Assembly: GCF_000400735.1 (NCBI RefSeq)
Contig: NZ_KE007365.1
Span: forward strand, 268,188 to 332,187
Reading direction: 5' to 3'
Length of the DNA: 64,000 nucleotides
Source of the DNA: Acinetobacter tandoii DSM 14970 = CIP 107469
GTDB taxonomy: Bacteria > Pseudomonadota > Gammaproteobacteria > Pseudomonadales > Moraxellaceae
The notes below the pieces were generated by a model, which did not search any database, was not told the DNA's origin, and saw only the letters and a list, made by a program, of their open reading frames with translations. Positions 1 through 64,000 of this stretch are shown here, one piece after another. The position numbers and the translations under genes are program-made. How positions within the stretch are numbered: the stretch's first letter is position 1; every line of letters begins with the position of its first letter.

Positions 1-2
1 CT

Positions 3-167
3 TTAGGCTTGTCTGAAGCTGATATCGAAGATCTTATTCAACAACGTCAAGATGCGAAGAAAGCGAAGGATTTCGCAAAAGCTGACGGCATTCGTCAGTC
101 ACTATTGGATCAGGGTGTGGTTTTGGAAGATACACGCCAAGGTACAGTTTGGCGTCGTGCTGATTAA
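3..167 (+). CDS. cysS: Cysteine--tRNA ligase, C-terminal fragment
   Basis: This is the last 54 codons of a gene that begins before the window. The reading frame is open from the window edge and ends in TAA. The translation contains the sequence [21 protein letters not shown] and ends in GTVWRRAD. That is the typical tail of cysteinyl-tRNA synthetase: a charged helix carrying an R-x-x-A-x-x-x-K-D-F-x-x-A-D motif, then a short strand with a TxWRR-type ending. The enzyme charges tRNA-Cys in the cytoplasm. The catalytic domain lies outside the window, so the call rests on this tail alone. A tRNA-Gly gene follows on the same strand after 64 bp. Confidence 0.85.
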
Positions 168-177
168 TTCAGCAATT

Positions 178-220
178 GCATTATAGAGAGTTGACAGTCA
201 AATTAAACTCTCTATAATGC
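178..220. repeat. 15-bp perfect inverted repeat enclosing a tRNA promoter
   Basis: The arms are gcattatagagagtt (178-192) and aactctctataatgc (206-220), exact reverse complements around a 13-nt loop. The left arm begins 11 nt after the cysS stop codon. No U-run follows, so it is not a standard intrinsic terminator. The right arm carries the TATAAT box of the tRNA-Gly promoter and the left arm overlaps its TTGACA box. It may stabilise the cysS mRNA 3' end, bind a protein over the promoter, or both. Confidence 0.8.
191..218 (+). promoter_or_regulatory. Sigma70 promoter of tRNA-Gly
   Basis: TTGACA (191-196) and TATAAT (213-218) are separated by 16 bp. Both hexamers match the consensus exactly. 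The tRNA begins 13 nt after the -10 box, so the leader is only a few nucleotides long. This is one of the strongest promoters visible in the window, as expected for a stable RNA gene. Confidence 0.85.
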
Positions 221-231
221 ACATCCATATT

Positions 232-307
<76 letters not shown>

Positions 308-314
308 AAATTTT

Positions 315-346
315 AAAAGCGCTTATCAAAAGATAAGCGCTTTTTT
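315..346 (+). terminator. Intrinsic terminator of tRNA-Gly
   Basis: The stem AAAAGCGCTTATC / GATAAGCGCTTTT has an AAAA loop and runs into six T residues. It starts 7 nt after the tRNA CCA end. Confidence 0.9.
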
Positions 347-464
347 ATTAATTTTATATAAGCTTGTTTTTATAAAAATTTCTTAAACTTAAAATATGAC
401 ATCACACAATTACTCTTTTAAAAGTCACATCAAAGGAGCATTTTAAATAAGGTCTTTTTCATTA

Positions 465-842
465 CTATTTCAATTCGATGACTTCACATCCTTTCCTTAA
501 AGGACAAGGTTCGCCCCCTAGCAAATTTTCAAGCATATTTTGTATATGTTGCAATTGTCCCATTTTCTCCTGAATCATCACTAATTTTTCTCGCAAAATT
601 AGTTGAAATTGCTCAGCGGGAATCTCGTTTTCTCCCACGATATTAATAATTTGTTTTATTTCAGCAAGTGTAAAGCCTAGATTTTTAGCAGTCTGGATAA
701 GTTTTAGTTGTTGCAGCGTTTGTTCAGGATAATCCTTGTAGCCATTATTGCGTACCAAAGGCTGAATCAATTCCATCTTTTCATAAAAACGGATTGTGTC
801 CCGACTTAAATTAATTTGTTGTGATAGCTCGCCGATTAGCAT
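465..842 (-). CDS. MerR-family transcriptional regulator
   Basis: This 125-residue protein has the standard MerR layout. The N-terminal winged helix (residues 1-70) contains MLIGELSQQINLSRDTIRFYEKMELI, a DTIRFYE-type recognition helix and the NGYKDYP turn. A dimerisation coiled coil follows (about 75-110). The short C-terminal tail holds two cysteines in PCPLRKGCEVIELK, which could bind a metal or sense a thiol-reactive compound. The length is normal for small metal or redox MerR proteins. It is divergent from the epimerase-like gene at 938, and the 95-bp spacer holds a promoter with the over-long spacing that MerR proteins act on. It most likely activates that gene and limits its own expression. 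The inducer is unknown. Confidence 0.88.
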   Translation of the reverse strand: MLIGELSQQINLSRDTIRFYEKMELIQPLVRNNGYKDYPEQTLQQLKLIQTAKNLGFTLAEIKQIINIVGENEIPAEQFQLILREKLVMIQEKMGQLQHIQNMLENLLGGEPCPLRKGCEVIELK

Positions 843-875
843 ATTCAGTTTCCTTTTATATTTTTTAAAAAACTC

Positions 876-906
876 TTGACCGTGGACTATACTCCACAGT
901 TTAGCT
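876..906 (+). promoter_or_regulatory. MerR-type promoter/operator with 19-bp spacer
   Basis: A TTGACC -35 box (876-881) and a TTAGCT -10 box (901-906) are separated by 19 bp. The spacer holds the dyad GTGGA-N6-TCCAC (882-897). An over-long spacer with a centred dyad is the hallmark of MerR-activated promoters, where the regulator twists the DNA to realign the boxes. It reads toward the gene at 938. The regulator start codon lies only 34 bp to the left. Confidence 0.75.
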
Positions 907-937
907 TAAGCATTAACAATTAATCGAGTTTAATTTT

Positions 938-2008
938 ATGCTTATGTCATCGCAAACTGCACTTGTAGTCGGTGCAACTGGATTTATTGGTAAGTTCCTT
1001 GTCGCACAATTACTTAGAAATCATGCAAAAGTGTTTGCTTTATGTCGCAATATCAATGAACAAGAATCTCAATTACGCAGTTGGCTGACACAGCAAAACA
1101 TCAATGATCAAGAGCTGAGTTTTATTCAAGGCGATATTACTTTACCCAATTTAGGGTTATCGCCTGAAGACTGGAAAACATTGAAAGAGGTGAATTATCT
1201 ATATAATGCTAGTGCATTATTCAAATGGCATCTGTCTATGCAGCAGGCTAAAGCTGTCAATGTTGATGGACTAACCAATCTGCTTCATAGCGTGAACAAA
1301 CATTGCCATTTAGAACGTGCAGTACACTTGTCAGGCTTTATGTTGACCCTCGATCAGCATTTAAAAGCAGCGGGCATATTCCGAGAACATATCGAAAAAA
1401 CTGACTGGCCAAAAATTTATGAGGCATTAGGCGCTTATGAAGCTTCAAAAATTGAAGGGCATTTTAACTGGATTAAACAAGCAAACCTATTAAATATACC
1501 TTGGACAGTCATCCACCCTGCCACCGTGATTGGAGATGAAATAACGGGGGAAATTCCAGCATCTCAACCTATTACTGCTCTAATTCAACAGCTTCAACAA
1601 AGAAAAATGAGTGCTCTTCCTGGTACACCACAACATTCTCTACCTTTGGTATCAGTTACTATGTTGGTGAATGCTATGGTACATGCTAGTGAAGACCCTG
1701 AAACAGTTAAGCAGGAAATTCTAGTGGCGAATCCTCAGCAAATATCGCTTCAAACTTTAGTACAGATTGTTGCTCAGTCATTAGAAATTAATCCTCCACG
1801 CCATTTTATTTCTATCTCTTTTCTAACATGGCTTTTAAAGTGGCAATGGTTAGCCAAAAAACTAGATATGTCCCCTGAAATGCTAAACTTTATCAGAACT
1901 GAGCAGCTCGATCTGGGAGCATTCAATCGACTAAATCAACAATGGAAAATCCCTCCAACCGAGCTGAAAGAAACCATGCAAAAGACTGTGGAGTGGGTTA
2001 CTCGCTGA
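938..2008 (+). CDS. NAD(P)-dependent epimerase/dehydratase (extended SDR family)
   Basis: The 356-residue protein has an N-terminal Rossmann fold with VGATGFIG (about residues 11-18), the glycine motif of extended short-chain dehydrogenases. The catalytic pair is Y167-x-x-x-K171 in AYEASK, and the family's HPATVIG segment follows. The substrate cannot be told from sequence; the family includes nucleotide-sugar epimerases, dihydroflavonol-type reductases and sterol-type dehydrogenases. It has no operon partner. Control by the divergent MerR protein suggests a detoxification or stress role, such as reduction of a reactive carbonyl compound, but that is inference. ATG at 944 is an alternative start. 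A near-perfect inverted repeat at 2083-2111 may end its transcript. Confidence 0.8.
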   Translation: MLMSSQTALVVGATGFIGKFLVAQLLRNHAKVFALCRNINEQESQLRSWLTQQNINDQELSFIQGDITLPNLGLSPEDWKTLKEVNYLYNASALFKWHLSMQQAKAVNVDGLTNLLHSVNKHCHLERAVHLSGFMLTLDQHLKAAGIFREHIEKTDWPKIYEALGAYEASKIEGHFNWIKQANLLNIPWTVIHPATVIGDEITGEIPASQPITALIQQLQQRKMSALPGTPQHSLPLVSVTMLVNAMVHASEDPETVKQEILVANPQQISLQTLVQIVAQSLEINPPRHFISISFLTWLLKWQWLAKKLDMSPEMLNFIRTEQLDLGAFNRLNQQWKIPPTELKETMQKTVEWVTR

Positions 2009-2521
2009 TATTAATATCATCGTTTGATATTAAATACATCCTAGTCTTTACGGCATTATCAACTTTATTAAAATCTAGTTCACTGTGCATTTTTTTAAAA
2101 AAAATGCACAGCAATACAAATCTGCATATCGCGTCGTACAACAACGCCCATTCACTCGACTAATTCATGACAACAATCCTGTTACAAAATGAATGCCTTC
2201 TCCATCAATATAAATAGCAACAGTTTGTGGAATAAGATCCATCTTATTGTGTAAATCCATCTAAAATTGTCAGATGTATATGGATTTCATTCACTAGACG
2301 ATGAAAACTGCTTGAGCCAAATTTGATTTAATAAGATCGAACTCAAAGCCAATCACCATAGATAAGAACAAGCAAAATATGTCTTTATTCATCTGACAAC
2401 ATTTAATAGCCTTGTCGGAATAGATTTGAACCCCTAGTTTGCTGAATTTTTTGATTGAACACACTATTGAATTACTGAATACGCCTTGAGAAACTGATTG
2501 CTATAACAAAATCACCGACAC
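2009..2521. other. Intergenic region with palindromes and an unassigned minus-strand reading frame
   Basis: There is no recognisable gene in this 513-bp stretch. It contains a 14-bp palindrome directly at the SDR stop codon (2006-2019, core GATATTAATATC) and the inverted repeat at 2083-2111. On the minus strand, about 2294-2506 reads openly for some 70 codons (including the stretch KKFSKLGVQIYSDKAIKC) without a start codon or a ribosome-binding site. It may be a decayed gene end, but I cannot assign it. Confidence 0.4.
2083..2111. repeat. Near-perfect 14-bp inverted repeat (CTGTGCA-T7 / A7-TGCACAG)
   Basis: The arm CTGTGCATTTTTTT is followed by one extra A and then AAAAAAATGCACAG. The T7/A7 core means a transcript from either side would make a hairpin with a U-rich part inside the stem. 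It lies 75 bp after the SDR gene and may act as a weak bidirectional terminator. Confidence 0.6.
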
Positions 2522-4357
2522 TTAAAAATTAACTTTAAATGCAACTGATGCAAAATCTCGATCATCAATAGTACTGAAATTATTGGAACCAAAAAAGTTT
2601 ACGTAAGCAAACTCTACATTATATTTTTGCTGATACGTTGCCGAAACAGCCGCAGTCAAACTCATTTGTCCTTCTTGAAAATTTTGGCTAAAGCCATATA
2701 GGTCGTGGCGAAACAACACACTTGGTATAATAACCATGGCAGGTAGCACATCTTTATAAGTCAGAGCGCCACGTAAACGGTATCCATATGACCATTGGGT
2801 AAAAAAGCCATCTGTGTTACAAAAACGTTTATTTAAATGGTCAATTTCATCATTGGATAGATGCGCTGTACCATAAGGCGTGCATTGATTTTCCTTGGTT
2901 TCAGGATTATAAGCACCAGATGACAGTTCACTGCGTCCAAATGCACCGACTCGACCAAAGCGATAGTTACCAATATCACCAATATGATTCATGGCCAATT
3001 CAGTAGCCCAATTCAGGGTATTCGCACCCAATACATTGTTCAAGCTATCACTGACACCAAATGAAAACTGTGTTACAGGTGCACGCACATAACCTTGTAA
3101 ATATTGTCCAAATTCAGCAGAAGTTCCTCTATCCGTCAGTGGCGTATTTTTGTCTAAGACCTGAGCATAAACAATATCTGTACCATTAAACTGCAAAGGC
3201 TGATTAGGTTTGTGGCTTAATTCACTAAAAACAGATGTCGTACCGACTTTTGCTGCCAAGCTCAGTCCATACATTTTGATATCTTCTGGATAGATTGAGA
3301 AAAATTGCGCTGTATTAAAATTTGTAGGGCCGACTGCAGTTACAGCGGTTCCATCAAAATTAGCATTGCGGCTATGATAATTTGCAAAATACAACCCAAG
3401 CTCAGCATTATTGAACTTAGGCAAAGTTTGTTTTAAAGAAAATCCATACTGTCCACTGTCTTTAGCATATCGACTTTCACTCCGCGGAATATAAGATTTG
3501 TTCTGTAAAGCGATATCAGACAGTTTATCACCTGGCATGACAGTAATCAGAATTGGTCCACAGTTTTCGGGTACGAAGTCTGAAATAGCAAAGAATGTTC
3601 CGCAGCCATCGACCACAGAGGGTCTAAATTTAAACTGATAGAAACCAGCAAACTTTAAATACGGGTTTATGCCTGCTTCAAAAGAAAACATTTCTGTTGG
3701 AATCACACGCTCTCTAGTATCACCACCTGGACGATTCATCGCAGCATAATCAAAAGCACTTACACTGTTTAATCCATTTTGGAAGAATTGTGATTTGCCC
3801 CACTGCAAAGTCTGCTTGCCTAGTTTCATACTCGCCGTTTGACCCTGATCTAAAGCAAAGTTTTTCCAGATATAAGCATCCCACAAGTCGATACCTTTAA
3901 AATTAGCAAGTCGTGGCCACGCAGAATCATCAAAGGCTTTTAAGTCACCTTCTCCAGTTTCATAGGCATGGTCATACCAATACTTTGCACTAACAACAGC
4001 ACCCTGCTGTTTTCCTGTTAAGCTGAGCTCACTCAAGCCTTTGATCACTTGAGATATTGCATCGCCTTCATTGAAATTCACGCGACCGTCATCACCATTA
4101 ATATCAATGCTATGACCATCTTTTCCAATGTAGTTCGCATCAGGCTTATAGACCAGTGAACTAGAAGCACCTTGAGTACTCCAATTTGTCCCATAGCTGA
4201 GCGACGTTTTGCTTTCAAGCTTCCATTCCCCATTTAAATCGAAACTTGCAGCGAAAACCTCACACATAGCCAAGCTCAGACTTAAACAAAGAACCGTTTT
4301 TTTCATCAGTGAAATATGATGATTTTGTCCATTCAAAGAAACAAAATAACTGACCAT
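2522..4357 (-). CDS. DUF1302-type outer-membrane protein
   Basis: The 611-residue exported protein opens with a signal peptide (KKTVLCLSLSLAMCEVFAAS, cleavage near residue 36). The mature part has many alternating beta-strand segments with aromatic girdles (GKQTLQWGKSQFF, FAGFYQFKFRP), and the last residue is a terminal phenylalanine (VAFKVNF), as in outer-membrane barrels. The pattern matches DUF1302 proteins, which usually occur with DUF1329 partners near genes for hydrophobic or aromatic compound use. No DUF1329 gene is present here. The chosen ATG has a good GGAG site 5 nt away. The internal ATG at 4306 would give a more compact signal peptide but lacks such a site. It lies beside the AraC-controlled hydrolase and may handle uptake of that pathway's substrate. 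Confidence 0.75.
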   Translation of the reverse strand: MVSYFVSLNGQNHHISLMKKTVLCLSLSLAMCEVFAASFDLNGEWKLESKTSLSYGTNWSTQGASSSLVYKPDANYIGKDGHSIDINGDDGRVNFNEGDAISQVIKGLSELSLTGKQQGAVVSAKYWYDHAYETGEGDLKAFDDSAWPRLANFKGIDLWDAYIWKNFALDQGQTASMKLGKQTLQWGKSQFFQNGLNSVSAFDYAAMNRPGGDTRERVIPTEMFSFEAGINPYLKFAGFYQFKFRPSVVDGCGTFFAISDFVPENCGPILITVMPGDKLSDIALQNKSYIPRSESRYAKDSGQYGFSLKQTLPKFNNAELGLYFANYHSRNANFDGTAVTAVGPTNFNTAQFFSIYPEDIKMYGLSLAAKVGTTSVFSELSHKPNQPLQFNGTDIVYAQVLDKNTPLTDRGTSAEFGQYLQGYVRAPVTQFSFGVSDSLNNVLGANTLNWATELAMNHIGDIGNYRFGRVGAFGRSELSSGAYNPETKENQCTPYGTAHLSNDEIDHLNKRFCNTDGFFTQWSYGYRLRGALTYKDVLPAMVIIPSVLFRHDLYGFSQNFQEGQMSLTAAVSATYQQKYNVEFAYVNFFGSNNFSTIDDRDFASVAFKVNF

Positions 4358-4633
4358 ATCATCTCCATATCGATATGATTTAATTTAAATACTGTGATTA
4401 ATTTCAATAAGAATGCTGAAAATTCGGCTTACTTTGCCACGACTGACCATGCAGCATTTTTGTTTAAATTCAACATTTTTGCTCCACATCTCTATTTATT
4501 CTGTAAAGCCATCCTTTGGCCCGATATTTAAATTGACTGTTTTAAAATGTACGAATTTATCTTTAAGTCATACCAATTAGTCGTTCAGTCATTTACACGA
4601 AATCATTTTTAGATATTGGAATTCATCTACAAA

Positions 4634-5221
4634 CTAAGAAACACTTTTAATTTGCAGAGCATCTAGCTGCAAAATCAATTGCTCCGCCAGAGGCCAATAC
4701 CCAAAACCAGAAGCGGGGTTCAAGTGTCCGACTATTCCTGCATTAACCAATTGACTTCCCCATATCTTCGCCATAGCTTCAACAGCTTGAAATGTTGCTA
4801 AATGATCATTGGTACTGGCAACCACAATGCTAGGAAAAGGTAGTTTTTGACTCGGTAATGGACACCAACCTTCTTTTTTAAGCGTCTCTGGACTTGGGTA
4901 ACTATCAGGCCAGCTTTCAGACAAGTCAGGTGGTGTAACTAGAAGTGCACCCTGAATGTTATATTGATACAAAGCAGCCCAATGTATCGTCATCAATACA
5001 CCCGCACTATGCGCCACCAAAATAACAGGCCCTTCAATTTTTCTGAGTTCCGCCTCAATCCGTGCCACACGGTTTGCGCAATTTAACTTCTCTGTTTCCA
5101 CGGGCGGTACTGAATAAACTTTACCTAAACGTGATGCCAGTATGGTTTGCCAATGATCCTCTACATGATCCCGTAACCCTGGAATAATCAAAACTGTCGC
5201 GTGTGTGAATATTTTTTCCAT
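4634..5221 (-). CDS. RBBP9/YdeN-type serine hydrolase
   Basis: A small 195-residue alpha/beta hydrolase. The nucleophile is S72 in VAHSAG, the acid D139 in ASTNDH and the catalytic base H166 in VGHLNPA. These positions and the short length fit the RBBP9/YdeN family of soluble serine hydrolases, whose natural substrates are mostly unknown. There is no signal peptide. It is transcribed divergently from the AraC regulator. The direct-repeat operator pair at 5312-5346 lies about 90 bp upstream of its start, in the same relative orientation and at nearly the same distance as the pair before the gene at 13067. It is therefore probably part of that catabolic regulon, perhaps cleaving an ester or amide. 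Confidence 0.78.
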   Translation of the reverse strand: MEKIFTHATVLIIPGLRDHVEDHWQTILASRLGKVYSVPPVETEKLNCANRVARIEAELRKIEGPVILVAHSAGVLMTIHWAALYQYNIQGALLVTPPDLSESWPDSYPSPETLKKEGWCPLPSQKLPFPSIVVASTNDHLATFQAVEAMAKIWGSQLVNAGIVGHLNPASGFGYWPLAEQLILQLDALQIKSVS

Positions 5222-5311
5222 AGTTCTACACCCTGAGCTCCTTGCTCTTTCAGGCTAATGGTTATTTTTATTTCTTATTCACAATAAGTTTTCAGTTAAA
5301 CGCTCGATATA

Positions 5312-5346
5312 CATTTCGCGACAATGCCTTTTCATTTGACGACAAT
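5312..5346. promoter_or_regulatory. Direct-repeat operator pair (predicted AraC-family site), hydrolase/araC divergon
   Basis: Two copies of CATTnnnCGACAAT occur at 5312-5325 (CATTTCGCGACAAT) and 5333-5346 (CATTTGACGACAAT), exactly 21 bp apart, or two helical turns. This is the geometry expected for an AraC-type dimer. A matching pair with the same period lies at 13149-13182 before the seven-gene cluster. Confidence 0.7.
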
Positions 5347-5487
5347 AAGGTGTTAACAATTTTAGAAATTGAGTGGGTTTGGTCTAAGCTATGGTGTAGA
5401 AGCAATATCGAATACTTTGCTAAATCTGATATTTTCGTTATAACTAGAAACTAACCAGGATGGTTAAAATACAGAAGGAAAAAGATC

Positions 5488-6504
5488 GTGGTTCCTCTCG
5501 CGCATACAGCTATGCTCAAAAACTATTTAAATGTGAGCCAACAGTTAAACCTCAATCCTTACCATTTATTGTCAAATGTCGGGCTTTATCCTACTCAACT
5601 CAATGATCCAAAATTACGAATTTCTGTAGACAAAGCCATTCAGCTTTTAGAACAATCTGCTCAGGAGAGTGGTTGTGAAACTTTTGGCTTACATATGGCA
5701 GAACAACGCCAAATTGCAGATTTTGGGGAACTAAGCTTATTGCTCAATTATCAGCTAACCTTGCGTGATGCTTTACAAACAATTGTTCGCTATCGAAACC
5801 TCATTAATAATGCTTTAGAAATATATATTGAAGAAGTTGGCCATACAGTCATTATTCACATCGAAGTGATCTCTGCTACCCAGCAATATAGTCGCCAAGC
5901 AATTGAACTCGCTCTAGGAATCACACACCGCTTTTGTGCTGCTTTATTATCACAGAAATGGCGCCCACTCAGTATACACTTCACACATGATGCTCCGCAG
6001 AATTTAAACATTCATCAACGGGTCTTTGGTTGTTTACTCGAATTTGGTAGTGAGTTCAATGGTATTGTTTGTACATCTTCTGAATTGGATAAAGCAAACC
6101 CACAAGCCAATATTGCAATGGCAGATCATGCCCGACGTTATCTCGATATTGATATATTGCAACATGAAAATGAATCTTCAACTGTTTTTGAAGTTCGTAA
6201 AAGTATCTATGTTCTTTTACCTATGGGACGTGCGACCATTGAACAAGTTGCTCAAACACACGGCGTGAATGTACGTACACTGCAACGTAAATTAGAAACT
6301 GCTGAAACTAGCTTTAGCATTTTAATCAACGATGTACGTCGCACACTAGTGGTTCGTTATTTGAATAACTTAAATTACTCACTGGCTCAAGTTTCCGACA
6401 TTTTGGGCTATTCTGTACCCAGCTCATTTACTCGTTGGTTTATTAGCCAATTTGGTGTTTCACCAACAATATGGCGTAATCAACAAAACCCTTCTATTAA
6501 GTAA
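5488..6504 (+). CDS. AraC-family transcriptional regulator
   Basis: The 338-residue protein has an N-terminal effector domain of the arabinose-binding AraC type (about residues 10-200) and a C-terminal double helix-turn-helix (about 235-335). The DNA-binding part shows TIEQVAQTHGVNVRTLQRKL and the second helix pair VSDILGYSVPSSFTRWF with the final GVSPTIWR. It starts with GTG, preceded by AGAAGGA 8 nt away; ATG at 5512 is a weaker alternative. Regulators of this layout often activate lipid, alkane or amino-acid catabolic genes in response to the pathway substrate. The identical operator architecture at 5312-5346 and 13149-13182 points to it as activator of both its divergent neighbour and the cluster at 13067-6581. 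Confidence 0.88.
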   Translation: MVPLAHTAMLKNYLNVSQQLNLNPYHLLSNVGLYPTQLNDPKLRISVDKAIQLLEQSAQESGCETFGLHMAEQRQIADFGELSLLLNYQLTLRDALQTIVRYRNLINNALEIYIEEVGHTVIIHIEVISATQQYSRQAIELALGITHRFCAALLSQKWRPLSIHFTHDAPQNLNIHQRVFGCLLEFGSEFNGIVCTSSELDKANPQANIAMADHARRYLDIDILQHENESSTVFEVRKSIYVLLPMGRATIEQVAQTHGVNVRTLQRKLETAETSFSILINDVRRTLVVRYLNNLNYSLAQVSDILGYSVPSSFTRWFISQFGVSPTIWRNQQNPSIK

Positions 6505-6580
6505 AGGATGCTGAGATGAAGTTTCACAGAACAAACATTTGAAACCATGAAACCTCTATCCCTAACCTTGATAAAAGAGA

Positions 6581-7609
6581 TTAGAACAGCCAATGCATTA
6601 TGGTTAAGACCAGCAAAACAAGGAAAACACTCTCACCTATCATTAAAAGGATCGGCTTAATACCCACCGTTGCGAGTTCTTTCAATTGTGTTTTCATACC
6701 CAAAGCACTAATTGAAATAATCAAGCACCAACGAGATAACTCATTAATACCACCTTGCACCATAACTGGAACCCAGCCAGAACTATTAACACAAGCAAGA
6801 ATTAGGAATCCCACAGCAAACCATGGTAATAAAGGTGGTCGCTTTCCATCTGATGAGACACCTTGCATACGTGTAATCGTGGCAGCACAAACAATAACAG
6901 GTAACAACATAGCCACCCGCATAAGCTTAACTACAGTTGCGGTATTACCCGTTTCCGCGGACATACTATAACCTGCACCCACCACTTGAGCGACATCATG
7001 AATAGTTGCCCCTAAGAAAATACCTGCTTCTTTTGGAGATAAAGCCAGCCAGTGGGCAATCATTGGATATACAATCATTGCCAAAGTAGACAGTGCAGAT
7101 ACACCAATGACTGTAAATAATGTCGCTTTTTCCTTATTGGGATGATTTGGTAATGCAACAGAAATTGCGAGTGCCGCTGACGCACCACAAATCGCGGTAG
7201 CTCCTCCCGTCAACATACCAAATAGTTTCTGAAAACCGATCCATTTCGCAACGAATATAGATACGGAAATCGTCACAATTATGAGTATGATCACCAATGC
7301 CACCGGTTGCCAACCTAATGCTGTAATTTGTCCTAATGTAATCCGCATACCAAGCAAAGCAATACCGACCCGCATGACTGTTTTGGCAGTAAATTCTATG
7401 CCTGCTTTACACTTTCCTTCCACAGCCAGAAAATTCAATCCCATACCTAACAATAACGCGAACAACATTACAGGTGCGCCATAATGTTCCGAAAGAAAGC
7501 TTGCTGCTGCAGCGGCTACTAAACTGACCGTGAACCCTGGTGTGAGTTCTCGGATTTTTTGATGCAGACCAATTTGTTGCATATAATCAAGTTGACTCAA
7601 ATTACTCAC
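6581..7609 (-). CDS. YeiH/UPF0324-family membrane exporter (putative sulfate/sulfite exporter)
   Basis: A polytopic inner-membrane protein of 342 residues with about ten hydrophobic segments. It carries the family's GMGLNFLAVEGKCKAGIEF and TGGATAICGASAALAI segments and ends in a cluster of helices. UPF0324 (YeiH) proteins are annotated as putative sulfate or sulfite exporters. Close relatives sit in sulfonate-degradation operons, but direct transport evidence is scarce. The GTG at 7609 is preferred because GGAG lies 6 nt before it, inside the end of the Rieske gene. ATG at 7624, overlapping that gene, is the alternative. It is the last gene of the cluster, so release of inorganic sulfur from the substrate is a reasonable inference. 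Confidence 0.8.
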   Translation of the reverse strand: MSNLSQLDYMQQIGLHQKIRELTPGFTVSLVAAAAASFLSEHYGAPVMLFALLLGMGLNFLAVEGKCKAGIEFTAKTVMRVGIALLGMRITLGQITALGWQPVALVIILIIVTISVSIFVAKWIGFQKLFGMLTGGATAICGASAALAISVALPNHPNKEKATLFTVIGVSALSTLAMIVYPMIAHWLALSPKEAGIFLGATIHDVAQVVGAGYSMSAETGNTATVVKLMRVAMLLPVIVCAATITRMQGVSSDGKRPPLLPWFAVGFLILACVNSSGWVPVMVQGGINELSRWCLIISISALGMKTQLKELATVGIKPILLMIGESVFLVLLVLTIMHWLF

Positions 7610-7610
7610 A

Positions 7611-7928
7611 CTATTCTCCAGCATTCAACTTAATAAATACTTGTTCGCCAATGACTTCTACAGGGTATGAGGCAACTTTTAGTTGTGTTGAATTGATCAA
7701 ACATCCATTTGTTAAATCAAAACGCAAACCATGTGCACAGCACTGAATTACACGCCCGTCTAATTTTCCTCCAAATAATGAAGCTCCTTGATGTGGACAT
7801 CGATCATCAATGGCATAAAATTGAGCTGCAATGTTAAATAATGCCAATGCCTTATTCCCTATGATTAAAAAGGCTCGTTCACCTAGCTTAGGAATTTTTT
7901 CTTGTGGTACTTCAAAACGAACTGTCAT
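7611..7928 (-). CDS. Rieske [2Fe-2S] ferredoxin
   Basis: A 105-residue soluble Rieske protein. The cluster-binding motifs are C-P-H in DDRCPHQG and C-C-A-H in QCCAHGLRFDL, the C-x-H and C-x-x-H pair of Rieske ferredoxins. There is no membrane anchor, which separates it from the bc1-complex subunit. Such proteins pass electrons to oxygenases or reductases. There is no large Rieske oxygenase subunit in the cluster, so its partner is unclear; the flavin-free quinone oxidoreductase at 12081 is not an obvious one. The start overlaps the end of the FrnE-like gene by 4 bp (ATGA), indicating translational coupling. Confidence 0.88.
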   Translation of the reverse strand: MTVRFEVPQEKIPKLGERAFLIIGNKALALFNIAAQFYAIDDRCPHQGASLFGGKLDGRVIQCCAHGLRFDLTNGCLINSTQLKVASYPVEVIGEQVFIKLNAGE

Positions 7929-8578
7929 ACGGCTTGTCCTTGTGTAGCAAGAACCTCAAGCATTGCCTGATAAAGCACATCTGCTGATTGAGCCCCTGCA
8001 ATCGCAAAACTTTTATCAAATACAAAATATGGCACGCCCTTTCCTCCTGTATTTGCCGACAAAAATGGCGTCGTTGTTGTATTACTTATATTGTTCAATT
8101 CTTCTTCAAGGACTCCTAAATAGGCTGCAATCCTCTTTAGAACTGTTACATCCCCAATATCTTCTGAATGCAAGAAATAGGCTGAAAATATTCCTTCTAA
8201 TAGCCGATTCCGTAACATCAGATCGCCCTTAGTTTCGATATGCTTAATTAACTGATGAGCTTTTCTTGTATTCGGCATACGTTGAATACGATCAAAATTT
8301 ATCTCTAAGGAAACAGCTTTTGCAGCTTGACGTACTTGATTCTGACGCATTCGAACTGCGGTAATACTCCCTAATCTTTTTAAATAGAAAGCTTGAAAAG
8401 GAACACCTTCTTCTGGAATTTCAGTTAATAACTGTACGCCTTTCCATTGCAATTTGACTTCTACATCAGGATCGCTCTGTTGTAGCAATTGAATGGCCGC
8501 TTCTAATTGCCGTTTGCCAATCAGACACCAAGGGCAAATAAAATCAAAATACACATCAATATGAATCAAACGAGACAT
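7925..8578 (-). CDS. FrnE/DsbA-family thiol oxidoreductase
   Basis: The 217-residue protein has a thioredoxin-like start with CPWC (residues 15-18, DFICPWCLIGKRQLE), an all-helical insertion and the cis-proline region GGKGVPYFVFDK. This is the FrnE/2-hydroxychromene-2-carboxylate isomerase branch of the DsbA superfamily. No signal peptide is visible, so it probably acts in the cytoplasm. The two-cysteine motif favours redox or glutathione-linked chemistry over the isomerase reaction, which uses a serine at this place. It overlaps the MFS gene by 1 bp (TGATG) and the Rieske gene by 4 bp, so all are co-translated. Confidence 0.83.
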   Translation of the reverse strand: MSRLIHIDVYFDFICPWCLIGKRQLEAAIQLLQQSDPDVEVKLQWKGVQLLTEIPEEGVPFQAFYLKRLGSITAVRMRQNQVRQAAKAVSLEINFDRIQRMPNTRKAHQLIKHIETKGDLMLRNRLLEGIFSAYFLHSEDIGDVTVLKRIAAYLGVLEEELNNISNTTTTPFLSANTGGKGVPYFVFDKSFAIAGAQSADVLYQAMLEVLATQGQAV

Positions 8579-9909
8579 CAGCGATCACCTGTATTAAATA
8601 ACTGAGTCGGTTCCAATTTGGTTTGTGCTTCAAAACGAGTGATGTCTCGAAGATAGTGACGTTTAGCATAGAAAAAAACGGCTGCCGCAGCGATGCACAT
8701 TAAAGGCATAAGTTGAAAGGCGCTGTGTAAGCCAATCACATCTGATATCTTTCCAATAACCAAAGGACCTAAAGCCAAACCAAGAAAATTATTGGCTAAA
8801 GTTAAGGTTGCAAATGCTGTGCTATGTACAGAATTATGGGTCAGGTTTGCGACCATCGCACTAGAAGGACCATTGGTTCCAAGTGCAATAAACATCCCAA
8901 TACAGATCATGAGCAGTTGCCCATTTCCAGCAGGCATCCCAAAGGCAATTGACAACAGAACACAACCAATCAAGCAAAATGCGATTGCTAGGCTCACTTT
9001 GCGATCAGGTCGATTACGCCCCAAACGATCACACAACATTCCACAAAGAATGGTGCCAATTGCACTACTCAGCACAATCACCGCAGCGATAACACCTGCT
9101 CTATCTGTACTCATGCCATAAAATCGATTGAGGTAACTCGGCAACCAAACGATGACTGTGCCCCCAACAAATAACTGCAAACCGCTGCCAATATAGGTTG
9201 CAAGCACAGAACGGCTGGAATAAATAGATTTTAGTGGTTGTTTAAATTGATCAGGTTTGGCTTCAGACTTAATCTTACGGGACTGAATTCCTATCTTTTT
9301 CTCTTTGACGACCATTGGGTATAAAAGTGCTAAACACAACCCAAACACCGCCATGCCACCAAATGCCCAACGCCAACCATAGTGTTCAGCCATAACACCA
9401 CCTAAAGCCATGCCCAAGAAGGAACCAAACACTCCACCTGCCATAAATGCACTGGCTAATGTTGCACGCATTTCACGGGGAAAGACGGCTACAACTACCG
9501 CAATCCCTACACTGCCATAAGCTGCTTCACCGACACCCACCATAAAACGGGCGATAAACATCTGTTGGTAATTTTCCGCAATTGCACAACCAAGCGTTGC
9601 CAAACTCCATAACACAGCCATAAAAGTGAGACTTTTAATTTTGCCGAAACGGTCAGCCAATATAGATAAAGGTAATGTTAACAATCCAACCATTAAAGCG
9701 ACGATGCCACTTAATAACCCGAGCTGACTATCTGACAAGGCCCATTCATTTTTAATTAAAGGAAAAACCGCATTAAGCACTTGGCGCGACATATAGTCCG
9801 AAATAAGCAAACCAAAAGTTAAAGCAAAAACTAACCACGCATACTTACGTGGTATGTCGACTGATGTATCTAAGCCATCTGTAGAACTGGCATACTGATG
9901 TGCACCCAT
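8578..9909 (-). CDS. MFS transporter
   Basis: The 443-residue protein shows twelve hydrophobic segments and MFS signatures: DRFGKIKSL after helix 2, GVGEAAYGS in helix 4, and a second-half repeat CDRLGRNRPDRK. The layout resembles the anion:cation symporter (ACS) branch that imports organic acids, including aromatic and sulfonated ones. AAGGAGG lies 4 nt before the start codon. It heads a tightly coupled block with the FrnE-like, Rieske and YeiH genes. A terminator-like hairpin at 9954-9982 separates it from the upstream BKACE gene, so this block may also have its own promoter in 9983-10055. It probably imports the pathway's substrate. Confidence 0.88.
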   Translation of the reverse strand: MGAHQYASSTDGLDTSVDIPRKYAWLVFALTFGLLISDYMSRQVLNAVFPLIKNEWALSDSQLGLLSGIVALMVGLLTLPLSILADRFGKIKSLTFMAVLWSLATLGCAIAENYQQMFIARFMVGVGEAAYGSVGIAVVVAVFPREMRATLASAFMAGGVFGSFLGMALGGVMAEHYGWRWAFGGMAVFGLCLALLYPMVVKEKKIGIQSRKIKSEAKPDQFKQPLKSIYSSRSVLATYIGSGLQLFVGGTVIVWLPSYLNRFYGMSTDRAGVIAAVIVLSSAIGTILCGMLCDRLGRNRPDRKVSLAIAFCLIGCVLLSIAFGMPAGNGQLLMICIGMFIALGTNGPSSAMVANLTHNSVHSTAFATLTLANNFLGLALGPLVIGKISDVIGLHSAFQLMPLMCIAAAAVFFYAKRHYLRDITRFEAQTKLEPTQLFNTGDR

Positions 9910-9953
9910 ACGACCTCCTTGTGTTTCTTATACTTTCTAATTCTCATTCTTCA

Positions 9954-9982
9954 TAAAAATTGTGCCTGATCCGCCGCACAAT
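9954..9982 (-). terminator. Intrinsic terminator between BKACE and MFS genes
   Basis: On the minus strand ATTGTGC pairs with GCACAAT around a 10-nt loop, and TTTTT follows. It lies about 75 nt after the BKACE stop codon. It suggests attenuated or separate transcription of the two halves of the cluster. Confidence 0.6.
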
Positions 9983-10055
9983 CAACTTAGTATCTTAGCC
10001 AAGCCAACATTCCATTTGACTCGGCTGTTGTTGCGTTCGTTTGATACGTTAACCA

Positions 10056-11159
10056 TTAACCAACTTTACGATTTATGTCATATGACGTTTGGTCAAATAT
10101 AATTTCACCAGTACGTTGAGGAACCCCTTTTTGACCTACTTTTCGGTTCGGTGCCATACCATTGGCGAGTAAGGTCTCTTCAATACTGTTGTATTGCACG
10201 CCTATGCGATAAATCTCACGTGCCTCTTTGCCATTTGCTACTTCACGACCAAGCTCATGCGCAATACGAACAGTTTGTTGAATTTGCTGCACAGAACTAA
10301 AACGCTCACCACGATGATCGATAATTGTGTCCTCATTACCTACACGCGCATGCAAACCCATCGCCATAGACATGGTGTTAAATGGCAAAACGTTTTTAAG
10401 CAATGATTCTGAGGTCAAAGTACAGCCATCTGGGACACGGTGAATAAAGTTAAAGAAGTTAAATGGATTTGGACCATCAAAACCGCCACCAATACCAATC
10501 CATGTCAGATTCAATGGCCCCATGTATAAACCTTTACGCACCATCCGTTCCAAGGTTTCTAAACCATGCATACCAGTTAATTGAAAGTGCGGCTGAATGC
10601 CATTTTTACACAAACGCTTTAAGTGCTCAGTTAACCATGCCGGTCCTGCGGGTACAGTCATTTCGGCATATGCTTCTTGAATGGCAGGATGTTCAAGTGA
10701 TGTACCTTTCAAATATTCAGGATACAGAAGTTCCATAATATTCATTTGCGTAGTGTTCACTGCAACCGTCACCTGATCTGGCTTTGGGGTTAGTTCTGCG
10801 AGCATATGGCGCGTATCATCACTAAGCCAAAGGGCAGCTTCACCTTCACTTTCAGGTGCAAATGAAATTGAACCACCGACCTGAATAATCATGTCAGGTA
10901 CAGCTTCACACACACCTGCAATCAGTTCATTAAACTTAGATAAGCGTTTTGAGCCTTTGCCATCAAGTTCACGCACGTGCAAATGAAGTACCGATGCACC
11001 TGCTTCATAACACTCCACCGCTTTTTGGATTTGCTCATCCATGGTTACTGGAATATCTTCTGGAAAATCCTCTGGCATCCACTCTGGGCCGTAAGGTGCA
11101 ACCGTAATAACCACTTTTTCCATATTTTCTGGGTGCAAAGAATCATCAAAGAATTGCAT
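10056..11159 (-). CDS. Beta-keto acid cleavage enzyme (BKACE / 3-keto-5-aminohexanoate cleavage family)
   Basis: A 367-residue TIM-barrel protein of the BKACE family (formerly DUF849). The zinc-binding H-x-H lies in VLHLHVRE and the conserved barrel-end segment HARVGNEDTI is present. These enzymes condense a beta-keto acid with acetyl-CoA, releasing acetoacetate and a CoA ester. The acid varies widely, from 3-keto-5-aminohexanoate to dehydrocarnitine, so the substrate cannot be read directly. It is longer than the usual 270-310 residues, with extra sequence in the middle (about 120-180). The start at 11159 has GAGGAG 6 nt before it; ATG at 11165 overlaps that site. Its presence implies that the pathway passes through a beta-keto acid. 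Confidence 0.85.
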   Translation of the reverse strand: MQFFDDSLHPENMEKVVITVAPYGPEWMPEDFPEDIPVTMDEQIQKAVECYEAGASVLHLHVRELDGKGSKRLSKFNELIAGVCEAVPDMIIQVGGSISFAPESEGEAALWLSDDTRHMLAELTPKPDQVTVAVNTTQMNIMELLYPEYLKGTSLEHPAIQEAYAEMTVPAGPAWLTEHLKRLCKNGIQPHFQLTGMHGLETLERMVRKGLYMGPLNLTWIGIGGGFDGPNPFNFFNFIHRVPDGCTLTSESLLKNVLPFNTMSMAMGLHARVGNEDTIIDHRGERFSSVQQIQQTVRIAHELGREVANGKEAREIYRIGVQYNSIEETLLANGMAPNRKVGQKGVPQRTGEIIFDQTSYDINRKVG

Positions 11160-11219
11160 GTGCATCTCCTCGTATAGTGTTCAAATTGTGAATTGAGTAA
11201 AATGTTCTAATTCTTAAAC

Positions 11220-12068
11220 TTAGTAAGTGGCATTACCAATAATGCCCGCGCGTTCCATTTTGCGGTGACATGCGGGATAGTCCATGACAGCATAATGCTG
11301 TGTGCTACGATTATCCCAAATGGCAATACTGTTTGGCTTCCAACGCCAGCGAACTTGGTACTCTGGAATATAAGCCTGTGAAATTAAATAACGCATTAGA
11401 TCAGCAGCACCCGGATTGGCATCTTGTCCAAAACGCACCATATCTTTGGTATGAAAATTACTGAAGTGCGTCGTAAATGCATTCACGTACAGAATTTTTT
11501 CGCCTGTTTCTGGATGGGTACGAACCACAGGATGCTCTGCATCTGGAAACTGTTGTTTCAGAGCTAACCGTTTTTCAATCGGCATCGCTGCACCAAAGCT
11601 AGCTTCTATACTGTGGTAAGCGCGTAAATTGGCAATTTTGGCCTTAACATCATTTGGTAAATTTTCATACGCCATCACCATATTCGTCCACATGGTGTCG
11701 CCACCAACTGGAGGACACTCAATACAACGCAGGACACAACCCATTGGTGGAACTTTGCGCCAACTGGCATCGCTATGCCACGCGTTTTCATAGCGATCAA
11801 TTGGACTTTCTGGACTTTTATAAATTTGCACCAACCCCGGATGCTCTGGATGACTTCCCACCGCAGGATGGTCTTCCAACTGTCCAAAACGCTCTGCAAA
11901 TGCCACATGCTCAGCACGAGTTAGATTTTGATCTCTTAAGAACAAAACACGATGTTTTAAAAGAAGAGCGCGAATTTCAGAGAACAGACCATCATCATGA
12001 ATTGCATCTGCCAGATTTATCCCGCTTAGTTCTGCGCCAATATGGCAGCTTAATTGTTCAATTTGCAT
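11220..12068 (-). CDS. TauD/TfdA-family 2-oxoglutarate-dependent dioxygenase
   Basis: The 282-residue protein carries the iron-binding triad H98-x-D100 (WHSDASW) and H258 (STQHYAV), with R269 or R273 placed to bind 2-oxoglutarate. The N-terminal IGAELSGINL and the DNRSTQHYA motif are typical of the TauD group. These enzymes hydroxylate carbon next to a leaving group. In taurine and alkylsulfate users this releases sulfite or sulfate, and in TfdA it cleaves an aryl ether. Only 12 bp separate it from the upstream oxidoreductase, and AAAGGA precedes the start. With the YeiH-type exporter in the same cluster, a sulfonate or sulfate ester is a sensible first guess for its substrate. Confidence 0.88.
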   Translation of the reverse strand: MQIEQLSCHIGAELSGINLADAIHDDGLFSEIRALLLKHRVLFLRDQNLTRAEHVAFAERFGQLEDHPAVGSHPEHPGLVQIYKSPESPIDRYENAWHSDASWRKVPPMGCVLRCIECPPVGGDTMWTNMVMAYENLPNDVKAKIANLRAYHSIEASFGAAMPIEKRLALKQQFPDAEHPVVRTHPETGEKILYVNAFTTHFSNFHTKDMVRFGQDANPGAADLMRYLISQAYIPEYQVRWRWKPNSIAIWDNRSTQHYAVMDYPACHRKMERAGIIGNATY

Positions 12069-12080
12069 ATGAAATCCTTT

Positions 12081-13067
12081 TCAAATTACAAAAATAGAAG
12101 AACCTGTGGTTTTACGTGATTCCAAATCACGATGTGCCTGTACTGCGTCTTTCAGTTCATAACGTTGATTAATTTCAATTTTGATTCGACCACTTGCGAC
12201 ATGATCAAACAGTTCATTGGCTAAAGCTTGTTTCTCCACTGGGTCGGCAATGTAGTCTGCAAGTGCTGGACGAGTAATATATAATGAGCCTTTTAGTGCC
12301 AGCAAAACTGGGTTGAAGTCTGGAATCGGCCCTGATGCCGTACCAACGCACACCATTAAACCACGACGTTTTAATGAGTCTAAAGACGACATAAAGGTAT
12401 CTTTACCCACACTGTCAAAAACGACATTAACACCAACACCATTGGTTAACTCACGTACACGCTCTGCAACATTTTCATGGCTATAGTTAATTACATGATC
12501 ACACCCGTGTGCTTTGGCAATCGCAGCTTTTGCATCCGAAGAGGTTGTGCCAATAACCGTTAAACCGAGTAACTTTGCCCACTGCGCCACAATCAAACCC
12601 ACACCACCTGCCGCAGCGTGTAATAAAATTGTATCTCCTGCCTTAAAGTCATAAATTCGACGCATTAAATAACTAGCAGTTAAACCGCGCATGGTCATTG
12701 CAGCTGCTGTCTCGCAGGAAATTTCTTCTGGTAATTTGATTAAAACATTTGCTGCAATTAAACGTGCCGTACTATATGCACCTAAGGTATTTAAAAACCC
12801 TGTGTAAGTTACACGTTCCCCGACTTTAAAGTCGGTCACACCCTCACCCACAGCTTCAATTACACCTGCAGCTTCTACCCCCATACCATTGGCTAAAGGA
12901 ATTTGATAAGTACCATCACGAAAATAAGTATCAGCATAGTTCAAACCAACAGCTACATGTCGCAGTCTTACTTGCCCAGTATCCGGCTCACCGACTATTA
13001 TATCCTCGTAACGCATTACTTCAGGGGTTCCTGTTTCATAGAACCTGATTGCTTTATTCATCGTCAT
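12081..13067 (-). CDS. Zinc-free quinone oxidoreductase (MDR family)
   Basis: The 328-residue protein is a medium-chain reductase of the QOR type. The N-terminal catalytic part contains GLNYADTYFRDG and GVEAAGVIEAVG. The NADPH-binding Rossmann fold has LLHAAAGGVG (about residues 150-160). The zinc-ligand cysteines of true alcohol dehydrogenases are absent. Members reduce quinones or alpha,beta-unsaturated carbonyls with NADPH. It is the first gene of the seven-gene minus-strand cluster, with the operator pair about 80 bp before its start. A likely role is reducing an unsaturated or quinone-like intermediate, or general carbonyl detoxification. Confidence 0.85.
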   Translation of the reverse strand: MTMNKAIRFYETGTPEVMRYEDIIVGEPDTGQVRLRHVAVGLNYADTYFRDGTYQIPLANGMGVEAAGVIEAVGEGVTDFKVGERVTYTGFLNTLGAYSTARLIAANVLIKLPEEISCETAAAMTMRGLTASYLMRRIYDFKAGDTILLHAAAGGVGLIVAQWAKLLGLTVIGTTSSDAKAAIAKAHGCDHVINYSHENVAERVRELTNGVGVNVVFDSVGKDTFMSSLDSLKRRGLMVCVGTASGPIPDFNPVLLALKGSLYITRPALADYIADPVEKQALANELFDHVASGRIKIEINQRYELKDAVQAHRDLESRKTTGSSIFVI

Positions 13068-13147
13068 TTTACTATCCGTGTCGTATTCTTATTCGGTGCT
13101 TAAAGAAGCATGTACTCAAACTACAACATAGCTAGGGTGACAACTTC

Positions 13148-13182
13148 GCATTAGACGACATTGATTTAGCATTTTACGACAT
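13148..13182. promoter_or_regulatory. Direct-repeat operator pair (predicted AraC-family site), catabolic cluster
   Basis: GCATTAGACGACAT (13148-13161) and GCATTTTACGACAT (13169-13182) are 21 bp apart and share CATTnnnCGACA with the pair at 5312-5346. On the minus strand the proximal copy lies 4 nt before TTGTCA, placing a bound activator next to RNA polymerase. Confidence 0.7.
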
Positions 13183-13374
13183 GGCATAAGTAAGGATAGC
13201 TGCAGACTACAATTCTGTCGAAATCATAACTTGAAACTCTTATGCGTCCCTAGACGGTATAAAACATGAAAATTATTGAATTAAAGCACGCACAATGATC
13301 ATGAATTTCAAGAAAATTTGCATAAGAACAAAATAAGCTCAAATTTAACCTGATCATTAACCCAATAACAGAGT

Positions 13375-13404
13375 AGCGATTAGCTCAAATTTGAGCTAAT
13401 CGCT
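13375..13404. repeat. 30-bp perfect palindrome
   Basis: The arms are agcgattagctcaaa and tttgagctaatcgct with no loop. It lies 42 bp after the ndh stop codon (minus strand). No T-run follows on either side, so a rho-independent terminator is unlikely. A protein-binding site or an RNA-stabilising 3' hairpin is possible. Confidence 0.75.
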
Positions 13405-13445
13405 ATACCGTTTTATATCAATAAACTAAATTTATCTGTGAAATA

Positions 13446-14762
13446 TCAATGCATTTTTAATTGTGGTCTAGCCGACTTAGATAAAACATCCTTTAACATC
13501 AGAATGCTGGTTTTAAATAATCCATGCAAAGCGATCTGATGAAATCGATATAGTGACATATACATTAAACGAGCTACAAACCCTTCAATATTGATATTGC
13601 CCATAACATGTCCAACACTATTACGGTCACTTAAAGACACGAGTGAGCCTTTATCCTTAAAGACAAATTCTGGAAGTGGTTGACCAGCGATATAAGCCGC
13701 TAAGGCTTTTTCCAAAAAAATTGCCTGTTGATTGGCGACTTGAGCACGCGGTGCTAAAGGACGCTCCTTTCCTTTTGGTGTATAACTTGCACAATCCCCC
13801 ATTGCAAAAATTGAATCATCTCGTGTCGTTTGCAAAGTCGGCTTAACGATGAGCTGATTAATACGATTGGTTTCTAATTCTGCAATGTTATTGAGAAAAT
13901 CTGGGGCTTTAATTCCTGCAGACCAGACCTTTAAGTCAGCAGCTAATTGCGTTCCATCATCAAAATAAATATGTGTTTCATCAATTTTTTGTACTCGACT
14001 TTTGGTTCTGACCTGAATACCCATGTTGACTAATTCTGCTTCAGCCAAACTTGATATTTTAGAGTTCAGCACTGGCAATACTCGATCAGCCGCCTCAATT
14101 AAGGTAATACATACATTATCGGGTTGAATACTGTCTAAACCATATTTACAAAATTGATGTGCCGCGAAATGCAATTCCGCTGCCAATTCAACCCCTGTTG
14201 CACCTGCACCAATAATCGCAATATTCAGTAAGCTACGCTGCGTATCTTCAATTAGGGTATTGGCTTGAGCTTGGAGATATAGATTTAAAAACTCTTTCTG
14301 TAAATAATCTGCCTGAGCACGCGAATCCAGACACACACAATGTTCTTTTGCGCCTTCGGTATTAAAGTCATTTGAAGTTGATCCTACTGAAACAACTAAA
14401 ATATCGTAAGCAATAGAACGACATGGTGCAATTTTCTCACCTAGATGAGAGCTTAATTCCGCAAGTTGAATCTTTTTTTCGGTGCGATCAATATTAATCA
14501 TTTTCCCCAAAAAGAACTCAAAATGATTTTTATTGGCATGTGCAAAGTAATTCAATTCATCATCATGCGAATTCAATGTTCCTGAAGCCACTTCATGTAA
14601 AAGCGGTTTCCAAATGTGGGTTAAAGTTGCATCGACCAAGATAATTTCGGCTTTATTTTTTTTACCTAAACGGTTCCCTAAACGCGTCGCGAGTTCGAGC
14701 CCACCTGCTCCACCACCGACAATTACGATACGTTTCTTACAATTTTTGTTTTCCAGTTGCAT
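13446..14762 (-). CDS. ndh: Type II NADH dehydrogenase
   Basis: The 438-residue flavoprotein has two dinucleotide-binding motifs: VIVGGGAGGLELATRLG at the N-terminus for FAD, and IIGAGATGVELAAELH in the middle for NADH. The late FAD motif is FAMGDCAS, followed by a PRAQVANQQA segment typical of NDH-2. The C-terminal amphipathic region (about 395-430) probably attaches it to the inner-membrane face. It oxidises NADH and reduces ubiquinone without pumping protons. The start at 14762 has GGAG 8 nt before it and puts the FAD motif near residue 13; ATG at 14816 would add an unlikely tail of 18 residues. It stands alone. Confidence 0.9.
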   Translation of the reverse strand: MQLENKNCKKRIVIVGGGAGGLELATRLGNRLGKKNKAEIILVDATLTHIWKPLLHEVASGTLNSHDDELNYFAHANKNHFEFFLGKMINIDRTEKKIQLAELSSHLGEKIAPCRSIAYDILVVSVGSTSNDFNTEGAKEHCVCLDSRAQADYLQKEFLNLYLQAQANTLIEDTQRSLLNIAIIGAGATGVELAAELHFAAHQFCKYGLDSIQPDNVCITLIEAADRVLPVLNSKISSLAEAELVNMGIQVRTKSRVQKIDETHIYFDDGTQLAADLKVWSAGIKAPDFLNNIAELETNRINQLIVKPTLQTTRDDSIFAMGDCASYTPKGKERPLAPRAQVANQQAIFLEKALAAYIAGQPLPEFVFKDKGSLVSLSDRNSVGHVMGNINIEGFVARLMYMSLYRFHQIALHGLFKTSILMLKDVLSKSARPQLKMH

Positions 14763-14816
14763 TGTTGTTTCTCCAATTGTTTGATGGTTAGGAAACGTTC
14801 GATTCATAATCATCAA

Positions 14817-15410
14817 ATAATTGTCTAGCGTTCCATTGCGCTTAGAGTTGTATCAAAATGTATCGCAAAATAATAAAATACAAATAAATGATAGTTAACA
14901 TTTATTTAATAAATAGTTCTAAGAATTTAACGCAATCAGATGAAATTTTTCACTTCAAATATCAGCAACAAAAAATTTAAATATATTTATTTTTATATAT
15001 TTTTTAAAAATATATTTTGACTAAATTTTAAAAACTCATATAAATTTTATGAAAACAAAGGAGATAAAGTTCTAATTTTTTAATATACAATTCAACTTTC
15101 AAATGTTCTTTTTTTGATCAAAATAAGCAATATTTACAAAACAAAGGAAAAAGTTACCCTGCATTTGGCTTCGCTTATCAGGAGAACTTCTGACATGGAT
15201 CACTTAGAAAATTATGGTTTTTTAAAACTCAAAATAGCCCAAAATTTTGAATAATTTTTTATATGCTGCGTTTAAAAGTCAGCCATTCATATACAAATCT
15301 TGGTGCTTAAATAAGACCATTTTTAATAATGACAGCAAGAAAAAGTCACACCCCTTTTTCAAGAGGTATGACTAAAATTATTAGGTTTATTGCAACTCAA
15401 ATTAAATCAA
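14817..15410. other. AT-rich intergenic region
   Basis: About 600 bp with no supported gene. It holds the ndh promoter area on its left side, long A/T runs in the middle (about 14930-15260), and the ycaO terminator on its right. Reading frames here are short and lack ribosome-binding sites. Confidence 0.5.
15339..15373 (-). terminator. Intrinsic terminator of the OsmC-YcaO gene
   Basis: On the minus strand AGTCATACCTCTT pairs with AAGGGGTGTGACT (two G-U pairs) and a short T-run follows. It begins about 38 nt after the stop codon. Confidence 0.75.
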
Positions 15411-17630
15411 TTAGGCCAACAATTTGACTTTGGCAAGATTCGAATATTTGGCACGTGCAGCATGTAGTTTTTGATAACTATCAAGTAAACGTTGATGACG
15501 ATCTAACCCTTCAAGTTTCATACTGGTTGGCGTTAAACCATAGAATCGAACACTACCATCGACTGAACCCACGGCTGCATCCATGTGTTCATCACCAAAC
15601 ATACGGCGGAAATTGACTTCATAATCTTCAAGTTCCATTTCATCATCGAGTTCAACTTCTAACACAACATTTAAACATTGGTAGAATAAACCTCGTTCCA
15701 CTGTATTGGTGTTGTATTGCAAGAAAGTTTCAACCAAGTCTTTGGCTTCTTCAAATTGCTGTAAAGCCAAATAAATCATCAGCTTGAGTTCAAGTATCGT
15801 AAGTTGTCCCCAAACCGTATTGTCATCAAACTCAATCCCAATCAGGGTTTTGATATCGGTGTAGTCATCCAACTCGCTTTCTTCTAAACGTTCAACCAAG
15901 GCTTCAAGCTGCTCATCATCTAAACGGTGTAAATTCAGCGTGTCTTCGCGGAACCACAACGCCTTATTGGTATTGTCCCAAATTAAGTCTTCAACCAAAT
16001 AAACTTCTGAATAGCCAGGCACTAAAATACGGCAGGCTGTAGCACCTAAATGCTCATAAACAGCCATATAAACTTCTTTGCCCATATCTTTGAGGATATC
16101 AAACAAGATTTTGGCTTCATCAACATTTTTCGCATGTCCTTCAGCACTAAAATCCCAATCGACAAAATCATAATCCGATTTCGCACTAAAGAAACGCCAA
16201 GACACCAAGCCACTTGAATCGATAAAGTGTTCTACAAAGTTGTTCGGTTCTGTGACCGCCTGCGAACTAAAAGTTGGACGTGGTAAATCATTTAGTCCTT
16301 CAAAACTACGACCTTGCATTAATTCAGTTAAGCTACGTTCAATCGCCACTTGCATATTTGGATGAGCACCAAACGAAGCAAATACGCCACCAGTCCGTGG
16401 ATTCATTAAGGTGACACACATCACTGGGTACTTTCCGCCCAATGATGCATCTTTCACCAAAATTGGGAACCCTTGCTCTTCTAAGCCTTTAATCCCTTCA
16501 ATGATGCTCGGATATTGCGCCAGTACATCCGCAGGTACGTCTGGAAGTGCAATTTCCCCTTCAATGATTTCACGCTTCACTGCACGTTCAAAAATCTCGG
16601 ATAAACATTGAACTTGCGCTTCTGCAAGCGTGTTACCTGCACTCATCCCATTACTTAAATATAAGTTTTCAATCAAATTGGTTGGGAAGTACACCACTTC
16701 ACCATCTGACTGACGCACGTAAGGTAATGAACAAATACCACGCTCGATATTGCCTGAGTTGGTATCGTATAAATGCGTGCCTAAAAGTTCATTTTCAGGA
16801 TCATAAATTGCCTTGCAATATTCATCCAGAATCTCTGGTGGTAATTCACCGTTTGGACCAGGTTGGAACCATTTTTCATCTGGATAATGTACAAATTCGG
16901 CATTGGCTATTTCTTCACCCCAGAATTGATCATTGTAGAACAAATTACAGTTCAAACGTTCAATAAACTCGCCCAAGGCTGAAGCTAAAGCACTTTCTTT
17001 CGTTGCACCTTTGCCATTAGAGAAACACATTGGAGAATGCGCATCACGAATATGCAACGACCATACATTTGGCACAATATTGCGCCAAGACGCAATTTCA
17101 ATTTTCATGCCTAAGTTCGCCAATAAGCCTGACATGTTGGCAATGGTTTCCTCTAAAGGTAAGTCCTTGCCTGTGATATGAGTCAAGTGTTCAGACGCCA
17201 AATTCGGCATTAAAAGCGCTTGTGCATCTGCATCAATACTTTCAACTTCTTCAATGACAAAATCAGGTCCTGTTTGGATCACTTTCTTTACTGTACAGCG
17301 GTCAATCGAACGTAAAATCCCTTGGCGGTCTTTTTCTGAAATATCGGCTGGTAGCTCAACTTGGATTTTAAAAATCTGTTTATATCGGTCTTCAGGATCA
17401 ACAATATTATTTTGCGATAAGCGAATGTTATCGGTTGGAATGTTACGTGCAAGACAATAGACCTTAACAAAGTAAGCGGCACACATCGCTGAAGATGCTA
17501 AGAAATAGTCGAATGGTCCTGGGGCTGAACCATCGCCTTTGTAGCGAATAGGTTGGTCAGCAATTACAGTAAAGTCATCAAATTTAGCTTCGAGTCGAAG
17601 GTTATCGAGATAATTGACTTTAATTTCCAT
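15411..17630 (-). CDS. OsmC-YcaO fusion protein
   Basis: The 739-residue protein has three parts. Residues 1-130 form an OsmC-like domain with the two peroxidatic cysteines C50 (SSAMC) and C112 (RCTVKKVI). Residues about 175-540 form a YcaO domain with the glutamate-rich ATP-binding segments ALGEFIERLN and LSEIFERAVKREI. The rest (540-739) is helical and acidic, TPR-like. YcaO domains activate amide oxygens with ATP. E. coli YcaO, linked to ribosomal protein S12 methylthiolation by RimO, has the YcaO and C-terminal parts but lacks an OsmC part. No peptide substrate or azoline partner gene lies nearby, so an S12-related or other housekeeping role is more likely than RiPP synthesis. It is probably monocistronic. 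Confidence 0.88.
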   Translation of the reverse strand: MEIKVNYLDNLRLEAKFDDFTVIADQPIRYKGDGSAPGPFDYFLASSAMCAAYFVKVYCLARNIPTDNIRLSQNNIVDPEDRYKQIFKIQVELPADISEKDRQGILRSIDRCTVKKVIQTGPDFVIEEVESIDADAQALLMPNLASEHLTHITGKDLPLEETIANMSGLLANLGMKIEIASWRNIVPNVWSLHIRDAHSPMCFSNGKGATKESALASALGEFIERLNCNLFYNDQFWGEEIANAEFVHYPDEKWFQPGPNGELPPEILDEYCKAIYDPENELLGTHLYDTNSGNIERGICSLPYVRQSDGEVVYFPTNLIENLYLSNGMSAGNTLAEAQVQCLSEIFERAVKREIIEGEIALPDVPADVLAQYPSIIEGIKGLEEQGFPILVKDASLGGKYPVMCVTLMNPRTGGVFASFGAHPNMQVAIERSLTELMQGRSFEGLNDLPRPTFSSQAVTEPNNFVEHFIDSSGLVSWRFFSAKSDYDFVDWDFSAEGHAKNVDEAKILFDILKDMGKEVYMAVYEHLGATACRILVPGYSEVYLVEDLIWDNTNKALWFREDTLNLHRLDDEQLEALVERLEESELDDYTDIKTLIGIEFDDNTVWGQLTILELKLMIYLALQQFEEAKDLVETFLQYNTNTVERGLFYQCLNVVLEVELDDEMELEDYEVNFRRMFGDEHMDAAVGSVDGSVRFYGLTPTSMKLEGLDRHQRLLDSYQKLHAARAKYSNLAKVKLLA

Positions 17631-17644
17631 GTTGGCACCTAATG

Positions 17645-17782
17645 ATGCTTATATGCCTACACAGACAGATAAGCGTCGAAAATATTGAATTAAAAGCAGA
17701 ATGCAATGAAGAAATTGGTTTGCAAAAAGAATCAGCCAAAGGCTTGGCGCTGATTAAAAAACGGCTTAACGAATGGGCGTAG
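17645..17782 (+). CDS. Possible small protein or gene remnant
   Basis: A 45-codon frame whose second half reads like real protein (ESAKGLALIKKRLNEWA), with a charged amphipathic helix and a tryptophan near the end. There is no ribosome-binding site and the first ten residues look like random sequence. It more likely represents the 3' end of a gene whose front was lost beside ycaO than a working small protein. I do not recognise the family. Confidence 0.25.
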   Translation: MLICLHRQISVENIELKAECNEEIGLQKESAKGLALIKKRLNEWA

Positions 17783-17962
17783 ATTTTACAGATTTCTGGC
17801 TCAAAGTGGAAATGCTATCTTGAGATTTATGCAATTTTTCCCATAAGCCCGTACATTTTAAATATGCCCTATATTCAATTGCTCGGTTTTTCCAAAAAAC
17901 ATATCCAAACAATACACATAGTATTCTTTGAGCAAATGAATCCTGTATTGATGAAACATCGT

Positions 17963-17992
17963 GATATTCCCCTGAATTCTCAGGGAAATATC
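17963..17992 (-). repeat. Hairpin downstream of the NlpE-like gene
   Basis: GATATTCCCCTGA and TCAGGGAAATATC flank the loop ATTC. The single C-A mismatch on the plus strand becomes a G-U pair in a minus-strand transcript, giving a complete 13-bp stem. No U-run follows. It may protect the 3' end of the mRNA from the receptor operon. Confidence 0.5.
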
Positions 17993-18057
17993 AAAAGTCT
18001 ATCCTTGGGTCAATGCGCACCATGCAAGCTTAACATCACAATTTTGATGACAATATG

Positions 18058-18513
18058 CTAACTCAATTTCTCTAACTGAAAATCTTCAAATACATCAAAT
18101 GGTCGCCCCGAATTTGGGTCAATAACTTCCACATAATTTTGCCCCCATACGATGAGGTTACGATCTTTCACACCATAAAGTTGAATCTGGAGCTTTCCAT
18201 CATCATTGAACGCAAATTTTCCGTTAAAAGTTTCAGACTTCTTGTTGCCGCTATTGGCTGTCCGTATCAATTCAAAGCTTTGATCCTGATTTAATTTCAA
18301 GTCAATTGTGGATCCTTCACAGCCATCACAGAACGTAGGACAAGTCACGCATGGCGTAATACCTCGGTATTGCCCCACCCACAGTTGCAATTGCGGATCT
18401 ACAGCTTTTGTGGATTTTTCAGTTTCACGGGTTGAATGTTCAGCTTGTTTTGACTGGCTACAGCCCAAACATAAACTGGCAAAAACGAATGAACACAGTA
18501 ATGTTTTTTTCAT
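18058..18513 (-). CDS. NlpE-like lipoprotein with two CxxC motifs
   Basis: The 151-residue exported protein has a hydrophobic leader ending in LCLGC with C18 as the likely lipidated residue, although -3 is a cysteine rather than the usual L/V/I. The mature part resembles the N-terminal NlpE/copper-resistance beta-barrel (WVGQYRGITPC, STIDLKLNQDQSFEL, FNGKFAF). NlpE has one CxxC in its PCADC-type segment. Here two occur in tandem, C55-x-x-C58 and C62-x-x-C65, which could bind a soft metal such as copper. It begins immediately after the TonB receptor stop codon, so the two are co-translated. A role in outer-membrane metal delivery or sensing is inferred. Confidence 0.7.
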   Translation of the reverse strand: MKKTLLCSFVFASLCLGCSQSKQAEHSTRETEKSTKAVDPQLQLWVGQYRGITPCVTCPTFCDGCEGSTIDLKLNQDQSFELIRTANSGNKKSETFNGKFAFNDDGKLQIQLYGVKDRNLIVWGQNYVEVIDPNSGRPFDVFEDFQLEKLS

Positions 18514-20694
18514 TTAGAAGGTCCAATTCAAGGTAGCGGTTGCCTTAAGTGGTTCACCAGGTTGAACCCAATTATTGGTATAGCTTGCAACGTAATAATC
18601 TTGATCAAACAGGTTATCAATATTAAGTTGCACGCGTAAATCAGGACGAAGTTGTGCATACGCCCCCACATTTACAATCGTAAAATCAGGTAAGCTGGTA
18701 CCATTATCAATATAGTTTGCACTGCGCTTGCCATAATAATTCACATGACCAATCAAGCCTGCATCATATCCCGCAAAGTTGAATTGGTAATTCGCACTCA
18801 AATTTGCCGTATGCTTCGGGATATTCTTTAATCTTGCCCCTTTTGCCTCAACCTCACTCTCAACGATAGATGCATCCGTAAACGTATAATTTGCGTTGAG
18901 ACGTAGCTGATCGGTCAATTGGTGTTGTAATTCAAATTCAACCCCGTGGCTTTGCACGCGTCCACTATCAACATAACTATCACTGATTCCTTCGGTTAAA
19001 AGATGTTGTTTATCGAGATCAAAATAAGTGAGTCCCAACCAGCTTTTTGCTCGAAATTGATATTTTGCACCGACTTCCCAACTTTCAGTTTTCTCAGGAT
19101 CATACAAGTCATTGTTTTTATTTAATCCAGTATTCAGTTCAAAAGCTTTGCCCCAATTCGTATAGAAAGACAGTTTCTCAGTTGGTTGATAATTGATTCC
19201 TGCTCGAGGAGTAAATGGTGTAAACGCTTGTTCAGCAGATTTTCCACTACGATGGTCATCGATTTGCTGTTCTAAACGATTTAAACGCCCACCAACAAGT
19301 ACATTCCACTGATCATTCAAGAAGATTTGATCTTGCAGATTAAATCCCAGCATTTGCTGCGTTTCTTTGGTATTTTTGGTGGTTCGTGTTAATGGCAAAA
19401 TATTCTGACCATATACGGGGTGATTAAGATTAATCTGACTTGATGCTCCCGCGGCACTACGGCGTTGTAACTGATCAATCGTATAGTGACCTGCTTCTAT
19501 GTTCGTGACCAACTCATGTCGAATTGACCCCGTATTCAATTTACCCCGCAAAATCGACTGAAAGTTTGTCGTCTCGGTTTCAAATTGACGTGAACGACGG
19601 AAACGGTTTGCGGTCTGTCCATCTGTGGCGATGGAAGAAATTTCAGTCGACGTACCTGCCCGCTCGCCATGACTATAGGTGATTGCCGTGGTATTGTTCC
19701 AATCATCATTAAATGCATGATTCACGCGCAGTTGAACCATCTGATCTTGAATTTCAATATCACCGTCGCTAGGTTCGCCCAAAAATGTTTTCTTGTTCAG
19801 GTTCAATTGCCCATTAACCATTGGAATACCTCGGTCGAATACCCCTTTCGATTGAGCAAACTCGGTATCCAAATTCAACTGGGTTTGCGCTGAAAGCTTC
19901 CAAGCCAGTTGCGGCGCAATATAGTAATGTTGATTATCTACTTGATCTCGAAAGCTCTGATTATTTTCATAAGCCAAACCCAGTCGATAAGCCACGTCCT
20001 GATTCATTGCACCTGTGGTATCCAATACAGCTCGATATTCTTCAAGGGTGCTACCACTCACACTTAGGCTATTTTTAGATTCCCATTCGGGCTGTTTGGT
20101 GGTGATATTCATAATCCCGCCAATTGCCCCTTGTCCATACATTGCTGCCATCGGGCCTTTCAGGAAATCAATCGCGTGGATATTCACCATGTCTCGTGGT
20201 GTATGAATACCACTCACCGAACTTAAACCATTGCGCATGTAGATGGTGCCCATATTCGGGTCTGTGCTAAATCCTCGAAAAGAATAATTATCCCAAAAAC
20301 CACCACCATAACTGTCTTGATAAACCACACCATTGACCAATGACAAGGCATCACTGATCCGTTGAACATGATGATTTTGAATGTCCTCATTGGAAACATG
20401 GGACTTTGTAAATGGAACGTCTAATAAGTCATGATTAAATTGGGTAATCGCCTGAGATGAGGTATGCCGCTCATCCTGCTTTTCAGCCGTTAAAGTAATG
20501 GTCGACAATTGGGTTGCTTCTGTTTTTGCTTCAACCTCTGCTGCATGACTGTTTTGAGCATTTAAGCCAGATATCGCACCCAGTATTACACTACATAAAA
20601 CTTTAAAAATTCGAGGGTTAATCTGTGTTTGAATATGTGGCGAAACCATACCGCCATTTCCTTTAAGGAACGGATTTAACTTGAATTGAGACAT
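18514..20694 (-). CDS. TonB-dependent outer-membrane receptor
   Basis: A 726-residue receptor with a long leader ending near HAAEVEA. It has a TonB box-like QLSTITLTAE, a plug domain with SYRGFSTDPN-type sequence (YSFRGFSTDPNMG) and GPMAAMYGQGAIGG, and a 22-strand barrel ending in TATLNWTF. ATG at 20694 is chosen because AAAGGA lies 6 nt before it. The family is usually labelled siderophore receptor. Here it sits between a His-rich DUF2946-like gene and an NlpE-like lipoprotein, a context that also fits copper or another metal. It is a close paralogue of the receptor at 40127: the plugs share GGGFWDNYSFRGFSTDPN and PRDMVNI. Confidence 0.88.
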   Translation of the reverse strand: MSQFKLNPFLKGNGGMVSPHIQTQINPRIFKVLCSVILGAISGLNAQNSHAAEVEAKTEATQLSTITLTAEKQDERHTSSQAITQFNHDLLDVPFTKSHVSNEDIQNHHVQRISDALSLVNGVVYQDSYGGGFWDNYSFRGFSTDPNMGTIYMRNGLSSVSGIHTPRDMVNIHAIDFLKGPMAAMYGQGAIGGIMNITTKQPEWESKNSLSVSGSTLEEYRAVLDTTGAMNQDVAYRLGLAYENNQSFRDQVDNQHYYIAPQLAWKLSAQTQLNLDTEFAQSKGVFDRGIPMVNGQLNLNKKTFLGEPSDGDIEIQDQMVQLRVNHAFNDDWNNTTAITYSHGERAGTSTEISSIATDGQTANRFRRSRQFETETTNFQSILRGKLNTGSIRHELVTNIEAGHYTIDQLQRRSAAGASSQINLNHPVYGQNILPLTRTTKNTKETQQMLGFNLQDQIFLNDQWNVLVGGRLNRLEQQIDDHRSGKSAEQAFTPFTPRAGINYQPTEKLSFYTNWGKAFELNTGLNKNNDLYDPEKTESWEVGAKYQFRAKSWLGLTYFDLDKQHLLTEGISDSYVDSGRVQSHGVEFELQHQLTDQLRLNANYTFTDASIVESEVEAKGARLKNIPKHTANLSANYQFNFAGYDAGLIGHVNYYGKRSANYIDNGTSLPDFTIVNVGAYAQLRPDLRVQLNIDNLFDQDYYVASYTNNWVQPGEPLKATATLNWTF

Positions 20695-20772
20695 TTCAAT
20701 TCCTTTAATGCGTAAAATTCCCTGAGAACTTTCCATGCTTAGAAAAGCTCTCTGACTAAAATGTTGTGAAAT

Positions 20773-21189
20773 TTAGGCAAATAAAGGTGGGGCTCGCCCT
20801 TGAGGAGTAAGAAATAGTCGCTGTAAAACAAAAAAGACATGCTTAAATGCTTTTTGGAATGCAAGCATACGAACTTGCATACGCGTAAAGACTTCTTGGA
20901 TACCAAGATTTAAATGAGCAACTAAATGCCCATACACCGTACAGAAAATACAGTGATGATCTAAATGATGTTGATGCTGAGATGGCTGATTCTGCATGTT
21001 TTGCAAATCATGCATAGATTCAGCATGTGCATGATGGCTAGTCTGTTGAGTTGCTTTCGTCTGGACTGCTAATTCAGCAATAGTGATACACACCTGAGCA
21101 ATTTGGAGTTTCTCAGGTAATAAGGGCTGCAAAAAAACTGCAACATGTATCCACATCGCTATTAAAGCGAGCACGAAAGATGCTCTCAA
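20773..21189 (-). CDS. His-rich DUF2946-like membrane protein
   Basis: The 138-residue protein begins with a hydrophobic segment (residues 3-23), followed by a loop rich in histidine (about residues 52-79, ten or more His) and the motif HHCIFC (C80-x-x-C83). A second hydrophobic stretch lies near the end, and the C-terminus is RAPP followed by a short tail. The His cluster, the CxxC and the RAPP end fit DUF2946, a family often next to copper TonB receptors or periplasmic copper proteins. It is the first gene before the TonB receptor, 78 bp from that gene's start, so a shared transcript is likely. Metal binding is inferred from composition only. Confidence 0.7.
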   Translation of the reverse strand: MRASFVLALIAMWIHVAVFLQPLLPEKLQIAQVCITIAELAVQTKATQQTSHHAHAESMHDLQNMQNQPSQHQHHLDHHCIFCTVYGHLVAHLNLGIQEVFTRMQVRMLAFQKAFKHVFFVLQRLFLTPQGRAPPLFA

Positions 21190-21521
21190 CCCTATTCCGT
21201 CTAAAATGATGAACGCGGAAAACTAACATAGATGTAACACTTGAATCAATTACCCTGCCTAAAATTCGAAATACTGTTAAAAATCATTTCTTGATCAACC
21301 ATATCCAATGCTGAATCAAAGTTCTATTCAGTTCATTTTTGAAATACCTTGTTCTTTTATCACCATATCAATCATTTTTATACTTAGAGGATGCATGATA
21401 TTTATGCATTCATAATTCCACATCGACATTTTAAAAATTATATTTCAGGGACAGTTGACGATCATGCGAGTCAATTCTCTATCAGATGATTCAACTTTAT
21501 TCATACGGCTATATTGAGGCT
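21190..21521. other. Intergenic region upstream of the receptor operon
   Basis: 332 bp without a gene. It should hold the promoter of the DUF2946-receptor-NlpE operon at its left side and the 3' end of the ligase transcript at its right. No clear Fur-type 19-bp site was found by eye. Confidence 0.45.
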
Positions 21522-22922
21522 TTAAATATTCCACATTTGTTCTATGGAAGTAATTTGACTATACACATGCTGATGTTCTGCACGTTTAACAGCACACCAA
21601 AGTTCCATAAAACGCTTACCCAAATAGCTCTGTAAAATATGGTTTTCTTTAAACAGTGCTAAAGCATCCAACTGATTTGTCGCTAAAAAAATACGTTCAG
21701 CAGGATCACTCATTTGGTTCGTTGCTGTAGGAACGACTAAAGGATGGGTCAAGCCATGTAATGTTCCAATCAAAATCACGGCAATGGTCAAATATGGATT
21801 ACAGTCTGCACCTGCCACTCGATATTCTAATCGACTATTTTCAGCATCCGAACATGGAATCCGAATTGCGACATTGCGGTTATTCAGTCCCCAATTTGCC
21901 TCTAAAGGCACATGGTTGCCTTTCTGAAAGCGTCGAAAAGAATTGATATTAGGTGCAAGTATCGCCATGCTTGGAGGTAAAAGTAGAATCAGCCCGCTAA
22001 TCACTTTTAATAATTCAGCTGATACCGATTCATTTGGCCGCATACGGAATACATTCCGTTTGGCTCGATCTAAAAGACTCATATGAAAGTGCATACCACT
22101 CCCTGCTTTATGAAGATCAGGTTTTGCTAAGAAACTGGCCTTTAATCCATTTTTTAAAGCCACTTGTTTGATCGTGCGCTTTAAAAGCATAATTTGGTCG
22201 CATAATTTAAGAATATCGTCCATATGCTGAATATTAATTTCATATTGCCCAGCAGATGATTCAGCCACAATGCCCGTAATGTTTATACCTTGCAAAGCAG
22301 CAATATATTCAACTTCATCTAGAACCTGTTGATAGCTATTAGGCGCCTGAACATCAAAACACTGGCTAGATACCATAGTCCCTGCATTTGCATTCTGATC
22401 GGATAGGTAAAACTCTAATTCCGCAGCCATACATGGATATAAATGCTGCTTTTCTAGTTGTGCCAATATGTTCTTTAAAATATTTCGTGGTTCATATTCG
22501 CAATCAGCGCCCCCTTCTTTCATACTTAATAATAATTGAGCATTCAATTCAGGCTCTAACGGACAAGGCTGCAAACTTCCTAATACTGGTTTGCAAAAAT
22601 AATCTGGCTCTCCAATTCGTTTTCCCAATCCAGTTTCTTCTATCACCTCCCCATCTAGGCTCATCGCATAAATCGAGAGCGGAAAATAACACCCTTTACT
22701 CAGTTTTCTAAGACTGCTTACATCGATTCGTTTACCACGCATGTGGCCATTAATGTCATGCAGACAAATATCAATATGCTTGGTATTGGGATATCGAGTG
22801 AAATAGTTTTCTACTTCTTCTAAAAACAATATTTCGTCTAAATCCAAAGTTGAAGGATCAAGGGGGATGTTTATTCTTGAACTGTGTTGTTTATCTTGTA
22901 TCGTGAGTAAGCTACTCATCAT
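21522..22922 (-). CDS. Glutamine synthetase-family ligase (PuuA-like)
   Basis: The 466-residue protein has the type I glutamine synthetase fold. The N-terminal part includes DINGHMRGKRID. The catalytic part has AAELEFYL, AESSAGQYEINIQH, GSGMHFHMSL, and the adenine-site region NSFRRFQKGNHVPLEANWG with RNVAIRIP. NRLEYR-type (SRLEYRVAGADCNPYL) follows. The short length, missing adenylylation region and gamma-glutamyl-polyamine-type sequence favour glutamate-putrescine ligase or a related gamma-glutamyl amide ligase over assimilatory GlnA. No other puu genes are near, so its amine partner is open. It stands alone between the receptor operon and murI. Confidence 0.82.
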   Translation of the reverse strand: MMSSLLTIQDKQHSSRINIPLDPSTLDLDEILFLEEVENYFTRYPNTKHIDICLHDINGHMRGKRIDVSSLRKLSKGCYFPLSIYAMSLDGEVIEETGLGKRIGEPDYFCKPVLGSLQPCPLEPELNAQLLLSMKEGGADCEYEPRNILKNILAQLEKQHLYPCMAAELEFYLSDQNANAGTMVSSQCFDVQAPNSYQQVLDEVEYIAALQGINITGIVAESSAGQYEINIQHMDDILKLCDQIMLLKRTIKQVALKNGLKASFLAKPDLHKAGSGMHFHMSLLDRAKRNVFRMRPNESVSAELLKVISGLILLLPPSMAILAPNINSFRRFQKGNHVPLEANWGLNNRNVAIRIPCSDAENSRLEYRVAGADCNPYLTIAVILIGTLHGLTHPLVVPTATNQMSDPAERIFLATNQLDALALFKENHILQSYLGKRFMELWCAVKRAEHQHVYSQITSIEQMWNI

Positions 22923-23249
22923 CTCTAGCCCTATTCATTTGAATGGACTCAAGATAAATGAGGCATGCCATGAAGTAACGTAAATGTTGCGTAACTTTTT
23001 AAAATAACCATATAAAACAAAATTTTAAAATCTATTTAACCTTTATTTTATTTGTTCAAAGGTGCTCATTTCAGGCTTATGACTGCATAAAATTAAATAA
23101 AAAAGCCCGAAATCATCTCGAGCTTTTTAAATCAGACTAAATTTGTTGACTGCTTTAGCCAATTACATCAGTCAAAAATTTACGAAATCAAAAAATCTAC
23201 ATCCCTTATGGGTAGACTCATTTTTATGGGCTTAGACGTTTTTTTAACT
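22923..23249. other. Intergenic region with the murI terminator
   Basis: 327 bp without a gene. The right half holds the murI terminator hairpin. The left half (22923-23090) is the ligase promoter region and shows only AT-rich sequence. Confidence 0.5.
23096..23128 (-). terminator. Intrinsic terminator downstream of murI
   Basis: On the minus strand AAAAAGCTCGA pairs with TCGGGCTTTTT (one G-U pair) and the T-run extends to six. It lies about 120 nt after the murI stop codon. Confidence 0.75.
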
Positions 23250-24050
23250 TTAAAAACCTGTAGTTTCTACGGGTAAATGAGTACCTAACAAAGAAAAAGT
23301 CACGTCCGCAACTTCCAACGGGTCTGAACTGGTCCAAATAATATGATTCCCCTCATGTGTACGTTCAGAACTTAAATGATATTGATTGAGTTGCCGAATT
23401 AATTGCGCTGTTACAGCTTCCGAAGGCTCAATAATTTGAATATCACGACCTATAATTTCCTGAATCGTATCTGCGACAAAGGGATAGTGTGTGCAACCTA
23501 AAATAATCGTATCGACTTTTTGCTCGACCAATGGCGCCAAAATGTTTTTTAAATAATCCTTAACTTCCGCAGTATGTGCTTTGCCCGTTTCAATTTTTTC
23601 AGCCAAACCAATACACGGCACTAAAGACACTTTAATATCTTGCGCATACGTTTCAATTAAACTTTTTAAGTTTTTGCCCTTCACCGTGGTTGCAGTTGCC
23701 AAGACTGCAATATGCTTGCTCATGGTCATGGCTACTGCGGGTTTTACCGCTGGTTCTATCGCAATAAGTGGCACATTAATTTGCGCTCTGATTGTTTCAA
23801 TCGCTACAGCCGTCATGGTGTTACAAGCAACAACAATCGCTTTGCACTTCCCGTCATTTATAAGATTCGAGATTAAGTGAGTGGTTCTTGAAACAATCCA
23901 GTCACTTTCTTTGTCCCCATAAGGAACATATTTTGAGTCCGCGAAATAGATAATATCTTCATTCGGAAGGGCCTGCCGAATATGCTTAAATAGTGACAGC
24001 CCGCCTAAACCAGAATCAATCATTCCAATCGGGTTGTTATTGTTACTCAT
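23250..24050 (-). CDS. murI: Glutamate racemase
   Basis: The 266-residue protein converts L- to D-glutamate for peptidoglycan synthesis. Its two catalytic cysteines lie in VVACNTMTAVA and LGCTHYPFVAD. The N-terminal IGMIDSGLGGLS and YFADSKYVPYG segments are signatures of the family. The length is normal. It is separated by 23 bp from the upstream HAD-phosphatase gene and probably shares its transcript. Confidence 0.95.
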   Translation of the reverse strand: MSNNNNPIGMIDSGLGGLSLFKHIRQALPNEDIIYFADSKYVPYGDKESDWIVSRTTHLISNLINDGKCKAIVVACNTMTAVAIETIRAQINVPLIAIEPAVKPAVAMTMSKHIAVLATATTVKGKNLKSLIETYAQDIKVSLVPCIGLAEKIETGKAHTAEVKDYLKNILAPLVEQKVDTIILGCTHYPFVADTIQEIIGRDIQIIEPSEAVTAQLIRQLNQYHLSSERTHEGNHIIWTSSDPLEVADVTFSLLGTHLPVETTGF

Positions 24051-24073
24051 AATTTATCCTGTATTTCATATAT

Positions 24074-24712
24074 TTAGAAAAATTCTTTCATGGTTGCCAA
24101 ATCTTTGAGCAAAACTTTGGGTTGAATGGTTTTTAATTTTTCAGCCGATGTATAACCCCAACCTACCGCAGCAAAATCAATACCTGCTTCATGTGCAGCT
24201 TCGCCATCCGTGGTTTGGTCGCCGACATAAATGACCTGCTCTTTACTTAAATTTAAAATGTTGAGAACACGCCTAATTCTTTTTGCCTTACCAAATACAG
24301 AAGAGCCACCATCAATATGAGCAAAAAGCTCACAGAGTTCTTTACCCAGAAGATTTTGACAGTTTTCTTTAGAGTTTGAAGTAATAATTGCGAGCGTATA
24401 CCCTCGATTATGCAGTTGTACTAACTGATCCTGCATACCTTCAAACATATAAATGCCTTGATCTCTTTCTTTCATTAAACGAATGAAATCTTTGGCAATC
24501 CATGGCAGTTTCCATCTAGAAACATTGATCTCTTTCATTATTTCTCTAGGCGTGAGTTGTTTGTAGTACTCAACCTCATGAAGGCCTACTGATTTAAAGT
24601 TATATTTTGTAGAAAGTTGATTTAAAGCACCTAAAAAGAAGCTAAAAGAATCAACTAAAGTACCATCTAAATCAAAAATAATAGCCTGATATTCTTTTAG
24701 GTTTTTTTCCAT
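24074..24712 (-). CDS. HAD-superfamily phosphatase
   Basis: The 212-residue protein is a subfamily IA HAD hydrolase. Motif I is DLDGTLVDS (nucleophile D near residue 15), motif II is TSNS, the lysine is in GKAKRIRRV, and motif IV is YVGDQTTDGEAAHEAG. It has a helical cap between residues 25 and 90, like phosphoglycolate phosphatase. The substrate is not certain. It is followed by murI on the same strand. Confidence 0.85.
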   Translation of the reverse strand: MEKNLKEYQAIIFDLDGTLVDSFSFFLGALNQLSTKYNFKSVGLHEVEYYKQLTPREIMKEINVSRWKLPWIAKDFIRLMKERDQGIYMFEGMQDQLVQLHNRGYTLAIITSNSKENCQNLLGKELCELFAHIDGGSSVFGKAKRIRRVLNILNLSKEQVIYVGDQTTDGEAAHEAGIDFAAVGWGYTSAEKLKTIQPKVLLKDLATMKEFF

Positions 24713-24763
24713 TTCTAATTTCGAAAATATATTTTTTATTATTATATTATGTTTTTTATAGCC

Positions 24764-24800
24764 TTTTAACTCAGACCTTAACTGAAGACCTGAGTTAAAA
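24764..24800. repeat. Hairpin after hutG
   Basis: TTTTAACTCAG (24764-24774) and CTGAGTTAAAA (24790-24800) are exact complements around a 15-nt loop that itself carries a small inverted repeat. It lies 15 nt after the hutG stop on the minus strand. No U-run follows, so it may stabilise the 3' end or act as a weak terminator. Confidence 0.55.
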
Positions 24801-24814
24801 TTATATTCTTTAAC

Positions 24815-25738
24815 TTATTGATTAAATAAATATTGATAAACAATATACGCTGCCAGTTTTGCTGTTCTATTGTCTAAATCAAATTTTGGATTGCATTCAG
24901 CAATATCTAGAAGTTTAATTTTTCCAGTCTCTTGAATATGCTGAAAAATTGCTTCAAAAGTGGCTAAATCAATTCCTTTTACAGCTGGCGCACTGACTCC
25001 AGGTGCAACCGCGGCTGCGAAGACATCTAAATCAATCGTAACGTACAAACAGTCTACTTTTTCAATAAAAGCATCAACCGCCGCGAGCACGTTGTTTAGG
25101 TTAAAAATATTAACCTCATGATCGCGTAAATATGAACAATTTAGAGCATCGGCTGTATCAAACAAAACTTTAGTATTGGCATGGTTCGCTACCCCAATAC
25201 ATAAATAATTAAATTGTTTTTGATGCTGCTCTGAAAGTCTTGCTGCTTGTAAAAAAGGTGTTCCAGAAGTTGCATGCTCTGCTTCACGCAAATCGAAATG
25301 GGCATCGAAATTAATAATGCCTATTTTTTTATCTGGTGCGTGGGCTTGTACATATTGGAACAGACCGCTAAAGCTACCAAATGCGACTTCATGTCCACCA
25401 CCAAGTACAATCGGTTTTAAACCATTTTGTAGGCTGGTTGCGACTTGCTCCGCCAACTCGGTTTGTGCTTGCTCTAAATTGTCATATTCACAGGTCACTG
25501 TACCCAAATCGACAATACTGACTGGACGATGGATAGGTAAATTGGCAAGCTGATTACGGATTGCATCTGGCGCATCAGCAGCACCGACTCGACCTTTATT
25601 ACGTTTCACGCCTTCATCAGAGCTAAAACCAATCAACGCAAATTCAGCATGTTGGGTTTTATTCATAATATGGTGAATACGTTGGTGTACTTCACCCTCG
25701 CCATCATGGCGACCTTGCCATTTAAATGTGTGATTCAT
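24815..25738 (-). CDS. hutG: Formimidoylglutamase
   Basis: The 307-residue protein is an arginase-family manganese enzyme. It shows GGGHEVAFGSF, NFDAHFDLR and TIDLDVFAAAVAPGVSAP, the three metal-ligand segments. It hydrolyses N-formimidoyl-L-glutamate to glutamate and formamide, the last step of the short histidine route. The start at 25738 (MNHTFKWQGRH) leaves a 10-bp gap after hutI. An upstream in-frame start at 25849 would overlap hutI by 100 bp and add a non-conserved tail. Confidence 0.93.
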   Translation of the reverse strand: MNHTFKWQGRHDGEGEVHQRIHHIMNKTQHAEFALIGFSSDEGVKRNKGRVGAADAPDAIRNQLANLPIHRPVSIVDLGTVTCEYDNLEQAQTELAEQVATSLQNGLKPIVLGGGHEVAFGSFSGLFQYVQAHAPDKKIGIINFDAHFDLREAEHATSGTPFLQAARLSEQHQKQFNYLCIGVANHANTKVLFDTADALNCSYLRDHEVNIFNLNNVLAAVDAFIEKVDCLYVTIDLDVFAAAVAPGVSAPAVKGIDLATFEAIFQHIQETGKIKLLDIAECNPKFDLDNRTAKLAAYIVYQYLFNQ

Positions 25739-25748
25739 GTGACACCGT

Positions 25749-26954
25749 TTAAAAAATAACTTCTTGTCCATGCTGAATGACTCGCTTAGGCAAATCGCCG
25801 CCAAGCCAGTAAACAATTTCAGATGGATGCTCAATATCCCAAGCCACAAAGTCAGCGACTTTACCCTGCTCCAGACTGCCGTGCGTTTGCTCTAAACCAA
25901 GTGCTTGTGCAGCATGAATGGTGACACCAGCTAATGCTTGCTCAGGCGTTAAACGGAAGAACGTGCTGCCCATGTTCAGCATTAAACGTACAGAAAGTGC
26001 TGGAGATGTACCCGGATTTAAATCACTCGAAAGCGCAATACGCACGCCATGTTTAATGAGACTTTCAATCGGTGGATATTGTGTTTCACGTAATAAATAA
26101 AACGCACCCGGTAATAACACAGCAACCGTACCCGACTCTGCCATGGCTTTGACATCATCTTCGGTCATGTACTCTAAATGGTCAGCCGACAAAGCATGAT
26201 AACGTGCTGCCAAGCTTGAGCCACCTAATGATGAGAGCTGTTCAGCATGAAGCTTAACGGGTAGACCCAATGATTGTGCTGTTTTAAAAACACGTTCGAC
26301 CTGAGCAGGTGAAAATGCTAAATGCTCGCAGAATGCATCAACTGCATCGACTAAACCTTCAGCATGCAGTTTAGGCAACATTTCTGTACAGATATGCTCG
26401 ATATAAGCATCGCTTTGGTCTTTGTACTCTGGCGGTAAAGCATGAGCAGCTAAACAGGTACTTTTGACCGTCATTGGTAAAACTTCACCAATTTGACGGA
26501 TCACACGCAGCATTTTGCGCTCGTTTTCGTAGTTGAGTCCGTAACCAGACTTAATTTCGATGGTCGTTACACCTTCTTGTTGCATGCAACGAATACGTTT
26601 AAGTGCTGAATTTAAGAGTTGTTCTTCGCTTGCTTCACGCGTTGCACGTACTGTACTGGCAATACCGCCACCGCTTGCTGCAATTTCAGCATAACTTACA
26701 CCTTGTAAGCGTCTTTCAAACTCAACGCTACGGTTGCCACCAAAAACACTATGCGTATGACAGTCGATGAAACCTGGGGTCACCCAAGCACCGTTTAAAT
26801 CAACTGTTTCGGAATAAGTGTCGGCAGGAAGTTGTTGTTGTTTTCCAATCCAATGGATGAGATGCCCTTCGGTAACAATTGCAGCATCTTCAATGTAGGA
26901 GTATTGCCCATTTTGCATGGTCGCAATGTGGCAATTCTGCCAAAGTTTTTTCAT
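25749..26954 (-). CDS. hutI: Imidazolonepropionase
   Basis: The 401-residue protein is an amidohydrolase whose metal site starts with DCHTHSVF and continues with KLHAEQL and the late ALSSDLNPG. It opens the ring of imidazolone-5-propionate to form formimidoylglutamate. GAGGAAAGG lies just before ATG at 26954; the upstream ATG at 26978 lies before that site. It is part of the hut operon, 51 bp after the permease gene and 10 bp before hutG. Confidence 0.95.
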
Positions 26955-27005
26955 GAGCCTTTCCTCAAAACTGCCCAATAGTTAAACCATTGGGCAGTTC
27001 ATTTG

Positions 27006-28418
27006 TTAGCTTTCTATCTCAACATTTTGCTGGATAGGATTACTTTCCTTTCCCAAGTTTTGCTGTGGTTTTACCCATATGCGATAAGCAATAGTTAAGA
27101 GTGCAAGCCATGTTATTCCGACATAAATTGCAGGACGTGAATCAGGGAAATAACCCATCATCACTAAAATAAACACCATAAAACCAATCGCGAACGCAGG
27201 TGCAACTGGCCAACCCCATACAGGGAAATCAAGTGCTTTAATTTCAGCAGTAGATAATTTACGGCGCATTGCAACTTGCGAAAGCAAAATCATGAGCCAT
27301 ACCCAAACCGTTGCAAAAGTCGCAATTGATGCAATGATCATGAATACATTTTCAGGAATCAGATAGTTCAGCACCACACCAATTAACAGCACACCAGCCA
27401 TAACTACGACAGTCATCCAAGGCACACCATTACGCGATAATTTTTGGAAAATGCGAGGTGCTTGACCACGGTTTGCCATACCATAAAGCATACGGCCAGC
27501 GCCAAATACATCACTATTAATTGCCGAAATCGCAGCAGTCACCACCACAATATTTAGAATATTCGCAGCAGATTTAATGCCTAAATTTTCAAAAATTTGT
27601 ACGAATGGGCTACCTTGGCTACCAATTTGATTCCATGGGAAAATCGACATCAAAACAAAAATGGTCAGTACATAGAAAAGTAAAATACGTACTGGAACAG
27701 CATTAATTGCTTTTGGCAAAGTGGTTTTAGGGTCTTGTGATTCGCCAGCAGTTAAACCAATAATTTCGATACCACCGAAAGCAAATACAACCACAGATAA
27801 ACATGCAACTAAGCCTGCAATGCCATGCGGCATAAAGCCATCATAAATCCATAAGTTTTGAATACCCGGTACCACACTGCTATGGTCAGCGTGGAAGCCA
27901 TAGAACATTAAGCCTATTCCACCTAAAATCATGGCAACAATGGCACTGACTTTAATGATGGAAAGCCAGAATTCGAGTTCACCAAAGACTTTAACGTGAA
28001 TCAGGTTAATGGCACCCAAGAACATAATGAGAGATAAAATCCAGATCCACCGTGGTACATCGGGATACCAGAATCCCATATAAATACCAAAAGCGGTGAC
28101 ATCGGCAATCGCGACAATCACCATTTCAAAAACATAAGTCCAGCCTGTCGTAAAACCTGCCAGAGGACTAATGTATTGTGATGCATAGTGACTAAATGAA
28201 CCGGATACTGGGTTATGGACAGCCATTTCACCCAGTGCGCGCATAACGATATAAATTGCAATCCCTGCAACGATATACGCCAATAATACTGAAGGCCCCG
28301 CCATTTTAATGGCGGTAGCCGAACCATAGAAAAGCCCAGTTCCAATTGCTGAGCCCAATGCCAAGAAACGAATATGGCGGGTGTTCAATCCCCGCTGTAG
28401 TGTGGAGTTTTGTGACAT
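27006..28418 (-). CDS. hutT: Amino-acid permease, probable histidine transporter
   Basis: A 470-residue APC-superfamily permease with twelve hydrophobic segments. The first carries [14 protein letters not shown] and a second motif is [16 protein letters not shown], as in the AAT family of proline, aromatic and histidine permeases. ATG at 28418 has GGAG 6 nt before it. It lies inside the hut operon between hutH and hutI, which supports histidine as the substrate. Sequence alone would equally suit a proline-specific permease, so the symbol is contextual. Confidence 0.82.
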
Positions 28419-28482
28419 TATAATCTCCAATCCTTGAGGAAATTTAGTTAGATTCGGCCACTCCATGTGACCGTTTTATCAA

Positions 28483-30021
28483 TCACACTTCAGATAAACT
28501 AGGGAGTAGTTTTGGAATAAGTAACTCGTTTAAACAGCCACTCGAAAGTAATTCACTTGCTTGTTCAATATCAGGAGCAAAGAAACGGTCTTCACTGTAG
28601 TAAGGAACTTGATCGCGCAAGATTTTACGAGCTTGTTCAAGTTTAGGCGAGCTTTTTAAGCCTTCACGGAAGTCTAGACCCTGACAAGCGCCTAACCATT
28701 CGACAGCTAAAATGCCACGGACGTTATCAGCCATATACCAAAGACGTTTACCTGCATTCGGAGCCATTGATACATGGTCTTCCTGATTCGCTGAAGTTGG
28801 CAAACTATCAACACTTGCTGGATGCGCAAGTGCTTTGTTATCACTCGCAAGAGCTGCTGCTGTCACTTGAGCAATCATGAAACCTGAGTTCACACCGCCA
28901 TTTGCAACCAAGAACGGTGGAAGCTGTGACATGTGGCGGTCCATCATCATCGAAATACGACGTTCTGAAAGTGAACCAATTTCTGCGATTGCCAATGCTA
29001 AATTATCTGCCGCCATTGCTACAGGTTCTGCATGGAAGTTACCACCAGAAATCACATCACCTTGTTCTGCGAAAACAAGTGGGTTATCAGATACAGCATT
29101 TGCTTCAATTTCTAAAACTTCAGCAGCCTGACGGATTTGAGTTAGACATGCACCCATCACCTGTGGTTGGCAACGTAAAGAATACGGATCTTGAACTTTG
29201 CTACAGTCTTCGTGTGAATGTGCAATTTCACTCGAATCCGTCAATAAGTCACGATAAGCCGCAGCAACATCAATTTGACCACGTTGACCACGTACTTCAT
29301 GAATACGTGCATCGAACGGTGAGCGTGAACCCAGCATTGCTTCAACACTTAAGCCACCACAAACTGTCGCAGCAGCAAATAAATCTTCAGCTTCAAACAA
29401 GCCACGTAAAGCATAAGCAGTCGAAACTTGTGTACCGTTTAAAAGTGCCAAGCCTTCTTTCGCTGCTAAAGAAATTGGTTCTAAGCCTGCAATTTTTAAA
29501 GCTTCAACTGCTGGCAACCATTCACCTTTATAACGCGCTTTACTTTCACCAAGTAAAATCAAAGACATATGTGCAAGTGGTGCTAAGTCACCTGAAGCGC
29601 CTACTGAACCTTTAAGAGGAATGTGCGGATAAACTTCAGCATTAATTAAAGCCAACAAAGCATCAATGACTTTACGGCGAATACCTGAGAAGCCACGTGC
29701 CAAGCTATTTGCTTTCAATAGAATAATTAAACGAACCATTGCATCATCAAGTGCTTCACCTACACCTGCTGCATGGGAAAGAACCAATGAACGTTGTAAC
29801 TTTTCTAAATCTTCAGGAGCAATCTTGGTTGAAGCAAGTAAACCAAAACCTGTGTTAATGCCGTAAGCTGTACGCCCTTCATTTACAATCTGTTCTACAC
29901 AAGCCACGCTTGCATTGATTGCAGCTGAAGCACTTTCATCTAATTTAACTTTAATCGGGTTGAGGTAAGCTTGACGTAAATCAGCTAAGGTTAATTTTCC
30001 CGGTTGGATCAGTAATTCCAT
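28483..30021 (-). CDS. hutH: Histidine ammonia-lyase
   Basis: The 512-residue protein forms the MIO cofactor from A142-S143-G144 in [25 protein letters not shown] near residue 53 supplies the catalytic tyrosine. It removes ammonia from L-histidine to form urocanate, the first step of the pathway. It lies 87 bp after hutU. Confidence 0.97.
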
Positions 30022-30108
30022 GTTGGCTTCCTAATTTTTTGCACTATATTCTGCTGAGACAGTGCTTTTCACAATTGCAAAAAGCACCGCCAGTTCTTCC
30101 ATGTATTT

Positions 30109-31785
30109 TTATTGCGTGATCATTGGCAAGTTTAAGCCTTGCTCTTTCGCACAGTTAATCGCAATTTCATAACCGGCATCGGCATGACGCATAACACCTG
30201 TTGCAGGGTCATTGGTCAGTACACGAGCAATACGTGCAGCAGCTTCATCTGTACCGTCACACACAATCACAACGCCTGAGTGTTGAGAGAAGCCCATACC
30301 TACACCACCACCATGGTGTAAAGAAACCCAAGTTGCGCCGCCTGCTGTATTAAGCAAAGCGTTTAATAAAGGCCAGTCTGATACTGCATCTGATCCATCT
30401 TGCATTGCTTCAGTTTCACGGTTTGGACTCGCAACTGAACCTGAGTCTAAGTGGTCACGACCAATCACAACTGGAGCTGATAATTCACCGCTACGAACCA
30501 TTTCGTTAAATGCCAAACCAAGTTTTGCACGTAAGCCTAGACCAACCCAACAAATACGTGCTGGTAAGCCTTGGAAGCTAATGCGTTCACGAGCCATGTC
30601 TAACCAGTGATGTAAATGTTCATCATCAGGAATTAATTCTTTAACTTTGGCATCTGTTTTATAAATGTCTTCTGGGTCACCAGAAAGCGCTGCCCAACGG
30701 AATGGACCAATGCCGCGGCAGAACAATGGACGGATATATGCAGGTACGAAGCCAGGGAAATCAAAAGCGTTTTCTACGCCTTCTTCTTTCGCCATTTGAC
30801 GGATGTTATTACCGTAGTCAAATGTTGGAACACCCATTTTTTGGAAATCGAGCATCGCTTGTACGTGTTTCGCCATCGACTGTTTTGCAGCTTTTACAAC
30901 AGCTTCTGGTTCAGTTTTGGCACGTTCACGGTATTCATCCCAAGTCCAGCCTACTGGTAAGTAGCCATTGAGTGGATCGTGTGCACTTGTTTGGTCGGTT
31001 ACCATGTCAGGACGTACACCACGGCGAACAAGCTCAGGTAAAATTTCTGCAGCATTGCCATGAAGTGCAATTGAAATGACCTTGCCTTCTTTGGTGTAAC
31101 GATCAATACGCGCTAAAGCATCATCTAAATCAGTTGCTTGTTCATCTACATAACGAGTACGTAAACGGAAATCGATACTTGCTTGTTGGCATTCAATGTT
31201 TAAAGAACACGCACCTGCAAGTGTTGCAGCTAAAGGCTGAGCGCCCCCCATACCGCCTAAACCAGCAGTAAGAACCCAACGGCCTTTTAGATCACCGTTG
31301 TAGTGTTGGCGGCCTGCTTCAACGAAAGTTTCGTAAGTCCCTTGTACAATGCCTTGGCTACCAATGTAGATCCATGAACCTGCTGTCATTTGACCATACA
31401 TGGCCAAACCTTTGGCATCGAGTTCATTAAAGTGTTCCCAATTGGCCCAGTGTGGCACCAAGTTTGAATTGGCAATTAACACACGCGGTGCATCTTTATG
31501 GGTTTTAAATACACCTACCGGTTTACCTGATTGCACCAAAAGGGTTTCGTCTTCTTCAAGTTTTTTGAGTGTTTCTACAATTTTATCGAAGCATTCCCAG
31601 TCACGCGCTGCACGGCCAATACCCCCATACACAACAAGTTCTTTGGGGTTTTCAGCCACATCAGGGTCAAGGTTATTCATTAACATGCGCAACGGTGCTT
31701 CTGTTAACCAGCTTTTTGTATTTAAAGTTGTCCCTCTAGGTGCACGAATTTCAATGTCACGATAACGTGGATTATTTGCTTTCAC
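30109..31785 (-). CDS. hutU: Urocanate hydratase
   Basis: The 558-residue protein adds water to urocanate to form imidazolone propionate, using tightly bound NAD. It shows the family segments [53 protein letters not shown] and [10 protein letters not shown]. The start is GTG at 31785, with GGAG 7 nt before it. It is the first gene of the hutU-H-T-I-G operon. The HutC-type operator lies about 70 bp before it. Confidence 0.97.
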
Positions 31786-31853
31786 AAACAGACTCCTTTC
31801 CTTTTAAAAATAATGTCCACAAGAATCTTCTTATGGGAAACCACATGTTCATA

Positions 31854-31867
31854 CTTGTATATACATA
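31854..31867. promoter_or_regulatory. HutC operator before hutU
   Basis: CTTGTATATACATA contains the palindrome TGTATATACA (31856-31865), matching the GTnTAnAC core of GntR/HutC-family sites. The same GTATATAC occurs before hutC. Urocanate is the known inducer that releases HutC in related bacteria. Confidence 0.75.
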
Positions 31868-31934
31868 TATATACTATATATTTTTTCATTAATGCAATAA
31901 TTTTTTTAATTTTCCATCAACCCATTAATTTAAA

Positions 31935-31969
31935 TACAAAAAAAAATGCATAAGAAGACTTATGCATTT
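31935..31969 (-). terminator. Intrinsic terminator of hutC
   Basis: AAATGCATAAG and CTTATGCATTT form an 11-bp stem with a 4-nt loop. On the minus strand it runs into nine T residues. It lies about 230 nt after the hutC stop codon and separates hutC from the hutU operon. Confidence 0.8.
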
Positions 31970-32020
31970 CCGAAAAAAATTGAATTTCTAAATTTTAAGC
32001 TTAGAACTTGTATGACTTCA

Positions 32021-32041
32021 CGCTGTTCAACCAGCGTTTTT
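32021..32041 (+). terminator. Plus-strand terminator-like hairpin
   Basis: CGCTG-TTCAAC-CAGCG is followed by TTTTT. No gene on the plus strand leads into it. It could end a small unannotated RNA or be a chance structure. Confidence 0.4.
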
Positions 32042-32081
32042 ATTGAATACACCAGAGTAGCAACGTTGTGGATCATAGTAG

Positions 32082-32112
32082 ATGAATCTTCAAATTGAAG
32101 GATTCATTTTTT
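32082..32112 (+). terminator. Second plus-strand terminator-like hairpin
   Basis: ATGAATCTTCAA pairs with TTGAAGGATTCAT, with one bulge, and T7 follows. The segment between the two plus-strand hairpins is only about 40 nt. Confidence 0.4.
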
Positions 32113-32198
32113 TAAATTTGAACTTTTATCTGGTCTCGACAAAGCTGCATACTGAGATATAAACAACTTTAAATACCTATTTCCCTTCATCTGTTGTC

Positions 32199-32954
32199 TT
32201 AGGGATTAAACTTCCCTTTCAAATGATATCGATTGCCCGGATAAATCAAACGCGCACTAGAAATGAGGTTTTTATTTGACCATGTTCTACGTTGAATAAA
32301 TAAACAAGGTTCTGCCTTATTGATTTTGAGCCATTTACACTCTTGGGCAGATGCCAAAACTGCTTTTACAATATGCTCTCCCTCAGTCATGGGCGAATTT
32401 TGCATTAAGTAAGCATTCGGCGTTATTTGCGAAAAATCTTGTTTTAAATAATTCGGCACTAAATATGAATTGACCAATCTATCTTCAATCTGCACAGGAA
32501 TATCATTTTCATAATGAATAATAATCGAATGATAAAGTAGCTGACCTTCTTGTACCTCCATTTGCAGGCTTTGTAATGCATTTGCCCGAAGACTTTCCAG
32601 AACAATAACTTCGGCACGATGCTCATGCTTTCGGGCTTGAATTTCATCAGCAATATTATTGATTTGAAACAACGAAGTTTGTCCTTGTTGCTCTGCGACA
32701 AAAGAACCCACCCCTTGAACTCGAACCAATACACCTTCTGCCGTTAGCTCCCGTAGCGCACGATTAATGGTCATACGACTACAACCCAACTGGTTAACCA
32801 ATTCACTTTCAGAAGGAATTTTTTGATTGGTCGACCATAACCCTTGATTAATTTTGGTGGTAATTAATTGCTTCACGCGCATATAAATCGGGATCGGACT
32901 ATCTGCATCAATGGTTAGCTCTAGGTCTTGTTTAGGCTCTTTTTTTATTGCCAT
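32199..32954 (-). CDS. hutC: Histidine utilization repressor
   Basis: The 251-residue GntR-family repressor has an N-terminal winged helix (about residues 15-85: PIYMRVKQLITTKI, KIPSESELVNQLGCSRMTINRALRELTAEGVLVRVQGVGSFVA). The C-terminal UTRA ligand domain binds urocanate in known HutC proteins. It is transcribed in the same direction as the hut operon and separated from it by a terminator. A GTATATAC site about 60 bp before its start suggests self-control. Confidence 0.9.
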   Translation of the reverse strand: MAIKKEPKQDLELTIDADSPIPIYMRVKQLITTKINQGLWSTNQKIPSESELVNQLGCSRMTINRALRELTAEGVLVRVQGVGSFVAEQQGQTSLFQINNIADEIQARKHEHRAEVIVLESLRANALQSLQMEVQEGQLLYHSIIIHYENDIPVQIEDRLVNSYLVPNYLKQDFSQITPNAYLMQNSPMTEGEHIVKAVLASAQECKWLKINKAEPCLFIQRRTWSNKNLISSARLIYPGNRYHLKGKFNP

Positions 32955-33013
32955 GTAATTACTCGATACAGATTAACTTAATTCTTCGCAGTTTAACCTG
33001 TACCCCTCAAAAG

Positions 33014-33021
33014 GTATATAC
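33014..33021. promoter_or_regulatory. HutC operator core before hutC
   Basis: GTATATAC occurs in the context AAGGTATATACAGA, 60 bp before the hutC start. The 8-bp core is identical to the site before hutU, consistent with autoregulation. Confidence 0.6.
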
Positions 33022-33219
33022 AGATATAGTCAAGTTATCTATATGTTCCACAGCCGTAATTCTAGACAGCCGAATTTGATGGGTAAAACTTAAAAACCTT
33101 CTTTTACAACTCCATCCATACCCATAAACCTGATTGGCTTTAAGGATTCCTTATGGTTGGTCAAAATATAGTGAACTCAACTTAAGCAAATCAACTTATA
33201 AAAAGGTGCTTCAACCTTA

Positions 33220-33260
33220 AAATAAATAAGGGACATTCGCCATCTGACAAATGTCCCTTA
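33220..33260 (-). terminator. Intrinsic terminator of the TonB receptor gene
   Basis: TAAGGGACATT and AATGTCCCTTA form an 11-bp stem around a 12-nt loop. On the minus strand the right arm is followed by TTTATTTT. It lies 33 nt after the receptor stop codon. Confidence 0.75.
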
Positions 33261-33292
33261 ACTAAGCAATTAAGCGGCTAGAAAATATTAAA

Positions 33293-35506
33293 CTAGAAAT
33301 TCACTGTCCATGAAAATTGTGCTGAACGCGGTGCACCTAAGAATAAGTAATCATCCCCAAAAAAACTCCCTGCATCACGCCAATATTTTTTGTTAAACAC
33401 GTTATCAATGTTTAAACGGAGCGTATTGTCATACCCATAAGCGCGGAAATTATAAGCTGAACCAATATCAAACACAGTAAAACTTGGAACTTTAACAGTG
33501 CCTGCTCTATTCGCATATTTATCACTGCTGTATTGCATACCTGCCAACATTCTCAGCCCATCTACTTGTGGCACTGCATATGAAATATGGCTCGCAAAAC
33601 GTAATTTCGGTACATTTTGTGTTTGATGCCCAGTATATTCAGCAGCATCAATACCTTTAAGTCGTGAATGAATAAAAGCCATTGTTGATGAAATATCAAG
33701 GTTCTGACTTAAACGCCCTTGTACACCCAGTTCAAGACCCAGATTATGCTGTTCACCATCCGTAACATACACATTGTCTAAGTTAGTATATTGATTATCC
33801 TGTTTGAGATCGAACAAGGCTGCGGTGAATAAAAATGCCTGCCACTGCTGCTTAATTCCCAGTTCATATTGAGTTGAATGGACAGGCGCTAGAGTCTCAT
33901 AAGCATTGCCTGCGATACCTTTATCAGGATTACCGAGGGCATACCATGGCGCTTGTCCACCGTCGCTTAAGCCTTTGGTATAAGACGCATAAACATGAGT
34001 ACGTTCCCACGGTTGATACATCACGGCGAATTGCGGCAAGAAACGATCTAAATTGGTTTCTCGAATATTACTTCCATCTGCGGCATAAGCATTTTCATTT
34101 AAATGCAACAGCTTACCGCCCAATAAAACTGACCAAGTAGTATTTAACTGTATCTGGTCCTGTACATTGAGTGCCGTTTGCTGACTGTCTAAAGATTTAT
34201 AGTGATTACCCAAAATGGTATCAGTCTGTTGGTAGGTTGGGGAATCAACATAAATATTGCCTGTTCCTACCCAAACCATAGTATTCGTCCCTTCATACTG
34301 TGCATGACGTTTGTAGGTTTGTGATAATTCTAAATTTAGATGATGTTGCCATGTACCTGTATTGAACTTCCCGTTTAACCCCGTTTTAAACTGATTGGTC
34401 AGGTAACTGTCATTTGGACTGCGAAACTCATAAATATCGTAATTACCATTTTGGTCAAAGGTATTACCTAAACCTGTATATTGACACTCATTGCTATAAG
34501 CGCAACCATATGGAAATGCTGAATAATCATCGACTACTACACGACTTTGTGAAGCTGCCAAATTCCCTGTCCAATTGTCATTAAACTGGTAGGTATATTT
34601 TAAGCCAGCATTTAAACTTTCAGTGGTAACAGGTTTGCCCCAGCTTTGATAACCTAATAACCGATCCCATTCCCCCCCAGTCGGTACGGTTGTGCCATCA
34701 AGTAACTGATAGCCTGGTACTGAACGTTGGCGCTGGCGTTGTGACTCAATATCAAACTCCAATTTTGAACGATCTGATACTTTCCAATCTAAAGCCAAAG
34801 AACCGAATACACGCTGACCATCGGCATGATCCACATAAGGGTGGATTTCTTCTTTTGCGAGATTAACACGATAACCAAACTGCTGATTTCCCCCAAATAA
34901 CCCACCAAGATCGGTTGCTACACGATTACCTCCATGACTATCCCCTTCAACCGTTAAAGAACGGATATTTTCAGGGCGTTTAGTCACATAGTTGACTACA
35001 CCACCAGGCGTAGACATGCCACTTTGAATGGCGCTAATGCCCTTTAAAATCTCAACTTGTGCTTTATTTTCAAGGGCTACATTTTGTTGGCCACGAAGTA
35101 GATTACCATTCAGTAAATAGCTTGACCCTGCATTGAGCATGAAACCGCGCATCATAAAATTTGGGTAGTAACCAATTGGTGTATAACCATCACCGACGGC
35201 TGCATCATTTTTAACGACATCAGTCAGTGTTTTGGCATGTTGGTCTGCAATAAGTTGTGCTGTAACTGTCGTCAGTGAAGCAGGTATTTCAGCCTGAGTT
35301 TGCTGTGTAAACCCCGTCAAATTCACTTGAGGCTGGTAATACGCAGCCTGCGCTTGCTCAGCAGTTACTGTAATTGTCGCAAGTTGTGCAGTTTCATTTT
35401 CATCTGCTGCATAAGCCATTCCTGAGCTTAGTCCTAGACATGAAAATGAACCAACTGTCAGTAATGCTTTTTGTAAATGAGAAAATGAAAATGGATACGT
35501 ATTCAC
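33293..35506 (-). CDS. TonB-dependent siderophore receptor
   Basis: The 737-residue protein has a signal peptide ending in GMAYAADE, a TonB box region (QLATITVTAEQ), a plug with SLTTVTAQLI, MMRGF and VEILKGISAIQSGMSTPGGVVNYVTKRP, and a barrel ending in SAQFSWTVNF. VLKG-x-x-A-type and GG-x-x-N-x-x-T-K-x-P motifs are typical of siderophore receptors. It is more distant from the other two receptors in the window than they are from each other. The gene is monocistronic with its own terminator. No siderophore synthesis genes are nearby, so it may take up a foreign siderophore. No clear Fur box was found by eye. Confidence 0.9.
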   Translation of the reverse strand: MNTYPFSFSHLQKALLTVGSFSCLGLSSGMAYAADENETAQLATITVTAEQAQAAYYQPQVNLTGFTQQTQAEIPASLTTVTAQLIADQHAKTLTDVVKNDAAVGDGYTPIGYYPNFMMRGFMLNAGSSYLLNGNLLRGQQNVALENKAQVEILKGISAIQSGMSTPGGVVNYVTKRPENIRSLTVEGDSHGGNRVATDLGGLFGGNQQFGYRVNLAKEEIHPYVDHADGQRVFGSLALDWKVSDRSKLEFDIESQRQRQRSVPGYQLLDGTTVPTGGEWDRLLGYQSWGKPVTTESLNAGLKYTYQFNDNWTGNLAASQSRVVVDDYSAFPYGCAYSNECQYTGLGNTFDQNGNYDIYEFRSPNDSYLTNQFKTGLNGKFNTGTWQHHLNLELSQTYKRHAQYEGTNTMVWVGTGNIYVDSPTYQQTDTILGNHYKSLDSQQTALNVQDQIQLNTTWSVLLGGKLLHLNENAYAADGSNIRETNLDRFLPQFAVMYQPWERTHVYASYTKGLSDGGQAPWYALGNPDKGIAGNAYETLAPVHSTQYELGIKQQWQAFLFTAALFDLKQDNQYTNLDNVYVTDGEQHNLGLELGVQGRLSQNLDISSTMAFIHSRLKGIDAAEYTGHQTQNVPKLRFASHISYAVPQVDGLRMLAGMQYSSDKYANRAGTVKVPSFTVFDIGSAYNFRAYGYDNTLRLNIDNVFNKKYWRDAGSFFGDDYLFLGAPRSAQFSWTVNF

Positions 35507-35800
35507 AGTTATTGCCTAACCCCAAAAGATAATCTTACAACATGAATTTTCGGGCATGAGTATTCACAATTTTTACGCATAGAACAATGCTTTTCTCAGA
35601 CTTATTTTCTTTTTATACGAAATAATTTTATTAAAAAGTTCAACCGAATAAAAACCCAAAAACATTCATCTGAAGACCTAGTTTTAAAGACTTAAATATC
35701 CCAAAAAGCGTCCAATATTTCGAGCAAATAAAGTTAAAAAGCACTGAAGATTAACTGGTTCGTGTCATAATAAAATCAGCCGAATAATGAAGTAAAAAAT

Positions 35801-36208
35801 ATGAGTACAGCTATAGAAATCATCGAAGAAGCAATACAAAAAGGCATAAATCATCGCCCTCAAATTGGTGGATTTCCTTATTTAGCCAAAGCTTTAGTCG
35901 AAGTAAGCATGACTGTAAATGAATAGATTTTTCCAAGTTGCCAACGACTTTATCAAACCAATCAAGGGGCTTTATTTTTTCCGAACCTCCCATAGATCAC
36001 AACTGCTACAGGCATCCCTAAATTTCGTCAAAGCTTACTCCACCAGACATTACAAACAAAGCCAGCGAGTTAAACTACATTTCCCAAGTTTTACCGGCAA
36101 TTCAGTCTACTGTAATAACTCGTCGCTAATTTAAATGCACGTTAAGTCATTTATTACGCTAGTTCTGGTGAATACTACATCGAAGCTGCGGTTATGCCGC
36201 CAATTTAA
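35801..36208 (+). pseudogene. Decayed DUF1398-like gene
   Basis: The frame starts MSTAIEIIEEAIQKG and reaches PQIGGFPYLAKALVEVSMTVNE, then hits TAG at 35924 where the family usually has a tryptophan. The same frame goes on FPSCQRLYQTNQGALFF. Later parts of the family appear in other frames, ending with GEYYIEAAVMPPI at 36208. DUF1398-type proteins of about 130 residues carry the GGFPYLA, PSCQ-x-LY and GE-x-Y-x-EA segments in this order. At least one in-frame stop, one further stop in place of a lysine codon and two frame changes are present, so the gene is dead. The family identification is from memory. Confidence 0.7.
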
Positions 36209-36210
36209 AG

Positions 36211-36309
36211 GCTGTTTCTAGTCTTTATTTTGCGCAGAAATTTCAAAATTACCTTGTTGAATTTATTAAATCAGAAGGGGCTTTCATTCACGTACAAGTT
36301 AAAAACTGA
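36211..36309 (+). pseudogene. Short coding remnant of unknown origin
   Basis: A 32-codon frame (containing LYFAQKFQNYLVEFIKSEG) without a start codon, ending in TGA. The composition is protein-like, but I cannot name a family. It directly follows the decayed DUF1398-like gene and may be part of the same decay event. Confidence 0.3.
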
Positions 36310-36660
36310 TCAGATAATAAATGTCATACTTTTTATAAACCCCGTAAAAGGTCAAATTTAAAAAAATAATTATATGATTTAATTAAATAAAATTTAGTCA
36401 TCATAATTTCTTTCAATTTGCTTTCTGCTTAAACTTTACAAACCCTTTTTAAATCACTATTTTGACCGAATTAAAGATGGGTATCCAAATTTAGATATCT
36501 CCTCCTACAGGTTAGAGCATGACTGTTTCAAGCTTAATTAAACTAGGTTAATTGATGTTTTTATAGGCATTTCTTCTACAATAGTTTAATTCTGTTCAAG
36601 AAAAAGTTGCTATAGTCTTCTCACAAGTTCTTTTATAGTGATCTTATACGGAACATATGC

Positions 36661-37260
36661 ATGAATTCAGAACGCCAACAAAATTTTCTTTTGCGTAAAG
36701 AAAAAATCTTAGCGATGGCCGAGAAATTATTACTCGATAATAATCAGGACATTACTCTTGAAGAACTTGCTTCTGAATTAGATATTGCCAAAGGCACAAT
36801 TTACAAGCATTTCGACAGTAAAAATCAACTTTATTTAGAACTTATTATTCTAAACGAAAAACGTTTACTTGATATTTCACATAAATTTAACACAGATATC
36901 AATTCGTATGTTTCAGAATACATGCTCTACAACATGTTAAATTCAAACCGTACAATATTGCTGCATGTGATTGAAGAACGTCTGACCAATAACGAACGTA
37001 AGTTGAATAACTTATTTGATGAACTCTATAAAATCCGTGAAGCGCGGATTTTAAGTATTAAAGAAATCACTGATAAATATTTAAAAGAAAATAACAGTGC
37101 AATGTCCATTCGAGACTATCAATCTTATGTTTGGACTGTCACTTATGGTGCTTGTTTGTTACTCAATTCAACCCATTACCAAAAAGCTATTGGCTCACGC
37201 GATCGCTTAATAAAATTGTATATTAATCAGGTATTAATGACACCTGATAAAGTTGTTTAA
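36661..37260 (+). CDS. TetR-family transcriptional regulator
   Basis: The 199-residue protein has a TetR helix-turn-helix at residues about 10-57 (KILAMAEKLLLDNNQDITLEELASELDIAKGTIYKHFDSKNQLY). The rest is an all-helical ligand domain with no recognisable specificity. It lies 113 bp before the YdhR-like gene on the same strand, but a terminator stands between them. Its target is unknown. Confidence 0.9.
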   Translation: MNSERQQNFLLRKEKILAMAEKLLLDNNQDITLEELASELDIAKGTIYKHFDSKNQLYLELIILNEKRLLDISHKFNTDINSYVSEYMLYNMLNSNRTILLHVIEERLTNNERKLNNLFDELYKIREARILSIKEITDKYLKENNSAMSIRDYQSYVWTVTYGACLLLNSTHYQKAIGSRDRLIKLYINQVLMTPDKVV

Positions 37261-37270
37261 ATAGTATTGA

Positions 37271-37299
37271 AAGGAGATCTGATGAGGTCTCCTTTTTAT
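37271..37299 (+). terminator. Intrinsic terminator of the TetR gene
   Basis: AAGGAGATCT and AGGTCTCCTT form a 10-bp stem (one G-U pair) with loop GATG, followed by TTT-ATTT. Confidence 0.8.
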
Positions 37300-37373
37300 T
37301 TCTTGAGTCACTTTTTAAAAACCAAACACTGTGACAAAATCGTACAACACTATAAATTTTCGGGAATATTAAC

Positions 37374-37676
37374 ATGCCTGTTTTATTACAAATTGATTTT
37401 CCCAGCACTGGACCTTTTGCACAAGAAATGACGCAAGCATTTACTTCACTTGCAGAAAGTATTAATCAGGAAACCGGGCTTATTTGGAAAATCTGGACAG
37501 AAAATAATGATACCCAAGAAGCAGGTGGAGTCTACTTATTTGATTCGATGGAAAATGCAAAGAGCTATTTAGCCATGCACAGCGCACGTTTAGAAAGTTT
37601 CGGTATTACCAATATTCGCAGCAAAATTTTTCAGGTGAATACAGATCTTTCAAAAATCAACCATGCCCCACTTTAA
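37374..37676 (+). CDS. YdhR-like monooxygenase-fold protein
   Basis: The 100-residue protein matches the YdhR family of ABM-type ferredoxin-fold proteins: FTSLAESINQETGLIWKIWTEN, GGVYLFDSMENAKSYLAMH and the C-terminal IFQVNTDLS. Members form dimers and resemble small monooxygenases, but their natural substrates are not established. It stands between two terminators and is probably monocistronic. The nearby TetR protein could regulate it, although the sequence does not show this. Confidence 0.85.
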   Translation: MPVLLQIDFPSTGPFAQEMTQAFTSLAESINQETGLIWKIWTENNDTQEAGGVYLFDSMENAKSYLAMHSARLESFGITNIRSKIFQVNTDLSKINHAPL

Positions 37677-37677
37677 A

Positions 37678-37710
37678 ATGATAAGTCCTGAATTTGTCAG
37701 GACTTATCAT
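37678..37710. terminator. Bidirectional terminator between convergent genes
   Basis: ATGATAAGTCCTGA and TCAGGACTTATCAT form a 14-bp perfect stem with a 5-nt loop. TTTT follows on the minus side. It serves the YdhR-like gene and the zinc-ribbon gene, whose stop codon lies in the right arm. Confidence 0.75.
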
Positions 37711-37939
37711 TACTTAAATGTAATGTTTCAAGTAAAGTTGGCTGCACAGGTGCTTCAGCCTGATTATGAAGATAAACTTGCGCAACTTTAAACACAATCA
37801 CAACGGCTAAACACGTCGCTATACAAAAAATCCAGAAACCAAATGGACTTCGAATGTTATGTGAGCCGCAATTCGGACACTCTTTAACGTCCGAATCGAC
37901 CACTAAATCACAGCAAGCACAATGGTATTGATACAGCAT
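37697..37939 (-). CDS. Small zinc-ribbon membrane protein
   Basis: An 80-residue protein with two CxxC pairs (CACC near residue 7 and CPNCG near 21), forming a zinc ribbon, followed by one membrane helix (about 34-55) and a short polar tail. There is no signal peptide, so the ribbon probably faces the cytoplasm. Its role is unknown. Confidence 0.7.
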   Translation of the reverse strand: MLYQYHCACCDLVVDSDVKECPNCGSHNIRSPFGFWIFCIATCLAVVIVFKVAQVYLHNQAEAPVQPTLLETLHLSNDKS

Positions 37940-38243
37940 AGGTATACTCCTATTTCACTGTAGTGATTGTATTTATTTTCACATTCCCAAATCCATGACA
38001 ATGTAATCTTTCTTGATGTTATGTGAGTATTTGTAAATGCACAAGCCAAGTCACAAATAAAAGTCGACTGAAGCGTTCAAAATTAATGTGTACTTCACTT
38101 ATCTACTGTTTTAATTTTTGAATTTATGAAAATTATGACCTTGATGAATATGTACGGAAGTTTAAGTATCTTAAAATTCAACTCCTTCCATAATTCAAGT
38201 ACTATAGTAGCTCAACTCCAGTTTTCCAGTGTGGATTTTAGCA

Positions 38244-38435
38244 ATGGTACAATTGATTAAAAAAGGTGGTCTACGTGAGCGTGCAAACCGTAGCCGAAAA
38301 TTTCAAGGCTCAGAAAATACCGAAACCACACTCAAGCCCAATAGCTATGCAGAAACTACAAAAAATGCCACAACTGTAAACTTGGCTTGCACACAGATTC
38401 AAGAAACCAATACTCAATCTAAAACATCTGAATAG
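38244..38435 (+). CDS. Small hypothetical protein
   Basis: A 63-codon frame beginning MVQLIKKGGLRERANRSRKF, basic at the front and rich in Thr, Asn and Ser at the end. GGA lies 8 nt before the ATG. A GTG at 38229 would add five residues. It overlaps the end of the convergent LysE gene by 17 bp. The basic N-terminus looks protein-like, but no family is recognised. Confidence 0.4.
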   Translation: MVQLIKKGGLRERANRSRKFQGSENTETTLKPNSYAETTKNATTVNLACTQIQETNTQSKTSE

Positions 38436-39051
38436 CGTCGTACCAAAGCCATAGCGCAAACACTAGAAATAAAGCCCCCGAAAGAATATCAATATAGTGT
38501 CCTGACCGCTGATACAACGCTTTAATTTTTGGCGTAGACATGATGAACATGAATAAACTAAATACCAAAAACGTTTGTAATGGGATAATAAATGCCAATT
38601 GAGTTTTTAAATTGGCATTTGCAGATGAACCCAGTGCTAAGGAGAAGACACTACTGAAATAGATTAAAGTCTTTGGATTAGACAAATTGGTGAATAATCC
38701 CAATAAAAAATACTTTTGCTGACCATTTGGAAGAGTTAAAGTCCCTTCAAGTTGGGGTGTTTGTGCAGAAGTAAGTCCCTCCTTCAGCATTCCCCAACCC
38801 ATACGAGCCAAGAAGAATCCCCCTATGAGCATCAAAATTTGCTGAATCCAAGGGAATTGTTCAACTAATACGGTAAAGCCCAATAAGGTTAACACCACCC
38901 AAACGACAATCCCTGCCGATATCCCTAGAATAATTTTTAAGGTATTCAAACGTGTTGTAGAAGCTGAACTTTTTGCAATCAATAAAACATCAGGTCCAGG
39001 GGTTAATTGTGCGACAAAATGTAAAGCACAGATAGTAAGTAATAAAGACAT
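38419..39051 (-). CDS. LysE/RhtB-family amino-acid exporter
   Basis: The 210-residue membrane protein has six hydrophobic segments and the family signature TPGPDVLLIAKSSA near the start, followed by KIILGISAGI. Members export amino acids or homoserine lactones and related compounds. The ATG at 39051 is preferred; an upstream TTG at 39078 would add nine polar residues. The exported compound cannot be told from sequence. Confidence 0.88.
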   Translation of the reverse strand: MSLLLTICALHFVAQLTPGPDVLLIAKSSASTTRLNTLKIILGISAGIVVWVVLTLLGFTVLVEQFPWIQQILMLIGGFFLARMGWGMLKEGLTSAQTPQLEGTLTLPNGQQKYFLLGLFTNLSNPKTLIYFSSVFSLALGSSANANLKTQLAFIIPLQTFLVFSLFMFIMSTPKIKALYQRSGHYIDILSGALFLVFALWLWYDAIQMF

Positions 39052-39132
39052 ATTTTTATAAAATGACCATTTTTTCAATGGGTGAATTATAACGCCTGTT
39101 TAAATTTTTATTGCATTAATCACGTATTAAGA

Positions 39133-39168
39133 ATAAAAAAACCGAAGTACTTTTGAAGGACTTCGGTT
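39133..39168 (-). terminator. Intrinsic terminator of fxsA
   Basis: AACCGAAGT and ACTTCGGTT flank an 11-nt loop. On the minus strand the stem is followed by a run of eight T. Confidence 0.85.
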
Positions 39169-39192
39169 CAGATATATAGGTAATCAGTTAGA

Positions 39193-39771
39193 TTATTTAT
39201 TTACATCTTTCATTTCAATTTTCTTGGCTTCAGGGGTTACTTCACGTGCTTCACCATCAATAATGCTTGAATCACGGTATTGACCACCACCCTGCTGATT
39301 TTGCATATCTTGCATTTGACGCATTAAATCAGCAAATGGATTCTGCCCTTGAGCACCTGTTGCCCCACCCATATCGCCCATCATGCCACCCATCATTTTG
39401 TTCATCATGGCTTGTTGGCGTTTCATCATGGTTTTCATAAATGCCGCTTGTAATGCTTTTTGAACAGCTGGAATTAGCAGTAACACTGCAAATACATCAC
39501 TAACTAAACCAGGAATCAATAATAGAAAACCAGCAAAGATTTTAGGTAAATTTCCTGTAAATGCTGGGTCTGAACTCACCTGACCTGATTGCATTTGTTG
39601 CATTTGCGGCATAATTCCCGCCGAATATTTACGGATAATATTTAATCCAATAAAGAAGGCAGCCACAAACCAGAAAAACACGTACCACATACTACCAACG
39701 AGGTCACCCACGCCGATCCAGACGAATACTTCTAGAATTAAGCCAGCAAGTACAATCAGAAATAATTTCAT
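39193..39771 (-). CDS. fxsA: FxsA-family membrane protein
   Basis: The 192-residue protein has hydrophobic segments at about 3-23, 28-46 and 72-96, with the FxsA features VGDLVGSMWYVFFW and FAGFLLLIPGLVSDVFAVLLLIP. The C-terminal third is a Met- and Gln-rich soluble tail (MMNKMMGGMMGDMGG). E. coli FxsA relieves phage T7 exclusion by the F plasmid when overproduced; its normal function is unknown. The gene is monocistronic. Confidence 0.88.
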   Translation of the reverse strand: MKLFLIVLAGLILEVFVWIGVGDLVGSMWYVFFWFVAAFFIGLNIIRKYSAGIMPQMQQMQSGQVSSDPAFTGNLPKIFAGFLLLIPGLVSDVFAVLLLIPAVQKALQAAFMKTMMKRQQAMMNKMMGGMMGDMGGATGAQGQNPFADLMRQMQDMQNQQGGGQYRDSSIIDGEAREVTPEAKKIEMKDVNK

Positions 39772-40126
39772 GAAAATTAATCAAATCTCTAAAATAATAA
39801 AAATGACCATGTTCAATGACTGTCACACTGTTCAGCATTTTTCTATGGTTAAGAATATCTATAAGGGCAGTTTTTTATTTTTAAAGTCTTTGGTCAAAAA
39901 ATTGTAGAAACAATTCACATTCAAGAACTCTTTTAGGGTCGTTCTTATAAGGTGATTGTTTAAACGCACCTTAAAAGTGTATGTATCTCAATCAGTTCAA
40001 ATTAAATTAAGAAAATCATAAGAATTACTCATTTTTGTTATTCATATTTCAGATAGAAATAACTCTAGTATTCTAAGCATAAAAATATAGAATGTTATAA
40101 CATTACATTAAGTTCATTAATTACTT
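39772..40126. other. Divergent intergenic region fxsA / TonB receptor
   Basis: 355 bp with no gene. AAGGTG-N12-CACCTT (39949-39972) and a 14-bp palindrome at 40091-40104 are the only inverted repeats that stand out. Confidence 0.5.
40091..40104. promoter_or_regulatory. 14-bp palindrome before TonB receptor, candidate operator
   Basis: AATGTTATAACATT is perfectly self-complementary and ends 22 bp before the receptor start codon. It lies where a repressor would block transcription or translation. It does not resemble a Fur box. Confidence 0.35.
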
Positions 40127-42220
40127 ATGAAACAACCATTTCATCTCTTTTATTCCAGCCTCAGCTTATCTCTCTTTACGCCATTCTGTTGGGCCGAAAG
40201 TACACCCGAAGTCCTTAAAACCATCCAATTACAGGCCGAAACGTTAACAGAAAGTTCAAAGCAAACCACAGCATTAACTAAATTTTCACATGATATTTTC
40301 GATATCCCTTTTAGTCGCAGCCTACTGTCCAAAGACTTTATCCAGCAACAAGATGTACAACGTATAGACGATGCTCTGGCTCAGGTCAGTGGTGTCTATC
40401 ATCAAACCAACTATGGAGGTGGCTTTTGGGACAACTATTCATTTCGGGGTTTTAGTACCGACCCCAATATTGGGGCTCAAATCATTAGAAATGGGCTTAG
40501 CGTCAATCGTGGACTTAGTGCCCCGCGGGATATGGTCAATATCGAATCACTTGACTTTTTAAAGGGTCCTACGGCTGCACTCTATGGTCGTGGTGAAACA
40601 GGTGGACTTTTGAATATCAATACTAAGCAGCCGAAATGGGAACCCCAAAGTGAAATTAACCTACGTGCTAATAGCCTAGAAAAATATCGAGCGAGCTTTG
40701 AGCATACAGGTCCTATCAATAACGATATTGCTTATCGATTTGCGATTGCACATGAAGATAATCAAAGTTTCCGTGACCATGTATCCAGTGAACGTTGGTT
40801 TTTTTCACCTCAATTGACTTGGAAAATCTCTGATCAAACTCAATTCGATTTTGATAGCGAGTATACGCAACAAAGTGGAACTTTCGACCGTGGAATCAGC
40901 AGTTATCAAAAACAATTTATCATGCAACCTGAAACCTTTTCAGGCGAACCCAATGATGGTCAGCATCTTCAAAAGGACAATTTTTACCAGCTTCGTCTCT
41001 CACATCAATATAATGATGCTTGGAAAATCAATAATGCCTTGAGCTTTAAAGATGCTCAATTAAGAGGTTTTTCTAGTGAGCCGCGTAAAATTCAAAGTGA
41101 TGGTCAAACCCTAGAACGACAACGTCGTTATCGTGACAATAAAAGTGATGATGCACTTTTTCAAACGGAATTACTGGGCGTAATTCAACAAGATTGGGCC
41201 AGACACGAAGTTCTAGTTAGCGGTGAAATTGGCCATCTGAATTATCGCCAACTTCAATTGCGACGTAATCACAGCACGAGTGTCCCCAATACGATTGATA
41301 TCTATAACCCCGTATATGGAGAATATCTTCCTGAACCTCCGTTGTTTATTAATACTGAAGAACAACAAAGCTATTTTGCTCTGAATCTTCAAGATCAAGT
41401 TTTTCTAAATGATCAATGGAGTGTCTTACTTGGCGCACGTTTTGACCATATCACGCAAGATTTTCAAAATAAACTGATTGATAACTCGAGTAAAAGAGAC
41501 CTACAACAAACCAGCCCACGATTAGGGGTAAATTATCGGCTAAATGATAATTGGTCATGGTATGCAAATTATGGACATTCTTTCGCACTGAACAGTGGTA
41601 TAGACCGTCATAACCAAGTTTTTAGCCCAGAAAAAGGTATAAGTTACGAGCTTGGGAGCAAGCACCAGATCAACCCTCAGAGCCTGCTTAGTCTCGCCTT
41701 ATTTAAAATGAAAAAAGAAAATGTCTTAACCATCGATCCTACAGACGCTAATTATCAAGTCGCGGCAGGTGAAGTCTCTAGTCAAGGCATTGAACTTGAT
41801 TTAGAAATGCAGCTTAATGATCAACTCTCTGTACGTGCCAATTATAGCTATACCGATGCAAAAGTTGAAAAAGACCAAACCCTTATAAAAGGTTCCAGAT
41901 TGAGTAATGTGCCAAAGCACAGTGGCTCAATCAATGGAAATTACGAATGGTCACTGGCAAACGCCAGTAAAATGGGCATCGGTGCAACCACAATGTATGT
42001 CGGAGACCGTAGTGGGCATAGCAGTGATAATGGGTTTACGCTACCTGCATACACTTTAGTCAATTTACACGCCTATTATGCGCCATCAGAGCAACTCCAT
42101 TATCAATTCAATATCAATAATTTATTGGACGAAACCTATTATGTTGCAAGTTATAGCGAGCTTTGGATTCAACCCGGCGATCCACTAAATGCTTCGCTTG
42201 CATTACAGTGGAAATTTTAA
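40127..42220 (+). CDS. TonB-dependent outer-membrane receptor (paralogue of 18514-20694)
   Basis: The 697-residue receptor has a signal peptide ending FCWAES, a TonB box-like LKTIQLQAETL, a plug with GGGFWDNYSFRGFSTDPN and SLDFLKGPTAALYGRGETGGLLNINTKQP, and a barrel ending in NASLALQWKF. Long stretches match the receptor at 18514, including the segments around TFDRGI, GEPNDG and DQVFLNDQWSVLLG. So the two arose by duplication or come from related loci. Unlike that receptor it has no DUF2946-like or NlpE-like neighbours. Its ligand is not known. Confidence 0.88.
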   Translation: MKQPFHLFYSSLSLSLFTPFCWAESTPEVLKTIQLQAETLTESSKQTTALTKFSHDIFDIPFSRSLLSKDFIQQQDVQRIDDALAQVSGVYHQTNYGGGFWDNYSFRGFSTDPNIGAQIIRNGLSVNRGLSAPRDMVNIESLDFLKGPTAALYGRGETGGLLNINTKQPKWEPQSEINLRANSLEKYRASFEHTGPINNDIAYRFAIAHEDNQSFRDHVSSERWFFSPQLTWKISDQTQFDFDSEYTQQSGTFDRGISSYQKQFIMQPETFSGEPNDGQHLQKDNFYQLRLSHQYNDAWKINNALSFKDAQLRGFSSEPRKIQSDGQTLERQRRYRDNKSDDALFQTELLGVIQQDWARHEVLVSGEIGHLNYRQLQLRRNHSTSVPNTIDIYNPVYGEYLPEPPLFINTEEQQSYFALNLQDQVFLNDQWSVLLGARFDHITQDFQNKLIDNSSKRDLQQTSPRLGVNYRLNDNWSWYANYGHSFALNSGIDRHNQVFSPEKGISYELGSKHQINPQSLLSLALFKMKKENVLTIDPTDANYQVAAGEVSSQGIELDLEMQLNDQLSVRANYSYTDAKVEKDQTLIKGSRLSNVPKHSGSINGNYEWSLANASKMGIGATTMYVGDRSGHSSDNGFTLPAYTLVNLHAYYAPSEQLHYQFNINNLLDETYYVASYSELWIQPGDPLNASLALQWKF

Positions 42221-42231
42221 CCCGCTTTTAT

Positions 42232-42266
42232 AACCCGTTAATTGTAAAATTTTCGGGTTTTACTTT
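42232..42266 (+). terminator. Weak intrinsic terminator of the receptor gene
   Basis: AACCCG (42232-42237) pairs with CGGGTT (42254-42259) across a 16-nt loop, followed by TTACTTTT. It begins 12 nt after the stop codon. Confidence 0.5.
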
Positions 42267-42455
42267 TGGTGATCATGCTCATTACGACCACTCAAAATCA
42301 TCACCAACAAATAGGCCTGTGAAAATTTAGCCAGATCGCTCAACAGCACCTTAGTTAAAGCGAAATAACTATTCTTTCACGTCTATAAAATCATATACTT
42401 CACAGATCGATTGCAATCTCTGCATCATTTTTTCAAATCTTAACAAGTTTTTACT

Positions 42456-43001
42456 ATGTCATTAATTATTGGGATTGACCCAGGTTCACGCCTTACAGGC
42501 TATGGAATTATAGAAAAAGACGGTCAAAAATTACGCTTTGTCGATGCGGGCACCATCCGTACTGAAAGCCAAGACATGCCAGAACGCCTAAAACGTATTT
42601 TTGCAGGTGTTGAACGGATTGTGAAATTCCACGGTCCGACTGAAGCAGCAGTTGAACAAGTATTTATGGCTCAAAATCCTGATTCGGCACTAAAATTAGG
42701 ACAAGCTCGTGGTGCAGCAATTGCTGCGCTTGTAAATCTGGATTTGCAAGTTGCTGAATATACCGCCCGTCAAATTAAACAGTCAGTGGTTGGCTATGGC
42801 GCTGCGGATAAAGAACAAGTTCAAATGATGGTGGTCAAACTTCTGAATTTAAGTGTGACTCCACAAGCCGATGCAGCAGATGCACTGGCTGCTGCCATCT
42901 GCCATGCACATGCTTCGGGCAGTATGAGTAAATTGGCTGTACTTAATGCTTTAGGCGGCATGGCTCGTGGGCGAAGTCGCTCAAGTAGCCGACGTCGTTA
43001 A
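42456..43001 (+). CDS. ruvC: Holliday junction resolvase RuvC
   Basis: The 181-residue endonuclease has the RNase H-like acidic residues in [14 protein letters not shown] (D8), AAVEQVF (the glutamate near 67) and the late [12 protein letters not shown]. It cleaves four-way junctions made by RuvAB during recombination. The C-terminal end is a basic tail ([10 protein letters not shown]). ruvA and ruvB are not adjacent, as is usual in Acinetobacter. Confidence 0.97.
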
Positions 43002-43018
43002 TTATTCAATAATTTTGT

Positions 43019-43297
43019 TTATTCACGAATAATCTGAAAGTCAGTCACGTCGAGAGCTTGTGATACTTCACAACTTCTCACCTGCTGCACTTTTGCATGA
43101 GATGGTCCTAAATAAGCCAGTTCGATCAGATGAGGTAGATTTTCTGCATCAGTGATCACCAAAGCCTCTACTTCCCCTGTAGCTAAATTTTTGACATACC
43201 CTTTTAATGCCAAAGCTTGAGCCCGCTGATAAAACCATCGACGATAGCCAACGCCCTGAACCCGTCCTGAAATGATGAGCCGAAATGCTTTTTGCAT
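43019..43297 (-). CDS. acyP: Acylphosphatase
   Basis: The 92-residue protein carries the signature GRVQGVGYRRWF with its phosphate-binding arginine, and the conserved GYVKNLATGEVEALV with the catalytic asparagine. It hydrolyses acyl phosphates. ATG at 43297 is preferred because GGAGG lies 5 nt before it; that site is inside the end of the nnr gene, whose TAA stop is only 1 bp away. The two genes are translationally coupled. Confidence 0.93.
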   Translation of the reverse strand: MQKAFRLIISGRVQGVGYRRWFYQRAQALALKGYVKNLATGEVEALVITDAENLPHLIELAYLGPSHAKVQQVRSCEVSQALDVTDFQIIRE

Positions 43298-43298
43298 T

Positions 43299-44789
43299 TT
43301 AACCTCCATTCACAACAGAATAAATTGCTCGTCCCATATCATGTGCCTGTAAACCACGCATCCCTGATTCAGCCAATACATCACCAGCTTGAGCATGTAA
43401 ACTGACAATTTGATGTAAGGCAATTTGATTATGAAATTGAGCTTTTAAACTCGCCACCATCCCCGCGAGCACATCCCCCATGCCGCCAGTTCCCATGCCA
43501 GCATTACCTTGAGTACAAATATACAATTTATCTTCCAAAACCAAACTACCTGAACCTTTGAGTACCCATTGCCCAGCAAAAGTCGCACGTAATCGATGAA
43601 TCGCGGCAATACGATCTTGTTCTATATCCGCTGCTGTACAACCCAACAACGTTGCTGCTTCTCCCGAATGCGGTGTGGCATAGATATGATCATTCAACTT
43701 TTGCTTTTCTTTCGCTAAAAACCAAAGTCCATCTGCATCCAACACGACTTCTAAATGCGTACTTTGATTGAGTAGTTCAAACCATTGCTGAAAAATCTGC
43801 TCAGCCCAATCATCACGCCCCAACCCCATACCAAAACAAACAGCATCGACATGGCTTAATAACTGTTGAATTGCCTCAGAATTTAAAGCATTAATATCGC
43901 GTAGCATCATATTTGGAGCACGTGCCAAAATTGATGAGTGATGCTTAGCATGACACACCACACTGACTTTACCTGCCCCCGCATGAAAAGCTGCTTCTGC
44001 CGCCATGATGACTGCTCCCCCCATATCAGCATGACCACCCACCACCAGTACGTGACCATAACTACCTTTATGTCCGAAGGCTTGTCGTTGCGGTAATGTA
44101 AGACTCTTAGGCGATAACTGCGCGATGGGATGTAATTCATCATCTTGAGGAATAAGGCTAACTAAATGTAACTGACTGACAAATTGTTTGCCTTGCCCTG
44201 TAAATAAGCCTGCTTTATAGCCAAGTAAAGTAAAGGTTTGATCGGCTTGAATGGCACAAGGTAAAGCCTGACCTGTATTCGCCTGCAAGCCACTCGGAAT
44301 ATCAACGGCTATTTTTAATCCAGTTTGTACATTGAATAAGTGAATAATCCTTTGCCAATCTTGACTCAACTCACGGTTCAGTCCTATTCCAAATAAGGCA
44401 TCTACATGACATTCAAAATATTCAAATTGTTGTTGTACCTTAGATTCTGAAAATCCTGTTTCTATATCAACAAAAGACACATTCTGCGACTGGGCAAATA
44501 AATATGCTCGATGTAAATCTGGTGATGGTCCACGTTCAGTAGTTAATGCAGTGACTTGAAAACCAGCCTGCTTTAAGTAGCCTGCAATAAAATAACCATC
44601 CCCAGCATTATTGCCTTGCCCACACCACACCGCTATTTTTTTAATCTGCTTTTGTTCGAATTGTGGTAATAGCTGTTGCACAATTGTCCAAGCGGCTTGC
44701 CGCATTAAACCTAATGATGAATTTTGCTGAGCAAACCAACGTTGCTCCCATGCTTGAATTTCGCTGCTATGGTAAACTGAACGTTGCAT
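43299..44789 (-). CDS. nnr: Bifunctional NAD(P)HX epimerase / dehydratase
   Basis: The 496-residue protein has an N-terminal epimerase domain (about 1-210, WCGQGNNAGDGYFIAGYL) and a C-terminal ADP-dependent dehydratase (about 225-490, GSYGHVLVVGGHADMGGAV, ATPHSGEAATLLG and NAGMGTGGMGDVLAGMV). It repairs hydrated NADH and NADPH. Its start is divergent from queG with only 21 bp between the two start codons, an arrangement also seen in E. coli. AGGGGA precedes the ATG. Confidence 0.93.
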   Translation of the reverse strand: MQRSVYHSSEIQAWEQRWFAQQNSSLGLMRQAAWTIVQQLLPQFEQKQIKKIAVWCGQGNNAGDGYFIAGYLKQAGFQVTALTTERGPSPDLHRAYLFAQSQNVSFVDIETGFSESKVQQQFEYFECHVDALFGIGLNRELSQDWQRIIHLFNVQTGLKIAVDIPSGLQANTGQALPCAIQADQTFTLLGYKAGLFTGQGKQFVSQLHLVSLIPQDDELHPIAQLSPKSLTLPQRQAFGHKGSYGHVLVVGGHADMGGAVIMAAEAAFHAGAGKVSVVCHAKHHSSILARAPNMMLRDINALNSEAIQQLLSHVDAVCFGMGLGRDDWAEQIFQQWFELLNQSTHLEVVLDADGLWFLAKEKQKLNDHIYATPHSGEAATLLGCTAADIEQDRIAAIHRLRATFAGQWVLKGSGSLVLEDKLYICTQGNAGMGTGGMGDVLAGMVASLKAQFHNQIALHQIVSLHAQAGDVLAESGMRGLQAHDMGRAIYSVVNGG

Positions 44790-44810
44790 GATTTCCCCTA
44801 TTATTGGTTT

Positions 44811-45911
44811 ATGGCTTCGACCTCTTCTTCCTCAAATATCTCACTGCAACAGCTTGATCTTCAAGAGCTAAAAACATGGATCAAAACGCAGGCTTTAGAC
44901 TTGGGTTTTGCTGATTGTGTCATTGCCAAACCAGATGCTCAAGCAGAATTAGAACGTTTTAAAGAATATTTAAAGCGTGGTTATCATGCAGATATGACTT
45001 ATCTTGAGGAAAACTTGGACAAGCGTGCTGACCCCACCCTACTGGTTCCAGGCACACGTAGCATTATTTGTGTTCGGATGAACTATTTGGTCGAAACCCC
45101 CAAACCACGTTACGTTCCCAATGAGCCGAATGCCGCCATTATTGCGCGTTATGCACGTGGGCGGGATTATCATAAAATTATGCGTGGCCGTCTAAAAACA
45201 TTGGCAACACGAATTCGGGAACGTGTGGGAGATTTTGAATCCCGTCCTTTTGCAGATTCTGCACCCATTTTTGAAAAGTCTTTGGCAGAAAATGCAGGGA
45301 TGGGTTGGACAGGCAAACATACTTTACTCATTCATAAAAAATCAGGTTCATTTTTTGTTTTAGGGGAATTGTTTACTTCTCTTGATTTACCTTTTGATGG
45401 TCCAACCACAAAACATTGTGGCTCCTGTACCGCTTGTATTGATATCTGCCCGACACAAGCCATTGTAGAACCCTATATGCTTGATGCACGTAAATGTATT
45501 GCTTATTTGACCATTGAATATAAAGGCATTATTCCAGAAGAACTCAGACGTGGAATCGGCAATCGGGTTTTTGGTTGTGATGACTGTCAACTGATTTGCC
45601 CTTGGAACAGTTTTGCGCAAAAAGCCAGTATTGAAGATTTTAATCCACGCCATGATCTAGATCGGGTCACTTTATTAGATTTATGGCACTGGGATGAAGC
45701 AACTTTTTTAAGCAATACCGAAGGCAGCCCAATACGGCGCACAGGCTATCAAAGTTTTATGCGTAATATTGCAATTGGTTTGGGAAATGCACCATTTTCT
45801 AGGTTAATTCTACAAACTTTGCATGAAACTCGTCACTTGCATGATGATATTGTGCAAGTCCATATTGATTGGGCCATTCAGGAACAATTGATTAAATCAC
45901 AATCAGTTTAA
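44811..45911 (+). CDS. queG: Epoxyqueuosine reductase
   Basis: The 366-residue protein has two [4Fe-4S] motifs, CGSCTACIDICPT (about residues 203-215) and GCDDCQLICPWN (about 255-266). A cobalamin-binding N-terminal domain precedes them, with the conserved FADSAPIFEKSLAENAGMGWTGKHTLLI region. It reduces epoxyqueuosine to queuosine in tRNA. The ATG at 44811 has no clear ribosome-binding site. An upstream TTG at 44784 would overlap nnr. The gene may be translated from a very short or absent leader. Confidence 0.95.
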   Translation: MASTSSSSNISLQQLDLQELKTWIKTQALDLGFADCVIAKPDAQAELERFKEYLKRGYHADMTYLEENLDKRADPTLLVPGTRSIICVRMNYLVETPKPRYVPNEPNAAIIARYARGRDYHKIMRGRLKTLATRIRERVGDFESRPFADSAPIFEKSLAENAGMGWTGKHTLLIHKKSGSFFVLGELFTSLDLPFDGPTTKHCGSCTACIDICPTQAIVEPYMLDARKCIAYLTIEYKGIIPEELRRGIGNRVFGCDDCQLICPWNSFAQKASIEDFNPRHDLDRVTLLDLWHWDEATFLSNTEGSPIRRTGYQSFMRNIAIGLGNAPFSRLILQTLHETRHLHDDIVQVHIDWAIQEQLIKSQSV

Positions 45912-46210
45912 AATCATGAATCTGCCGTCAACATAAAACTGTTATATTTACAGTTCTTTGCAAAGTTATTGTTTTATAAAAAGGATAGTCACGTGTTTGG
46001 CACAAAATTTATTGGATCAAACAAAAACTTTGCATGGAATACTCACTAAAAATAGCTGACTTTGTGACTAAATCTTCTATCTAATCATTCATTACATCGC
46101 CATATTTTAATCGTCAGATACTATAAGTTTTGGTTTTTTTTGCCTTTGGTTTTGGCACGAAATCTGTATGATAAAAGCCAATAAAGAATACAGATGATGG
46201 ACTTCCTAGA
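45912..46210. other. queG-bioB intergenic region
   Basis: 299 bp. It contains a short GTG-started frame (45993-46049), a repeated TTTGGCACRAAAT element (about 45996-46008 and 46152-46164), and a TATGAT box near 46168-46173 that could be the bioB -10. An AACTGT-N7-ACAGTT hairpin (45937-45955) without a T-run follows queG. Confidence 0.45.
45993..46049 (+). CDS. Possible 18-residue leader peptide
   Basis: A GTG-started frame (MFGTKFIGSNKNFAWNTH) preceded by AAGGA 7 nt away. It lies 160 bp before bioB. The ribosome-binding site is good for its spacing, but the frame is too short to judge by composition. It could be a leader peptide or the chance product of a spurious site. Confidence 0.25.
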   Translation: MFGTKFIGSNKNFAWNTH

Positions 46211-47200
46211 ATGACTGTACGTAATGATTGGACGCGTGAAGAAATTCAAGCTTTATACGAACAACCTTTTTTAGACTTGATTTTCCAAGCTCAGAAAGTT
46301 CATCGTGAGCATTTCGATGCCAATACCATTCAAGTCAGCACTTTATTATCAATTAAAACAGGCAAATGCCCTGAAGATTGCAAATACTGTTCTCAATCTG
46401 CTCGTTATGATTCAAAACTAGAAGCAGAAAAGCGTATTGCAGTAGAAAAGGTTATTAGAGAAGCCAAAGAAGCATTAGAGTCAGGTTCTTCTCGCTTCTG
46501 TATGGGTGCTGCATGGCGTAACCCACATGAGCGTGATATGCCTTATGTGCTTGAAATGGTTCGTGAAGTAAAAGCTTTAGGTTTAGAAACTTGCATGACC
46601 TTAGGCATGTTAAACCAGTCTCAAGCTGAACGTTTAAAAGATGCAGGTTTAGATTACTATAACCACAACCTTGATACTTCGCGTGAGTATTATTCAAATA
46701 TCATCAGTACCCGTACTTTCGATGATCGTTTAAACACGCTTGAATATGTACGTGGTGCAGGCATGAAAGTGTGTAGTGGTGGTATTGTGGGTTTGGGGGA
46801 AGACACTGCCGATCGTATTGGTCTATTACTTGAACTTGCGACTTTGCCTATTCAGCCAGAATCAGTGCCAATTAACATGCTTGTTCCGATTGAAGGCACG
46901 CCATTGGCAGATGTTGAAAAACTTGATGTCACTGAGTGGATTCGTACCATTGCTGTTGCACGTATTATTATGCCAAAAAGCTATATTCGTCTTTCTGCGG
47001 GTCGTGAATCCTTGTCTGATTCAGACCAAGCATTGGCATTTATGGCAGGTGCGAACTCACTGTTCTCGGGTGAAAAATTACTGACTACACCAAATGCAGG
47101 TGAAGGTCGCGACAAGCAATTATTTAATAAATTAGGCTTAGTTGCTGAAAAAGCAAAACCGACTGTTTCTGAACTTTCAGTAGATGCAATGGCAGGCTAA
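46211..47200 (+). CDS. bioB: Biotin synthase
   Basis: The 329-residue radical SAM enzyme inserts sulfur into dethiobiotin. Its cluster motif is [16 protein letters not shown] (C-x3-C-x2-C). Further conserved segments are [34 protein letters not shown] and the late RLSAGRE, whose arginine binds the auxiliary cluster. It stands alone; bioA, F, C and D are not in the window. Confidence 0.97.
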
Positions 47201-47228
47201 TCAGCCTTCTCAAGTTGTGAAGCTTAAT

Positions 47229-47260
47229 AAAAAAGCCAGTTCTATGAATTGGCTTTTTTA
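47229..47260 (+). terminator. Intrinsic terminator of bioB
   Basis: AAAAAAGCCAGTTC pairs with GAATTGGCTTTTTT (one G-U pair) with a 3-nt loop, ending in a T-run of seven. It begins 29 nt after the stop codon. Confidence 0.9.
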
Positions 47261-47309
47261 TTTGAATTTGATTTAAGATTTTTATATTCCTGAATCAATG
47301 ATCAGCAGC

Positions 47310-47534
47310 TTAACCAGCAAAATTATGCGCGGTAATCAGAATGCCGTATTGCGCAGTGAGATAATCCCCTTTTCGAATAATATCGGCGCCATTGGCGTGG
47401 AAAACAGTTAACTGTTCGGCTACCGCATCATATTCAAAACGTTCATAACAGTCTTGATGATGGCACAACCATGTCAATGTATCCGCAAGTTGGTCATCTA
47501 CAATATACGTTTGTTTTTGAAAATCTTTAGACAT
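47310..47534 (-). CDS. Small conserved-looking hypothetical protein
   Basis: A 74-residue acidic soluble protein (containing DDQLADTLTWLCHHQDCYERF). There is no signal peptide, membrane segment or known motif. The composition is regular and codon use resembles neighbours, so it is likely real. Function unknown. Confidence 0.6.
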   Translation of the reverse strand: MSKDFQKQTYIVDDQLADTLTWLCHHQDCYERFEYDAVAEQLTVFHANGADIIRKGDYLTAQYGILITAHNFAG

Positions 47535-47690
47535 AGTGAATTAATTAACACAGGATAAAAATATTGTAACGGCTTTAAGGGATGAGAAAATAAATTTATT
47601 GAAAAATAAACGGATCAATTTCACGAATGCCAAATGTACAAAATCCGAAATGATTAACTCACTTCGGATTTAGTTAGAACAATTCCAAGA

Positions 47691-47804
47691 CTAGGAGGTT
47701 TTGTTATCACCGCATTTTCTACATTCCAGATGCTCACCTATTTCCTGCATTTGTTCATATTCATAAATGTGGAAACAAAGTAACTTTCTGAGTAATTGAA
47801 ACAT
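47691..47804 (-). CDS. 37-residue zinc-ribbon-like small protein
   Basis: ATG at 47804 has AAGGAG 6 nt before it, a strong site. The product (starting MFQLLRKLLCFHIYEYEQ) ends with C-x-x-C in LECRKCG, plus an earlier C10 and H12, so it could hold one zinc ion with H/C ligands. An upstream frame to 47885 lacks any site. Small proteins with a basic hydrophobic front and a C-terminal CxxCG occur widely in Acinetobacter and phages; no function is known. Confidence 0.6.
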   Translation of the reverse strand: MFQLLRKLLCFHIYEYEQMQEIGEHLECRKCGDNKTS

Positions 47805-47984
47805 TTTAAACTCCTTGTTTAATTTTTTCTGTCTCACGCTTGTTTCAGTCCTGAAACATCGATGCATCCAGATGATTAGATACATTGCATTATAATTATC
47901 ATATTTTTATCGAATGGCAAATAATTTACTCAGGCTTGAATTGCATTTCGTCGGAAAGTAAACTCATATTGTAGACTTTATTCG

Positions 47985-48686
47985 TTATGTGACGTTTACA
48001 TTAAACAATGACCCGATGACACTGGTAATGAGCATAGCGAAGCATCCCCAAAACAGCACTCTTAAAGCCCCTTTCCAAATGGATGAGCCTGCGGTATAGC
48101 TTGCTAATGCGCCCAAGCTCACTAAAGCAAAAATAGACACAATCACAATTGCACTGGCTAAATAATGCTGTGGGGCCATAAGCACAGCCAATAATGGAAT
48201 GGCGGCTCCAATCGAAAATGATAAAGCCGAAGACAAAGCAGCTTGTACTGGTTTTGCTGCAGTCATTTCAATAATACCAATTTCATCGCGGGCATGTGCT
48301 GCCAAAGAATCATGTGCTGTTAACTGAATTGCGACCTCATGTGCCAACTTTTCATCTAAACCACGATGAATATAAATTTGGGTTAATTCTCTTAATTCTT
48401 GTTCTGGATTATTTTCTAATTCACGTTTCTCTAATGCTAGATCAGCTTCTTCAATATCAGCTTGCGACTTAACCGAAATGTATTCCCCCGCAGCCATAGA
48501 AATGGCACCCGAAATCAATCCTGCTAAGCAAGTAATCAGAATGGTTTGTTGCCCTGCACCACTTGCCACAATACCAATTACCAGACTGGTGACTGAAATT
48601 ATGCCATCATTCGCTCCCAAAACTGCCGCACGTAACCAACCCGTTTTTTCTAAATTATGCTTCTCTAGATGTATAGATCGTCTCAT
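47985..48686 (-). CDS. VIT-family membrane transporter (Fe/Mn)
   Basis: The 233-residue protein has five hydrophobic segments. The first carries AAVLGANDGIISVTSLVIGI and the second GAISMAAGEYISVKSQ, the VIT1/CCC1 signatures. A charged, Glu-rich cytoplasmic loop (about 75-135) lies between helices 2 and 3, where metals bind in plant VIT1. Relatives move iron or manganese out of the cytosol. ATG at 48686 has GAGAG 7 nt before it; a TTG codon just upstream is less likely. Confidence 0.88.
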   Translation of the reverse strand: MRRSIHLEKHNLEKTGWLRAAVLGANDGIISVTSLVIGIVASGAGQQTILITCLAGLISGAISMAAGEYISVKSQADIEEADLALEKRELENNPEQELRELTQIYIHRGLDEKLAHEVAIQLTAHDSLAAHARDEIGIIEMTAAKPVQAALSSALSFSIGAAIPLLAVLMAPQHYLASAIVIVSIFALVSLGALASYTAGSSIWKGALRVLFWGCFAMLITSVIGSLFNVNVT

Positions 48687-48878
48687 CAATATACTCTCAT
48701 CTTGGTTTTTTATTGATACTGCACAAGTTCTTATATTAGACCAATATTCTTAATATTCACTTGACTAAGGCATTGGATTTACAAAACTTTTCCATATTTC
48801 TTCTAAGCAGCACCATATACAAAGTGAAGAGTATAACCATAAATGAGATATGCTCTCTATTTGCATTAAATTTTTGTC

Positions 48879-50339
48879 TTAATACCCTTCAGTATTCACA
48901 CCTTGCTCGTTCACTTGGCGTGCCTTACCCGTTTCAGTATTCAGCACAGTAAATTCAATTCTACGATTTTTAAACTGCCCCTCAGGTGTACTATTTTCAG
49001 TAATAGGTTTTTCAGCCCCGATACCCACAGCTTGCAATTTAGCTGGATCAACCCCTTGTTTAATTAAATAATCCATAACAGCTTGCGCACGTTTCACTGA
49101 CAGCTCTTTATTGTCTTGTGCAGTACCTACGTTATCGGTATGCCCTTCTATCACCAGATTAACTTGCGGTGCACGCCGAATTAATGCAGCCGCTTGATCT
49201 AAAATCGATTTATTAATTTCAGGAATTTCACTTGAATCAGGTTCAAAATTGATGATTTGTAAATTCAGTGCCGTCGCCACGTCTAAGGCTCGTACATGCT
49301 CCGGATTTAAACTCGCCAATGCTTTTTCAGCATCACTCACGCTACGACCCACCACTTGGTTTACGTCTATAGGTTTCTGCATCACTATTTGCATATTTTT
49401 AACTAACGGTCGAATTTTTTGGGCTAGCTCTATTGCGGTTGTATTACTTTCGGTTTGAATCGACAATTGATCACCCAACCAAGTAATTGATACATTTGGC
49501 GTTCCTTTGATGATTTTCAAGACACTAGGTATTGCATCCTGATCGATAAAGTTTTCGTGTAATTGATTGTTGTCATCAACACCACATCCAACGGGATGTG
49601 CAAATATCTGTTTCACTTCTGCTTGTAAAATATCAATATACGACTTATTTGATGTGAAGATCTGACATGTCACCAACATTCCTTCTTGTCCAGTGGTTAA
49701 CTGAAATTTTGCTGGTTGACTGGGAACATTCGAACTATCTGCCACAGTCGTAGGCTGTTCAACTCGGCTGCACATTTTAAAAAGTAAAGCACAGATCAAA
49801 CCCAATGCGACAATAAATAAAACAGGTATCCACCAACGGTTTTGTCTCTTTGCACCAATATATGAAGCATTACTTGGGCTTTGATTTAAAGTTTGACCAA
49901 CTAGTGTATTCACACCTAGTGCGGCAAGTAGTGGTTTAGCCCACAAAGGTAACGCTACAGCAATGTCCGTATTGTGATTAAGTAAAAAATGCTCTATGGC
50001 ATGCTGATCATTTGAGCCTGCCTGTGTCTCTAAAACCCCCAAAGTCGGTGCAATCGCATGATTCAATGTTTCTTCAATTTCAGATGGCGGTGCTGTCGCA
50101 CCAATTGCTTCAATAAATTTTTCCTTAAGTGATTGATGTGTCTTAAAAAGATCACTCAATCTGGGATTAAGATGGTTCTGTAACTCGGTAATATAATCTG
50201 GTTTTTCTTTTAATAAACTGAGTAAAATCGGATAAAAATTATCTAGAGCATGCTTTTTTTCCAGCAAATGCTCTGTCTCAGATTGCAGAACTATAGGTGT
50301 GACTTGTTGCTGTAGTAATTCAATGATATTGGTCAGCAT
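48879..50339 (-). CDS. OmpA-domain protein with cytoplasmic N-terminus
   Basis: The 486-residue protein has a soluble helical N-terminal part (about 1-165) rich in Leu and Glu, one membrane segment (about 170-188: WWIPVLFIVALGLICALLF), a periplasmic linker, a BON-like region (about 230-300) and an OmpA C-terminal domain (about 360-470) with EGHTDNVGTAQDNKELSVKRAQAV and NRRIEF. There is no N-terminal signal peptide, so it spans the inner membrane once and binds peptidoglycan with its end. The N-terminal part resembles DUF937-type helical regions, but I am not sure. Its role may be to link an inner-membrane function to the wall. Confidence 0.8.
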   Translation of the reverse strand: MLTNIIELLQQQVTPIVLQSETEHLLEKKHALDNFYPILLSLLKEKPDYITELQNHLNPRLSDLFKTHQSLKEKFIEAIGATAPPSEIEETLNHAIAPTLGVLETQAGSNDQHAIEHFLLNHNTDIAVALPLWAKPLLAALGVNTLVGQTLNQSPSNASYIGAKRQNRWWIPVLFIVALGLICALLFKMCSRVEQPTTVADSSNVPSQPAKFQLTTGQEGMLVTCQIFTSNKSYIDILQAEVKQIFAHPVGCGVDDNNQLHENFIDQDAIPSVLKIIKGTPNVSITWLGDQLSIQTESNTTAIELAQKIRPLVKNMQIVMQKPIDVNQVVGRSVSDAEKALASLNPEHVRALDVATALNLQIINFEPDSSEIPEINKSILDQAAALIRRAPQVNLVIEGHTDNVGTAQDNKELSVKRAQAVMDYLIKQGVDPAKLQAVGIGAEKPITENSTPEGQFKNRRIEFTVLNTETGKARQVNEQGVNTEGY

Positions 50340-50455
50340 TTCCTGCCCTCTTATTCTTTTGTTATTTTATTAAGTTAGTTTATATGTTCAATTTTTATAC
50401 AGTGTAAATTATTGTATTTTATACACCCTTTGATCTATCTCAAATTTTTAGGCAT

Positions 50456-50482
50456 AAAAAAGCCAGCGATTGCTGGCTTTTT
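50456..50482. terminator. Terminator of the pyrB-pyrC' operon
   Basis: AAAAAGCCAGC and GCTGGCTTTTT form an 11-bp stem with loop GATT. It is symmetrical and works on both strands; here it follows pyrC' by 14 nt. Confidence 0.9.
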
Positions 50483-50496
50483 ATAACACTCAAAAA

Positions 50497-51732
50497 TTAG
50501 GCATGAAAAGTTTGCAGTACTTTTCCTGTTAAAGTCTGATTAATTAATGGGGTATTTTTACCTTGTGAAAGAATGCTTTCTTTGGTTAAAGTCCACTGTA
50601 TTTCTGGGTCAACCAATACCCATCCCGCTTCTTGTTCCCAACGCTCTTGCATATTCGCAACTTTGGCAGGTGCTAGAGTAACTTTCTCTACCCATTCTAA
50701 AGGCGTAAATAAACCTTCTTTGACCAATTGCACACCTAACGAAACATAAGTATCAAATGCAGTAAAACCAGGTTCAGTTTCTGCAAATGGTGCCATTTTT
50801 GCTGAGCTGCTTAATGGTTCATGATGAGTACAAATTGCATCAATTACACCATCTTTTACACCTTGGCGTAAACGCTCTTGATCTTTATCAGAACGTAATG
50901 GTGGGCGCACATGTGCCAATGCATTAAAACCATCAATCAAACGATCCGTTAAGTGTAGTTGATGCATCGCCACATCAGCGGTTACGGGTAAGCCTTTTTC
51001 TTTGGCAATCTTGATTAACTCCACCGAAGCACCACATGACAGCAAGCTAAAGTGTGCATTTACACCCGTTGCTTCAATCATGAGTAAATACTTAGCAATC
51101 GCTACCGTTTCAGCCAAAGCTGGAATCATTGGCAAACCTTGGCGTGAGGCAATAAAACCTTCGTGCACACAGCCATCTTTGGCAATTTGTGGTTCTTCTG
51201 CATAGAACACAACAGTTAAACCAAGACCTGCTGCATATTCCAATGTACGAATGACCACATCATCATTCGCAAAAGGTGCATTGGCATTTGAAACCGCGGT
51301 ACAACCACCTTTTTTCAAAGCTGCCATGTTCGCAGGTTGTTGACCTTTTAAACCTTGGGTTTGCGCACCAATCACCTGAAGGTAAATACCACCATCTAAC
51401 ATGGCTTTTTCAACCAGACCATGAATCAAAGCACCATTATCTTGCACAATTGGCTTTGAATCTGGTGGCGTAAACACATGCAGAATACCATTCTCACGTG
51501 CAGCCTTACCTTCCGACTTGAGCGTACCATGCTGCTGCTGACCTGGTTCACGTAAACGCGCACACAAATCGACCATGGTTGGCATTAACCATTTGCCTTG
51601 ACCATCTAAGGTAACTTCAACTTCATCTGTAGCGGAAACCAATTTACCCTGTTCTAAATAAACTGTTAGCACCGAGTCGCTTTGCTGAATTGGGTCTAAG
51701 ACACGGACATTTTCAATTTTTACAATACTCAT
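50497..51732 (-). CDS. pyrC': Inactive dihydroorotase-like subunit (PyrC'/PyrX)
   Basis: The 411-residue protein has the amidohydrolase fold of dihydroorotase (LMPTMVDLCARLREPG, ALAETVAIAKYL, CTHHEPL). In active enzymes the first metal motif reads D-L-H-V-H; here both histidines are replaced (C57 and R59), so it should not bind zinc or hydrolyse dihydroorotate. This is the known state of PyrC' in Pseudomonas, where it forms a structural part of the aspartate transcarbamoylase complex. It begins 9 bp after pyrB. Confidence 0.92.
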   Translation of the reverse strand: MSIVKIENVRVLDPIQQSDSVLTVYLEQGKLVSATDEVEVTLDGQGKWLMPTMVDLCARLREPGQQQHGTLKSEGKAARENGILHVFTPPDSKPIVQDNGALIHGLVEKAMLDGGIYLQVIGAQTQGLKGQQPANMAALKKGGCTAVSNANAPFANDDVVIRTLEYAAGLGLTVVFYAEEPQIAKDGCVHEGFIASRQGLPMIPALAETVAIAKYLLMIEATGVNAHFSLLSCGASVELIKIAKEKGLPVTADVAMHQLHLTDRLIDGFNALAHVRPPLRSDKDQERLRQGVKDGVIDAICTHHEPLSSSAKMAPFAETEPGFTAFDTYVSLGVQLVKEGLFTPLEWVEKVTLAPAKVANMQERWEQEAGWVLVDPEIQWTLTKESILSQGKNTPLINQTLTGKVLQTFHA

Positions 51733-51741
51733 GACTTTCCC

Positions 51742-52758
51742 TTATCCCGCAATCGCTTCTAATAGACCTTGTTCTTGTAATTGACCTTGCATTGATAAGG
51801 CTAAAACAGCCATACGTACCGCAATACCGTTGGTGACCTGATTTAAGATTACTGATTGCGGGCCATCTGCAATACTTGAATCAATTTCAACACCGCGGTT
51901 CATTGGACCAGGATGCATCACGATACAATCAGGTTTCGCCAATGCTAAACGTTCTTTGTTCAAACCAAACATTTTGTAAAATTCAGACTGCGAAGATAAT
52001 GCGGGTGAATCAATACGTTCATTTTGAATACGCAGGGTAATGATCACATCACAATCCTTCACACCTTCATCCATTTTATTAAATAGACGAACACCTGCAC
52101 CATATTCTTCAAAGCCATACGGTAATAATGTATTTGGAGCAATCACACGAATATCTTTACAACCTAAAGTCTGTAAAGCAGCAATATCTGAACGCGCCAC
52201 ACGCGAATGTTTAATATCACCAATAATCGCCACACTTAGTTCTTCAAATGGCTTTTTGGTTTCACGGCGAATGGTTAACATGTCTAACATGGCTTGGGTT
52301 GGATGCGCATGACGTCCGTCCCCCGCGTTGATAATTGCGACATGCGGACAAACTGTCTGAGCAATGAAATGTGCTGCACCAGAAGATGAATGACGCACCA
52401 CAAAGATGTCTGCCGCCATCGCTTCTAAATTCCAAAGCGTGTCGCGTAAGGTTTCACCTTTGGACGTACTTGAGCGCGCAATATCAATATTCAATACATT
52501 TGCAGATAAACGCTTCGCTGCCGCTTCAAATGTTGTACGAGTACGAGTTGAGTTTTCAAAAAACAGGTTCATCACCGTACGACCTTCAAGCAAGTTGTTA
52601 GTAATCAACTGATTTTGGTCATTAAAAAAGGACTGCGCCGTGTCCAATATTTTCGTGAGTGTGGCTTTAGATAGCCCTTCGATGGTCAGGAAATGCTTTA
52701 AATTTCCTTCTTTATTGAGTTGAATCTGACTCGGAGTATGCAATTCCGCCAAGTGCAT
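51742..52758 (-). CDS. pyrB: Aspartate carbamoyltransferase catalytic subunit
   Basis: The 338-residue protein has [13 protein letters not shown] for carbamoyl phosphate binding and the partner residues in HPTQAMLDM and [12 protein letters not shown]. It makes carbamoyl aspartate in pyrimidine synthesis. The extra N-terminal residues compared with E. coli PyrB (about 25) are typical of the Pseudomonas-type enzyme, where they bind nucleotide effectors and PyrC'. Confidence 0.96.
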
Positions 52759-52770
52759 GAGAGATTCCTT

Positions 52771-52789
52771 ATACGTTAAGTTAACGTAT
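52771..52789. promoter_or_regulatory. Inverted repeat in the pyrB leader
   Basis: ATACGTTAA-G-TTAACGTAT is a perfect 9+1+9 repeat ending 13 bp before the pyrB start. On the minus strand it directly follows the sequence TATAAT, a likely -10 box. It may be an operator or an mRNA hairpin controlling ribosome access. Confidence 0.6.
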
Positions 52790-53007
52790 TATACAGAGAT
52801 TCCCCCAATTTGGCAGATGAAGTTTTCGGCACTCAACAGAAAATTTGACGATATTTAAAATGGCTTCTTATTTTCCTATGCATTATTTCAATAAGATAAT
52901 TTAAACAAAATTTACCACTCAACACTGAGTCTACCAATCACCAGAAATTTGAGTTTTAAGGTGATTGGCTTAAACAAGATGATAAGTAAACCAATCTGCA
53001 ACAAGAT

Positions 53008-53352
53008 TTAGCGTAATGCACCAATATAGTGATGATGTACCTGTGCACGATAAATTTCTTCCTCGGTCACTTCATTCTCACGATACTGTGTCGGCTCAAC
53101 TACGGTTTCAGCCACTACCTCTGGTTCAATCACTGTATCCAAATCCATGAAACTTCTTAAGCGTTCAGCCTGACGAGCTAACTCTGTATCTCCTGTTGCC
53201 AAAGCCAAATCGACCACATGACGGGCATAATCCTTATTTTCAGCGAGGTACATCGCATCAATGACACGCCCCGACACACGACGCAAACGCGTATAAATTA
53301 AAGTTGCAGCGGAAAAAGCCTCAGGATGAGCAACGAATCCATGATTAGACAT
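53008..53352 (-). CDS. Conserved hypothetical protein
   Basis: A 114-residue soluble protein starting MSNHGFVAHPEAF, with GGGGA 9-10 nt before it. The upstream extension to 53532 is not protein-like. It has a helical middle (SAATLIYTRLRRVSGRVIDA, LALATGDTELARQAERL), an acidic valine-rich stretch and a His-rich end (VHHHYIGALR). The His run could bind a metal, but this is guesswork. No family is recognised. Confidence 0.6.
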   Translation of the reverse strand: MSNHGFVAHPEAFSAATLIYTRLRRVSGRVIDAMYLAENKDYARHVVDLALATGDTELARQAERLRSFMDLDTVIEPEVVAETVVEPTQYRENEVTEEEIYRAQVHHHYIGALR

Positions 53353-53613
53353 CTTTTTCAATCCCCCAGTTTTATTGAATTTAATACGAATAATGACTTC
53401 ACAGCAGATTGCGCAAATAAAGTGAAATTTTAAATGCACATCGCCATTTAATGTACTTAACTTAGCAAAATACATACCAATTTTGAGAACCAAGTCGTTA
53501 AAAGTGCATTTTTTTATGATCTGCTTATGCAAACACGCAATTTAAAAAGCTTTCAAAGCCAAAATCAGTTAAACTTTGCCAAGTATTTTTTTAAATCTTG
53601 GTCTATCTAATTT

Positions 53614-55818
53614 ATGAATAGCTCTTCCCGTTTAAGCAACTATTGGGTCACATGTGCAGATGGGCTAGAAACCTTACTCCAAGAAGAATTACAAGGTCTA
53701 GGCATCGAACAAATTGAACGCTTTCCAGGGCGTTTAGTTTTTAAAGGCACGCTAGAACAAGCCTATCGTATTTGCATGTGGTCACGTTTGGCTTCACGTG
53801 TTCTGCTCCCTATTCATACCCATGAACTTGAACGCAGCCATGATGCGCGTGATGTTGCTGAAGAACTGTATGAAGGTGCGATCAGCTTTGACTGGTCACT
53901 TATTTTTGCACCACAAAGTACTTTTGCTATCCGTTTGCACGTTGAACGCGAAATTATGGTGAACAGCCAATTCGCGACTTTACGTGTTAAAGATGGTGTA
54001 GTGGACTCATTCATGGAAGCTGTTGGTCGTCGACCAAGCATTGATACCAAGCAACCTGAAATTACTCTATACGTCCTTGCAGGTAAAACTGAACATACTT
54101 ATTGCTTAGACTTATCGGGCGATTCTTTACATAAACGTGGTTATCGTCGTTATATGACGGATGCCCCAATCAAAGAAAACTTGGCGGCTGCAATTTTGCA
54201 AAAAGCCAAACTTCAACAATTACGACCAGACATTATCTTGGACCCAATGTGTGGTTCGGGTACTTTCATTATTGAATCTTTAATGTTGTTGACTGACCGT
54301 GCCCCTGGTTTAGTGCGTCGTTTTGGTTTTAATGGTTGGAATGGTCATAACCATGAGTTATGGATGTCAATTAAAGCGGAAGCTGCTGAACGTCATCAAC
54401 AAGGTCTAGCTCAACCTTTACCAAAGTTTTATGCTTTTGATGCAGACTGGGAAGCAGTAAAGGCAACTAAACAAAATATTATTGCTGCGGGTTTTGAGAG
54501 CCTGCTCGACCAAATTCAGATTGAAGAACGCACCCTTTCTGACTGGCCAGATTTTGAAGTCGGCAATAAAACAGCCTTTATCGTCACAAACCCTCCTTAT
54601 GGTGAGCGTTTGGGCGATAAAGCATCGAACCGTGCATTGTATTTAGGTCTATCTGCATTATTACAAAAGAACTTCCCGAATCAAACTGCCGCTGTGATCG
54701 CAGCAGCCGTTGAACAAGCGGACGTGATGGCATTTAGTGATCCGCAAACCATGCGTTTGATGAATGGTAAATTGCCAATCTATATCCGCTTAGGCAAGAT
54801 TAAGCCTGCAACCGTGGTGAAGCCATTCCTTGAAACTTGGCAACCCCTGCAATTTGACCCAATTGAAGGTGCAGAAGACTTTACCAATCGCTTACAGAAA
54901 AACATGCAGACCTTGAAAAAATGGGCAGTAAAAGAAGGCATTTTCTGTTTACGTTTATATGATGCCGACTTACCTGATTTTAATGTAGCTGTTGACTTGT
55001 ATGGCGACCGTCTGCATGTGCAAGAATACGCGCCACCAAAAAGCATTGATCCTGAAAAAGCCAAAAAGCGTTTTAACTTGGCTTTAGCTGCGATTCGTGC
55101 CGTAACAGGCCTTGGACGTGATGCGATCTTCATCAAGACCCGTGCGCGTCAAGAAGGTAAAAATCAGTACACCAAGCAAAGTACGGCATCTAAACGTTTT
55201 ATCGTGCAAGAAGGTCAAGCGAAAATTTTAGTCAACATGACGGATTATCTTGATACAGGCCTGTTCCTCGATCACCGTCAAATTCGTTTGCGTATTGCCA
55301 AAGAAGCGCGTGGTAAGCACTTCCTAAACTTGTATAGCTATACCTCAACAGCAAGCTTACATGCTGCTTTAGGCGGTGCTGCAAGTACCACTAGTGTGGA
55401 TTTGTCGAATACATATCTGAACTGGTCAAAAGAAAACTTCGTCTTAAATGGTTTAACCGTCGATCATGCCGATGAACAGCATCAGTTCTTTGCTAGCGAC
55501 TGTTTTGAATGGCTCAAAGAAGGTCATGAACAATATGACTTGATTTTCATCGATCCACCAACCTTCTCGAATTCGAAGAAATTCTACGGCACCTTTGATG
55601 TACAGCGTGATCACGTGTCTCTACTGAAACGTGCTATGAACCGTTTAACCACTGAAGGAACGCTTTACTTCTCGAACAACTACCGTGGTTTCGAGCTAGA
55701 TGAAGAAATTGAAGCGATGTTTAATGTGCAAGAAATCACCCAAGAAACCATTGGGCCTGACTTCAAGCGCAATCAAAAAATCCATCGCGCTTGGAAAATT
55801 CAGCATCACCCAGTCTAA
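53614..55818 (+). CDS. rlmL: 23S rRNA methyltransferase RlmKL (bifunctional)
   Basis: The 734-residue protein has a THUMP domain (about 55-165), an N2-methyltransferase domain with DPMCGSGTF and NPPYGERLG (near 326), and a C-terminal m7G2069 methyltransferase domain with IDPPTFSNSKKF (near 645). It modifies G2445 and G2069 of 23S rRNA. The length and domain order are those of the fused E. coli enzyme. Confidence 0.97.
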   Translation: MNSSSRLSNYWVTCADGLETLLQEELQGLGIEQIERFPGRLVFKGTLEQAYRICMWSRLASRVLLPIHTHELERSHDARDVAEELYEGAISFDWSLIFAPQSTFAIRLHVEREIMVNSQFATLRVKDGVVDSFMEAVGRRPSIDTKQPEITLYVLAGKTEHTYCLDLSGDSLHKRGYRRYMTDAPIKENLAAAILQKAKLQQLRPDIILDPMCGSGTFIIESLMLLTDRAPGLVRRFGFNGWNGHNHELWMSIKAEAAERHQQGLAQPLPKFYAFDADWEAVKATKQNIIAAGFESLLDQIQIEERTLSDWPDFEVGNKTAFIVTNPPYGERLGDKASNRALYLGLSALLQKNFPNQTAAVIAAAVEQADVMAFSDPQTMRLMNGKLPIYIRLGKIKPATVVKPFLETWQPLQFDPIEGAEDFTNRLQKNMQTLKKWAVKEGIFCLRLYDADLPDFNVAVDLYGDRLHVQEYAPPKSIDPEKAKKRFNLALAAIRAVTGLGRDAIFIKTRARQEGKNQYTKQSTASKRFIVQEGQAKILVNMTDYLDTGLFLDHRQIRLRIAKEARGKHFLNLYSYTSTASLHAALGGAASTTSVDLSNTYLNWSKENFVLNGLTVDHADEQHQFFASDCFEWLKEGHEQYDLIFIDPPTFSNSKKFYGTFDVQRDHVSLLKRAMNRLTTEGTLYFSNNYRGFELDEEIEAMFNVQEITQETIGPDFKRNQKIHRAWKIQHHPV

Positions 55819-55828
55819 TCTTTCAGTT

Positions 55829-55857
55829 AAAAAAGACCGCTAAAGCGGTCTTTTTTT
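55829..55857. terminator. Bidirectional terminator rlmL / symporter
   Basis: AAAAAAGACCGC and GCGGTCTTTTTT flank the loop TAAA, with T-runs on both sides. It lies between convergent genes. Confidence 0.92.
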
Positions 55858-55886
55858 AGAAGTAATTTTTTAGTGAGCAGCCAATA

Positions 55887-57170
55887 CTAAAGCTTTTCAC
55901 TTTGTGGTGCATCTACAACAATCGGGCTTGGAAGTTCTTCCTCATCCAACTTTGTTGTCTTAGCAATAACAGCCGTTGCTACACTATTACCGATAATATT
56001 GGTTGCTGTGCGACCCATATCAAGGAAGTGATCAACTGCAAGGATAAGTAATAACCCTGCTTCTGGAAGTTTAAACATAGACAATGTAGCAGCAATAACA
56101 ACCAGTGAAGCACGAGAAACACCCGCAATACCCTTACTGGTAATCATTAGAGTCAAAAGCATTAACAATTGTTGAGAAAGACTAAGGTCGATATTATATG
56201 CATGTGCGATAAATAATACGGCAAATGTCATATAGATCATCGAACCATCAAGGTTGAAAGAATAACCTAATGGTAAAACAAAGCTAGTGATTCGCTTAGG
56301 AACTCCAAACTTCTCTAAAGATTCCATCAATTTTGGATATGCAGACTCACTACTCGCTGTAGCAAAACCCAAAACAACAGGTTCACGGATTGTTTTTAAC
56401 AATCTGAACACATCCTTTTTCAAAAAGATAAATCCAGCCGTGATGATAACTGTCCAGAGAATAAATAAGCTGGCATAAAACTCAGCCATGAACGAGCCAT
56501 AATCAAGAATAATCTTTGGACCTTTCACAGTAATTGCTCCTGCAACAGCAGCAAAAACAGCAATTGGGGCAAACGTCATTACGTAATCAGTAATCTTAAA
56601 CATTACCAAGCTTAATTCATCAATCATCTTACCGATGATAGAGCCATCTTTTTGCAGATGATTAACGTAAGCCAACGCTGAACCGAAAAATATAGAGAAG
56701 ATAAGAATCTGAAGAATCTCATTATTCGCCATCGCTTCAGCAAAGCTTTTTGGAAATATATGAGTAATGAAGGTTTGCAAACTGAGGTTTGTTGCGCTAA
56801 CCCCTACATCGACTGGAGCAGTCGGAATAGGTAAATTCATTCCAACGCCTGTTTGGAAAAAATTAGCGAGTCCTAAACCCAATAAAAGAGAGATGAATGA
56901 TGCACCAATAAACCAACTCATTGCCTTTAAGGTGATTTTACCTAAAGCTGAGGATTTACCCATTGAGATAATGCCTGAAACAATCGTTGCAAACACCAAT
57001 GGAGCGATGATCATTTTAATTAATCTTAAAAATACATCGGTTAAAATTTTGAAATATGACGCAATATTTTCGGCTTGAACAGGTGTTAAATAATAGTGGA
57101 AGATGCAACCAATAACGATGCCTAAAACCATGGCAATAAGAATAAACTTCAGCAGTTTTTTCTGATTCAT
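55887..57170 (-). CDS. Dicarboxylate/amino acid:cation symporter
   Basis: The 427-residue protein has eight to ten hydrophobic segments and the DAACS signatures: AISMGKS-type GKSSALGK, SSSES-like (TASSESAYP), SFNLDGSMIYM, and VVIAATLSMFKLP with DHFLDMGRTATNIIGN near the end. These proteins import glutamate, aspartate, serine or C4-dicarboxylates with sodium or protons. The exact substrate is unclear; the sequence is nearer the glutamate/aspartate type than DctA. It is monocistronic and transcribed away from the oxygenase-AEC pair at 57699. Confidence 0.88.
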   Translation of the reverse strand: MNQKKLLKFILIAMVLGIVIGCIFHYYLTPVQAENIASYFKILTDVFLRLIKMIIAPLVFATIVSGIISMGKSSALGKITLKAMSWFIGASFISLLLGLGLANFFQTGVGMNLPIPTAPVDVGVSATNLSLQTFITHIFPKSFAEAMANNEILQILIFSIFFGSALAYVNHLQKDGSIIGKMIDELSLVMFKITDYVMTFAPIAVFAAVAGAITVKGPKIILDYGSFMAEFYASLFILWTVIITAGFIFLKKDVFRLLKTIREPVVLGFATASSESAYPKLMESLEKFGVPKRITSFVLPLGYSFNLDGSMIYMTFAVLFIAHAYNIDLSLSQQLLMLLTLMITSKGIAGVSRASLVVIAATLSMFKLPEAGLLLILAVDHFLDMGRTATNIIGNSVATAVIAKTTKLDEEELPSPIVVDAPQSEKL

Positions 57171-57698
57171 ATCAAATGTCCTTTTACAACCTTAAAAACG
57201 ACAAAGCAAGGTATTGAAAAATATAGCTTTAATCTAATTTCATCAAAATCAAATCCTATTTGATTCAGAAACAATGGATGGAATTTAAACAAATTAAAAG
57301 AAAATTAATAATGAAAAAAAGTAGAAACCTATGCAAAAAATGCATAACTAATCCTAGTATTTTAAATAATTTGCCAATGACTTAATTGATTAATAAATCT
57401 TAAATATAGACCTTGATTTGTATTAATTATTTCAGTTACAAATAATATTTTACTGATTGGTAAATAATCCGATTTTATTCTTATTATTTCATTGAGAATA
57501 TTTAAAACTCTATGTAATTGAAAATACGCATGAATACATTATTTAATTACGAACAGGAAGGATAATTAAGAACACATTCTCATTATATTTTCACATTCAA
57601 GGGAGAATCCAAAGAATAAATATCAACATTTTTCTCGGTTATTTAAATAGTACACATCCAAAGACTTTATAAGAATTGAATTCCGAAATAGGTAAAAC
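57171..57698. other. Divergent AT-rich intergenic region
   Basis: 528 bp with no gene. It separates the symporter from the oxygenase-AEC pair and must contain both promoters. The composition is markedly AT-rich with many short A/T runs, which often marks H-NS-like silenced or acquired DNA. No clear dyad operator was found. Confidence 0.5.
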
Positions 57699-58601
57699 AT
57701 GCAAATTAAGATTGATAAGAATTTGGCTAATGCTTGGAAAAGTGAATTAAAATTATTACCCCCAATTAATGAATGCCTTTCGACAGCGCTCATTGAACAT
57801 TGTGCGAAATTAGCACAAAAATATCTAAATTTGAGAGATATTCATCTTAATGAATTAAAAGTAGGAGGTGGATTACTTGAGTTTTGCAATTTACCTATTG
57901 ATGATCAGCTATGCCAACCTCCATCCAGTGCTGCAAGACCCTATTCTAAAGGGTATATCTCAGAACTCGTGCTACTAGGGGTTACAAAAGCGTGTGGTTT
58001 AAATCCTTTTGCTTACAAAGAAGAAAAAAAAGGAGCATTAGTACATGAAATCACACCTAAGGACTTAAAAAATAATACCCACATTTCTCCTGTAAGTATT
58101 GCAGAGTTTGACTTTCATACCGAGGGAGCTTATTTGTCTCGAAATATTAGACCACATACTCTGTCATTAATGTGTCTTGTAGATGAACAACGAACTGCTA
58201 CTAATTTGGTAAAGATTTCGGATGTAATTAAAAAATTAAGTCATAAATCTAGAAGTGTGTTAGCTGAGTCAAGATTCGTCCATACAGCACCAGAAACATT
58301 TAAAGTACAGAATAAGCGAATAAAGAGTTCAATTTTTGACTTGGTCGATGGGAACTATGAGATTAAAGCAGCATTACACAACCTTAATGCAACAGATGAA
58401 GACAGTGAATCAGCATTATATGAACTGAAATCAATAGTTTCTGAGAATCAAATTCAGAAATCATGGAATGCTGGCGATCTCATCATTTTTAATAACCTCC
58501 GTTGTTTACATAGACGTAGTGAAGTTAAAGGTAACCGCTGGTTGCAGGGATGTTATGGCACATACACATTCTCATCAGCAACCGTTTTGGACATTCAATA
58601 G
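57699..58601 (+). CDS. Clavaminate synthase/asparagine oxygenase-like Fe(II)/2-oxoglutarate dioxygenase
   Basis: The 300-residue protein carries the H140-x-E142 pair in FDFHTEGAY and H271 in RCLHRRSEV. The glutamate instead of aspartate in the triad is typical of clavaminate synthase and the asparagine/arginine oxygenases, which hydroxylate free or peptide-bound amino acids. R280 (NRWLQGCY) is placed to bind 2-oxoglutarate, and ATNL near 167-170 fits the co-substrate pocket. The next gene, an AEC-family transporter, starts 11 bp after it. No biosynthetic partners such as an NRPS are in the window. A plausible job is hydroxylating an amino acid that is then exported or imported. Confidence 0.75.
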   Translation: MQIKIDKNLANAWKSELKLLPPINECLSTALIEHCAKLAQKYLNLRDIHLNELKVGGGLLEFCNLPIDDQLCQPPSSAARPYSKGYISELVLLGVTKACGLNPFAYKEEKKGALVHEITPKDLKNNTHISPVSIAEFDFHTEGAYLSRNIRPHTLSLMCLVDEQRTATNLVKISDVIKKLSHKSRSVLAESRFVHTAPETFKVQNKRIKSSIFDLVDGNYEIKAALHNLNATDEDSESALYELKSIVSENQIQKSWNAGDLIIFNNLRCLHRRSEVKGNRWLQGCYGTYTFSSATVLDIQ

Positions 58602-58612
58602 TTGGTTATTCA

Positions 58613-59518
58613 ATGATTTTTGAAGTTGTAATCAGAGTTTTCTTGTTAATCACAATCTCAATTATTGGCTGGGGTGTGGGTAAGAAATTTGAATTAGATT
58701 CCAAAGATATTTCAACCTTGCTTGTTTATATTATTTCCCCATTCGTAATTTTTTATTCAATTATCGAATCACCAGCAAATTGGACCTATCTCAAATTTTC
58801 TTTAGGCGCATTTTTATTGGCATCGTTCATGGCTGTAGCGGGGCTACTCTTTGCAAGATGCTTTTGGAAAGACAGCCGAGTAAATCTCTTTGGCTTCGCA
58901 GCAGGTACAGGTAACACAGGGTATTTCGCATTGCCATTGATTCTTGCAATTTTTGATAAAACACAAATAGCCATGGCTATTTTTATTATCATTGGTATTA
59001 ACCTATATGAATTTACTGTGGGTTATTTGATTACTGCTAAAGGCTCACTGAACATTAAAGAAAGTATTTTAAAAGCCATAAAAATGCCTATTCTTTATGC
59101 TGCATTTTTAGGAATGATTTTTAAATATCTCGATATTCAATTTGATGAAGTCTTCCTTTCCTTCTTGGCGAATTTTAAAGGTGCATATAGCGTTTTGGGA
59201 ATGATGACCATTGGGATTACAATTGCAAAATTTTCAAAAATTGAGATAGATTGGCTTTTCTCAGTATTGGCTTTGGCTTGGAAACATCTTATTTATCCAG
59301 TTTTTGGCATTTTAATTTTTATGTTTATCTTTCCTGTAAACAAACAAATACTCCAAATTGTAGCCCTAATGGTTGCTACACCTATGGCTGGTAATGTTGT
59401 GGTTATTTCTAATACGTTAGGACTTCATCCTGAAAAAGCAGCTACATCCGTGATGTTGAGTACAATGTTGGCATTGATCACTGTACCAATAGCCCTGTTT
59501 TTTGTAATGAAGTTCTAA
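58613..59518 (+). CDS. AEC-family transporter
   Basis: The 301-residue membrane protein has ten hydrophobic segments in two repeats, typical of the auxin efflux carrier (AEC) family, with GFAAGTGNTGYFALPLIL and VALMVATPMAGNVVVISN as the family's crossover regions. Bacterial members move malate, malonate or amino-acid derivatives. ATG at 58613 gives a normal N-terminus (MIFEVVIRVFLL); an upstream frame into the oxygenase is not conserved-looking. It forms a two-gene operon with the oxygenase. Confidence 0.82.
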   Translation: MIFEVVIRVFLLITISIIGWGVGKKFELDSKDISTLLVYIISPFVIFYSIIESPANWTYLKFSLGAFLLASFMAVAGLLFARCFWKDSRVNLFGFAAGTGNTGYFALPLILAIFDKTQIAMAIFIIIGINLYEFTVGYLITAKGSLNIKESILKAIKMPILYAAFLGMIFKYLDIQFDEVFLSFLANFKGAYSVLGMMTIGITIAKFSKIEIDWLFSVLALAWKHLIYPVFGILIFMFIFPVNKQILQIVALMVATPMAGNVVVISNTLGLHPEKAATSVMLSTMLALITVPIALFFVMKF

Positions 59519-59663
59519 ATCTATTCAACCTTTTCATCTAGCATAGTGGGAAGGCTGATCTTCTCATTGAGATATTATCAATAAACCTACAGGTCTTTAA
59601 TTCAAGAATTTACTTGCTCAAGAAAACTTGTTGATTAATATCTCTAAGTCTAACTCAATTAAA

Positions 59664-59710
59664 CTCTATCTCACCTAATACGCACGAAGGTAAGATAGAG
59701 CTTTAGTTTT
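59664..59710. terminator. Hairpin between convergent genes
   Basis: CTCTATCT...ACCT pairs with AGGT...AGATAGAG with one mismatch and an 11-nt loop. TTTAGTTTT follows on the plus side. It is a moderate terminator for the oxygenase-AEC operon and possibly for the convergent gene. Confidence 0.55.
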
Positions 59711-59726
59711 AAAATATTTTATAAAA

Positions 59727-61016
59727 TCATTCTGTTAAAAATTTCTTCTCGCCATATTTATATTCCATCGACATTTTCATCACATCACCATCACGTTTTA
59801 GCTGTCCTGATTGCTGCATACTGCTGAGCATCGTTTCAATATCTTGATCCGACATCGACAGACCTGCCTTACCCGGAATGCTATTCATGATTGAAGCGAC
59901 CATGTTCTTATCAAATTGCACATCGGCCTTATATTCAACTAGACTCGGCACCATAGCGACCATGCCTTTTAAGGTCTTTTGATGGCTTGGCATAAAACGA
60001 CCTGTTAGACTGGCTTTAGCTTCACCTGTCCCAATCTTGATTTGATTATCACTAGAATCGAACTTAAAACCTTCATTAATGACTGCAAGCAAAGCAGGTT
60101 CCAAATCTTGTAATAATTTCTCTTGGGCTAAACAGCTATTCTCACTCTTTTCAATAATGTCGAACAACGCTTGGAGTTTGGCACGGTTTACATCCTGTAC
60201 GTTAAAGTTAAACTTCACATTTTGCATGACAGGTGAAAATGTCATTTTCATTTCACCAACTTGAACTGCCATTTTTGTATTTAAAACGCGATCTGTAAGA
60301 TCACTTTCTGCTTCAACTCGATAATTTTTTAATTCAGCACTTATTGGGTTATTCAAACCTCGATCTGCCATTTTCAGCAAATCCATTTGAACCGTCGTTT
60401 TTCCTGCTTCGAGATAATTACCATTCAACCCTTGATTGGTTTCAATTTTCAAACCGGTCATTTGAAAATGAGTTTCTGCATCCATCACAGTCAAATTAGG
60501 AATGTCTAATTTCAAGTCCTGCATTTGCAATTGATCATTCACAGGCTTCGCACGATATTCCAAAGTGACTGGATCTAAACGCGTCTGTATTTTGGCTTCA
60601 TTTCGCACAATCACGGGGGTGGTCAAGGTAGATTTCATTGTCCCTAACCAATTCACATGTGTGTTAAGCTTTAACGGTTGATTCACTAAAGATTTCAAGG
60701 CACTATCTGCTTGTACAACTTTAACATCTGATTGAATTTGGTAACCATTCCAACTACGTTTAATCTGATCGCGCCCTGTAAGTTTAATCACTTCTTTTGG
60801 CTTACATGGATCAAGAATCAACTCAGCTGTCCAGTCGGCACTGCCTTGCAAAGCCCCCATCTGGAAGTTTTGATAGTTCAAGCTTAGATTTTTACTTGGT
60901 TGTTTCGCTTCTTGCTGATAATAAGTTTGCAAGCTTTTATCTGCATATAAATTTCCACCTACCGCTAATGTAGCAACTGCAACGACGCCACCAACACCCC
61001 ATTTTATTTTCGACAT
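59727..61016 (-). CDS. DUF945/YdgA-family protein
   Basis: The 429-residue protein has an N-terminal hydrophobic leader or anchor (VGGVVAVATLAVGGNLYA, about 8-25) followed by a YYQQEAKQ-type start and a long beta-rich region with many short repeats (SADWTAELILD, LDIPNLTVMDAETHFQMTGLKIETNQG). It fits the YdgA/DUF945 family of exported proteins. The E. coli relatives affect motility and surface traits, but no molecular function is established. The gene stands alone. Confidence 0.78.
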   Translation of the reverse strand: MSKIKWGVGGVVAVATLAVGGNLYADKSLQTYYQQEAKQPSKNLSLNYQNFQMGALQGSADWTAELILDPCKPKEVIKLTGRDQIKRSWNGYQIQSDVKVVQADSALKSLVNQPLKLNTHVNWLGTMKSTLTTPVIVRNEAKIQTRLDPVTLEYRAKPVNDQLQMQDLKLDIPNLTVMDAETHFQMTGLKIETNQGLNGNYLEAGKTTVQMDLLKMADRGLNNPISAELKNYRVEAESDLTDRVLNTKMAVQVGEMKMTFSPVMQNVKFNFNVQDVNRAKLQALFDIIEKSENSCLAQEKLLQDLEPALLAVINEGFKFDSSDNQIKIGTGEAKASLTGRFMPSHQKTLKGMVAMVPSLVEYKADVQFDKNMVASIMNSIPGKAGLSMSDQDIETMLSSMQQSGQLKRDGDVMKMSMEYKYGEKKFLTE

Positions 61017-61188
61017 GAATATATCTCATATTGTGTGTTTCTTATGTTTGCGCAGTATAATCAAAAACACCATATAAAGATAATTATTTTACATATAAGG
61101 GACTTATAGGTGATTCTTATCACGCTATTATGCATTTAATTGTCAGTTTATGACCCAAAATATCAAATTAATACAAGTCTTGTGATGT

Positions 61189-61217
61189 AAAAAAAACCAG
61201 CCGAAGCTGGTTTTTTT
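61189..61217 (-). terminator. Intrinsic terminator of clpB
   Basis: AAAAAAACCAGC and GCTGGTTTTTTT flank the loop CGAA. It lies 10 nt after the clpB stop on the minus strand and is symmetrical. Confidence 0.92.
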
Positions 61218-61227
61218 AGACTTAAAG

Positions 61228-63807
61228 TTAACTTAATTTCAATTTATCAAATAGCAAATGTTGATGATCTGATTTGACCAAGATAGTATCTCCAGCTTGA
61301 AACTCTCCAGCCAGAATTTTCTGAGCCAGTGGATTTTCAATTTGTTGCTGAATGGCACGTTTCAATGGACGTGCACCATAAATTGGATCAAAACCTGCAT
61401 CAATCAATAAGTCGAAGGCAGTATCTTCAACAGATAAACTCAAGTCACGTTCAGCTAAACGGCTACGTAAACGATCCAATTGAATATCCGCAATGCCTCG
61501 AATCTGTGCTTTTTTCAACGAATGGAAAATCACGACTTCATCAATACGGTTAATGAACTCTGGACGGAAGTGTTGAGAAACTGCACTCATCACTACTGCA
61601 CGCACTTCATCATCCGTAGCCCCCTCACCCAATTCACGTACATCTTGTGAACCAAGGTTAGAAGTCATCACAATCACTGTATTCTTAAAGTCAACCACAC
61701 GACCTTGCGAATCCGTAAGACGACCATCATCCAACACCTGTAGCAAGATATTGAATACATCAGGATGTGCTTTCTCAACTTCATCAAACAACACTACACT
61801 ATACGGTTTACGGCGTACAGCTTCAGTCAATACACCACCTTCTTCGTAGCCAACATAACCTGGAGGTGCACCAACTAAACGACTGACCGAGTGTTTTTCC
61901 ATGAACTCACTCATATCGATACGAATCATCGCATCATCACTGTCAAACAAGAAGTTTGCCAATGCCTTTGTAAGTTCAGTTTTACCCACACCTGTTGGTC
62001 CAAGGAACAAAAACGAACCACTTGGACGATTTGGATCAGACAAACCTGCTCTCGAACGACGAACCGCATTCGATACTGCTACAACAGCTTCATTTTGTCC
62101 AACTACGCGGTTATGTAAGAACTCTTCCATTTGTAACAGCTTTTCACGTTCACCTTGTAACATTTTAGCGACTGGAATACCTGTTGCAGCACTTACCACT
62201 TCAGCAATTTCATTGTCTGTAACTTTGTTACGTAGTAGTTTTGGTGCTTCGTTTTCTTCAGCAACCTCAATACGCTCTAATTGCTTCTGTAGCTCAGGAA
62301 TCACGCCGTATTGCAGACGACCTGCTTCAGCCAAGTCACCCTCACGCTGTGCCTTTTCTAAAGCAATACGCGCCTGATCCAACTTGATTTGAATATCTTT
62401 GTTGCCTTCAACTAAAGCTTTGTCGGCACGCCAGATTTCTTCAAGGTCGTTATATTCTTTCTCTACCGTTGCAATTTGTTCTTCAAGATGCTTAATCTCG
62501 CCTTTCGCACCTGCATCTTCATCTTTCTTCACGGCTTCAAGCTGCATTTTTAACTGAATGAGACGACGGTCAAGTTTATCCAGCGCTTCAGGCTTAGAGT
62601 CCAGCTCCATTTTGATACGTGATGCAGCTTCATCAATCAAATCAATGGCTTTATCTGGCAATTGACGGTCTGTGATATAACGATGCGACATTTTTGCAGC
62701 AGCAATAATGGCAGAGTCCAAAATCTGCACACCGTGATGCGTTGCATATTTCTCTTTTAAACCACGTAAAATTGCAATGGTATCTTCCACACTTGGTTCA
62801 TCTACCAAAACTTTTTGGAAACGACGTTCTAGTGCAGCATCTTTTTCAATGTATTGGCGATATTCATCTAGTGTAGTCGCACCAACACAACGTAATTCAC
62901 CACGTGCCAAAGCAGGTTTCAACATATTCCCTGCATCCATTGCCCCATCACCTTTCCCTGCACCTACAAGGGTGTGCAGTTCATCAATAAATAGGATAAT
63001 GTCACCTTCATGTTTGGCTAAATCTTTAAGAACAGCTTTTAAGCGCTCCTCAAATTCGCCACGATATTTCGCACCCGCAAGTAAAGAACCTAAGTCTAAA
63101 GAGAGAACACGTTTACCTTTCAAACTTTCAGGTACTTCACCATTCACTATACGCTGTGCCAAACCTTCAACAATGGCCGTTTTACCCACCCCTGGTTCAC
63201 CAATCAGTACGGGGTTGTTTTTGGTACGACGAGACAACACCTGAATCGTACGACGAATTTCATCATCACGCCCAATAACAGGATCAAGTTTGCCTGCTAA
63301 GGCTCGTTCAGTCAGGTCTATCGTGTATTTATTCAATGAGTCACGTTGATCTTCATGATTATTACTCATGACCTTTTCATCCCCTCGAATTTTATTAACC
63401 ACTTTACGTAGGCTATCACTAGTTACACCTACGCTATTGAATAAAGACTTGGTTGCGCCAACTTCCGCTAAACCTATTAACACCCAATCAGTAGATAGAA
63501 ACTCATCTCCAGCTTTTTGGGCGTAACTATCTGCCAAATTCAGCGCTTTAACTGATTCTGGGCTAAGGTTAATTTCACCAGTTGGGTTAGCGAGCGTAGG
63601 TGCATCTTTCAATGCTTGTTGCAACTTGGTTTGCAATTCACGTAGATTTGCCCCCGCCTGTTGCAAAATACTGGCATTCGAAGCTTCTTCTAATAAAGTC
63701 GATAGCACATGAATGCCGTCAATGGAGGTATGATCTTTCCCCATTGCCAAGGATTGAGCATCAGAAAGGGCTTGCTGTAGGCGGTTTGTAAATTTTTCAA
63801 AACGCAT
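61228..63807 (-). CDS. clpB: ATP-dependent disaggregase ClpB
   Basis: The 859-residue Hsp100 protein has an N-terminal Clp repeat domain (about 1-145), a first AAA+ ring with Walker A GEPGVGKT (near 205) and Walker [13 protein letters not shown], a coiled-coil middle domain (about 400-525) rich in Glu, Lys and Leu, and a second AAA+ ring with GPTGVGKT (near 605). The ClpP-binding IGF/L loop of ClpA/ClpX is absent, as expected for ClpB. It rescues aggregated proteins with DnaK. A sigma32-type promoter lies upstream. Confidence 0.97.
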
Positions 63808-63846
63808 TCTTGTTATTCCTCACAACAAATTTTTAACTTGTAAGAT

Positions 63847-63874
63847 ATATGGGAACTTATTTTTAGATTTCAAA
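63847..63874 (-). promoter_or_regulatory. Heat-shock (sigma32-type) promoter of clpB
   Basis: On the minus strand TTTGAAA (63868-63874) and CCCATAT (63847-63853) are separated by 14 bp, close to the sigma32 consensus CTTGAAA / CCCATnT. The -10 box ends 39 bp before the clpB ATG, which has GAGGA 8 nt upstream. Confidence 0.75.
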
Positions 63875-64000
63875 TAAATTTTTATATATTTTTCAATATC
63901 TTAAATTGAAAAATATTATAGAGGTTAGTTATAATATTGGTCTGATTATTTTTATTTTCAAGAGTATTGATGTAATTTTTCTCTATCTAAAAAATTGACC

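Follow-up and report, generated by a model that had tools for sequence, protein, structure and literature searches.

An apparently undescribed catabolic gene cluster combining a TauD-type dioxygenase with a divergent DUF849 enzyme

Background

BKACE pathways are known for carnitine (via 3-dehydrocarnitine), for deoxyribonate and for lysine fermentation, the last with Kce. The dioxygenase family of TauD also holds the alkylsulfatases AtsK and Rv3406 as well as TfdA and RdpA. In the catabolism of 3,3'-dithiodipropionate and 3-mercaptopropionate by Advenella an organosulfur acid is converted to propionyl-CoA and passed to the methylcitrate cycle; a disulfide-active protein takes part and sulfite is a product.

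Here we describe a locus in a window of 64,000 nucleotides from Acinetobacter tandoii DSM 14970 (contig NZ_KE007365.1, positions 268,188 to 332,187), which is the whole stretch of DNA analysed and from whose first letter all positions are counted. An earlier note had read seven minus-strand genes at 6581-13067 as a coherent catabolic cluster without an assigned pathway. This reading holds, as the genes co-occur elsewhere and the open-access literature searched, including passages of PMC12871164, PMC6449761, PMC8963497, PMC12393044, PMC4922564, PMC12133276 and PMC12482172, gave no account of the gene set. The cluster looks like a real, undescribed pathway, and would be a new one assembled from known enzyme families. 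The set comprises about ten genes that stay linked across widely differing bacteria. It is apparently switched on as one unit and very probably serves to take up an organic acid and break it down, the products being perhaps acetoacetate and propionyl-CoA.

Data sets

Most of the mapped loci were the best 80 of at least 585 DUF849 relatives, i.e. the most similar ones, and form a biased sample. Two less biased draws were also made. The DUF849 subfamily was found in 22 of 119 genomes drawn from the genus and in 17 of 398 drawn from the phylum, the window's own genome counted. The phylum draw comprised 23 places in these 17 genomes; with the own genome and the partial matches G497:C3 and G314 left out, stretches of up to 20 kb were fetched, and TauD was present within the stretch in 14 of the 18 regions.

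Twenty small Acinetobacter loci from the genus draw (L002-L021) were kept outside the main tally. Within their short flanks TauD was found in 20, MFS in 19 and QOR in 17. Two actinobacterial loci are still in the tally, L119 with no DUF849, ABH or AraC match in the fetched stretch and L121 with no TauD, QOR or ABH match in its own. A megablast search of a plasmid collection gave no near copy of the whole region.

Gene content and regulation

All seven open reading frames are present on the minus strand, each with a Pfam match above cut-off. The main operon is led by QOR (12081..13067; ADH_zinc_N), a member of the NADPH:quinone oxidoreductase family (PRK10754), which scores 360.8 bits on the NADPH:quinone reductase model NF008024 against a curated cut-off of 348. 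The others are a TauD/TfdA-family Fe(II)/2-oxoglutarate dioxygenase (11220..12068; PF02668), a DUF849/BKACE-family enzyme of a divergent subfamily (10056..11165), an MFS transporter (8578..9909; MFS_1, with TIGR00893 as top NCBIfam match, far under cut-off), a DsbA/FrnE-like protein (7925..8578; PF01323) with a CPWC motif read in the translation, a small Rieske [2Fe-2S] ferredoxin (7611..7928; PF00355) and a YeiH-like membrane transporter (6581..7624; PF03601, Cons_hypoth698). The tight spacing claimed earlier, overlapping or within 12 bp, applies to four of the six junctions: QOR and TauD are 12 bp apart, and MFS/FrnE, FrnE/Rieske and Rieske/YeiH overlap by 1, 4 and 14 bp, while 54 bp separate TauD from DUF849 and 146 bp DUF849 from MFS.

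The unit is larger than seven genes. Three further members, missed in the first reading, are an AraC-family regulator on the plus strand (5488..6504; Arabinose_bd and HTH_18) and, on the minus strand, a PF06821 serine hydrolase (ABH, 4634..5221), which leads the second transcription unit, and a DUF1302 outer-membrane protein (2522..4357; PF06980, 457 bits). The MFS transporter probably imports an organic anion, and the DUF1302 protein is the probable channel for the substrate.

The co-occurrence of the seven families is far from chance. All seven are found in each of the 16 wide-flank Acinetobacter loci, where AraC is always near the cluster and a DUF1302 gene always follows ABH. Among 64 loci from Pseudomonas, Aeromonas and enteric bacteria, some of them on cut contigs, QOR is present in 63, TauD and DUF849 in 64, MFS in 63, FrnE in 59, Rieske in 61, YeiH in 57 and DUF1302 in 51. 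Gene set and order are kept across the mapped loci, and a core of QOR, TauD, DUF849, MFS, ABH and AraC extends to beta- and alphaproteobacteria and Actinomycetota, ABH being part of the clusters in all three. The 2 alphaproteobacterial and 7 actinobacterial loci gave no match for Rieske or FrnE.

A direct repeat, TGTCGnnnAATG with 21-bp spacing, lies on the minus strand at 13149..13181, 81 bp before QOR, and again at 5312..5344, 90 bp before ABH. The genome has no other perfect copy than these two, the second of which precedes the ABH/DUF1302 porin pair; one further match, with two mismatches, lies elsewhere, and the backward control gave one match. In the 260 bp ahead of the gene, a degenerate form of this operator precedes 82 of 105 QOR and 70 of 90 ABH genes; the same count gives 3/114 for TauD, 1/118 for DUF849, 0/103 for MFS, 0/79 for YeiH and 0/110 for AraC, and shuffles gave 0/3900. 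The pattern was derived from part of the loci tested, which in part accounts for its occurrence at the cluster but not for its scarcity elsewhere. A scan of 28 genomes gave 54 matches, spread over 27 of them, and the backward pattern had none in any of the 28. The matches in G063 and G005 (L176, L177) are mutually similar and are followed by none of the reference genes; G005:C228 and G010:444935 fall outside the matches examined. For most beta- and actinobacterial loci, a search ahead of QOR and ABH gave no operator match. L061 and L069 carry a second TauD-DUF849 pair, which has an operator of its own.

As judged from the sequence, QOR-TauD-DUF849-MFS-FrnE-Rieske-YeiH and ABH-porin form two transcription units that have one operator in common in gammaproteobacteria, the arrangement of an AraC-regulated regulon, and the AraC protein is presumed to bind this operator. 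The operator defines the regulon, and substrates can therefore be screened with a reporter. Pseudomonas fluorescens FW300-N2E3 (L103), which we take to be covered by public mutant-fitness data, carries the operator-defined regulon.

Enzymes and predicted products

We give an even chance to an AraC-controlled regulon for organic-acid catabolism in which TauD makes a beta-keto acid and the divergent DUF849 enzyme cleaves it. The substrate would pass the outer membrane via DUF1302 and the inner membrane via the MFS carrier, and ABH would hydrolyse an ester, lactone or thioester bond. With O2 and 2-oxoglutarate, TauD would oxidise a carbon near the anionic group of the substrate to give a beta-dicarbonyl (beta-keto) acid, which DUF849 would cleave with acetyl-CoA. 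The acetoacetate formed would go to acetyl-CoA, and the acyl part would at least partly become propionyl-CoA, either directly, the keto acid then being 3-oxopentanoate, or after beta-oxidation. YeiH would move an anion. No compelling role can be given here to QOR, Rieske and FrnE; by pure inference they may be auxiliary redox proteins, perhaps holding the dioxygenase iron reduced.

The DUF849 enzyme belongs to its superfamily by score (PF05853, 204.8 bits, cut-off 24.8) and by its TIM-barrel fold. The predicted model (mean pLDDT 68.5, 83 residues under 50) served only to confirm this fold, and matches 2y7e with E 1.9e-16 and a TM score of 0.83 by target and 0.63 by query. Across the subfamily the zinc ligands are kept (H61 and H63 in 117 of 118 members with one gap, E278 in all 118), as are R274 (118/118) and D279 (117/118) of the Arg/Asp pair. 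The catalytic Tyr, which PMC12871164 places at Tyr145 of Kce and Tyr173 of PdKce, is Thr197 in the window protein; the 118 members have Thr in 93, Tyr in 11, Ala in 6, Gly in 5 and Ser in 3. Gln195 replaces a Glu in 114 of 118. For one DUF849 enzyme with Phe at the Tyr position, the same paper describes a different chemistry, and PMC4922564 reports that two groups of the family, G6 and G7, are not BKACE.

The BKACE step put forward earlier has indirect support from the acetoacetate-activating genes that some loci, a minority, have next to the cluster, but the enzyme is without the catalytic Tyr of characterised BKACEs. Because of this absence we only infer that acetyl-CoA and a beta-keto acid would be turned into acetoacetate and an acyl-CoA. 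The replaced Tyr and Glu, an extended segment behind strand 3 that is absent from Kce, and cis-epoxysuccinate hydrolases among the structural matches would also suit a Zn-dependent hydrolase or decarboxylase (cf. cis-epoxysuccinate hydrolase and groups G6/G7), the acetoacetate genes being adjacent for another reason. We consider this unlikely, as the fold model is matched best by Kce and other members of DUF849, genes for SCOT or acetoacetyl-CoA ligase turn up repeatedly in several lineages, and at L133 a Tyr-keeping DUF849 subfamily stands where this one would be, in an otherwise near-standard operon that has SCOT inside and gave no Rieske match.

Neighbour counts, all of which rest on reference proteins picked from these same loci, place SCOT A and B at several positions in 11 of 80 gammaproteobacterial loci (for comparison, 9 genomes carry 1-6 copies each), acetoacetate-CoA ligase in 2 of 7 Actinomycetota loci (Streptomyces L112 and L118) and prp genes in 3 of 120. 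Genome G039 adds a further case, in which prp genes stand behind the operator. The order prpB-prpC-acnD-prpF is found 16 bp after Rieske in Caballeronia and opposite QOR in Aeromonas L096, and Aeromonas L080 has prpB and prpC. In G039 an operator with two mismatches precedes CoA ligase-prpB-prpC, behind the porin; this genome has another prpC copy, 99% identical. The context thus hints at acetoacetate and propionyl-CoA as products. The search for SCOT gave nothing at 69 of the 80 gammaproteobacterial loci, and prp genes are limited to the 3/120 and G039, so these links may be opportunistic.

CoA ligase genes (25 of the 120 loci), acyl-CoA dehydrogenase (6) and thiolase (4), together with a sister cluster in which an SDR is present and TauD was not recognised, are what a simple beta-oxidation of an unactivated acid would draw on. 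TauD would hydroxylate C3 twice without a leaving group, and DUF849 would replace CoA-dependent thiolysis. We hold this improbable: ABH and YeiH would be left without a role, and double oxidation by a single TauD-type dioxygenase would be unusual.

The TauD orthologs keep H98, D100, H258, R269, R273 and H67. Of the iron triad and the 2-oxoglutarate arginine, H98 and D100 are found in 114 of 116 (2 gaps) and H258 and R269 in 116 of 116. The score is 236.3 bits on the taurine dioxygenase model NF007104 against a cut-off of 313, and 531 bits to structure 5VN6 vs 177 to E. coli TauD. YeiH is covered nearly full length by PF03601 and scores 167.7 on the sulfate-exporter model TIGR00698 (cut-off 232.6); its ortholog in Acinetobacter pragensis scores 162.5. 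A sister DUF849-SDR-CMD-MFS-DUF1302 cluster has a YeiH that passes this cut-off (267), and its recognised genes include neither TauD nor another gene for desulfonation. The sulfur link of the earlier note is not borne out by these scores and this sister cluster, and the sulfur inference is weak.

In a desulfonation or desulfation for carbon, TauD would oxidise the C3 bearing the sulfonate or sulfate ester of a carboxylic acid, free sulfite or sulfate and leave a beta-keto acid; YeiH would export the sulfur anion, and no sulfur would be scavenged. The TauD family argues for it, as do the conserved anion-site Arg and His, whose roles we presume to carry over from E. coli TauD, and the tie of YeiH to the cluster: YeiH occurs in all 22 Acinetobacter genomes with the cluster, whereas 20 of the 97 lacking it gave 19 without a match and one remote match (30%), and close homologs occur in the Acinetobacter genomes tested only with the cluster or its parallel. 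YeiH is also found in alphaproteobacterial and some actinobacterial loci. Yet it is present in just 2 of 23 betaproteobacterial loci, both proteins stay under their cut-offs, the sister cluster has YeiH without a recognised TauD, and neither a sulfite oxidase nor an alkanesulfonate ABC importer was noticed among the listed neighbours. We hold desulfonation or desulfation improbable, with a small chance left for a sulfonate or sulfate ester as substrate. A sulfur-starvation system like tauABCD or ssu, which takes support from the TauD name only, is most improbable, given AraC with its own operator, uptake by MFS or TTT, and the genes for CoA ligase, SCOT and prp that accompany some of the loci, which make a carbon-catabolic set.

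A carnitine-like substrate was considered, as BKACE serves carnitine breakdown, and set aside; carnitine dehydrogenase was not noticed among the annotated neighbours, and Citrobacter carnitine KCE, of about 270 amino acids by the coordinates printed in its source, is shorter than the cluster DUF849. Dialkyl sulfosuccinate, jasmonate, rhamnolipid, beta-diketone, gonyol and thiodipropionate were weighed on chemical grounds, and none was singled out by any result.

In a parallel cluster (L182) a cupin is present and DUF849 absent, beside an operator-bearing TauD and with YeiH, MFS and Rieske. The cupin, whose nearest structure is PDB 3EBR (labelled uncharacterized), is related to 2,4'-dihydroxyacetophenone dioxygenase and weakly to the acetylacetone-cleaving enzyme, and is possibly a second way of cutting a beta-dicarbonyl. 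More tentatively than the regulon itself, and with some doubt, we propose a widespread, undescribed aerobic route ranging from Actinomycetota to Gammaproteobacteria. A 2-oxoglutarate dioxygenase would expel a substituent to give a beta-keto acid, the Tyr-less DUF849 (or the cupin) would cleave it to acetoacetate and propionyl-CoA, and the YeiH-like protein would export an organic or inorganic anion other than the sulfate presumed for its family.

Comparison with known systems

The module occurs in common soil and plant-associated bacteria, with at least 585 DUF849 relatives confirmed. The database names taurine dioxygenase (5VN6), 3-keto-5-aminohexanoate cleavage protein and putative sulfate exporter probably mislead. 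If true, the proposal would give a first function to this DUF849 subfamily, to PDB 5VN6 and to a YeiH-like transporter.

The Advenella pathway shares the predicted propionyl-CoA/methylcitrate end and a disulfide-active protein, but none of the acyl-CoA dehydrogenases tested here reaches the 3-sulfinopropanoyl-CoA desulfinase cut-off. To our knowledge it involves no TauD, DUF849 or acetoacetate. The cupins that act on 2,4'-dihydroxyacetophenone and acetylacetone have a relative in the L182 cluster, and no match to it was found in the window's genome. With the YeiH sulfate exporter family (TIGR00698; PF03601) the transporter shares PF03601 and stays under the TIGR00698 cut-off. TauD, AtsK, Rv3406, TfdA and RdpA share with the dioxygenase the family, the Fe triad, the 2-oxoglutarate arginine and a second arginine. 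E. coli TauD differs from it in being far more distant than 5VN6 and in the taurine-dioxygenase cut-off that the cluster enzyme does not reach, and no sulfur-scavenging context was seen at the loci.

We know of no counterpart of QOR, FrnE, Rieske or YeiH in the known BKACE pathways. The likeness to these pathways lies in a DUF849 zinc TIM-barrel beside an oxidising enzyme for a beta-keto acid, a transporter and a regulator, and in acetoacetate, the predicted product of the cluster. The cluster DUF849, itself without the Tyr, is about 25% identical to a Tyr-bearing member of the usual type, and whereas BKACE pathways use a dehydrogenase as the oxidising enzyme, the cluster would use a 2-oxoglutarate dioxygenase.

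Gene content and conservation

All seven open reading frames claimed in the earlier note are present in the window, which belongs to a genome of 4.08 Mb, and their families were confirmed by profile searches: QOR (12081-13067), TauD (11220-12068), DUF849 (10056-11165), MFS (8578-9909), FrnE (7925-8578), Rieske (7611-7928) and YeiH (6581-7624), all on the minus strand. Three further genes extend the cluster and are a continuation of the seven-gene unit, namely an AraC regulator (5488-6504, plus strand), a PF06821 serine hydrolase (ABH; 4634-5221, minus strand) and a DUF1302 outer-membrane protein (2522-4357, minus strand). At its C-terminus the DUF849 protein has a tail of about 17 residues, which among the matches listed is aligned by few close relatives only (L003, L004, L034); most end near residue 352.

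For the DUF849 alignment used in the scan at least 585 relatives were confirmed, and the best 80 of those were retained. Reference proteins were mapped on 120 loci (the window and L022-L140), which were chosen by similarity, and the frequencies are not population estimates. The seven genes, ABH, AraC and DUF1302 are complete in 16/16 Acinetobacter loci. Among 64 loci from other gammaproteobacteria, QOR was found in 63, TauD in 64, DUF849 in 64, MFS in 63, FrnE in 59, Rieske in 61, YeiH in 57, AraC in 56 and ABH in 53. The 23 betaproteobacterial loci have DUF849 (23), TauD (19), AraC (17), QOR (16), MFS (14) and ABH (14), with Rieske in 7, FrnE in 4 and YeiH in 2. Both alphaproteobacterial loci mapped carry the core and YeiH; Rieske and FrnE were not found in these two. 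The seven loci from Actinomycetota hold QOR, TauD, DUF849 and AraC (6 each), MFS and ABH (5 each) and YeiH (2, one at 33% identity). Five of the other 8 loci were retrieved via TauD alone.

Less biased figures for the DUF849 subfamily come from two samples: within the genus 22 of 119 genomes have it, within the phylum 17 of 398. TauD and DUF849 lie in one stretch, sometimes several kb apart, in 14 of the 18 regions fetched from the phylum sample; TauD is absent from the fetched stretch in L127 (a 5.4-kb contig), L130, L139 and L140. A YeiH match was present in all 22 Acinetobacter genomes with the cluster, and of 20 genomes tested without it, 19 gave no match and one a remote match of 30%. The co-occurrence that the earlier note had left to be checked is borne out, the gene set recurring beyond chance.

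An orthologous cluster is present in P. fluorescens FW300-N2E3 (L103; CP012830, within 4581954-4603000). A Tsukamurella record named "plasmid 21" (L026) is probably part of a chromosome, since ruvC-ruvA-ruvB, secD-secF and a RelA/SpoT gene adjoin the cluster on it. In Caballeronia zhejiangensis (L022, L108), DUF849-MFS-Rieske is separate from TauD and adjoins a PhaC-type synthase, MaoC, an acyl-CoA dehydrogenase and a thiolase. Directly behind DUF849 in L138 (6002-8913, genome G497) are a nitronate monooxygenase and a Rieske oxygenase alpha subunit, a possible partner for the Rieske ferredoxins elsewhere. Genome G118 has one near-full-length and two partial DUF849 matches (contigs C6, C8 and C10), and two contigs carry matches to YeiH and to the operator; judged by these matches, it would hold a second cluster copy, broken or split.

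Operator and regulon

Upstream alignments of the 16 Acinetobacter loci contain the same direct repeat before QOR and before ABH. Its pattern, TGTCGnnnAATG-9-TGTCGnnnAATG, has 2 mismatch-free copies in the window versus 0.06 expected at up to 3 mismatches, and the whole genome holds no other perfect copy; allowing up to 2 mismatches adds 1 match, and a backward control also gives 1. A degenerate form, counted over genes with enough upstream sequence, precedes QOR in 82/105 and ABH in 70/90; most genes lacking it are betaproteobacterial or actinobacterial, and with ABH the two alpha loci lack it as well. It precedes DUF849 in 1/118, TauD in 3/114, CoA ligase in 2/25 and TonB receptors in 2/2, was never found upstream of MFS, YeiH, AraC or DUF1302, and occurred in 0 of 3900 shuffled regions.

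A whole-genome scan of 28 genomes gave 54 matches in 27 genomes, and the backward pattern gave none in the same 28. Their coordinates put 48 no more than about 12 kb from such a DUF849 gene or fragment; another TauD operon accounts for 2, and the remaining 4 are at other sites. The matches at G005:C1:67869 (L177) and G063:C1:680143 (L176) are alike, with no reference-set gene beside either. The operator is presumably bound by AraC, the natural candidate.

The sulfur question

A sulfonate or sulfate ester, the substrate suggested in the earlier note, appears unlikely. TauD family membership speaks for it, as does the tie of YeiH to the cluster in Acinetobacter, but TauD and YeiH each score under the curated cut-off for their sulfur function (for TauD, that of taurine dioxygenase). 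Moreover, three Acinetobacter genomes (G039, G044, G073; L180, L181, L183) have a sister cluster, DUF849-SDR-CMD-MFS-DUF1302-YeiH-AraC, which adjoins beta-oxidation-type genes and in which a YeiH is present but no TauD was recognised. This YeiH differs from that of the window (about 33% identical) and in L180 is above the cut-off (267). YeiH therefore seems, from gene context, to go with the DUF849/porin part rather than with desulfonation, and the sulfur link is left unsupported. L180 also has a 3-oxoadipyl-CoA thiolase above cut-off; an acyl-CoA dehydrogenase and the acetoacetate-activating SCOT are present there too.

Proposed intermediates and products

A second set in genome G101 (L182) consists of AraC, TauD (54% identical), a cupin and TauD (83% identical) with an operator (two mismatches) in front. 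On the opposite strand are an MhpC-type hydrolase, a CoA ligase, MFS (75%), Rieske (56%), YeiH (80%) and DUF1302, whose gene appears split into two open reading frames; DUF849, QOR and FrnE were not found in this stretch. Because of this split, and because the Rieske protein start, as printed, is without the Cys-Pro-His present in the window protein, the parallel cluster may be in decay. The order AraC-TauD-cupin-TauD recurs in G118, and the type is rare (2/42 Acinetobacter genomes). Among proteins of known structure or function, PDB 3EBR (uncharacterized) is the closest to the cupin; 2,4'-dihydroxyacetophenone dioxygenase comes next, and the acetylacetone-cleaving enzyme is a weak match. A cupin in the place of DUF849, putatively cutting beta-dicarbonyls or hydroxyketones, fits a beta-dicarbonyl intermediate.

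Genes for propionate disposal (prp) adjoin the cluster in some genomes. Immediately behind the cluster's porin in G039, the operator (two mismatches) stands in front of the row CoA ligase-prpB-prpC. The two prp genes are above curated cut-offs and another prpC, 99% identical, lies elsewhere in the genome, which suggests that the regulon acquired a duplicate of this pair. Repetitive open reading frames resembling a CRISPR array adjoin the recruited prpC (L179, 11054-14540). In Caballeronia grimmiae prpB-prpC-acnD-prpF continue the cluster after a 16-bp gap; in Aeromonas, L096 has all four prp genes opposite QOR and L080 has prpB and prpC.

SCOT subunits are in the fetched stretch of 11/80 gamma loci (L030, L042, L061, L065, L069, L080, L081, L088, L096, L099, L133); in L096 and L133 they sit between YeiH and the following cluster gene, in the same orientation. 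Nine genomes examined hold 1-6 SCOT copies above cut-off, which gives a chance expectation of roughly 0.3-3% in 21 kb, although kinship among genomes makes them non-independent. An acetoacetate-CoA ligase lies behind ABH in two Streptomyces loci. Since SCOT was not seen nearby in 69/80 gamma loci, nor prp genes in 117/120 loci, this gene context is no more than suggestive of acetoacetate and propionyl-CoA as products.

Comparison with known enzymes

The iron triad and both arginines of TauD are kept in every aligned ortholog with residues at those positions, and the nearest solved structure is 5VN6 (531 bits; second best 177). As the second arginine and H67 presumably match the anion site in the E. 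coli enzyme, the substrate would likely have an acidic group close to the oxidised carbon.

P. benzenivorans and P. sagittaria have TauD and DUF849 twice, as a duplicated pair; the extra pair lies in tandem ahead of the standard operon (L061, 5719-7669; L069, 5872-7822) with its own operator. Within each locus the copies are 60-64% identical for DUF849 and 79-80% for TauD. This pairwise duplication suggests that the TauD product would be the DUF849 substrate, with two related substrates or stereoisomers.

The beta-keto acid cleavage (BKACE) step of the earlier note is plausible from gene context and the zinc ligands are kept, but in the DUF849 protein Thr replaces the catalytic Tyr of characterised BKACEs and Gln the neighbouring Glu. 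Section 8 of PMC12871164 describes this Tyr in all BKACEs, and other chemistry by an enzyme with Phe there. A Tyr-keeping subfamily in the same gene place in L133, in a near-standard operon with SCOT and no Rieske match, counts against a complete functional change. The observation of the earlier note is confirmed and proved stronger than claimed, and the conserved catabolic cluster is apparently an undescribed regulon made of known enzyme families.
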